A DNA stretch of 36,733 bases from Bacteroidota bacterium (GTDB taxonomy: Bacteria; Bacteroidota; Ignavibacteria; Kapaibacteriales; UBA961). The notes under the pieces were generated by a model. That model was given only the letters and a program-made list of their open reading frames with translations. It was not told the DNA's origin and ran no database searches. The position numbers were made by a program, and so were the translations under genes. Positions 1 to 36,733 of this stretch are shown here, in pieces. The DNA is taken from contig JAFDZU010000050.1 of NCBI GenBank assembly GCA_018266765.1, positions 36,008 to 72,740 on the forward strand, given 5' to 3'. Position 1 is the stretch's first letter. Every line of letters begins with the position of its first letter.

Positions 1-69
1 GAAAACGAAGACATCGAGGCATTCCGCAAACGACTAAGGCGTGTAGAATTACAGAAGATTATGCGGTAA
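1..69 (+). CDS. C-terminal fragment of an unidentified protein
   Basis: An open frame enters from the left edge in frame 1 and stops at TAA 67-69, giving the last 22 residues of a protein. The tail is strongly charged (EDIEAFRKRLRRVELQKIMR) and looks helical. It is too short to assign to a family. The following gene starts about 100 nt later on the same strand, so the two are not tightly coupled. Confidence 0.5.
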   Translation, partial: ENEDIEAFRKRLRRVELQKIMR

Positions 70-103
70 ATTAAATTAAAATTTTCATTCAAATATTTCT
101 TTC

Positions 104-111
104 TATTTTTG
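104..111 (+). promoter_or_regulatory. possible Bacteroidetes-type -7 element
   Basis: The octamer TATTTTTG fits the Bacteroidetes -7 consensus TAnnTTTG and lies 55 nt upstream of the ATG at 167. No TTG or TTTG is seen at the expected -33 distance, so only half of the promoter is supported. In AT-rich DNA this octamer can occur by chance. Confidence 0.25.
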
Positions 112-166
112 CTTGATAGTAATATTTTCAATTAATTAAACAAACGTATACATTTTACAAATTACC

Positions 167-1138
167 ATGAGAATAATTCTAACGATTATATTCATAACTA
201 TTATATCTACAAGTCTAAAAGGACAAATCGTTCCGTCAGATTGTAATGCTCCTGATAGTATAATCACAAAATATAGAAACTATTCCGACCAACTTACCTT
301 ACGCAAAATATATCGGAACAATCTACTATTTACTGATAGTATTATTATCCCAAAAGTACACTCAGATACAATTTTAAAAGCACTGAATGCGGTTTTTAAT
401 GCAACTCTATTACCCTCTCGCGATACCGTTATTTCCATGTTTTCTATTTATGCTCTTCCTAAGATACAAATGAGGTCGTTTTTTGTTAGGGCAAACCCTA
501 ATTTAAGTTGGATGGAAGAACTCAAAAAGGGAAATATTCCATGTGGAGATTCTTTAATTGATAAATTAATCTCAAACTATAATTTAAAAACAAGGGGTTA
601 TCTTTTTAATGATGTAATAGTTTTTGAATCAGACAGAAATTATAATATCAAAGCATTAGAAAAGGAATTTAAATCAATTCCTGGTGTTATTTCTACTGAA
701 CCTAATTCATATTATGGCGATGGTAGTGATATAACGGATTCAATTTATTCAGATCATGTTCAACTACTTTATACTTATGGCTGGGGTGATTGCCCTTCAG
801 GATGTATATACAGAAGACATTGGAAATTCAAAGCATATTTTGATTGTTCCGTAGAATTCGTAGAAAGTTATGGAAATATATTACAAAAGACCGGTGTAAC
901 GGAATCTGTAAGGAATAGTATTCAAATCTACCCAAACCCTTTCAGCAGTTTTATAACGATAAACAGTGATAACAAACCTTATTATTATTCTATTTACAAT
1001 ATTTACGGGCAAAAAATTGCAGAGGGGAATTCTACCAAAAATCAAATTGAAAACGTAGAAAATTTATCAATTGGGTTATATTTTATTACTCTTAACGTAA
1101 ATGGAAAGACTTCAACTTTTAAAATAATAAAAGAATAG
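167..1138 (+). CDS. secreted protein with T9SS type A C-terminal sorting domain
   Basis: This 323-residue protein begins with a Sec signal peptide (MRIILTIIFITIISTSLKGQ, cleavage near residue 20). It ends in a type A T9SS sorting domain of about 75 residues that starts with the YPNPF motif and contains the usual 'YNIYGQKI' and 'LSIGLYFI' strands. It is therefore expected to cross the outer membrane by the type IX system and be attached to or released from the surface. A middle stretch near residues 155-180 (ALEKEF...IPGVISTEPN) resembles the propeptide/inhibitor I9-like module found in front of Bacteroidetes subtilases, but no protease domain follows. Next comes a Cys- and Trp-rich stretch (GDCPSGCIYRRHW) of unknown role. 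The gene stands alone, convergent with the broken lipoprotein gene that follows. Function unknown. Confidence 0.85.
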   Translation: MRIILTIIFITIISTSLKGQIVPSDCNAPDSIITKYRNYSDQLTLRKIYRNNLLFTDSIIIPKVHSDTILKALNAVFNATLLPSRDTVISMFSIYALPKIQMRSFFVRANPNLSWMEELKKGNIPCGDSLIDKLISNYNLKTRGYLFNDVIVFESDRNYNIKALEKEFKSIPGVISTEPNSYYGDGSDITDSIYSDHVQLLYTYGWGDCPSGCIYRRHWKFKAYFDCSVEFVESYGNILQKTGVTESVRNSIQIYPNPFSSFITINSDNKPYYYSIYNIYGQKIAEGNSTKNQIENVENLSIGLYFITLNVNGKTSTFKIIKE

Positions 1139-1206
1139 GTTTACTTATGTATTAGGATTGATATAAAGGAATATTTCTATAGATACCGACATACCAACAT
1201 CTTAAC

Positions 1207-1234
1207 ATTGGTTTCAAAACCAATTTACATTGGT
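1207..1234. repeat. alternating ATTGGT/ACCAAT repeat between convergent genes
   Basis: ATTGGT (1207-1212), ACCAAT (1219-1224) and ATTGGT (1229-1234) follow each other, so the central copy can pair with either neighbour to give a 6-bp stem with a 6- or 4-nt loop. The element overlaps the stop codon of the reverse-strand pseudogene. It could act as a weak terminator for the convergent pair, but no clear T-tract follows on either strand. Confidence 0.25.
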
Positions 1235-1811
1235 AAATTCTGTTATAGTTGTATCAATTCTTAGAATAGCAGTAGATTTATCACCGGGAATAAAATAATC
1301 TACACTTTTAGTTGAGAAAACTGCACTACCAAAATTATAACCATTATGAAAAGGTGGAAGCGAATCAGGAAACTTAATTTTTGCTGTATCTGTAATGTAG
1401 ATTATGGCTGAATTTTCCATTCTTCCATAGAATTTCAGTCCTTTAGTGATATCAGTTAATATATCATTCTGCTTTATACTATTATCAGTTAGAACAACAA
1501 AAGCAATTCCGGCTTCAGTTTTATAATAAAGTGCATTTACAGGCGGATTTTTTTCAAAATTAATAGTAAATGTATTGTCCGACTTATTAATCGAGCCTTC
1601 GCCATAAACATACACATAACCGGAATGCCCACCTACGATAAACCAGCCGGCAGTGAGTCGAGCATCGTCAGGACTTTTAATATTATTGGAATTATCTATT
1701 TTTCCATATATGGTTATACATAGGAGGAATAATCGGATCCGGATTTGTTGTATTACACGACATAACCTAAACAAGACTACAACAAATTATAAGTATGCAG
1801 ATGAATTTCAT
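1214..1811 (-). pseudogene. decayed lipoprotein gene (nonsense codon plus frameshift)
   Basis: Reading the reverse strand from ATG at 1811 gives a textbook lipoprotein signal, MKFICILIICCSLV-stop-VMSCNTTNPDPIIPP, interrupted by TAG at 1769-1767. A GGAG Shine-Dalgarno lies just upstream of the ATG. The same frame then hits TAA at 1694-1692. Removing one A from the A5 tract at 1703-1699 would join it smoothly (HIWK|IDNSNN) to a long open frame ending at TGA 1216-1214. That frame encodes about 160 residues of a beta-rich, exported-looking protein. The gene as it stands cannot make a full lipoprotein. An open frame from TTG 1774 exists, but its first 25 residues are unlike any export signal, so I do not take it as the true start. 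TAG ends other genes in this window, so recoding is unlikely. The family is not recognised. Confidence 0.7.
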
Positions 1812-1907
1812 AGAAGCTCCAAACGGTAGTAAAGGTTGAGAGTTTTAATCAATAATAATTTGCAAACTTAGGAATATATATGCTACTTCAACCTATTTGT
1901 AATAAAC

Positions 1908-2846
1908 TTACACATTCAGTTTTGTCCTGAAATATTCCAATGTTTTCAACAAACCTTCGCGCCGTTGAACATATGGTTTCCAGCCGAGAATTTTTTGTGC
2001 ACGGGTAATATCAGGTTGGCGGATTTTCGGGTCGTCCGCAGGTAAATCTTTAAATACAATTTCACTTGTTGAACCGGTTAACTCAATAATTTCTTTTGCC
2101 AAGTCAAGCATTGAAATTTCATCGGGATTACCAATATTGACAGGTTCATTTTCTTTGGACATCAATAGCCGGAAAATTCCTTCAACCAAATCATCCACAT
2201 AACAAATCGAACGTGTTTGACTTCCATCACCAAACACAGGAACAGGTTCATTTCTAATGGCTTGGGACATAAAAGCAGGGATTGCTCTTCCGTCTTCAAT
2301 TCTCATTCTTGGCCCATACGTATTAAAAATGCGAATAATACGAGTATCTACTCCATGATAACGATGATATGCCATTGTCATCGCCTCGGCAAAACGTTTG
2401 GCTTCGTCATAAACGCCACGCCAGCCAACAGGATTGACATTTCCCCAATAGTCTTCGGGTTGAGGATGAATAAGTGGATCGCCATATACTTCGCTTGTAC
2501 TTGCAATTAAAAAGCGTGCATTTTTTGCTTTGGCAAGTCCGAGTGCTTTATGAGTACCAAGCGAACCTACTTTGAGTGTTTGAATCGGAAATTTGAGATA
2601 ATCAATCGGTGAAGCAGGTGAAGCAAAATGAAGAATATAATTCACATCTCCGGCTACATAGGTGTAATTTGTTACGTCATGTTGGATGAATTCAAATCGT
2701 GGATGACCAATTAAATGAGCAATATTATCAGGTGAACCTGTGATAAAATTATCCATACAAATCACATCATATCCTTCATTAATAAACCTGTCGCACAAAT
2801 GTGAACCAAGAAATCCCGCACCGCCAGTTATCAGTATTCGAGCCAT
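1908..2846 (-). CDS. uxs: UDP-glucuronate decarboxylase (UDP-xylose synthase), SDR family
   Basis: This 312-residue cytosolic enzyme is an extended short-chain dehydrogenase. It oxidises UDP-glucuronate at C4 with bound NAD+, decarboxylates it and reduces the intermediate to UDP-xylose for surface polysaccharides. The Rossmann motif GGAGFLG is at residues 8-14. The STSEVYG strand (116-122) carries the catalytic Thr/Ser and the Glu (E119) typical of UXS. The YxxxK pair is Y146/K150 (YDEAK). The substrate-loop signature [11 protein letters not shown] (73-83) and NTYGPRM are diagnostic of the decarboxylase rather than of a generic 4-epimerase. Length matches bacterial UXS. It lies 50 nt downstream of a small membrane-protein gene on the same strand and may be cotranscribed with it. 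Confidence 0.9.
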
Positions 2847-2896
2847 TATAAGCTTTCTATTTTTTAATATTCAGTGGAATTATTAAGTTGTTGTTT

Positions 2897-3106
2897 TTAC
2901 TCCATTTCTGCGAGTTTCTTTTTCATTTTATTTGCAAAAACAATTATACCGACAAATGCAACGAACATAGAACCCGATGCAACTAAAAACAGCCATTCTT
3001 TAGAAATAAAATACCCGGCTAAAAAAGCAATTCCTGCTAAAAAATTGGCAACAGCCAGAGTTATTGTTGCTTTCTGAATTTTTGCGGCAACAGTTGATGA
3101 AGACAT
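2897..3106 (-). CDS. small two-helix membrane protein
   Basis: This 69-residue protein has two predicted transmembrane segments (about residues 15-34 and 38-58) and a Lys-rich C-terminus (NKMKKKLAEME). There is no signal peptide or recognisable domain. The ATG is the first in the frame and is preceded by an AAGGAAAA stretch that can serve as ribosome binding site. It probably heads a two-gene unit with the UDP-glucuronate decarboxylase 50 nt downstream. No function can be assigned; similar anonymous proteins are common in Bacteroidota and Ignavibacteria. Confidence 0.65.
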   Translation of the reverse strand: MSSSTVAAKIQKATITLAVANFLAGIAFLAGYFISKEWLFLVASGSMFVAFVGIIVFANKMKKKLAEME

Positions 3107-3315
3107 GTTGATTTTCCTTAGTTGTACGTAAATTTAAATGCAATTTACGAAATTTCTTTGCGTTTTATGGCTAAAGATTAGTTGAATTAGCTTTCAATCA
3201 TCATTACTTTCATAAATGAATAAGTACATTAATACTCGTATTTTTCATAAAGAAAGTGTATTTTAGTAATGTGCAGTAAAACGAAAGCTTTTATATCTAT
3301 TCTCAAAATAAATAA

Positions 3316-4233
3316 ATGTCCTTATTCGATGAAATAACCTCTTTGCCTTCCGAACAGAACAATCCCGATTCAGCTTTAATTGATACGTTTTCTACTGGTG
3401 AAATTTTAGAATGTATTAATAACGAAGATGCAAAAATTGCTTCAGCAGTTCGGAGAGAAATTCCATACATTGCTCAAGCTGTTGATGCAATTGTGGAACG
3501 GTTTCGACGAGGCGGACGGTTATTTTATGTTGGTGCGGGTACAAGCGGACGGCTTGGAATAGTGGATGCTTCGGAATGTCCACCCACGTTTGGCGTTTCA
3601 TCCGAAATGGTTCAAGGAATAATAGCAGGAGGCGCACCTGCAATGTTCAAGGCACAAGAAGGTGCGGAAGATTCTGATGAAAATGGAGCAGTTGAAATCC
3701 GTAATCGTGAAATTACATCAGATGATATTGTTTGTGGAATTGCAGCTTCCGGCAGAACACCATTTGTTCGTGGGGCTATCAATGAGGCACGCAATCGAGG
3801 CAGTTATACTATATTTATTTCGACCAATACCCGCGAGAATATAGCTCGTCTTGGAATTTCTGCCGATACCATGATTTGCCCTGCTGTCGGGGCAGAAGTT
3901 ATCACAGGTTCTACTCGCATGAAGTCGGGCACAGCCCAAAAATTAATATTGAATATGCTGACAACTGCCTCTATGATTCGGATTGGCAAAACGTATGGTA
4001 ATATCATGGTTGATGTTCAGCTAACCAATGCAAAACTCCGTGAACGTGCTAAATCAATACTTATGTCACTCACCGGAATTGACTATCATGCCGCAGAAAT
4101 ACTCCTTGAATCATCAGGCGGAAATGTTAAAACTGCTCTGGTTATGGAACTTGCAAATGTAGATGCGCTCACCGCTCAAAAACGACTCGATGAAAGTAAT
4201 GGATTTATTCGTAAAGCTATTGAGGGAAAATAA
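3316..4233 (+). CDS. murQ: N-acetylmuramic acid 6-phosphate etherase
   Basis: MurQ cleaves the D-lactyl ether of MurNAc-6-phosphate to give GlcNAc-6-phosphate, a step in peptidoglycan recycling in the cytoplasm. The 305-residue protein is full length. The SIS-domain phosphosugar loop VGAGTSGRLG starts at residue 72. The two catalytic glutamates of the E. coli enzyme (E83, E114) correspond to E87 in DASECPPTFG and E118 in EGAEDS, with the same 31-residue spacing. The GSTRMKSGTAQK motif typical of this family is also present. The C-terminal helical (UBA-like) segment is intact. No other recycling gene (anmK, murK, nagZ) adjoins it. No strong Shine-Dalgarno precedes the ATG, as is usual in this group of bacteria. 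Confidence 0.96.
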   Translation: MSLFDEITSLPSEQNNPDSALIDTFSTGEILECINNEDAKIASAVRREIPYIAQAVDAIVERFRRGGRLFYVGAGTSGRLGIVDASECPPTFGVSSEMVQGIIAGGAPAMFKAQEGAEDSDENGAVEIRNREITSDDIVCGIAASGRTPFVRGAINEARNRGSYTIFISTNTRENIARLGISADTMICPAVGAEVITGSTRMKSGTAQKLILNMLTTASMIRIGKTYGNIMVDVQLTNAKLRERAKSILMSLTGIDYHAAEILLESSGGNVKTALVMELANVDALTAQKRLDESNGFIRKAIEGK

Positions 4234-4311
4234 TCTATTTCTTCTCTCAAAATATTTAATTGTCGTAAAAGTCTTTTAGGGCGAATATTATACTGAACTT
4301 TTTAAGCAATT

Positions 4312-6582
4312 ATGAACGATAAAAAACCACTTGCACTTCAATTCATAAGAGGAGTCGGGCCGAAACGAGCTGAAGCATTAGCATCGGCAGGACTTTTAAC
4401 TGCTTCTGATATGCTTCGCTATTTTCCACGTTCTTATATTGACCGTAATACTGTAGTAACACTTGCAGAACTTGCCCAATCTCTTCGCAGAGATACACTT
4501 TTCAGTAATGATTCCTCTAAATTATCAGCAGAATTTTCTGTTAAAAATGAAATTACAGTTGTAGCTCGTATCAAGAAAATCCGCGAAAATTCTTTCGGTG
4601 GCGGTAAGCGATCTATGTTAATTATATCACTTTCTGATGAATCCGGCGGTTCGGCAGATATGGTTTTTTTTCAAATGGTAAATTACTTTAGAGTGGCTTT
4701 TAAAGAAGGAATGCTAGTAGTTGTAAGTGGTTTACCCGAATTTGAAGAGAAATACAGGAAAGTTTTATTTCATCATCCAGAAGTTCTAAGAATAGACGAA
4801 GAAGATGAGGAACTCTATAAAGAAGGGAAAATTATCCCTAAATATAAGATTACTCAAGCGATGAAAAATGTGCATCTTTCGATGCGCCAAATTCGCTCAA
4901 TAGTAGAGGAAGTAATAGAACAGGAAATTCCAAAAATAAAAGAAACTCTCCCCTCTTCTCTCCTTAAAAAATTAGCACTTCCGGCGATGTCCGAAGCGGT
5001 TCGACTGCTCCATTTTCCCGACTCAACTGATGCTGTGGAACGTGCTCGTTTCCGTATGAAATTCGAGGAACTTTTCTTTTTTGAAATAATGCTGGCACTT
5101 CGTAAAAGAGGTGTAAAAGTACTGGAACGAGGTGTTATCATTGACCCCAAAAGCACCAAAGCTCGCTTGCTATTAGATAATCTTCCATTTGAACTTACAT
5201 CTGCTCAAAAGCGTGTAATTCGGGAAATAGCAAGTGATTTTCAAAGCGGTAAACCTATGAACCGTCTGTTGCAAGGTGATGTAGGTTCAGGTAAAACTCT
5301 CGTCGCTCTTTTTGGAATGTTAATGGCAATAGACAGCGGTTATCAAACACTTTTGATGGCTCCTACTGAAATACTTGCCGAGCAACATTATCATACACTT
5401 AAGAATTTTCTGGACGGTTCAGGTATTGAAATTGTGCAGCTAATCGGTGGACAAAAAGCTAAAATGCGTCGTGAAATTAAAGAAAAAATAGTCACGGGTC
5501 AAGCCAATATTATAATTGGTACACATGCTCTTTTTAGTGGAAATTCGACTGATGTTTCTCGAACAGTTGATTATCACAAAGTTGGACTAATTGTCGTAGA
5601 TGAACAGCACCGTTTTGGAGTTATGCAACGTGCAAAACTACGTGAAATGGGTATTCAATCCCATTCAACAGACAAAACTTCTACAATGCCGATTTCCCCT
5701 CATATTTTAGTAATGAGCGCGACTCCAATTCCTCGCACACTTTCAATGACTGTTTATGGTGATCTTGATATTTCAGTCATAGACCAAATGCCTATTGGAC
5801 GAAAGTCAATTAAAACCCAAGTAGTTTTCGAGAGTAAATTAGATGAAACGATGGAGTTTATTCGTTCGGAAATTCGACGCGGACGACAAGCATATATCGT
5901 TTATCCACTTGTTGAAAAATCTGAGAAAGTAGAACTAAAATCAGCAGTTGAACATTACGAATATCTGCAAAGGGAAGTTTTCTCTGAATTTAAATTAGGA
6001 TTACTTCACGGGCAAATGTTTTGGTACGAAAAAGATGATGCAATGAAAGCATTCAAAAATAAAGAGTTTCATATATTAGTAGCGACAACTGTTGTTGAAG
6101 TAGGAATTGACGTTCCGAATGCAACGGTTATGCTAATTGAAAATGCCGAACGATTCGGTCTTTCCCAGCTTCATCAATTGCGTGGAAGAGTTGGGCGTGG
6201 TGGTGAGCAGTCATACTGTTTTCTGGCTACAAAAGACCATTTCAGATTTCTTTTAGGTAAAAAAGAGCAAGACCTAAGTGAAAGGAAAGCGTCAATTATT
6301 CGCCTTAAAACTATGGAAGAAACTACCGATGGATTTAAAATTGCCGAAGTTGATATGAAACTTCGTGGACCGGGAGATGTGATGGGAACACGCCAATCGG
6401 GCTTACCTGACTTTGAATTTACAGACTTAGTTCGCGATTTTGAGGTAATAGAAATTGCTAAACAAGAAGCATTTGCTCTCATTGATGCCGACCCTCATTT
6501 AAGAAAACCGGAACATGAAGAAACAAGAATTGAATTTTTGCGTCAATATGCAGGTGAAAAAGGATTTTTTGATGTAGCTTAA
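4312..6582 (+). CDS. recG: ATP-dependent DNA helicase RecG
   Basis: RecG is a superfamily 2 double-strand translocase that regresses stalled forks and processes Holliday junctions. Its N-terminal wedge/OB domain (about residues 60-190) includes the strand-separating region. Walker A is GDVGSGKT (322-329), motif II is DEQH (430-433), and motif III is MSATPIPRTL (468-477). The C-terminal helicase lobe carries the VVEVGIDVPNA and QLRGRVGRG motifs. The TRQSGLPDF segment near the end is the RecG-specific C-terminal module. At 756 residues it is somewhat longer than the E. coli protein (693), with an extra insertion before motif III (around SHSTDKTSTMPIS). It follows murQ by about 80 nt and may be cotranscribed. 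Confidence 0.97.
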   Translation: MNDKKPLALQFIRGVGPKRAEALASAGLLTASDMLRYFPRSYIDRNTVVTLAELAQSLRRDTLFSNDSSKLSAEFSVKNEITVVARIKKIRENSFGGGKRSMLIISLSDESGGSADMVFFQMVNYFRVAFKEGMLVVVSGLPEFEEKYRKVLFHHPEVLRIDEEDEELYKEGKIIPKYKITQAMKNVHLSMRQIRSIVEEVIEQEIPKIKETLPSSLLKKLALPAMSEAVRLLHFPDSTDAVERARFRMKFEELFFFEIMLALRKRGVKVLERGVIIDPKSTKARLLLDNLPFELTSAQKRVIREIASDFQSGKPMNRLLQGDVGSGKTLVALFGMLMAIDSGYQTLLMAPTEILAEQHYHTLKNFLDGSGIEIVQLIGGQKAKMRREIKEKIVTGQANIIIGTHALFSGNSTDVSRTVDYHKVGLIVVDEQHRFGVMQRAKLREMGIQSHSTDKTSTMPISPHILVMSATPIPRTLSMTVYGDLDISVIDQMPIGRKSIKTQVVFESKLDETMEFIRSEIRRGRQAYIVYPLVEKSEKVELKSAVEHYEYLQREVFSEFKLGLLHGQMFWYEKDDAMKAFKNKEFHILVATTVVEVGIDVPNATVMLIENAERFGLSQLHQLRGRVGRGGEQSYCFLATKDHFRFLLGKKEQDLSERKASIIRLKTMEETTDGFKIAEVDMKLRGPGDVMGTRQSGLPDFEFTDLVRDFEVIEIAKQEAFALIDADPHLRKPEHEETRIEFLRQYAGEKGFFDVA

Positions 6583-6630
6583 TTTACTTTAACTTTAATT
6601 TCATCTAAACTATTATCAGGATATATAATT

Positions 6631-7830
6631 ATGAATATTCGTTTGCTTGTTGCAGCTGTTGCACTTCTCCAATCATTTCCGTTGTTTGGCTGTAATCGTC
6701 CTACTCATAAAGAAAATGTTGCAGAAAAAATTGATTTTGTACTACCTGAATCAAAATCAGTTCCCAATCTTAACGCTGATATTACTTCCTCAAGACAAAA
6801 TGCGATAACGGAAGCAGTTAAAAAATGCAGTCCTGCAATTGTAGGTATAAGTATTACAGAGGTACAACAATTTTCTGCTGACCCATTTGGCGGAATGTTT
6901 ATGGATCCGTTTTTCCAACAGTTTATGCAAAATATCCCCAGAAGAATGTACAATCAGGAAATTCATGGGTTAGGTACGGGATTTCTGATTTCACCAGATG
7001 GGTATATTCTCACAAATGACCATGTTGCCGGTTCAGCAAAGAAAATTGTAATTACCATGACCAATGGTGAAAAATATGATGCAGAAATTATTGGTACCGA
7101 TAAAGTTGCTGATGTTGCATTACTCAAAATCAAGGGTAAAAATCTTCCGTATTTAAAATTTGCAAACTCTGATGATGTCATTATTGGCGAATGGGCTATT
7201 GCTTTTGGCAATCCATTCGGATTATTTGATATTAATGCAAAACCGACTGTAACCGTTGGGGTTATCAGCAATACAGGTGTTAGTTTTCCGCAAGAAGGGC
7301 GTGTTTATCGCAATATGATACAAACAGATGCAGCAATCAGTTCAGGTAATTCAGGGGGGCCGCTCGTTAATTCAAATGGAGAAGTAATCGGAATGAATAC
7401 CGTTATTTTTTCTACGGCACAAACGGGAAGAGGAGCAGGAAGTATTGGGATTGGTTTTTCGATACCTATTAATAGAGTAATGAAAACTGTGGATTTAATT
7501 AAAACCGGTGGAAAAGTTGATAGAGAATTTGTTCCTGGGTTGTTAGTTCAAGAGATTGATGAAGCAATGGCTCGGTCGTATCGATTAGATAAAAAAGATG
7601 GTGTAATAGTCGTTCAAATTACTCGAAATTCTGCCGCAGAAAAAGCAGGAATTGAACCCGGAGATATTATATTGGAAGTTGATGGAACAAAAATCAACCG
7701 AAGTGATGACCTTCAAGTTATTATATCTGATGGAAGCGTCGGGCAGACTTTAACTGTAGTTGTTCTTCGTGGAGATGAAAAATTGACTCGAAAAATGAAG
7801 CTCGAAAAAGCAGAAAAAGGCAGGCGATAG
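6631..7830 (+). CDS. HtrA/DegP-family serine protease with PDZ domain, lipoprotein
   Basis: This 399-residue protein is a trypsin-like periplasmic quality-control protease. The N-terminal signal ends in a lipobox, LFGC, so it is probably a membrane-tethered lipoprotein rather than a free periplasmic one. The catalytic triad is complete: H131 (TNDHVAG), D161 (VADVALLK) and S241 (GNSGGPL). One PDZ domain covers about residues 295-390 (AGIEPGDIILEVDG). The stretch between the lipid anchor and protease (residues 20-50) is a flexible linker. Having one PDZ, it is closer to DegS/HhoB-type architectures than to DegP with two. Its stop codon abuts the GTG of the next gene, suggesting translational coupling. 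The protease call is firm; the paralogue identity (degP/degQ/htrA) is not. Confidence 0.93.
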   Translation: MNIRLLVAAVALLQSFPLFGCNRPTHKENVAEKIDFVLPESKSVPNLNADITSSRQNAITEAVKKCSPAIVGISITEVQQFSADPFGGMFMDPFFQQFMQNIPRRMYNQEIHGLGTGFLISPDGYILTNDHVAGSAKKIVITMTNGEKYDAEIIGTDKVADVALLKIKGKNLPYLKFANSDDVIIGEWAIAFGNPFGLFDINAKPTVTVGVISNTGVSFPQEGRVYRNMIQTDAAISSGNSGGPLVNSNGEVIGMNTVIFSTAQTGRGAGSIGIGFSIPINRVMKTVDLIKTGGKVDREFVPGLLVQEIDEAMARSYRLDKKDGVIVVQITRNSAAEKAGIEPGDIILEVDGTKINRSDDLQVIISDGSVGQTLTVVVLRGDEKLTRKMKLEKAEKGRR

Positions 7831-8688
7831 GTGTATCCTATTTTATTGTTGCAACAACTCATAGCATCTAGTACTCATTTATTCGCAAAAAGTATCACAG
7901 CTTCCTTGCATCCCGCTTTAGTGGTTTTATTGCGAGGTGCATTTTCTTCTGCTGCTTACGGGATTTGGATGCTGTTTCAACGAAAGAAGTTACGTACGTT
8001 TGAGACGAGTGACATCATAGGTTTTCTGGTGCTTGGACTTATCAATATGCCGATAAATCAACTTATGTTTATTTGGGGAGTAAGTTATACAACAGCACCA
8101 AATGCGGCACTTGCTTATGCGCTTACTCCGGCGTTTGTCCTTATTATCGCTTCATCATTTTATGGCGAAAAAATTACTCGATGGAAATTGATTGGAATTA
8201 TTATAGCAATTATTGGGACAGTACTTGTTTTACTCGAACGAGGTTTAGAATTTAATTCTAAACATTTTTGGGGAAATATAATGGTATTGGGGGCAAGTTG
8301 TTCATGGGCTTTTTATACAACTCTCGGTAAAAAATTCGCCCAAAAATATGGAGCACTTCAATCTACTGCAATTACAATGATTTCAGGTTTTTTGCTTTAT
8401 TCTCCAATATTTGCATTGTTACCGGTCGAGTTTAATTTATCAATTGTTACGCCATTTAATTGGATACAATTGTTCTATCTTGGTGTGATAACATCCGGTG
8501 CCGGTTATGCTTTATGGTATTACGCCTTGACTAAAGGAGATGCAAGTAAGGTAGCTGTTTTTAACAACTTACAGCCGATTTTTACTACAATTCTTGCATA
8601 TATTTTTCTAGGAACACAACCGTCTGGGTTATTTATAGTGGGAGGAGCAATAGCGATTTTCGGTGTAATTCTCACACAACGAGGCTAA
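7831..8688 (+). CDS. EamA/DMT-superfamily transporter
   Basis: This 285-residue protein has about ten hydrophobic segments in two EamA-type halves, typical of RhaT/YdcZ-like drug/metabolite transporters of the inner membrane. Family-typical features are the positively charged loop after the second helix, GEKITRWKLIGIIIAIIGT at the end of the first repeat, and GYALWYYALTKGDASKVA with NNLQPIFTTI in the second. The substrate cannot be told from sequence; relatives export amino acids, nucleosides or sugars. The start is GTG, immediately after the TAG of the protease gene with no intervening base, and a weak purine-rich stretch (AAAGGCAGG) lies inside the end of that gene. It is probably translated by coupling. 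Confidence 0.88.
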   Translation: MYPILLLQQLIASSTHLFAKSITASLHPALVVLLRGAFSSAAYGIWMLFQRKKLRTFETSDIIGFLVLGLINMPINQLMFIWGVSYTTAPNAALAYALTPAFVLIIASSFYGEKITRWKLIGIIIAIIGTVLVLLERGLEFNSKHFWGNIMVLGASCSWAFYTTLGKKFAQKYGALQSTAITMISGFLLYSPIFALLPVEFNLSIVTPFNWIQLFYLGVITSGAGYALWYYALTKGDASKVAVFNNLQPIFTTILAYIFLGTQPSGLFIVGGAIAIFGVILTQRG

Positions 8689-8731
8689 AACTTTTTAGCG
8701 ATATTAAAACATATTAAGAAAGGAAATTTTG

Positions 8732-9577
8732 ATGCAAATAGGAAACTATACAATTTCAGTTATTGAAGCAGGCGATTTTGGATTAGACGGAGGCGCGATG
8801 TTTGGCGTCGTCCCCAAAAACCTTTGGTCAAAAGTATATAATCCCGGAGATGAACAAAATCGTATTCCAATGGTAACTCGTTGTTTATTAATTACTTCTC
8901 CTGACAGAACTATTGTAGTGGATACTGGTTGTGGCACAAAATTAACCGAAAAATTACAAAAGATTTATAAAATTGATTATTCATACAATTCACTTCTTAC
9001 GTCCCTTGCAAACTATGGTGTTAAACCTGAAGATGTAACGGATGTGATACTTACTCATCTGCATTTTGACCATGCCGGAGGTGCTACCTTTCTCGAAAAC
9101 GGTGAAGCTTTGCCAACATTTAGCAATGCTAAACATTATATTCAGAAAGAACATCTTGCTTGGGCGAGAAATCCAACCGAAAAAGACCGTGCTTCATTTT
9201 TTAAAGAGAATTGGGAACCGATAATTTCGTCAGGGATGATGGAAGTACTCGATGGTGATGGCGAAATCTTCACCGGAATTTCCGTTCAGCAATTCGACGG
9301 GCACACAAAATCACTTCAAATGGTTAAAATATCAGACGACAAGACTACGCTTGTGTTCCCTGCTGACTTATTCCCTACTTCGGCTCATATTCCAGTGCCG
9401 TTTGTGATGGGATATGATAATTTCCCGCTAACAGCAATGGACGAGAAACGAACAATCTTACCTCAAATGGCTGACGAAGAGTGGATAGTGTGCTTTGAGC
9501 ATGATGCTTTTACTCAAGCAGGTCGTATTGTTAGAACTGAAAAAGGGTTCACTCTTGGTGAGAAAGTAGTATTTTGA
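8732..9577 (+). CDS. metallo-beta-lactamase-fold hydrolase
   Basis: The protein is a cytosolic MBL-fold metallohydrolase of about 281 residues. The zinc-binding signature HLHFDHAGG starts at H109 (H109, H111, D113, H114), and the later ligands are supplied by 'FDGHTKS' and the C-terminal FEHD. It resembles the AHL-lactonase/quorum-quenching-like and generic 'YtnP-like' MBL enzymes, but the substrate is not determined. I choose ATG at 8732 because an AAGGAAA ribosome site ends 6 nt upstream; the TTG one codon earlier is not needed. Its TGA overlaps the TTG start of the Rieske gene (TTGA), so the two products are probably made together. Confidence 0.88.
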   Translation: MQIGNYTISVIEAGDFGLDGGAMFGVVPKNLWSKVYNPGDEQNRIPMVTRCLLITSPDRTIVVDTGCGTKLTEKLQKIYKIDYSYNSLLTSLANYGVKPEDVTDVILTHLHFDHAGGATFLENGEALPTFSNAKHYIQKEHLAWARNPTEKDRASFFKENWEPIISSGMMEVLDGDGEIFTGISVQQFDGHTKSLQMVKISDDKTTLVFPADLFPTSAHIPVPFVMGYDNFPLTAMDEKRTILPQMADEEWIVCFEHDAFTQAGRIVRTEKGFTLGEKVVF

Positions 9578-9951
9578 GTAAAGAATTTCCTGAAATAGAA
9601 AAGGATAATAAGACGTTCGTTCTTGTTTGCAATAGTGATGAACTTCGCGAATATAAATCTAAAAATATTTTTTTTGATGAAGAGCTTCAAGTTGCAATTT
9701 TTAGAATTAAGCAAAAACTCTACGCAGTTTCTAATATTTGCCCGCACCAACATGCTGCTGTTATATGTGAAGGATTTATTGAAGAATTAACGGTTACCTG
9801 TCCACTTCACGGATGGATTTATTCCCTCGAAAGCGGAAAAGCATTAGGCAGTCATGCAAAGCTTAAAACCTACGAAGTTTTTGAAGAGAACAACACTATA
9901 TTTCTCGAAAAACCTGTTCAAAAAATGCCGAAATGGATGGAAAATTTATAA
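9574..9951 (+). CDS. Rieske [2Fe-2S] ferredoxin-type protein
   Basis: This 125-residue protein is a small Rieske iron-sulfur protein, probably a soluble electron carrier or a subunit similar to NirD and the dioxygenase ferredoxins. The cluster ligands are C56-P-H58 and C76-P-L-H79, that is CxH-x17-CxxH, with the usual 'GWIYSLESG' strand after the second box. There is no signal peptide or membrane anchor, so it is cytosolic. The start is TTG, overlapping the stop of the upstream hydrolase by 4 nt, which implies translational coupling. No oxygenase or nitrite reductase subunit is adjacent, so its partner is unknown. A short C-terminal tail (QKMPKWMENL) follows the domain. Confidence 0.88.
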   Translation: MSKEFPEIEKDNKTFVLVCNSDELREYKSKNIFFDEELQVAIFRIKQKLYAVSNICPHQHAAVICEGFIEELTVTCPLHGWIYSLESGKALGSHAKLKTYEVFEENNTIFLEKPVQKMPKWMENL

Positions 9952-10067
9952 ATATTTTCACCAACGAATTCTTCTAAAATCATTCCTTCAACTCTGATAT
10001 TATTTCAAATTAAATAGTGAACAAAGCCCCCTACTCTTGATTTATTACTTCAAATCATAGGATTGGT

Positions 10068-10098
10068 TTTGTTCGTTGGCTGAATTTAACTAATTTTG
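10068..10098 (+). promoter_or_regulatory. Bacteroidetes-type promoter of icd
   Basis: TTTG at 10068-10071 and TAATTTTG at 10091-10098 are separated by 19 nt. This matches the Bacteroidetes housekeeping consensus TTTG-N19-TAnnTTTG. It would start transcription about 50 nt before the icd ATG. A start here fits the 202-nt gap after the Rieske gene, where no coding frame is seen. Confidence 0.6.
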
Positions 10099-10153
10099 TG
10101 CCTTCTCAAATTTATTCCTATCGTTATTTCCTACAAATCAAGAAAGAACAGCT

Positions 10154-11422
10154 ATGTCTTATTTGCGCTTAACTCCTCCATCAAATGGAGTAAAGATTTC
10201 TGTCAATGCTGATGGCACTCTTAAAGTTCCTAATAATCCAATCATTCCGTTTATCGAAGGCGACGGTACAGGTGCAGATATTTGGGCGGCTTCCGTTCGG
10301 GTTTTTGATGCTGCTGTTGAGAAAGCATATAATGGAACTCGTAAAATCGAATGGTTTGAAGTCTATGCAGGCGAAAAATCAAATGAAGTTTATGGTGAAA
10401 ACACATGGCTTCCTGACGATACTCTTACAGCTATTAAAGAATTTATAGTTGGTATTAAAGGGCCACTAACAACTCCGGTTGGTGGTGGAATTCGTTCGAT
10501 TAATGTTGCACTGCGTCAATTGATGGATTTATATGTTTGCCTTCGTCCGGTTCGTTGGTTTGAAGGAGTTCCTTCTCCTGTAAAACGCCCTGACTTAGTA
10601 GATATGGTTATTTTCCGCGAAAACACCGAAGATATTTATGCAGGTATTGAATTTCAAGCAGGAACTATCGAAGCTCTAAAAATGTTAGAATTTCTTCAAG
10701 CTAACTTCCCTGCTATGGCAAAGAAAATTCGTTTTGGTGCTGATGCACCTTCGGAAGTTGGAATTGGTATTAAACCAGTATCTGTTCCCGGTACTAAGCG
10801 TTTAGTTCGCGCCGCACTTCGATATGCACTCAGTCAAGGACGTAAAAATCTAACAATTGTTCACAAAGGAAATATTATGAAATTTACCGAAGGTTCATTT
10901 CGTGATTGGTCGTATGAACTTGTACGCGAAGAGTTTAGCGATGTTGCTGTAGGTTGGGATGATTGCGGCGGAAATCCGGGAGCTAAATTACTCGTAAAAG
11001 ATGTTATCGCAGATGCTTTTTTACAGCAAATTCTTACTCGTCCTGCAGAATACGATGTCATAGCTTGTATGAATCTCAATGGTGATTATATTTCGGATGC
11101 ACTCGCCGCACAAGTTGGCGGAATCGGCATAGCTCCAGGTGCAAATATCAATTACGACAACGGTTATGCAATTTTTGAAGCAACACATGGTACAGCACCT
11201 AAATATGCAGGATTAGATAAAGTAAATCCTGGTTCTGTGATTCTTTCCGGGGAAATGATGTTCCGTTATTTGGGCTGGAATGAAGCCGCCGATTTAATCA
11301 TCAAGGGAATTAATGGTGCAATAGCCTCAAAAACTGTTACGTATGACTTTGCCCGTTTGATGGAAGGTGCAACTGAAGTTAAATGTTCAGAATTTGGCAA
11401 TGCAGTTATTGGAAAAATGTAA
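10154..11422 (+). CDS. icd: NADP-dependent isocitrate dehydrogenase
   Basis: Icd oxidatively decarboxylates isocitrate to 2-oxoglutarate in the TCA cycle, yielding NADPH. At 422 residues it is the dimeric E. coli-type enzyme. The substrate site RSINVALRQ contains S115, equivalent to the E. coli regulatory Ser113, with N117 and R121. GIEFQAGT..., the [12 protein letters not shown] helix and the [17 protein letters not shown] cofactor loop are all intact. The lysine-tyrosine pair in that loop is the NADP-specificity marker, so I call NADP rather than NAD. No aceK kinase is nearby. It has its own promoter (10068-10098), and no Shine-Dalgarno is evident before the ATG. Confidence 0.95.
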
Positions 11423-11474
11423 GTATTAACAAGGAAGTGACATATATTTCGATATTTGTGGAGAAGAGGAATTT

Positions 11475-11675
11475 ATGGCTAAAGAAGAACTCATTGAAAA
11501 AATAGCTCATCTTTCAACTGAGCATAAGAATCAAGTTCTACAACTAATCGAAACTCATATCGAACAAGAGCAACATATACGTGAAATGCAATCAGTTAAT
11601 TCACTTATGACTTTGTCAGTACAAAGTTTCAACGAGTGGGACAATGAAGAGGATTCAATTTATGACTCATTATAA
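11475..11675 (+). CDS. antitoxin of a MazF/PemK-type toxin-antitoxin pair
   Basis: This 66-residue acidic protein has a helical N-terminal part (LIEKIAHLSTEHKNQVLQLI) and an acidic C-terminus ending EWDNEEDSIYDSL. That tail is typical of antitoxins encoded directly upstream of MazF/PemK ribonucleases, where the flexible acidic tail wraps the toxin. It has a GAGAAGAGGA ribosome site. The toxin start (ATG 11662) lies inside its last codons, as in classical type II loci. It sits 52 nt after icd and is probably read from the icd promoter or a weak one of its own. The assignment rests on context and the tail; no DNA-binding domain is obvious. Confidence 0.75.
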   Translation: MAKEELIEKIAHLSTEHKNQVLQLIETHIEQEQHIREMQSVNSLMTLSVQSFNEWDNEEDSIYDSL

Positions 11676-11999
11676 AAAGGTGATGTTATTCTTGTTCCTT
11701 TTCCATTCACAGATTTAGTTGGAGTAAAAAAACGTCCTTCAATAATTATTTCACCAAATTCATATAATACTGGAAACGATGTTATTATAGGTTTTGTAAC
11801 GAGTAATATTGGAATCAGTCCACGAGTCGGTGACTATTTAATGCGTGATTGGACAAAAGCAAATTTACTAAAACCTTCATTATTTAGGATGAAATTTGCT
11901 ACTATTGATCAAACGATAATAATCCGAAAATTAGGCACAATATCGGACTATGATTGGCTACAAATTGAAGATAGTATCATTGATTTTATTAAAAACTGA
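11662..11999 (+). pseudogene. frameshifted MazF/PemK-family toxin (or -1 recoded)
   Basis: From 11679 to TGA 11997-11999 one frame encodes 106 residues of a MazF/PemK endoribonuclease: GDVILVPFPFTD, KKRPSIIISP and IIGFVTSNI. These include the catalytic Arg (in RP) and Thr (in VTS) of the family. The natural start, ATG 11662, has a GAAGAGGA ribosome site 8 nt upstream and encodes MTHYKK, which joins GDV perfectly except that the reading frames differ by one base at the A5 tract 11674-11678. Read literally from ATG 11662, translation ends at TAG 11716-11718 after 18 residues. The downstream frame has TAA at 11673-11675 just before it and no usable ATG/GTG/TTG until deep in the domain. One missing A would explain it. 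A -1 slip at TAT-AAA-AAG is the alternative. The body shows no other lesion. Confidence 0.75.
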
Positions 12000-12032
12000 T
12001 GTTTTCTACTCACAAATCAAGGCATAATTTCA

Positions 12033-12065
12033 ATGTTAATTCTCGCTAAATTAGCAGAATAACAT
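12033..12065 (+). other. stem-loop in the pyrG upstream region
   Basis: ATGTTA, TTCT and GCTA (12033-12048, with single-base bulges at 12039 and 12044) pair with TAGC, AGAA and TAACAT (12052-12065) around a 3-nt loop, giving 14 base pairs. It lies between the toxin stop (11999) and the pyrG start (12127). There is no T-tract after it, so it is not a classical intrinsic terminator. It could be an mRNA leader element of pyrG or a 3'-end stabiliser of the toxin-antitoxin mRNA. Confidence 0.3.
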
Positions 12066-12126
12066 CTGATTATTCAAATTACATATTCAGTAAATTTTAT
12101 TTTTACTTAAAACAAAAGAATTTCTT

Positions 12127-13773
12127 GTGGCACATAAAACAAAATATATATTTATTACAGGTGGCGTACTTTCTTCATTAGGTAAAGGTATAGCATCGGC
12201 TTCTCTTGGATTGCTACTGAAACGTCGTGGACTTTCGGTAACAGTAATGAAATTTGACCCTTACATTAATATTGACCCCGGAACTATGAGTCCACATCAG
12301 CATGGAGAAGTGTACGTAACCGACGACGGTGCGGAAACTGACCTTGACCTTGGACATTACGAACGGTTTTTGGATATTTCCAATACCCGTAATAATAGTA
12401 CATCTGCCGGACAAGTGTATTTTGAGGTTATTCAACGCGAACGACGTGGACAATATTTAGGTAAAACAGTCCAAGTAATTCCTCATATTACCGATGAAAT
12501 TAAACGCCGGATGACTATTTTCGATAAACAAGTTGATATAGTTTTAATCGAAATTGGCGGAACTGTTGGCGATATAGAGTCACTGCCATTTCTTGAAGCA
12601 GTTCGTCAACTATGCCTCGAAAGGGGTAGTCGAAATACACTTAATATTCATCTCACATATGTTCCTTATATCAAGTCAGCGGGTGAACTTAAAACAAAAC
12701 CTACGCAACATTCGGTAAAAGTATTGATGGAAGGCGGGATTCGACCTGATATTTTAATGTGCCGAACTGAACAGAAGATAAATAAAGAAGTTCGTTCAAA
12801 AATTGGACTTTTTTGTAATGTAGATGAAGATTCTGTTATCGAAGCTTTAGATGTAGAAACTATTTACGAAGTGCCACTTTCATTAGCTAAACGTAAATTA
12901 GATGAAATTGTACTCCGCAAATTATATATTAAAACACCTCCTTTAGAATTAGAAACATGGACTAAATTTGTTAATCGAATTAAAAATCCTAAACACGAAG
13001 TTTCGATTGGATTAGTTGGCAAATACACACAAGTTCAGGACTCTTACAAAAGTATTTCTGAGGCATTAATTCATGCCGGCGCAATTAATAATACAAAAGT
13101 TTCGGTTCGGTGGCTTGACTCGGAACATATCACAGCTGAAAATGCCCCCGAACAACTTGCAGGATTAGATGGTGTGCTTGTTGCTCCCGGATTTGGCTCG
13201 CGCGGTATCGAAGGTAAACTCCACGCACTGAAATATATCCGTGAAAATGGTATTCCTTTTTTTGGAATTTGCCTTGGAATGCAATGTGCTGTAATAGAAT
13301 TTGCACGAAATGTGTGTGGAATTACCGATGCAAATTCAAAGGAATTTAAGAAAACAAAGAATAGTATTATAGACTTAATGCCGGATCAAAGAAATATCAC
13401 TGATAAAGGTGGAACAATGCGACTCGGTGCATATCCTTGTGTTTTAAAAAAGGGTACTTTGGCATCAATTGCTTATGGTACGGAATTTATCAATGAACGC
13501 CACCGCCATCGCTACGAAGTTAATAATACATACCGCCGAACACTCGAGGAGAATGGAATGATTCTGAGCGGACTTTCACCCGATACGACTCTTGTTGAAA
13601 TAATCGAATTACCTAATCATCCGTGGTTTGTAGGAGTACAATTTCATCCTGAATTAAAATCACGTGCTGTAATTGGTCATCCACTCTTTATTGCTTTTAT
13701 TAAAGCGGCGTTAACACGGAAAAATGCAGGCAAAGATGATAAAAAAACTGATGTCGAAACCTCTACTTCCTAA
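12127..13773 (+). CDS. pyrG: CTP synthase (glutamine-hydrolysing)
   Basis: PyrG aminates UTP to CTP with ATP and glutamine-derived ammonia, the last step of de novo pyrimidine nucleotide synthesis. The 548-residue protein is full length. The synthetase domain opens with the P-loop region [17 protein letters not shown] (K20) and contains the [17 protein letters not shown] signature. The class I glutamine amidotransferase domain (about 300-540) has nucleophile C382 (GICLGMQ) and H507/E509 (FHPE). The start is GTG at 12127, supported by alignment of the N-terminus to the family (KYIFITGGV). A Lys/Asp/Thr-rich tail follows the domain. The FKBP gene begins 36 nt downstream and is likely cotranscribed. 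Confidence 0.97.
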
Positions 13774-13809
13774 AGAAACTACAAAAACATAAAATTACAT
13801 CTGCTAATT

Positions 13810-14223
13810 ATGAAACAACTATTTTCATTGGTTTGCCTCCTTATATTAACTATCATCTTAGGGGGTTGTTCTGACAATTCTACTACCATAGTGCCGGATA
13901 CGACTAACTTAATCATTACAGATTTAACAGTTGGCACCGGTGCAGAAGCTGTTAATGGAAAAACCGTTACAGTTCATTATGTTGGAACTTTAACGAACGG
14001 TCAAAAATTCGATTCTTCTCGTGATAGAGGCAAGCCCTTTTCATTTCACTTAGGTGCTAATGAAGTGATTCAAGGTTGGGAACAAGGAATTCCCAAAATG
14101 CGTGTAGGAGGTTTAAGAAAATTAGTGATTCCGCCGTCTTTAGGATATGGAAATAGAGTTATTGGTACTATTCCGGCAAATTCAACGCTAATTTTTGAGG
14201 TTGAGTTATTGAGCATACAATAA
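13810..14223 (+). CDS. FKBP-type peptidyl-prolyl cis-trans isomerase, lipoprotein
   Basis: This 137-residue protein is a lipid-anchored prolyl isomerase assisting folding of envelope proteins. The signal peptide ends in the lipobox ILGGC. A single FKBP domain covers about residues 40-137, with the family landmarks GKTVTVHYVGTLTNGQKFDSS, GANEVIQGWEQGIPKMRVGG, IPPSLGYG and ANSTLIFEVELL. It lacks the dimerisation domain of FkpA/Mip, so it is a minimal single-domain form. It follows pyrG by 36 nt. The activity call is firm; physiological clients are unknown. Confidence 0.93.
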   Translation: MKQLFSLVCLLILTIILGGCSDNSTTIVPDTTNLIITDLTVGTGAEAVNGKTVTVHYVGTLTNGQKFDSSRDRGKPFSFHLGANEVIQGWEQGIPKMRVGGLRKLVIPPSLGYGNRVIGTIPANSTLIFEVELLSIQ

Positions 14224-14345
14224 GAACTTTCATCAAAACTCATCGTATAAGTAGTATGTAAATTCTATCGAACGAAACTTCAGATTTTATCAATCGTAGT
14301 TCAAATTGACTCTAAACTATTCTATTTAATTTAAAGAGTAAATAC

Positions 14346-16775
14346 ATGAAACTTCAATTGGTTGCTTTTTCTTTCTGTACTATTCTCATCATATGTTTTT
14401 TTGGAACATCACATACTTCCTTAGCTTCAGAACAAACTTTTACTATTCAAGGGACGATTACAGACGGTGATACAAAACAGCCAATTGCAGGTGCTTCACT
14501 AAGGGTTATTAATACTCGGCTCGGCACATATTCAGGAGTAAGCGGTTTTTTTAGAATTGCTTTGCCAATCGGGAGCTATACAATTGAAGCAAAATCAATT
14601 GGTTATCAAACCAGAACTTTCCCCGTAAGTCAAGAAACATTCACTCTTTCAATTCAACTTCGTCCATCTGACATTAAACTTAAAACAGTACAAGTCACCG
14701 CAGATATTGATGCTGATAATGTTATAAGGCGTGCTATCGAACGAAAAGAAGAAAATCTCAAGAAAATTAATACTTTCACAGGCTCATTGTATTCAAAATT
14801 AAACCTTGAACTTAATGGAAAGGGCTTAAATTCACTGCCTAGTGGAAGAAATGGCGGAGGAAAAGTGCAAGGGCGTGGCGGTTCGGTAGGAATTAGCAGT
14901 GATGGTGGTTTAGATGAAAGAAACTCCTTCTTTATTGCTGAAACGTTCTCCAAAATATATCGTGATAATGTGCAGAAACGTTCTCATGTTGAGATTTTAC
15001 AACGCCGTCAAACAGCAAATTTAGATAAACAACAAAACCTTGTTGCAATCGGGAATTTTATTAGCTTTTATGATGAATCTATTAAAATTGTAAGTGCTGA
15101 TATTCTTTCTCCACTCTCAAAAGACCCGTTCAATCGTTATAAATTTACTCTGAAAGAACGTACAACCCTCGGTGATAAATTTGTATATGTCATTCAAGTC
15201 GAACCAAAATCAGAAATATTCCCTGCATTTAAAGGCACTCTGAAAATTATCGAAGGAACGTATAATTTAGTAGAAGCAGACCTTTCACCAAGTGAAACAA
15301 CTGCCCTATCGTTTGTTAAAAATTTACGCTTTGTACAGAAATTCGACGAAATTCAAAAAGAAATATGGCAACCGACCTATTTGCGAACAACAGCAAAAGC
15401 TCAAATTGAAGTCCTTAAAGGATTTGTAGAATTTGGTGCAGACTTTACAGCAACCAGTATTTACTCTGAAATGAAATTGAATGAACCAATTTCAGATTCA
15501 CTATTCAATACAGATATACCACGTATAACAGTTTCCCCAACTGCCGATTCAACGAAAACTGAATTTTGGGAAAACAATGCTTTGCAAGAACTTACCGACC
15601 ATGAAAAAGAAATATATCATCGTATAGATAGTATTGTAATTGCTAATCCATTAGATACTTCGGGTATTGAGCCGACAAGTTTTACTATTAACCCGATGAT
15701 TGATTTTAATCGAATAGGAAGTATAACAGTTACCGCCCAACCACATTTGTCTGTTAATCACTTTGAGTTTGACGCTAACGCCGGGTATTCTTTCGGTATT
15801 CACCGTTATGTTGGTGAAGTTTCTGCGAGAATGTATTTGGATTCATCGAGGAGGTTCTCAGTTTTTTCTAAGCTCTATTCACAACTGAACAGAACTTCTT
15901 CCGACCGCACATACTCTCCTCTTGTTAATACTGTTACATCAGCTTTCGAGCATCAGGATTATTATGACTATTTTAGAAATGATGGTTTTTCGGCAGGGCT
16001 TTCTGCACAAATTTTAGGAACTCGTTGGATTGCACTCTACGAACAATCTCGTCAATTTTCTACAACAAATCTTGCTTCACGTTCTATTTTCCAAGAAGGT
16101 GGATGGCGACCAAATCCACAAATTACTGACGGTTCTTATCAAAACATTTCATTAAATGGACAATGGGGAAATATTTCGGCGTTTGGTTTTACCGGAAGAC
16201 CTCAATTTGAAGTAAAAATTGGTGGAATGTACGGCGAAGAATATAATCGAACAACTCCTTTTCGCACTATGGATGCGTCGTTTGAAACAATGTTACCGCT
16301 TATTCCTACAGGATATACGCCAATTTCATTACGCTTACAAGTAGCATCTGGAATATCAAGCGGTAATATTCCTATTCAATATCAATTCCGCCAGAAAACT
16401 CTCCTTGCACAAGTTATCACTTTTGGAAATATGGTTTCTGCACCAATTGGATTATTTGGTGGAACAGAATACCTAACAACGAATGCTGAAATTAATCTTA
16501 CTGATGTCTTGTGGCGAAGCGTTGGTTTGCCGCTTTACGAAGGTCGTGGAGTGGATGTAATCGTAGCAGGAGCAAGTGGACTCTGGCGTTCATTTCAATC
16601 AATCGGTTATTTGCCAACCGGTAATGATTGGTATTCTGAATTAGGTTTTGGAATAGGACGTATTCCAACATTTGTAAGTAATGTACTTTTTCTCCGGTTT
16701 GATGCTCGTTGGGGAATTGGAAATGTTGCCTCGGGGAATTTTGGATGGGGTTTGGGAATTACTTCTCCATTCTAA
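14346..16775 (+). CDS. CarboxypepD_reg-like / DUF5686 outer-membrane protein
   Basis: This 809-residue exported protein has an N-terminal signal peptide (about residues 1-28). A carboxypeptidase-regulatory-like beta sandwich follows (about 32-110: IQGTITDGDTKQPIAGASLRV ... GSYTIEAKSIGYQT). The rest is a DUF5686-type region that ends in a predicted outer-membrane beta-barrel with C-terminal Phe (WGLGITSPF). This domain order is common in Bacteroidota and resembles TonB-dependent-like proteins without plug. No substrate or function is established for the family. A glycine-rich segment near residues 160-185 (SGRNGGGKVQGRGGSVG) is an unusual insertion. It starts 122 nt after the FKBP gene and ends at a strong bidirectional terminator. 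Confidence 0.85.
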   Translation: MKLQLVAFSFCTILIICFFGTSHTSLASEQTFTIQGTITDGDTKQPIAGASLRVINTRLGTYSGVSGFFRIALPIGSYTIEAKSIGYQTRTFPVSQETFTLSIQLRPSDIKLKTVQVTADIDADNVIRRAIERKEENLKKINTFTGSLYSKLNLELNGKGLNSLPSGRNGGGKVQGRGGSVGISSDGGLDERNSFFIAETFSKIYRDNVQKRSHVEILQRRQTANLDKQQNLVAIGNFISFYDESIKIVSADILSPLSKDPFNRYKFTLKERTTLGDKFVYVIQVEPKSEIFPAFKGTLKIIEGTYNLVEADLSPSETTALSFVKNLRFVQKFDEIQKEIWQPTYLRTTAKAQIEVLKGFVEFGADFTATSIYSEMKLNEPISDSLFNTDIPRITVSPTADSTKTEFWENNALQELTDHEKEIYHRIDSIVIANPLDTSGIEPTSFTINPMIDFNRIGSITVTAQPHLSVNHFEFDANAGYSFGIHRYVGEVSARMYLDSSRRFSVFSKLYSQLNRTSSDRTYSPLVNTVTSAFEHQDYYDYFRNDGFSAGLSAQILGTRWIALYEQSRQFSTTNLASRSIFQEGGWRPNPQITDGSYQNISLNGQWGNISAFGFTGRPQFEVKIGGMYGEEYNRTTPFRTMDASFETMLPLIPTGYTPISLRLQVASGISSGNIPIQYQFRQKTLLAQVITFGNMVSAPIGLFGGTEYLTTNAEINLTDVLWRSVGLPLYEGRGVDVIVAGASGLWRSFQSIGYLPTGNDWYSELGFGIGRIPTFVSNVLFLRFDARWGIGNVASGNFGWGLGITSPF

Positions 16776-16789
16776 TGAAAATGCCAATA

Positions 16790-16830
16790 AAACAAAGCCG
16801 TCAGCAATAATCTTGCAGACGGCTTTGTTT
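16790..16830. terminator. bidirectional intrinsic terminator
   Basis: AAACAAAGCCGTC (16790-16802) is the exact reverse complement of 16818-16830, and the stem extends inward by GCA/TGC past one A/A mismatch, leaving a short loop. GC-rich core, AT-rich flanks and a T-rich run on the reverse-strand side (TTTTATT) make it a good terminator. It lies between the convergent DUF5686 gene and the reverse-strand lipoprotein gene and can serve both. Confidence 0.9.
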
Positions 16831-16849
16831 GTATAATTAAACGAAGATT

Positions 16850-17446
16850 TTATAACTTTAATTCTAATCTGACCACCAAATCAAATCGGCTGTCAATATA
16901 CGGGAAATATCCTGATCCTCCTGAGGTTGGTGCACTATATTCTGCAACTGTATAGAATCTTGTTCTGGTTTTTGCGGCAGTCTCGAGAATTTTCCCCACA
17001 TCATCAGGGATTGCTATCACATGAGGAATACGGAAATAATCCTTTACTTTTACTTTTTTAAATTCTCCGAGCAAATGCTTCGAACTTGCCGGTTCTCCTT
17101 CGAAATATAGATAATAACGAACAAAATCAAATTCGAGTTTATCCACACCTGGGTCAGTAAGAGGTACTCGAATTGAATCTATCCAATAGGCAAATTGATA
17201 GAAAATTGTACGCTGAATATCATCTTTGTTATCACGATATTCTTTGTAGTTATTTAAATCCGTAAAGTCTAAACTTGTATCCGGTGCGCTTTTATTACGC
17301 CATTTAGAAGTAAAGTCCAATGGAATTTGAACCGTAAAAGTTCCAAAAGTATCAACAGTATTGGTATAACAACCTGAAATAAATAAAGGTAGTACTAATG
17401 CTGTAACTATAGTTGCAATAGTAGAAATTATGGTAGTTTTTTTCAT
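16850..17446 (-). CDS. lipoprotein of unknown function, paired with OMP gene
   Basis: This 198-residue protein has a signal peptide ending in the lipobox FISGC and is therefore probably attached to the outer or inner membrane by lipid. The mature part has Asp/Lys-rich stretches and several beta-like strands (FEFDFVRYYLYF-like, VVRLELKL at the end). No domain is recognised. Its ATG overlaps the TGA of the upstream outer-membrane protein by 4 nt (ATGA), and an AAGGAG site lies inside that gene, so the two are translationally coupled. The pair probably forms one envelope unit. Confidence 0.75.
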   Translation of the reverse strand: MKKTTIISTIATIVTALVLPLFISGCYTNTVDTFGTFTVQIPLDFTSKWRNKSAPDTSLDFTDLNNYKEYRDNKDDIQRTIFYQFAYWIDSIRVPLTDPGVDKLEFDFVRYYLYFEGEPASSKHLLGEFKKVKVKDYFRIPHVIAIPDDVGKILETAAKTRTRFYTVAEYSAPTSGGSGYFPYIDSRFDLVVRLELKL

Positions 17447-18573
17447 TTTTGTACTCCTTGTTTATCTTTGTTAAAATCATAACTATCATCAATCTCTCCG
17501 TTTGGTTTTGTTACATTGAGATTCATAAACCAAAAAGTCATACCAAAGGCAAGAACAGGTTGCGAGGCAAGTGCGGCATCGGCATGAAGTTCGATGATAC
17601 CTGTTTTATATGAAACACCGGCTCCTAAACGAAAATTAGTAAACGTTTCAACTTTTAAGTTCAAATCTGCTTGTTTGCGGATTTCCTCAAACGGACTTTT
17701 GGAAATAGAAGTTGCATTTTTCTCACGAACAAAATTAATTGTTCCGCTCATGTCTTCATATTGAAGTCCACCATAGAGACTTAAACCGGATTGCCATGTT
17801 TTACTACCATGAACACCAACAGCAAATGAACTTACCGAAATACCTTGACTTCTGCTGAGTGAGTGAAAGCCGGCATTAAGAGCAATTCCGATTAAAGAAT
17901 CATCGGTAAATAATCCTACCAAGTGGTTAAATTGTTGACTAACCATCATTCCAAAATACGACATGGATTTTCCATCAACCGGTACTGGAATAAATCTTAG
18001 ACGAAGTTGGGTTCGAGTGGGAAATCCGGCGTTTATTTGAAGAGCAGGAACGCCTGACATAAAACTTGTATTATTTCCTTCCAAAAAAGTAACCGTTGCA
18101 GGTTGTTTCGGAGGGTCTGATGGCAGTACAGAAGTTTGCGATGCACTAAATGTTGGATTAGAGATTCCACCATAAATTGTGGGTTGTGAAACCGTACCTT
18201 TTCCGTTTCGTGTTTCTGTATTTCCTCGTAATTCTGAAGTTTGTGTAACTCCTGTGCTTCCGTAATCTGAAGGAAGTTCGGCATCAAAGGTTAATTGTGA
18301 TGAAGGTATAAACATACCACACACCGAAATATCAAGTCCTAATCTCCACTGGCGAGCAAATCGTGCAACAGTAAATGTATTACTATTGAAACTTTCGCTG
18401 ACAGATGTAAATAATGGCTTGAGATACCCAGACGCATTCGCTGAAGTAATCAAGTTAAATTCTTTGGTAATCGTTAAACTATCACCTGCTTTTAACGCTG
18501 AATTACCATAAAAAAGAAAACACATAAAAAACACATATTGTGTCATTCTCGACATATATCGTAACAACGTCAT
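17443..18573 (-). CDS. exported, probably outer-membrane beta-barrel protein of unknown function
   Basis: The protein is about 376 residues from ATG 18573. I choose this start because GGAGG lies 5 nt upstream of it; the ATG four codons earlier (18585) overlaps that ribosome site. The N-terminus is a hydrophobic export signal ending near KAGDS. The rest alternates short amphipathic strands rich in Gly, Ser, Thr and aromatic residues, with 'LRLRFIPVPVDGKSMSYFG' and 'GVHGSKTWQSGLSLYGGLQYEDM', as in outer-membrane barrels. It might belong to the DUF6588-like group, but I cannot confirm this. It is followed by the coupled lipoprotein gene. Confidence 0.7.
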   Translation of the reverse strand: MTLLRYMSRMTQYVFFMCFLFYGNSALKAGDSLTITKEFNLITSANASGYLKPLFTSVSESFNSNTFTVARFARQWRLGLDISVCGMFIPSSQLTFDAELPSDYGSTGVTQTSELRGNTETRNGKGTVSQPTIYGGISNPTFSASQTSVLPSDPPKQPATVTFLEGNNTSFMSGVPALQINAGFPTRTQLRLRFIPVPVDGKSMSYFGMMVSQQFNHLVGLFTDDSLIGIALNAGFHSLSRSQGISVSSFAVGVHGSKTWQSGLSLYGGLQYEDMSGTINFVREKNATSISKSPFEEIRKQADLNLKVETFTNFRLGAGVSYKTGIIELHADAALASQPVLAFGMTFWFMNLNVTKPNGEIDDSYDFNKDKQGVQK

Positions 18574-18617
18574 ACATTCCTCCATAACCGGATATTAATA
18601 CAACTGAAACTATGGTG

Positions 18618-18648
18618 CAAAAATAGAATATTTTCTACGATATTACAA
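18618..18648 (-). promoter_or_regulatory. Bacteroidetes-type promoter of the OMP/lipoprotein pair
   Basis: Read on the reverse strand, TTG (18648-18646) is followed after 20 nt by TATTTTTG (18625-18618), matching the TTTG/TAnnTTTG pattern. It would place the transcript start about 40 nt before the ATG at 18573. Confidence 0.5.
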
Positions 18649-18656
18649 CACAATTA

Positions 18657-18715
18657 TCGAATAATATTTAAGGCAAGTTACAATTATATTGAAACATAAC
18701 AATTCTATTATTCGA
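18657..18715. repeat. 10-bp inverted repeat in a divergent promoter region
   Basis: TCGAATAATA (18657-18666) recurs as its exact reverse complement at 18706-18715, 39 nt apart, between the divergent OMP and hemoglobin genes. The spacing is too long for a tight hairpin but suits two half-sites for a regulator. The rest of the 18586-18877 gap is AT-rich with no coding frame. Chance occurrence in AT-rich DNA is possible. Confidence 0.3.
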
Positions 18716-18877
18716 ATGAAATATTTATTACAACTTATATTGAATTATTTATCTATTAAATAATGACTTAGCTTATATAACTATTTCGGGGAAGTAATTT
18801 ATTTTGAACGCAATTTTATAAAACAACGTCTTTTTATTACCTAATTTTTTTTTAAAAATTTTTACAGTAATTCAACA

Positions 18878-19282
18878 ATGGAACATTTAAAAGATATTCA
18901 AAACAGAGATGACATCGTATTTTTAATAGATGAATTTTACAAACGAGTAGTAAAAGATGAATTAATCGGGTATTTTTTCACTGAAATTGTTGTTCTGCAG
19001 TGGGAAACTCATATTCTTGTAATGATTGATTTTTGGGAGAGTATGATATTTGGTTCGATGAAATACAAAGGCAATCCAATGGTGAAGCATATTGAGTTGA
19101 ACAGAAAAGAACCGATGCTCCCAAAACATTTTGAGAGGTGGCTTTCACTTTGGGTAACGACTGTTAATGAGTTTTTCTGTGGAGTTCATGCAGATGAAGC
19201 AATCAAACGAGCAAGATTAATTGCAGAAATAATGCAGAATAAATTACATCCTCAAGTAATTCAACTAACTGGACCTATTTGA
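18878..19282 (+). CDS. group III truncated hemoglobin
   Basis: This 134-residue heme protein is of the 2-over-2 globin fold, group III. Compared with Campylobacter Ctb, the proximal His F8 is H71 (VKHIEL), the distal polar residues are Y21 at B10 (FYKRV), H45 at E7 (THILVMIDFW) and W88 at G8 (ERWLSL). All key positions are conserved, so it should bind heme and oxygen or NO. Group III proteins are linked to microaerobic or nitrosative stress in Campylobacter; the role here is unknown. It stands alone, divergent from the OMP/lipoprotein pair, and converges 11 nt from the end of the surface operon. No Shine-Dalgarno is evident. Confidence 0.88.
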   Translation: MEHLKDIQNRDDIVFLIDEFYKRVVKDELIGYFFTEIVVLQWETHILVMIDFWESMIFGSMKYKGNPMVKHIELNRKEPMLPKHFERWLSLWVTTVNEFFCGVHADEAIKRARLIAEIMQNKLHPQVIQLTGPI

Positions 19283-19293
19283 AGTTTATTGAA

Positions 19294-22200
19294 TTATTTC
19301 AGAAACACACATTTTTCGTTAAGTACTTGGTTTGGGCTTTTCAAAACTACAAAATATAATCCGCTTTTGATTTCATCCGGAAAGGAGAATTGATGACTGC
19401 CCGATTCTATATTACCCGAAAATAAAGTAGAAACTTCTTCACCTATTGAGTTTACAAGCGACAAGTGAATGTGACTATTATCTTTAGAATAGACAGTTAC
19501 AGAATAATCCGGCGAATCAATAACTTTTAGAAACAAGGATATTGCGTTTGTATTTACTTGTCTATTTCCAAAAGCACAGTATTGAGCTCTAACTAATCCG
19601 TCTTTTGTGATAATTTTGCTAAATCCATTTGCAAACGAATCTACCTTAACTCTAACAGGTGTTTGATATTCGTTATTTAACAGTACATCACCTTGCAAAA
19701 CTGCGATAACAGTACTTTCATCTAAGTTAGAATTTGTAGTTCTAATAGTTACATCGGAATTATTTACTTGTAAAATTGCAGGAAGCTGCCTTCCAATCAT
19801 TCCTTCATTTGGTCGAAATGAACGAAGTCGGACAAGATTACTATTGTATTTAAGTCCAATACTCATTGCACTATTCGATGACTGATTCATCAAGCGAGTT
19901 AATTCTTCTGCTGTTTTTGTCGATGTTTTATTTGGTGTAAATCGTAACGATATCGCAAGTGGTTTACCGACTTCGGCATCTATTGTATCTGCACTTATTG
20001 TTCCACAGACAATTCCCGTTGCAAAGAGCGAAAGAGTTGTGTCAGTCGGTGTAATCCATTTACCGTTGGAACTAAATGTAAGTGTGGTTTTTTCATCACC
20101 AATTGTCGTAGGAATAAATCGAATTCCCAATTTAAAAATGCTATCGGGAACTATTTGAATTGAATTCTTATTTGAAAGTGTAAATCCACTTTGTCCTGAA
20201 GAATAGATTGAATCTATAATCAAAGGAGCATTTCCCGGATTACGAATTATAATCACTGTATCTAAAACTTCTCCGATGCACACCTTCCCTACTGCCAACG
20301 TCCTTGAACGAATATCCACAAGTGGCTGGACACCTCGACCAAGTAATCGTAATGGTTTAATCGATGAGCATGAAGCTGAATTATTGAGAGTTATATTCAC
20401 AATTGCATTTCGATTTTCAATATCTTTTGGTTTGAAATCAATATAAACTACCAAAGAATCATTTGGAGTAATTGAATGAGGTAAAATGATACCATTAGAA
20501 AGAGCTATGGAATATTCACTTGGGAATAAACCCGATACTGTTATAGAATTTAATATAATTGGTGCAGTTCCTGTAGAGTGAACTACAATAGAATCTCGTT
20601 TGGTAGAATCTACATGAACATCACCAAAACTAAGAGAATCTGAAGTAGTAGCAATTCGTGTAACAACTTCGGCGACTGCTCTTGTTTGCACAATTCCTGT
20701 TTGTGAGAATACACTCACATCAGCCGAATATTGACCAACAGACGTAAATACTCCGGTTACATTCACGAAAACACTTGAATTCGGTGAAATCGTAAATGCT
20801 CCGCTTGGCCTAATACTCCAACCTTGAAAAGTATTTGTAAGTTGAATACTATCAATAACTATCGGGCAGGCAGTTGTATTTTTTAACTCAATAGACTTAA
20901 TGGAACTTTGATTCACACAAAGTGTATCGAAATCAACAATTGGTAGAAGCGATGAAATGGCAGGAATATCTGCTTCGCCAACAAGAACTAACGTATCAAG
21001 AAAAGGTATTGATGGACTTTTTACGATTGCAAGCGCAGTATATTGTCCTCCAATTGTCGGTGTAAAAACAAAATCAATTGTTTTTGATCCACCACGAGGA
21101 ATGGCATCGGGAAATAGAGTAGTAGGTGTAATTGAAAATACATTTGCTCCTTGGATTGCAGTTGTAAATCCACTTTGAAGCTGAACACTACACCCGCCAA
21201 TATTTAAAATATCCCAATCTCCTTTGGCAGTATCACCTATACAAATTCTACCAAAATTTAAAGTGTCAATTCTTCTCCCGAACTCAAATTCAGCTTCCTT
21301 GCTCGAAACCGTTACAAATGCAGTGTCAAAAACCGAAACATTCGTTGTATTTCCCGGTACTAAGGTTTCACTATCATTTAAGGTTAGAACAACACCTATA
21401 GTTGGTGTGCTGTTATTTATAGTTGGCGCATATCGAATTAAAATTGTGATAATCGAATCTGCTTTTGCAATCGCAGGTATTGGCTGAACAATACTAAATT
21501 GTCCTACATCTACAGGGTTCCCCGTAAGTAATGCAGAAACAGTCGGCAAACACCTATTACCCTTTAGGTTGAATGTAACAGCAAGTGTGTCAACCGTTTG
21601 CGGGCACACAGGCGGGTAAGTTTTATCTCTTGCCTCAAGCACTCCGAGCAAACCCGGTACACATACTTCAAGAGTATCACGCAGTACAACTGTATTCGAA
21701 ATGTCTTTTATAACAGCAATAGGTACACGATAAGAAGTAGCAACCAATCGAGGAATTGGATAAAGTGATAAAGTCGAAACTCCGGTTTGAAGGGTAAGTA
21801 AATTTGTTGGAATTACAGTACTTGTCATAGTAGGAGCAAGCAATCCAAGTGGTAAATTTTCAATAACTAAACGGACATTATCAGCATTTTTTACAGTATC
21901 AAGATTTGAAACAAGATATAATGCTTGTAATGTATCAGGCAAATAAGGAGAATATCCAGCAATTCCGCAAGGATTTTCATGCTGAACTTCTACACTTAAA
22001 CAAGTTCCAATTCCTGCAAGTCCAAATCCTCCGCCGCCTCCACCACCCCCTCCACCGCCATTTCCACCGCCAAATGCAACATTTAATGAATCTACAATTC
22101 CAATCTCTGTTGATGCTTTAAGTTTAGTTTGACCAATTGCAAAGTCTTCTTCATCCCAGATTAACAGAACTCCGCTATCTGTATATTGATTTGTTGAAGC

Positions 22201-23061
22201 AAGTCGCTCTTTCCACATCACAGAACCAAGTCCGCGAATCCCTTGTGAGGTATAATCTGTCCAATTACCAAACAGTAATCTGTCTGGGGTAATTAAATTG
22301 TCATCACGAAGATTTCCACGTGCTACAAGTCCGGGGGAAATTGGTGTGCCTTCGAGTCCGAGCCAAAAATCAGGAATACCTTGTGCTATTCCATTGTCAA
22401 ACTGCTGTTCAATAGTACTATATCCAAATGTAGTTGCAATGGGAGCTTGATCATTGTTTCCAATTTTCGTATCTATCAGCAATAATACACCGACACTGTG
22501 TTTTTTACTTGTTGAATTCTGTACGGTAACACTCATCCTGACAAATCCGCCACTTGACCGCTTCACCGGAAACATTGTAAATAAAAATCTGATTGTATCA
22601 CCATCCGGCATTACTCCGAATGAACGAGCATTGATACGTGGTGTACCTGATATTGTATCAGGAAAAATTGATTGAACTTTTATCGGATTCTTAGTGGGAA
22701 TTGTGAAGTCTGAAGTGTCGGACTCATACGACTGTTGGAATACTATGTTATCTACTTTTACGTGAAAAAAAGAAGTGTAATTTATAGGTTTTCCGCTTGT
22801 ACCATCTTCACGGTAAATTATTCCTTTTGTTGGTGTTGTATAATTAGTAGAAATAGAAAAATGCCCGTTGTTCAGTAACGTCGGTGAAAGTTTGTAGGGT
22901 GCAAGTGCGTCGTTTATTGTTAAGGAAGTTTGAGCAGTTGAAATTTTTGAGGTAAACAATAAAACTATGATAACTGCCAAAGATAATTTGATATTATTAA
23001 ATAAAAATAACAATCGTTTTGCACATGTATTGCCTAAATTATTTTCTTCTTTTTTGGTCAC
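19294..23061 (-). CDS. giant surface protein: poly-Gly linker, anchor-D repeats, cohesin-like and T9SS-type C-terminal domain
   Basis: This 1255-residue protein is last in the four-gene operon. An N-terminal membrane-spanning export signal (residues about 20-45, ends STAQ) precedes a beta-rich region of unknown family. Residues 331-347 form an almost pure glycine linker (GGG, N334, eleven Gly). Beyond it, about residues 590-1020 contain ASPM/SPD-2/Hydin repeats (LNFGRICIGDTAKGDW; SLSFGDVHVDSTKRDSI). From about 1024 to 1150 a cohesin-like beta sandwich follows (DAEVGKPLAISLRF, NSNLVRLRSFRP). The last ~75 residues resemble a type A sorting domain (HLSLVNSIGEEVSTL, SGLYFVVLK). The ATG overlaps the OmpA gene stop by 4 nt. 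Likely T9SS-exported and surface attached; ligand unknown. Confidence 0.8.
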   Translation of the reverse strand: MTKKEENNLGNTCAKRLLFLFNNIKLSLAVIIVLLFTSKISTAQTSLTINDALAPYKLSPTLLNNGHFSISTNYTTPTKGIIYREDGTSGKPINYTSFFHVKVDNIVFQQSYESDTSDFTIPTKNPIKVQSIFPDTISGTPRINARSFGVMPDGDTIRFLFTMFPVKRSSGGFVRMSVTVQNSTSKKHSVGVLLLIDTKIGNNDQAPIATTFGYSTIEQQFDNGIAQGIPDFWLGLEGTPISPGLVARGNLRDDNLITPDRLLFGNWTDYTSQGIRGLGSVMWKERLASTNQYTDSGVLLIWDEEDFAIGQTKLKASTEIGIVDSLNVAFGGGNGGGGGGGGGGGFGLAGIGTCLSVEVQHENPCGIAGYSPYLPDTLQALYLVSNLDTVKNADNVRLVIENLPLGLLAPTMTSTVIPTNLLTLQTGVSTLSLYPIPRLVATSYRVPIAVIKDISNTVVLRDTLEVCVPGLLGVLEARDKTYPPVCPQTVDTLAVTFNLKGNRCLPTVSALLTGNPVDVGQFSIVQPIPAIAKADSIITILIRYAPTINNSTPTIGVVLTLNDSETLVPGNTTNVSVFDTAFVTVSSKEAEFEFGRRIDTLNFGRICIGDTAKGDWDILNIGGCSVQLQSGFTTAIQGANVFSITPTTLFPDAIPRGGSKTIDFVFTPTIGGQYTALAIVKSPSIPFLDTLVLVGEADIPAISSLLPIVDFDTLCVNQSSIKSIELKNTTACPIVIDSIQLTNTFQGWSIRPSGAFTISPNSSVFVNVTGVFTSVGQYSADVSVFSQTGIVQTRAVAEVVTRIATTSDSLSFGDVHVDSTKRDSIVVHSTGTAPIILNSITVSGLFPSEYSIALSNGIILPHSITPNDSLVVYIDFKPKDIENRNAIVNITLNNSASCSSIKPLRLLGRGVQPLVDIRSRTLAVGKVCIGEVLDTVIIIRNPGNAPLIIDSIYSSGQSGFTLSNKNSIQIVPDSIFKLGIRFIPTTIGDEKTTLTFSSNGKWITPTDTTLSLFATGIVCGTISADTIDAEVGKPLAISLRFTPNKTSTKTAEELTRLMNQSSNSAMSIGLKYNSNLVRLRSFRPNEGMIGRQLPAILQVNNSDVTIRTTNSNLDESTVIAVLQGDVLLNNEYQTPVRVKVDSFANGFSKIITKDGLVRAQYCAFGNRQVNTNAISLFLKVIDSPDYSVTVYSKDNSHIHLSLVNSIGEEVSTLFSGNIESGSHQFSFPDEIKSGLYFVVLKSPNQVLNEKCVFLK

Positions 23062-25109
23062 CTCATGCCTCCCTCTTCATCAAGGTCAGGAAGTAATGGA
23101 GTAGCAATTTCAACAAATACACGTCGATTATAAAAACGACCTTCGGGCAAAGTATTATCAAATAAATCAACTTCTCCAAGTCCGTTTATATGTTGAGATT
23201 CAGGTTTTACAAAATCATTAATACTGCTCTGGACTACTGTAGCTCTTGCTTGTGAGAGTTTTAGATTTTTGTCTTCACTACCGATATAATCAGTCATCCC
23301 GTCAATTCTTACATCTGAATTCGTACTAATACGAGAACGAATCAACCTCATAATTTGGTCGTTTTCTCCGGAAATAGTCGAAGCTCTGTCATAATTAAAC
23401 AGAATCAAACTATATCGTTCAATCAAAGTATCACGTACTATTTGAGAATTACTGCGAGACGATGTAAATGTTCTGCGAAGCGGAATACTTCTTTCGGCTT
23501 TGACAATACTTCCACTATCAGTTTTGATACTCATCACAGCAATTACTACTTGATTTGATTTAACATCCGAAAGATTTAGATTTGTTGTATTCAATACAAT
23601 ACTCTCGGTATTATTTGAATGAGTTGTAGTAAGTAGTTTTCCGGTGTTATCTAAAAGCGAATAATCAACGGACTCTATTGCTCCTTTATAGATGACTGTC
23701 GGATTTAACCGAAGTGAATTCGGCGATATTGTTGTTTTAGCATTTTTAATAAATACAGGTGCTAAAATACGTTGGTCATTTGTAGTCATTTCAACACGAC
23801 GATTTTCAGCCCGTCCATCTACTATTTTTCGATTTGAGGTGATTAGAGGAAGTATTCGTGATTGTACTAAAATGCGTTCATTGGCAATTCCCCAAGTTTC
23901 ATGTAAATAAGTACGGATTGATTCAGCACGCTTAATTGATAAAACTTTGTCATTTCCATCATCCAATGGTTCAATGCATCCTGTTAGGTATAAAACTGCA
24001 TCAGGATATTTCTTCATTCGAAAACCAATAATATTCAAAATATCATGATAAACATCTAACTGGTTATTGGGTAATTGTGCTTCACTAAAGTTTGAGGAAG
24101 TAGTATTATTAAGTATATGATAACGATTTATTAATACATCAGTTTTTGCTTCAAAAAAAATGTAAGGTAAAAGTGGTAAAATGTCAAGAGTTCGATGATT
24201 ATTGACAGTCAACTCAGCATAATTTTCTAAACTTCCATCAGAATTAATATTCTGAACATCAAGCAATGCAATAGCGGGTGGAATTGAAACAATTTGAATT
24301 GGAAGTGTAGGCGGTTCGGCTGGAAGAGGTTGCGGAAGTTTTGAAGTTTCAAGCACATACATAAGTCCTATACTTCCACGTAGTGCATGAACTTTCCAAT
24401 CTGCATCTGAAATTACATTCAAGAACGAATATTGAAAAGAGACTTCAGGATTGAGTATAAATGATGGTGAAAGCGGAATCAATGTTCCCAAATTAGCTAC
24501 TGCTCCAATACGAATTGTGTTTGAAGCTATATTGCCTTGTTTGTCGGTAAAATAACCGGCGGCAATCCTACGAGTATTGGAACCATCTATGAATGTAACT
24601 CCTTTAGGACTAATAATACTTTCGTATTGTTCGAAAGCATTGCGAGTCGGAATTCCAATTGAAACACCTAAACCTAAATACATTTTATCCGTTATAAAAT
24701 TCTGACCAATTGCATCGAGAGTAATATAATCTAACGACACATCAAGTGAATGTTTCGTATTCAAAGTTGTCGTCGTTCCATCGCTTAAGGCAATGAGTGG
24801 TTGCACAATATTATCAGCTTCAAACGAACCGCTTGCTTTATGATAGTAAATTCTTGGAGAAATTGACCAAGTTTCATTCAAAGGTAAATTTGCATAATTC
24901 CCTGCTATCCAACGTAACGATGTAGTTCCGTTAAAAGTTCCGCAGTCAAGAAGTCCCTCATTAGTTGTGAGAGTTCCGCTGTGCAAATTAAATGCACCGC
25001 CAAGCATTATACCAGCCGATAGTTTATTGAAAGTCTGAGTATAAACTGATAACGAACATGCAATAATAGCAACAACATACATTAAAAAATAAGTAATTTT
25101 ATTTTTCAT
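23058..25109 (-). CDS. OmpA-family outer-membrane protein with two OmpA-like domains
   Basis: This 683-residue protein has a signal peptide (ends around residue 24), an N-terminal beta-barrel-like region to about residue 265, and a Pro-rich hinge (PQPLPAEPPTLP). Two OmpA-C-type domains follow: residues about 320-455 and about 568-670. The second has the peptidoglycan-binding pattern intact (GMTDYIGSEDKNLKLSQARA, with Asp and Arg). The first keeps the Arg (LSIKRAES) but the Asp position looks like Glu (CIEPLDDG), so it may not bind peptidoglycan. The segment between them (about 460-560) is beta-rich. In the operon it sits 5 nt after the Kelch protein and overlaps the giant protein by 4 nt. Probable outer-membrane anchor for the assembly. 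Confidence 0.85.
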   Translation of the reverse strand: MKNKITYFLMYVVAIIACSLSVYTQTFNKLSAGIMLGGAFNLHSGTLTTNEGLLDCGTFNGTTSLRWIAGNYANLPLNETWSISPRIYYHKASGSFEADNIVQPLIALSDGTTTTLNTKHSLDVSLDYITLDAIGQNFITDKMYLGLGVSIGIPTRNAFEQYESIISPKGVTFIDGSNTRRIAAGYFTDKQGNIASNTIRIGAVANLGTLIPLSPSFILNPEVSFQYSFLNVISDADWKVHALRGSIGLMYVLETSKLPQPLPAEPPTLPIQIVSIPPAIALLDVQNINSDGSLENYAELTVNNHRTLDILPLLPYIFFEAKTDVLINRYHILNNTTSSNFSEAQLPNNQLDVYHDILNIIGFRMKKYPDAVLYLTGCIEPLDDGNDKVLSIKRAESIRTYLHETWGIANERILVQSRILPLITSNRKIVDGRAENRRVEMTTNDQRILAPVFIKNAKTTISPNSLRLNPTVIYKGAIESVDYSLLDNTGKLLTTTHSNNTESIVLNTTNLNLSDVKSNQVVIAVMSIKTDSGSIVKAERSIPLRRTFTSSRSNSQIVRDTLIERYSLILFNYDRASTISGENDQIMRLIRSRISTNSDVRIDGMTDYIGSEDKNLKLSQARATVVQSSINDFVKPESQHINGLGEVDLFDNTLPEGRFYNRRVFVEIATPLLPDLDEEGGMR

Positions 25110-25114
25110 ACGAT

Positions 25115-28100
25115 TTAATGAATAATGGTTATTGGAACAGAAAGTACCGAAATCCCATCCATGATAAGTTCACAGAAATAGACACCATTTGAGAAAGATT
25201 GCATATTCATTTTTATAATAGATTCTGCGTTTTTAACTGCGACAACTTCACCAAGTACATTACGTATTTGGATAATAGAATTACTGAATGACGGAGCGAT
25301 AATATGAAGTGTAACATCTTCAATAATTGGTAAGGGTGTAGCAAACAACACCACAGCCCCCTTGCCGGAAACTAATGCACTACGTCCGCCGCACATATTT
25401 CCGATGACAAGATTTCCAAAAGTTTGTTGAACACAAACACTATTTCCCGAACCACTTTGAAGCGAAAGTGAAGTTTGAATATCATTCCCGCGCAAAACAT
25501 CACATTCTATTCCGAATACTGAGTCAGGCAATGTAGGATGGGAATTCCAAAGAAGTGACAGAACAGATTTTCCAAAACTATTAGAAACTGTTGATGAAGC
25601 TGTATTTATATAGTTTTTACCTGAAATATTAACAATTGCTCTTGGTATTAACACTGAACCATTATAAAGTAAGTTTAAGATTGTGGAATTTGTAGATGAA
25701 ATAATGTCGCTTCTACGAACAATGATAGTTACTTTCTCGCCAAGAGAAGCATTTACATTATCAATAGAAAATTTCATACTTGGAAGTACATTTATCGAAA
25801 CAGTAGACTGAGAAAATCCTTGATTAGTAAGTACAACTATTGTTGCTTGCTGAACGCCATTTTGAGAAGGAATAAAAACTATAGTTGCTGGTGTTGTTTG
25901 GTGTGGTAATAAGGTTTTACTAACATTACCAACCGAATATCCGTTCATATTTTGGACATAAATACTGTCAATTCTAAGATTATCAAAATTGCTCGGATTC
26001 TCCAATACAATCGGTAATTGCAATGAATCTCCTTCACAGAGTGTAAACTGCTGTGATTGCGGGATATTAATATTTATCGAACGATTACGAGGTACAAAAC
26101 AAAGATTTGCAAGGCAAATTGTATCACCATTATTCACAAATCGGACTGTTCCTCTTTCTTGTGCTTCGCGTTGTGGTTTGAAAATTATTTCAATAATTTC
26201 ATTGTCTTTCGGCTTCATCAATAGAGGGAATCGAGATGTATTTTTAATTCTAAAAGTACCGGCTAGTGACGTTTGAATAATTGTACTGTCAATGATAACA
26301 TTCAAGTCACTATTATTGGTTACAACAAGCTGATAGACAAGAGTATCACCGGGAGCAATTATTACGGTATCGCAAGCAGTTTGAGAAGTTGTCGTTATAA
26401 ATGCTCGGATTCCAGAACCTATCAAAGATATAGGAAATGCTTTGTCACTAATGTGGATTATTGCTCCGGCTCCAAAAATTTGACGAGATTTAGGTGAGAA
26501 TTTCACACAAATATTCAACGTAGAATCAGGGGGAACTCGTACTCTTCCAATCGGAGAAACAATAGTGAAAGAACCACTTGGATCAATTTCGATTGAGTCA
26601 ATTACTGTTGTATCTTTACCTTCATTCTTAATTGCCTGAAAGCAAATTGTAGTATCAGTCAAAACTCTACGAGTGCCAAAATCCTTACTATTTGTAAGCA
26701 CAGAAATCGTTGATTTTATTCCTTCACCAGATATAAGAACAGAATCTATAAGTGAGCCGGCATTAAAATACAAATAAGCACTTCTTTTTCCAATAGTATT
26801 GGGACGGAAACGAACTTCTATATCGAGTGAATTATTTGGAGCAATTGACACAGAATCGCGTGAATTAACCAATCGAAATTCTGCTGAATTTGGTATTCGT
26901 ATTGTACGAAGCTGAACAGGCAAGAGCCAATTATTAGTCACTTTTACTATCAATCGCTGGCTTTCTCTTCCAATTTCTTCCTGACCAAAATCTACATCAT
27001 TTGCACTAAATGGTTGATATTGCTCACATTGAGTAATAGTTAAATTTTGTGAAATCCCACCGGTGACTAATGGTAGATTATCTGCATCTATAGCAACTGT
27101 TCGTTCGGAAGCTGAAACCTTCAAATCTCCAAAAGGAATCCAAGAACCATTCGGATTGTTATTATCGGGTTGAGAAAATATTTCAGTTTTAGGAGTTGTT
27201 CCGTTAGTAGATTGCCCCGCTACTAACAAAAAACTTTTTGTTGTATCACGAATCCCGGCAATTTGAGTAATAAATGATTTGGCACGAGGTGTTTGCATTC
27301 TCGGCATCGGTCGCCAACCGCTTTTTGTATCATACCATTCACCGCGATTTGTCGGAAATCCGGTTGTATCAATTCCACCAACCATTCGTGCAACTTCTGA
27401 ACCATCAGTAAAGTTTGCGGCAAATCGTTGCATAAATGCCGGTGGATTTGCTCGTGCATCCCAAGCAGTAATATTCAAGAGTTCTGTCGCTGAAGTATTA
27501 TTTAATTCACCCGAAGCCGTAAGAACAGTTGAATCATTTTTTGCACCATTGAGCATAAGTGTAGCGTGTTCACTTCGTGGTGTAGCCATATCACCAATCC
27601 GCTCTATTGCAAATGTACTTATATTTATTCGAGCACTTATTGAGGTTGGAGTTCCGGAATTTATTGCTCCACTATTTTGAATTCTTCCACCACTTATGAT
27701 TACATATCCTTTTTTATTATAGGCAGATGCACAATTTCCGACTGCCGCCGGAAGATTCCCAATCATTCTCCAAGACCACGATTTTGAAATTGAATTATAT
27801 TGAAGAACCTCAACACTTGGTTGTGATGAATAATTTCCCGTTGAGCCGGAAAAACCACCAATTGCAAACACAATAGATTCACTATTTTGATTACGTACTG
27901 CTACAAGTGAATGATATGCACGGGGAAATTGAAGTTGATTAGCAGTTTGAGACCAAGTTCCGTTACTATAAATAAATGAAGAAGTTGTCGAATTACCGGA
28001 ATTTGATATTCCACCACAGACAAGTACTTCTCCTGTATGAAGTGTTATGCTTTTGTGACCTGTGAGTGAAATTGGGAGCGGCGATGTAAATCGCCACTCC

Positions 28101-28240
28101 GGTTTCGTAGTTTGAGCATCAGCATAGTTCAATTGTAAACCTATCAAAGCAATTAACACAAATAGTTGAGTTATTACGGCTTTGAGGTAAATAAATACAA
28201 TTTTACTACTAAATAGAAACAATGCTCTTTTGTAATACAT
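25115..28240 (-). CDS. Kelch-repeat / anchor-D / cohesin-like surface protein with T9SS-like C-terminus
   Basis: This 1041-residue exported protein has a hydrophobic N-terminal signal (ends near YADAQ). Residues about 45-400 form Kelch-type blades with repeated GG-motifs (VLVCGGISNSG, IVFAIGGFSGS, YVIISGGR). From about 412 ASPM/SPD-2/Hydin repeats run to about 800 (DVDFGQEEIGRESQ; DFGTRRVLTDTTI). A cohesin-like beta sandwich occupies about 821-940 (ASLGEKVTIIVRR, LNLLYNGSVLIPR). The final ~75 residues resemble the T9SS type A domain (VTLHIIAPSF, NVLGEVVAVK, SNGVYFCEL). It starts 7 nt after the preceding gene's stop, with a GAGGA ribosome site. A scaffold or adhesin role is inferred from the domain set only. 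Confidence 0.8.
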   Translation of the reverse strand: MYYKRALFLFSSKIVFIYLKAVITQLFVLIALIGLQLNYADAQTTKPEWRFTSPLPISLTGHKSITLHTGEVLVCGGISNSGNSTTSSFIYSNGTWSQTANQLQFPRAYHSLVAVRNQNSESIVFAIGGFSGSTGNYSSQPSVEVLQYNSISKSWSWRMIGNLPAAVGNCASAYNKKGYVIISGGRIQNSGAINSGTPTSISARINISTFAIERIGDMATPRSEHATLMLNGAKNDSTVLTASGELNNTSATELLNITAWDARANPPAFMQRFAANFTDGSEVARMVGGIDTTGFPTNRGEWYDTKSGWRPMPRMQTPRAKSFITQIAGIRDTTKSFLLVAGQSTNGTTPKTEIFSQPDNNNPNGSWIPFGDLKVSASERTVAIDADNLPLVTGGISQNLTITQCEQYQPFSANDVDFGQEEIGRESQRLIVKVTNNWLLPVQLRTIRIPNSAEFRLVNSRDSVSIAPNNSLDIEVRFRPNTIGKRSAYLYFNAGSLIDSVLISGEGIKSTISVLTNSKDFGTRRVLTDTTICFQAIKNEGKDTTVIDSIEIDPSGSFTIVSPIGRVRVPPDSTLNICVKFSPKSRQIFGAGAIIHISDKAFPISLIGSGIRAFITTTSQTACDTVIIAPGDTLVYQLVVTNNSDLNVIIDSTIIQTSLAGTFRIKNTSRFPLLMKPKDNEIIEIIFKPQREAQERGTVRFVNNGDTICLANLCFVPRNRSININIPQSQQFTLCEGDSLQLPIVLENPSNFDNLRIDSIYVQNMNGYSVGNVSKTLLPHQTTPATIVFIPSQNGVQQATIVVLTNQGFSQSTVSINVLPSMKFSIDNVNASLGEKVTIIVRRSDIISSTNSTILNLLYNGSVLIPRAIVNISGKNYINTASSTVSNSFGKSVLSLLWNSHPTLPDSVFGIECDVLRGNDIQTSLSLQSGSGNSVCVQQTFGNLVIGNMCGGRSALVSGKGAVVLFATPLPIIEDVTLHIIAPSFSNSIIQIRNVLGEVVAVKNAESIIKMNMQSFSNGVYFCELIMDGISVLSVPITIIH

Positions 28241-28247
28241 AGCATCC

Positions 28248-31200
28248 TCAACGTATTACCGTCATTAGAGTAGAAAATTGAGAACTACCGGAAACTACCC
28301 TTACTAAGTATGTACCTTGTTCAAGATTTGAAAGTTCTAGTTGAACTGAATTGACTCCTGTTTGCATGATTCCACCTTCAAATTGCAGTCTATTTCTTCC
28401 TAATAAATCAACAACATTGATAATTACTTTTCCACTTAGTACTTGATTAAAATGAATAGTTGCCATATCATCTGTCGGATTAGGTACAATTTCAATAGAT
28501 GAATTATCCACCAAATGATACTCTTCTTGCACACCAAGTACTAATTGAGGAAACTTTGCCCAACATCCGGTTGCTTGATTTGCACCATTTGTTTGTATTG
28601 AAAATGTTTTTGATGATGGATTTTCGACTGTTAGCTGAATACCGGTTGCATCAGCTGAAGTCGTTGCATAAATAGAATCTTTACCTGTTTCATCTGTAAC
28701 TTTTATAGTATAAAAACTTGCGTTCGGATCGGCAGATTTTACCCAATTCAAATTTACAATATTTTTAGTTGTATATGTTCCTTTCCCATTAGAAGGAGCA
28801 ACAAGTCCTACTTTTGGATTTGTTAAATATGTTGAAGAATACACGAAGTTTGTAGCTCGGTCTCCGTCCCAACGAACAGCATATATATAATATCCACATT
28901 CTTTGAGTGAGTCTGTCAATGTATAAGAGAACGAACCTGTTTTTTCGTCAACTGTTCCAATACGATAACCGTCATTACCTTTATCGTCTGTGTCTATATA
29001 AAATTCTATAATTGACTTATCTGAAGCTTTAGAATTATCCCAATTACAAAATACCGTTCTTACTATTTGATTTGAGGTAAAACTAAATTCAGTACGAGGT
29101 TTTATTATTGACCATATATGAATTGAATCTCCATTTTTCTTTCCAATTACTCCAAGTTTCCAGTCGCCGAGCTCCGGATTTTTTAGTACCCAAAGACCGA
29201 CATCGGCGGTAGAAGCAGCAGGTGAGAAAATAACCAATGAATCTGAAGTTGTTGAAGTAAAAATTTTTTGTGAAGGAGAAATAAGCACTGTAAGTGGCTG
29301 AACATCTGCTTTAATTTCTACATAAGCATAATTAGTAGGTACATTTATAGTAAATGGAACATATGTAGTATCGCTTGCTTGTTTTTTGTTCCCATTTGTC
29401 TTGAAGGCAATACCACCCAGATTTTTTACATTTCCACTCTGAATACCGATAAATTGTCTGGTCTCAGTAAATGGACTTTTGCTGACATCAATCCACGCCC
29501 CCCAGGTACCAAGCCAACCCAAATCTAAATCAAACGATCCTTGTGTATTACGTATCATCATCTGTCCCGATGTTACTTTTAAAGGTAGTCCGAGTTTAGA
29601 GTTTATTAACTGAAATGCGGGATGATTCTTGAATAAATCAGGGATATAAATATCACCACGAATAGAGCCGGATAAAACAAATTGAGGAAGAACATTAGCC
29701 GAACCGTTTATAGTACCACTTATCAAAAATTTATCTCCTCCCAATTGCCCCACATCAATTCCTAAATTGTTTAACCCAAGATAAATAAGTGGTTGATAAA
29801 AGTTCAAAGCAAGCGAAAATCCACCCCGTAATTGCGCTCCCCAAATATCAATTTTTCCAAAAAATCTAATTTTTCCATCAACAGTAAATTCTCCAAATTC
29901 ATTCCCTTGTAAAGTTCCTTCTGCTTCGAATATTTGCCATCCTGGAGCATCACCAATTGCATCTTTAACAAACCTAAAAGCACCAATTTGATTCCAATCA
30001 TCTCGGTTTGCAAAGAACATAGTTCCTCTGAGTGTTTTAGGACCGGTTTGCCAATTACTCATTTCTAGTTCGACTCCTCGCCATAATGCTACGTGCGCTG
30101 GCGGAGGTTCTGGTATGGGTACTGGTATCCCACCTGAACCAAGTTTTGCAAGAATTTTAAATTGTTCAATTCCGTTGTCAATGAAAGTACATCCTGCTCC
30201 TATATCTGAAAATAAAGGAGCTTTTAACAAAATATCAAAAGAAAACTTCTTGTTTGGTTTTTCGTAAGCAATTGTCATGTTTTTAATACACCAATCTTTT
30301 GATTTAGGAATTCCAACATTATTGACCTGTAAGCTAGGTGGTAATTCCCATCCTGATGATGATATTTTTACATCTTTAAAGACAATTCCTCCAGTATTAT
30401 CAGATGGATGAAAAAGTATATCACAACCGTCAGAAAATGTCTTGAAGATAAGTCTTATGTCAAAAAGTACTCCCGTTGGTGCATTGGCATCCCCTTCTAA
30501 TCGTAACCTGTCTATAAATGGAGCTATCCCGGCAAGATATAATGGAGCACTTTCACTAACAGACCAGGGAGTAGGTAACTCTAAATTTTCTTTTAGATTA
30601 ATCGTTCTATTTACTCCAGAAGATATTACAACTCCATTTGTTACACAAGCACCTAAAAAATTAAATGAGGACTTACCTGGGGTTGTATCAATTATAAATG
30701 ATGCTCCTTTAAATTTTATTGCTTCACCAATCATTACCTCTTCTCCACCATCTAACGCGATTTTACCATCACTCAGTCCTTTAAAAGAAGCTTTTTTATC
30801 ACTTACCTTAACAGTGAAAATATGGTTTCCTTTATAAAAATATTTCCATTCTCTTCGTGGTACTTCTATTTCAAATGTATTACTTTTTACTTCTCCAATT
30901 TTTCCTACATCTAATGTCAAATCAATAGTTTCTCCTAGATTTAGTTCGCTTGTAATTTGTTGTCCTTGTTTACCTGCATTTACGACCGACAAACTTTTAG
31001 TACCATCAGCAGTCTTTTCATAATAGCGAAATTGAAATTCAAAATCTTGAGTAACATTCGTACCATTAACGTCAACAGTTTTTACAAATCGTTTTGTAAA
31101 ATTCGCCCAAATAACTTGTGAAGGTTGTCCGTAATCTTTAATGGCTAAAACTGAGCTACAACCAATTTCAGTACATTCTCCCCTAAATTTATCGGAAGGA

Positions 31201-31826
31201 TTTCTACCTTTGTACACAGGAAAATCTGTTACAGTTTTTACTTTATAATAGTTAGCACCAAATGGAACATTAGCATTATGCCAATTATTGCCAAGTGGAT
31301 TGCATGGAAATTCAGGATTTGCCCAAGTCATTTTATCAATAGTCATTCTAACTAATCCGGTATTGAAATAATACCATGCGGCATCTTTGTATTTGCTAAT
31401 ATTTAGTGAAACAGCGCTGATATTCCCATCACTACCTTCTATTGAGAGTGTTATTGTGCTCGTAAATTTATCTTGTTTTCCAAGGCGTATGAGTGTTTTT
31501 TCATCTTCCCATAGTATCGTTTTCTGACCATCTCCAACTACTAAACCTACATCTCCTGAAAGTTCAGATGCAATGGGACGTTCACTGAAATTGACATTCC
31601 CCTTACACTCAGCCAACAGTTTAACAATTGATCCTTTTGGGTCAAAATCTTTTGCTGTGTAGGTAATTTTAACATATTGACTTTCTGTTTCATCATTATG
31701 TTTTAAAACTTCAATTTTTATATCAGAAATAGTTGGGTCAGCGGCAAATACTGATATTGATGACAACAGTAATAAAAACAGTACAGTACTAAACAGAAAT
31801 CGAAAATTTGTACAATTGAATCTCAT
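28248..31826 (-). CDS. first gene of surface operon: T9SS cargo with unrecognised core
   Basis: This 1192-residue protein has a clear signal peptide (ends VFAAD) and a good ribosome site (GGAGG 6 nt before the ATG). The N-terminal ~130 residues have a beta-sandwich look (ISDIKIEVLKHNDETES..., TYTAKDFDPKG). A Pro-rich hinge (GGIPVPIPEPPPAHV) lies near residue 570. The region after it repeats strands of the type 'TVDGKIRFFGKIDIWGAQLRGGF' and 'ISGTINGSANVLPQFVLSGSIRGDIY', suggesting a long beta structure. A fibronectin-like segment (VGLVAPSNGKGTYTTKNIVNLNW) precedes the T9SS type A domain (IEIVPNPTDDMATIHF ... EQGTYLVRV). The core is not recognised. Being promoter-proximal, it sets the operon start. 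Confidence 0.8.
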   Translation of the reverse strand: MRFNCTNFRFLFSTVLFLLLLSSISVFAADPTISDIKIEVLKHNDETESQYVKITYTAKDFDPKGSIVKLLAECKGNVNFSERPIASELSGDVGLVVGDGQKTILWEDEKTLIRLGKQDKFTSTITLSIEGSDGNISAVSLNISKYKDAAWYYFNTGLVRMTIDKMTWANPEFPCNPLGNNWHNANVPFGANYYKVKTVTDFPVYKGRNPSDKFRGECTEIGCSSVLAIKDYGQPSQVIWANFTKRFVKTVDVNGTNVTQDFEFQFRYYEKTADGTKSLSVVNAGKQGQQITSELNLGETIDLTLDVGKIGEVKSNTFEIEVPRREWKYFYKGNHIFTVKVSDKKASFKGLSDGKIALDGGEEVMIGEAIKFKGASFIIDTTPGKSSFNFLGACVTNGVVISSGVNRTINLKENLELPTPWSVSESAPLYLAGIAPFIDRLRLEGDANAPTGVLFDIRLIFKTFSDGCDILFHPSDNTGGIVFKDVKISSSGWELPPSLQVNNVGIPKSKDWCIKNMTIAYEKPNKKFSFDILLKAPLFSDIGAGCTFIDNGIEQFKILAKLGSGGIPVPIPEPPPAHVALWRGVELEMSNWQTGPKTLRGTMFFANRDDWNQIGAFRFVKDAIGDAPGWQIFEAEGTLQGNEFGEFTVDGKIRFFGKIDIWGAQLRGGFSLALNFYQPLIYLGLNNLGIDVGQLGGDKFLISGTINGSANVLPQFVLSGSIRGDIYIPDLFKNHPAFQLINSKLGLPLKVTSGQMMIRNTQGSFDLDLGWLGTWGAWIDVSKSPFTETRQFIGIQSGNVKNLGGIAFKTNGNKKQASDTTYVPFTINVPTNYAYVEIKADVQPLTVLISPSQKIFTSTTSDSLVIFSPAASTADVGLWVLKNPELGDWKLGVIGKKNGDSIHIWSIIKPRTEFSFTSNQIVRTVFCNWDNSKASDKSIIEFYIDTDDKGNDGYRIGTVDEKTGSFSYTLTDSLKECGYYIYAVRWDGDRATNFVYSSTYLTNPKVGLVAPSNGKGTYTTKNIVNLNWVKSADPNASFYTIKVTDETGKDSIYATTSADATGIQLTVENPSSKTFSIQTNGANQATGCWAKFPQLVLGVQEEYHLVDNSSIEIVPNPTDDMATIHFNQVLSGKVIINVVDLLGRNRLQFEGGIMQTGVNSVQLELSNLEQGTYLVRVVSGSSQFSTLMTVIR

Positions 31827-32154
31827 AAAACCTCCAAAAAATAAAATAACGACTGAAAACTAACAGTTTACAACAATTTAATTTTACTATTTATCTTACT
31901 TTATGACAATAAGTATCTTCAATTAATTAAAATACTTATCTCGAATGTGACTATTTATATGCGCCATACTTTCGACAAAGCTGAATGGTGATTACTATTG
32001 GTATAGATTTATTGAGTGGATGTACTGAATTAATATATTTAAAATATTGATTTGTAAATCTACAAAAATTAAATAAAATATCCATTAAAAATTCTTTTTA
32101 CTACTTAAAACTCTATGTATTAAGGCAAAATTCAAAGGTAGTTTTTTTCAATTC
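31827..32154. other. 328-bp non-coding region upstream of the surface operon
   Basis: No coding frame, tRNA or strong terminator is seen. The region is very AT-rich. Near the right side, TTTGTA (32051-32056) and TACAAA (32061-32066) form a 6-bp hairpin with a 4-nt loop that could weakly terminate the PH-domain operon. The octamer TACCTTTG on the reverse strand (32140-32133) fits TAnnTTTG but lacks a -33 partner and lies about 300 nt from the ATG at 31826. The promoter of the operon is therefore not identified. Confidence 0.4.
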
Positions 32155-32877
32155 TCATACTACTGTTTTATGAAGAAGTATAGCTTCTTGCTCAATTTCA
32201 CGCAGTAGCATGATACGATTAGCATTTGCTTCTTCGGATTGTTTTGGCTCAATATCGTCGGGATCTCCCAAACCCGAATTCCGAAAAGTTCGGAGATTTT
32301 CTAAAATTTTATCGCGAATTTGTTGTGAGTTAATAATCCCTCGAAGTATTGCTTGATTTGGATTACTACCTTTACCATGTTTGCCTGTCCCTGCATTTCC
32401 TGCAGTTTCTATTTTGAGATTTGCAAATCCAAAATATCTTTCAAGTGGCCCTTGTGATACACTCACATTTTGAATATTTTGATACGAAACGGTTATTTCC
32501 CGTATTGTCCATGCTCCCTGACGTACAGTAACACTTGTATCGGTAATTATATACCAGCGAAGTTCATAATCTATACGCATAACCACAAATAATACTACTG
32601 CTTTAACAAATGCAAACATTACAACAGGTATTGCCAACCACATAAATAAAGGTGAAGCAACTAATATGACAATGATTCCAATACTAATACTTAAAACCCA
32701 AGTAATCGCATATATTAACCATCCAAGTAACAGATAACTCCAATATGAATTATCTGCACGAAGCACACGAAGATATTTATCATTTTCATGCCCATTAGGG
32801 ATTTTTGGACTCGTTGATTCAATTTTTAAATAAGGAAAAACAAGGTTTTTCACATATTCTACAAAAGAATTAAGCAT
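32155..32877 (-). CDS. bacterial PH-domain membrane protein (second of a pair)
   Basis: This is a membrane protein of about 240 residues of the YdbS/YdbT bPH2 type: paired hydrophobic helices (LLLGWLIYAITWVLSISIG and MWLAIPVVMFAFVKAVVLFVV), followed by a bPH2 domain (RWYIITDTSVTVRQGAWTIREITVSYQNIQNVSV). The Gly/Asn-rich tail loop (NAGTGKHGKGSNP) and a charged C-terminus follow. I choose ATG 32877, since AAAGGA sits just upstream within the previous gene; an earlier in-frame ATG at 32892 overlaps that ribosome site. It overlaps the first PH gene by 8 nt, so both are translationally coupled. Function of the family in bacteria is poorly defined, probably envelope-related. Confidence 0.8.
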   Translation of the reverse strand: MLNSFVEYVKNLVFPYLKIESTSPKIPNGHENDKYLRVLRADNSYWSYLLLGWLIYAITWVLSISIGIIVILVASPLFMWLAIPVVMFAFVKAVVLFVVMRIDYELRWYIITDTSVTVRQGAWTIREITVSYQNIQNVSVSQGPLERYFGFANLKIETAGNAGTGKHGKGSNPNQAILRGIINSQQIRDKILENLRTFRNSGLGDPDDIEPKQSEEANANRIMLLREIEQEAILLHKTVV

Positions 32878-33424
32878 TGTTTTTCCTTTCAATTGTTATT
32901 CTAGTAGCATGAAGTTCATCTCGAATGGAAAGCAGCAGTTTTAATTCCTCTTCAGATGATTGAACAGAATTTGTAACCATCTGTTGTGTTTTAGTTTGAG
33001 AATGAACACCTCTCATTCTTGAATAAAGAAAATTACGAATCAATTCAAACTCCATCATACCTGAAATAGATTCTTCAGAATTCGCACTTCCCGAAGCTGT
33101 TTGAATTGCAACCGTTCCCAATCCGAGCCACCGTTCAAAAATATTACGAGTAACATGAATATCTTGAATACGTGAATAAGTTACATAACTTTCTCTCCGC
33201 CAAAATATCCCGTAAGCTATTGAAATTCCTTCAGCATCGAAGCGGTAGCGCAATGTATGATACCGGAAATACATGGGCAAAATCACAAACGGAAAAAATA
33301 CAAGACTTGTTAAAGCGTATATAATATAGAGTTTGAGTAAATTAGGGTGAGGATGCGACAGTTTGTAAACATTTTCTTCATTTATCGCCTCTAAATGGGC
33401 ATGGTTTTCTTGGGTAGAATTCAT
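32870..33424 (-). CDS. bacterial PH-domain membrane protein (first of a pair)
   Basis: This 184-residue protein has two adjacent membrane segments (LLKLYIIYALTSLVFFPFVIL and following) and then a bPH2 domain (LRYRFDAEGISIAYGIFWRRESYVTYSRIQDIHV). It resembles YdbS. A Glu- and Lys-rich C-terminal helix follows. The stop region overlaps the start of the second PH gene. Such pairs are widespread in bacteria and usually have no known substrate. It is divergent from the Tat-pirin gene, with a shared intergenic region carrying an 18-bp dyad. Confidence 0.82.
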   Translation of the reverse strand: MNSTQENHAHLEAINEENVYKLSHPHPNLLKLYIIYALTSLVFFPFVILPMYFRYHTLRYRFDAEGISIAYGIFWRRESYVTYSRIQDIHVTRNIFERWLGLGTVAIQTASGSANSEESISGMMEFELIRNFLYSRMRGVHSQTKTQQMVTNSVQSSEEELKLLLSIRDELHATRITIERKNNA

Positions 33425-33463
33425 ATTTCGTATTTTTAAATTAGATACAAATTTTTAAGTACC

Positions 33464-33481
33464 CTTACAATTTATTGTAAG
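33464..33481. promoter_or_regulatory. 18-bp dyad, putative operator
   Basis: CTTACAAT (33464-33471) is followed after TT by its exact reverse complement ATTGTAAG (33474-33481). The dyad is in the 82-bp divergent gap between the PH-domain operon and the pirin gene, 25 nt before the pirin ATG. Symmetry and place suit a regulator binding site. It has no T-tract and is not a terminator. Confidence 0.45.
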
Positions 33482-33506
33482 TATTTCAAATATAACTATT
33501 ACTTCT

Positions 33507-34481
33507 ATGAAACGTCGAGATTTTTTTAAGGGTTCTGCAATTGTTGGTGCGGCACTTTCTAGTCCTGTTTTATTACGAGCAAATTCGGGATTATTCAAAT
33601 CAGATTCAGAACGAAAAGTACATAGCGTACTTGTCGCAGATAAAACGATGGTTGGTACACTTCCTGTGCTAAGAGCTTTTGCCGGAGACCATACTGATTT
33701 TGTATCTCCCTTTGTTTTTTTTGATGAGTTTGGGCCTGTGAAGCTCGACCCAAAACATAAACCACTGAGAGTGGATGCACATCCTCATGCAGGAATTATT
33801 CCAACTACTTATTTTCTATCGGGTAGCGGACATCATCGTGATAGTTTAAATTATGATTTTCAAATTGGGCAAGGTGATTTTATGATGTTTAGCTCCGGTC
33901 GTGGTGCGATACATATGGAAGAAACGGGAACAATGCTGTATGATAATGGAGGAATTTATCATGGATTTCAAATTTGGCTGAATATGCCTGCAAAATATAA
34001 GTTTACCGCACCATCAACGGAAGTTTATCATCCTGAAACTATGGCAAAACTTGAAACGAGTACTTTTTCTGCCAATATAATACTCGGAGAATTATTTGGT
34101 GCTAAATCCAAAATTGAGATGCTCTCTCCTGCATTTTACTTTCATATTACTATGAAACCAAATTGCAAGCTGAGTATTCCAACCGATGAAACACATAATG
34201 CTTTTGTCTATATTATTAATGGAAATCTTGAAGTAGCAGGACAAAAGGAAGTCAAATCAAATCAAGTAATTCTCTACGAACGGGGCGAAAGCGATATAAA
34301 TCTTTTTAGTAAAGAGGGATCTGAAGTTTTGGTTCTTGGCGGGAAACCACTTAATGAACCGGTTTTTGCTTATGGCCCGTTTGTGATGAATAGCGAAGAA
34401 GAAATACGTCGCTGTTTTATAGATTATAGAACCGGAAAAATGGGTAATCCTGATGTTGTTAATTCATTGCCGAAAAATTAA
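33507..34481 (+). CDS. Tat-exported pirin-family protein
   Basis: This 324-residue protein is a bicupin of the pirin family. The N-terminus carries a twin-arginine signal (KRRDFFKGSAIVGAALSS), which suggests export in a folded, cofactor-loaded state; most pirins are cytosolic, so this is unusual. The metal ligands of human pirin (His56, His58, His101, Glu103) correspond to H92 and H94 in HPHAG and H136 and E138 in IHMEE, all present. The C-terminal pirin half (FAYGPFVMNSEEEIRRCF) is complete. Pirins bind iron and can act as quercetinases or redox sensors; the role here is unknown. It is preceded by the 18-bp dyad and has no clear Shine-Dalgarno. Confidence 0.88.
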   Translation: MKRRDFFKGSAIVGAALSSPVLLRANSGLFKSDSERKVHSVLVADKTMVGTLPVLRAFAGDHTDFVSPFVFFDEFGPVKLDPKHKPLRVDAHPHAGIIPTTYFLSGSGHHRDSLNYDFQIGQGDFMMFSSGRGAIHMEETGTMLYDNGGIYHGFQIWLNMPAKYKFTAPSTEVYHPETMAKLETSTFSANIILGELFGAKSKIEMLSPAFYFHITMKPNCKLSIPTDETHNAFVYIINGNLEVAGQKEVKSNQVILYERGESDINLFSKEGSEVLVLGGKPLNEPVFAYGPFVMNSEEEIRRCFIDYRTGKMGNPDVVNSLPKN

Positions 34482-34583
34482 ACTTATATTCAAAAGAAAA
34501 AATATTGCTATGAATTTTCAAAGAAGCTGTAATTATTGAAATTAACTTTATAAATTTCGTAAAAATCTCTTTTTATAATTGAT

Positions 34584-35210
34584 TTATGGCTCTTTTACTA
34601 ATCGAGCAGTTATATCTAAATTTATGGTAATGTGATTATTCACTTTTATCATACCTAAGAGTACTTCAGGTGGCTTCACATTATAATCAGTCATTCTTAC
34701 TTCTTTAACAGCAACGAATTGATACTTTCCGTTATCTATTTTTCGAACTTTCATATCCATTACGATTCGTTTGGTCACATTTGTAATCGTAAGATTTGCA
34801 ACTGTTTTTAATGTTTTCCAGTCATATTCTATATCATCGAACCGTACCGCCCCAAGTGTCATTGCTCCCAATAGATTAATTTTGATTATTGGATATTGAT
34901 CAGCATTCAAAGCATCGCGTAAATCAGAATTCATCTTTGGATTAGAACAATCTAGATTTTTTGTAAGAAGTTGAAGTGAAGCATTCGTCAGCCACATTGT
35001 ATCACTCGTTTCATTGAGAATAATCCCAACAGAAAGAGGGGTATATTTGTCTTTGCTATTACATTCAAAAGTATTGATATTACTGCTACCGTTGATAAAC
35101 AAACGGCTGTTGTCTTCGATATATGCTGTAATAACACTTCTCGAAGGAGTTTTGGTTGTGAAGCCAACCAATAAGAAACAAAACCAACTCAATGCAAGAA
35201 TCTTTTTCAT
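34584..35210 (-). CDS. YceI-family periplasmic lipid/isoprenoid-binding protein
   Basis: This 208-residue protein has an N-terminal export signal (LSWFCFLLVGFTTKT) and a YceI-like lipocalin barrel with family landmarks: SRLFINGSSNINTFECNS near the start and DYNVKPPEVLLGMIKVNNHITINLDITARL at the end. The family binds polyisoprenoids or other amphiphiles in the periplasm. It has an AAGGAG ribosome site 9 nt before ATG. It lies 96 nt downstream of the porin gene on the same strand, with a hairpin between the two. No cytochrome b561 partner is nearby. Confidence 0.85.
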   Translation of the reverse strand: MKKILALSWFCFLLVGFTTKTPSRSVITAYIEDNSRLFINGSSNINTFECNSKDKYTPLSVGIILNETSDTMWLTNASLQLLTKNLDCSNPKMNSDLRDALNADQYPIIKINLLGAMTLGAVRFDDIEYDWKTLKTVANLTITNVTKRIVMDMKVRKIDNGKYQFVAVKEVRMTDYNVKPPEVLLGMIKVNNHITINLDITARLVKEP

Positions 35211-35255
35211 TAATTATTTCTCCTTTAAACAAAAACAGTTATACTTTTTATAGAA

Positions 35256-35286
35256 AGGCATGGTACGGTAGTCCCGTACCATGCCT
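35256..35286 (-). terminator. hairpin between porin and yceI-like genes
   Basis: AGGCATGGTACGG (35256-35268) pairs perfectly with 35274-35286 around a 5-nt loop, a 13-bp stem. On the reverse strand it is followed by a short TTTCTAT run only, so it is a weak or partial terminator rather than a strict end. It may lower expression of the yceI-like gene relative to the porin, or protect the porin mRNA. Confidence 0.7.
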
Positions 35287-35306
35287 ATTTGTATGTCTAT
35301 AGTGTA

Positions 35307-36650
35307 TTAGAATCCAACAGCGGCTTCAAATACAATACCATCAAATTTACCTTCTGAGCGAATGTCTTTACTTGGGAAGTCTTTGTATGTTTGAGTAACA
35401 AACTCGCCTTTTATCATAATATTATCAGTAACGAACCAACCAGCATCTATTGCGATTCTGCTCACATTTTGTTCAGTTGCGCTACTTGTGATAAAGTTTC
35501 CTTTTACCATATTATAACGAGCACCAAGATAAACATTTTCTTTAGCACCGAAACGATATAGTACATCAGCTGCAATTTGATTGAATGAACGGTCTAGAGC
35601 AGTTTTACCTGTAGGGTCTGCTATCAAGTCTTTGTCATTAGCATTTCGACCTTTTGCTGTTTCATACGTACCGAAGAATTCTAAACCACTTGCTTTCAAG
35701 AATGCATTAATTTGAAATGCAGTCACTTTGTCGGACATTCCTGGGTTAAGCCGTCCTGACCATGCATTAGAAGTATAAGAAGCAGTTGTTGGCTCCATTA
35801 CCATCCAATAATTTGATCCGGTACGGTCTCCCCAGAAAAGCGTGTTGCTTTGTGAGCTGCTTACCATATATCCCGAACCTGTAATGCGAAGTCTCATATC
35901 GTCGCCAATTTTATCATCATAACCGACCTTAAAGAGAAAAGCAGGAGCTTTGGCAGTATCTTTGTCAATTGGAGTTTGGTTTACTGCGTCCACACTTCCC
36001 TTTATTGCACCATTGGTTACACCTGCCAAAGCAAGAAACCCTTTAGATCTGAAAAGGAAATCTGCTCCGATTTCTGTAGCAAACGCATCAACAATATAAT
36101 TTTCAATAAATGGATTCTGTAATGTACTGCCACCATCCGAACGTCGGAAGTGAGCATCACCGTAATTTACTTCCATGTGACCAACTCTAATCGTAAGATA
36201 TTTCATAATCTCATCAAGAGCATTTACTCCAAGGAAAGACAAATCATCAAATTGAATATAACCACCCTTTACCCATGCTTCGTTATGGTGACGTGCTGAA
36301 AGATAAGTGGTTACGTTTAAACGAATTCCTTTTTCTAATTGCACATCCATATTCAAACTTGCCATTGCTGTTCCGAAACCACCTGTAATTGATTTCAATT
36401 TATAAGCAGGAGCTGTATCAGGATTATTACTGTGATTGAGTAATTGATATTGCTGAGTAAACCCTGCACCAAACCGTACTTTTAGTCCGTCAAAGTTCAT
36501 TTGTTTATCCTTTGGTGATTCAAAGACACCAATACCGGATTTATCATACGGACGAAAATTGTTAATTGAGGGCTGTTGAGCTACAACCGAAAGAGCAGTA
36601 CTAACAAATAGGAACGCCCCAAAACCAACACTTTTTACAAACTTTTTCAT
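35307..36650 (-). CDS. outer-membrane porin-like beta-barrel protein
   Basis: This 447-residue protein has a signal peptide (ends SVVAQQ) and a body of alternating amphipathic strands, typical of a 16-18-strand barrel, ending in a C-terminal Phe (FEAAVGF) as outer-membrane barrels do. No plug or TonB box is seen. 'FRRSDGGSTLQNPFIENYIVDAFATE' and 'LRITGSGYMVSSSQSN' resemble strand-and-loop porins of Bacteroidota and Ignavibacteria, but the substrate is unknown. The ribosome site is AAAGG shortly before ATG. The hairpin and the yceI-like gene follow. The upstream 83 nt to the window edge are AT-rich with no clear promoter. Confidence 0.75.
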   Translation of the reverse strand: MKKFVKSVGFGAFLFVSTALSVVAQQPSINNFRPYDKSGIGVFESPKDKQMNFDGLKVRFGAGFTQQYQLLNHSNNPDTAPAYKLKSITGGFGTAMASLNMDVQLEKGIRLNVTTYLSARHHNEAWVKGGYIQFDDLSFLGVNALDEIMKYLTIRVGHMEVNYGDAHFRRSDGGSTLQNPFIENYIVDAFATEIGADFLFRSKGFLALAGVTNGAIKGSVDAVNQTPIDKDTAKAPAFLFKVGYDDKIGDDMRLRITGSGYMVSSSQSNTLFWGDRTGSNYWMVMEPTTASYTSNAWSGRLNPGMSDKVTAFQINAFLKASGLEFFGTYETAKGRNANDKDLIADPTGKTALDRSFNQIAADVLYRFGAKENVYLGARYNMVKGNFITSSATEQNVSRIAIDAGWFVTDNIMIKGEFVTQTYKDFPSKDIRSEGKFDGIVFEAAVGF

Positions 36651-36733
36651 AACAAAACCTTTAAAAAAATTAAATAAAAAAAACAGAAAACTGTAATAAA
36701 ACTTTATAGTTGATAGAAATAATTCAACTCTTT

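Follow-up and report, generated by a model that had tools for sequence, protein, structure and literature searches.

A co-inherited three-gene cassette of Kapabacteria encoding a candidate wall-anchored surface complex with an exchangeable partner

Three consecutive genes of an uncultured Ignavibacteria lineage, designated here P2, P3 and P4, constitute a co-inherited cassette whose gene order has been kept far beyond chance. We put at about even odds (roughly 0.5) the reading that this cassette specifies a cell-surface complex in which P3 is the wall platform and the product of a fourth gene, P1, an exchangeable cargo, the whole serving glycan adhesion or handling. The genes (Table 1) reside in a window of 36,733 nucleotides, i.e. 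the whole stretch of DNA analysed (G000:C52:36008-72740), within a genome of 3.71 Mb in 106 contigs; the names given to its relatives include 'Candidatus Kapaibacterium' and Ignavibacteria. The analysis comprised searches over 99 genomes, gene maps and a class-wide profile search of 391 genomes.

Table 1. Positions in the window of the four genes and of the P4 fragment used for structure modelling
Feature	Coordinates	Strand	Details
P1	28248..31826	-	1192 aa
P2	25115..28240	-	1041 aa
P3	23058..25109	-	683 aa
P4	19294..23061	-	1255 aa
P4 residues 44-500 (modelled fragment)	21562..22932	-	pLDDT 80, pTM 0.77, 18 sequences

The sequence-only reading of this DNA, in which a tightly packed four-gene operon was described, proved exact as to gene sizes, common direction and spacing: P1 and P2 are separated by 7 nt and P2 and P3 by 5 nt, while P3 and P4 overlap by 4 nt. 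The genes are probably read as a single transcript; the promoter scan (57 promoter-like sites versus 57.3 in shuffled sequences) and the terminator scan were both uninformative. The fixed stoichiometry of the products once deduced from this packing does not follow from it. The neighbours of the cassette in the window are functionally unrelated to it (a bacterial PH-domain pair, pirin, YceI, DUF6588, DUF5686, CTP synthase, RecG and others). The PH-domain pair consists of two overlapping bPH_2 genes upstream of P1 and on the same strand (window positions 32155-33424). A plasmid origin was also considered for the locus and gave no match.

P2, P3 and P4 have the same order and strand in the host and in 21 related genomes, among which no rearranged set was seen. 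They are contiguous on one strand in 18 genomes (in two of which an end gene is cut by a contig end); in G001, G002, G044 and G083 contig breaks fall inside the cassette, and the junctions still visible agree with the order. Across the holders, most neighbouring genes of the cassette overlap slightly or are less than 20 nt apart, the largest distance being the 355 nt between P3 and P4 in G022. In G044, two overlapping ORFs take the place of an intact P4 gene (L058:698-4391), owing to either a frameshift or an assembly error. The cassette is present in a single copy per genome. The class-wide profile search detected it in 20 of 391 genomes; all seven holders in the phylum sample belong to the same order, another holder (G120) represents a different order of the same class, and no cassette was found outside the class in the phylum samples. 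Being present in few, scattered genomes of the class, the cassette is therefore patchily distributed.

The genes flanking the cassette in relatives do not match those of the window. The divergence of the three genes is rank-correlated (0.92 for P2/P4, 0.83 for P2/P3 and 0.77 for P3/P4), as expected for any co-inherited genes, because the genomes share ancestry. P2 and P4 of the window are 72-74% identical to their counterparts in congeners and 50-53% identical to those of G025, a member of another family. It is unlikely that no complex exists and that these are unrelated cargo genes, co-transcribed and co-inherited by chance: tail-bearing neighbours are indeed common, since the host encodes at least 149 proteins above the cut-off for the sorting tail of the type IX secretion system (T9SS), and P1 comes and goes, but the order of the other three genes is fixed, with translational overlaps, in several families with differing flanks, and no broken case was found. 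The earlier proposal that a surface assembly is encoded here as a unit is thus supported for P2-P3-P4 and has to be relaxed for P1, which often lies elsewhere and is exchanged. Likewise, orthologues scattered singly over related genomes, the pattern named beforehand as counter-evidence, are not what P2, P3 and P4 show, while P1 shows it in part.

The domain make-up of P2 and P4 reveals a shared design. P2 consists of a signal peptide, a Kelch propeller (residues ~45-400), an array of Ig-like domains of the ASH/choice-of-anchor-D type, a C-terminal domain and a weak T9SS tail. P4 contains a signal peptide, a private supersandwich head (44-325), a Gly-rich linker (336-348) and a cysteine-rich Ig/ASH array, followed by a C-terminal domain and weak T9SS tail, both in common with P2. 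The two proteins are homologous over ~600 C-terminal residues (P4 ~625-1255 with P2 ~441-1041; hhalign E 1.3e-29), so they represent a single type of rod that is fitted with a different head in each protein. The Kelch, choice-of-anchor-D and (in P3) OmpA domains predicted from sequence were confirmed by domain searches; for P2, Kelch_6 and Kelch_3 scored above cut-off and the P2 profile matched Kelch structures at E 1e-15. The cohesin-like modules proposed in addition were not recovered, as there was no Pfam cohesin match and the profile of the P4 C-terminal region gave no meaningful match to PDB sequences. Of the three T9SS-like tails originally recognized, that of P1 passes its cut-off, whereas those of P2 (22.5 versus 27 and 22.3 versus 23 bits) and P4 (20.7 versus 23 bits) fall just below the curated values; at E<0.01 a tail was found in 8/16 P2 and 6/17 P4 orthologues.

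No part of the cassette is better conserved than the head of P4 (mean identity 52%, compared with 39% for whole P4), which is encoded at essentially a single site in each genome. In the model, residues 44-325 match the supersandwich fold of galactose mutarotases and GH94 N-domains, with Z ~16 over ~210-240 residues; the best 50 structure matches (Z 16.6-14.4) mostly involve model residues 1-282, and the Foldseek E value for the head is only ~2e-4. A Z score of this size for a predicted structure indicates the fold, not the ligand. Sequence searches did not connect the head with aldose epimerases or GH94, Pfam searches up to E 10 returned no match except one DUF in one member, and no GH94 or aldose-epimerase domains were detected in relatives; a carbohydrate role is therefore deduced from the fold. 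Kelch propellers and supersandwiches are fold classes common in carbohydrate-active or carbohydrate-binding proteins.

These folds also bring to mind extracellular glycan-processing enzymes, with the P4 supersandwich and the P2 propeller both catalytic, encoded by a surface sugar-utilisation or glycan-remodelling operon. Numerous invariant positions (D, E, H, N, W and R) in the mutarotase/GH94-like P4 head are in keeping with catalysis, as are weak matches between some proteins of the P2 family and the propellers of sialic-acid epimerase and copper oxidase. We nevertheless regard this reading as unlikely, given that none of the Pfam models of carbohydrate enzymes was matched, that no sugar transporters or hydrolases were found beside the cassette among the window neighbours, and that a wall anchor combined with extended Ig stalks suits retention and binding at least equally well.

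P3 is the putative anchor of the proposed surface complex. Its N-terminal part comprises a signal peptide, a putative small outer-membrane beta-barrel (~63-233) and a proline-rich linker, while its C-terminal part is composed of a degenerate OmpA-like domain (~310-445), an Ig-like linker and a canonical OmpA domain (584-670). The barrel match is weak (OMP_b-brl_2, 18.2 versus 27 bits, E 0.003); the OmpA domain passes its cut-off (44.1 versus 27.2 bits) and can be aligned with OmpA domains of known structure, 2kgw, 5u1h and 3td3 among them. In this second domain T606-D607 and R622-A623 are invariant in 16/16 sequences, and the first domain is devoid of the Asp. By alignment, the Asp/Arg pair sits at the peptidoglycan-binding positions of OmpA, a protein for which binding is established; D607 and R622 correspond to the residues with which Acinetobacter OmpA binds diaminopimelate.

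Tail-bearing proteins can be expected to be exported, since each of the 41 genomes searched encodes the T9SS translocon SprA, that of the host included (above cut-off at G000:C43). The original remark that T9SS core genes are lacking is thus correct for the window and does not extend to the genome, whose set of tail-bearing proteins is very large for 3.7 Mb. According to the reading that we prefer, P2 and P4 would leave the cell via the T9SS as long Ig-like rods with a common stalk and separate heads (a Kelch propeller and a supersandwich, respectively). P3 would act as the platform, with its barrel inserted into the outer membrane and the OmpA domain at its C-terminus gripping peptidoglycan, so that the rods would be held to the wall. 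Most probably, such a structure would adhere to or handle a glycan, be it external or surface-borne.

In Flavobacterium the gene for the carrier SprF lies beside that for SprB, which has a type B tail and a dedicated carrier barrel (PMC12635249). If the cassette were a motility or adhesin module of this kind, the P3-type barrel would be a dedicated carrier tying the giant to an internal moving structure, not to static peptidoglycan. The adjacency of P3 paralogues to giants with T9SS tails, described below, recalls that of SprF and SprB (PMC12635249, PMC9723704). We judge this possibility improbable all the same: the tails seen are of type A, while that of SprB is of type B (PMC12635249), and the OmpA residues of P3 point to peptidoglycan. 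P3 is not a member of the SprF family, because searches of Pfam and NCBIfam, accepting E values up to 0.1, gave no PorP/SprF match and the protein has no terminal Cys-X-Cys (no cysteine pair occurs at the C-terminus of 16 orthologues).

P1 differs from the other genes in its looser connection with the locus. It encodes a signal peptide, a poorly modelled N-terminal half (in which orthologues carry an MG2 or transthyretin-like domain), a long beta-rich middle, two fibronectin-III-like domains (~910-1098) and a T9SS type A sorting tail (1114-1185). The tail scores 36.4 bits against a curated cut-off of 27 and was recognised in all 16 orthologues when E values up to 0.1 were accepted. The full-length model is poor (pLDDT 63, pTM 0.39), and its matches are confined to the fibronectin-III-like and tail parts (~910-1192), the middle being barely covered by the comparison.

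The gene lies directly upstream of the cassette in 11 genomes (the host, G025, G001, G002, G094, G075, G060, G081, G077, G071 and G083), with two copies in G025. The two P1-type genes of G025 share a strand, and between them lies a 569-aa ORF in the opposite orientation (L039:9720-19396). Elsewhere P1 is convergent with, and downstream of, the cassette (G092, G093 and G393) or located at another site in the genome (G076, G023, G037 and G042); it was not found in the holders G014 and G022 or in the fragmented G044, and family members occur in seven genomes that have no cassette. Its cassette membership is loose, because its place varies. It is nonetheless tied to the cassette, being present in 16/19 holders versus 7/79 non-holders among 98 relatives (Fisher p 2e-10). 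The P1 protein of the window is 60-64% identical to those of G025, from another family, and only 22% identical to that of G001, from the same genus; in the tree it falls within the G025 pair (support 99/96) and not with its congeners. Either lineages have thus exchanged P1, or differential loss has left it over from an ancestral set. P1 is not core to the cassette and represents an exchanged part, which may function as a replaceable T9SS cargo using or extending the P3 platform.

A surface-layer lattice, another of the products suggested earlier, would likewise employ large, exported, Ig-rich proteins and a wall-anchoring partner. It is very improbable here, because the cassette has one copy and is confined to a small, patchily spread minority of genomes; moreover, the heads appear specialised rather than lattice-like.

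The cassette does not stand alone. Paralogues of P3, ~30% identical to it, are present in all 99 genomes searched. In 21 of 26 P3-paralogue loci examined the immediate same-strand neighbour, often overlapping by 1 or 4 nt, has a T9SS tail and/or an Ig/ASH array, a count taken off the gene maps with no formal background rate, and to be read against the abundance of tail proteins in the host genome alone. In G005 (C82:13364-22155) the gene for the SprA translocon is followed, after ~320 nt, by a P3-like gene in the same orientation. The occurrence of P3 paralogues beside tail-bearing giants across the order thus makes the cassette one variant of a recurrent module, apparently a broad and undescribed one in Kapabacteria.

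More tentatively, and with some doubt, one may envisage in Kapabacteria a large undescribed class of envelope machines, each with an OmpA-barrel platform reserved for one or two Ig-stalk proteins that the T9SS exports. The cassette would then be a two-headed version, with the P4 head as a new supersandwich family (a surface lectin or enzyme) and P1 as a swappable tip. If the platform reading is right, T9SS cargo can be fastened to the wall by an OmpA barrel of its own, as a substitute for, or in addition to, attachment to LPS or SprF-type carriers. The bacteria of this lineage are uncultured; our literature searches returned no study of the secretion or adhesion genes of Kapabacteria, and nothing relevant on choice-of-anchor-D domains in connection with the T9SS. 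P3-like barrels recur beside a range of giants, and the many natural variants thus available lend themselves to comparison.

Several known systems resemble parts of the cassette. OmpA, OprF and Omp38 (PDB 3td3, 5u1h) share with P3 the combination of a barrel (putative in P3) and an OmpA domain, as well as wall-site Asp and Arg residues 15 positions apart; P3 differs from them in having two OmpA-like domains (the first degenerate), an Ig-like linker and a fixed place between two surface giants. The P4 head (44-325) has the fold of galactose mutarotases and GH94 N-domains (for example PDB 3nre, 3mwx, 8ho7), but with 6-11% identity, no Pfam match and no GH94 catalytic barrel, and it is predicted to be exported to the surface on an Ig stalk.

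Within Kapabacteria, modules built on P3 paralogues (L102, L103, L111, L115 and L120) have the structure [P3-like]-[~1440 aa ASH+tail]-[P3-like]-[372 aa]-[682 aa]. As in the cassette, an OmpA-barrel gene overlaps the gene of a T9SS-tail Ig giant, whereas the heads are different, additional genes are present and there is no Kelch/supersandwich pair. The L102-type operon is conserved in the f2 genomes, with 1-nt overlaps and a second P3-like protein of ~680 aa, and is partial in L067.

Among characterized systems, the gliding operon remFG-sprCDBF of Flavobacterium (PMC9723704) is comparable in being a single-strand operon that encodes a T9SS-exported giant surface protein together with an outer-membrane partner (PMC9723704, PMC12635249). 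The cassette departs from it in the absence of matches to the SprB, SprF and PorP families, in its type A-like tails, in domain order and in a partner that is an OmpA fusion with no C-terminal Cys-X-Cys. The sprCDBF genes are therefore the nearest known arrangement, and the resemblance is one of logic, not of descent.
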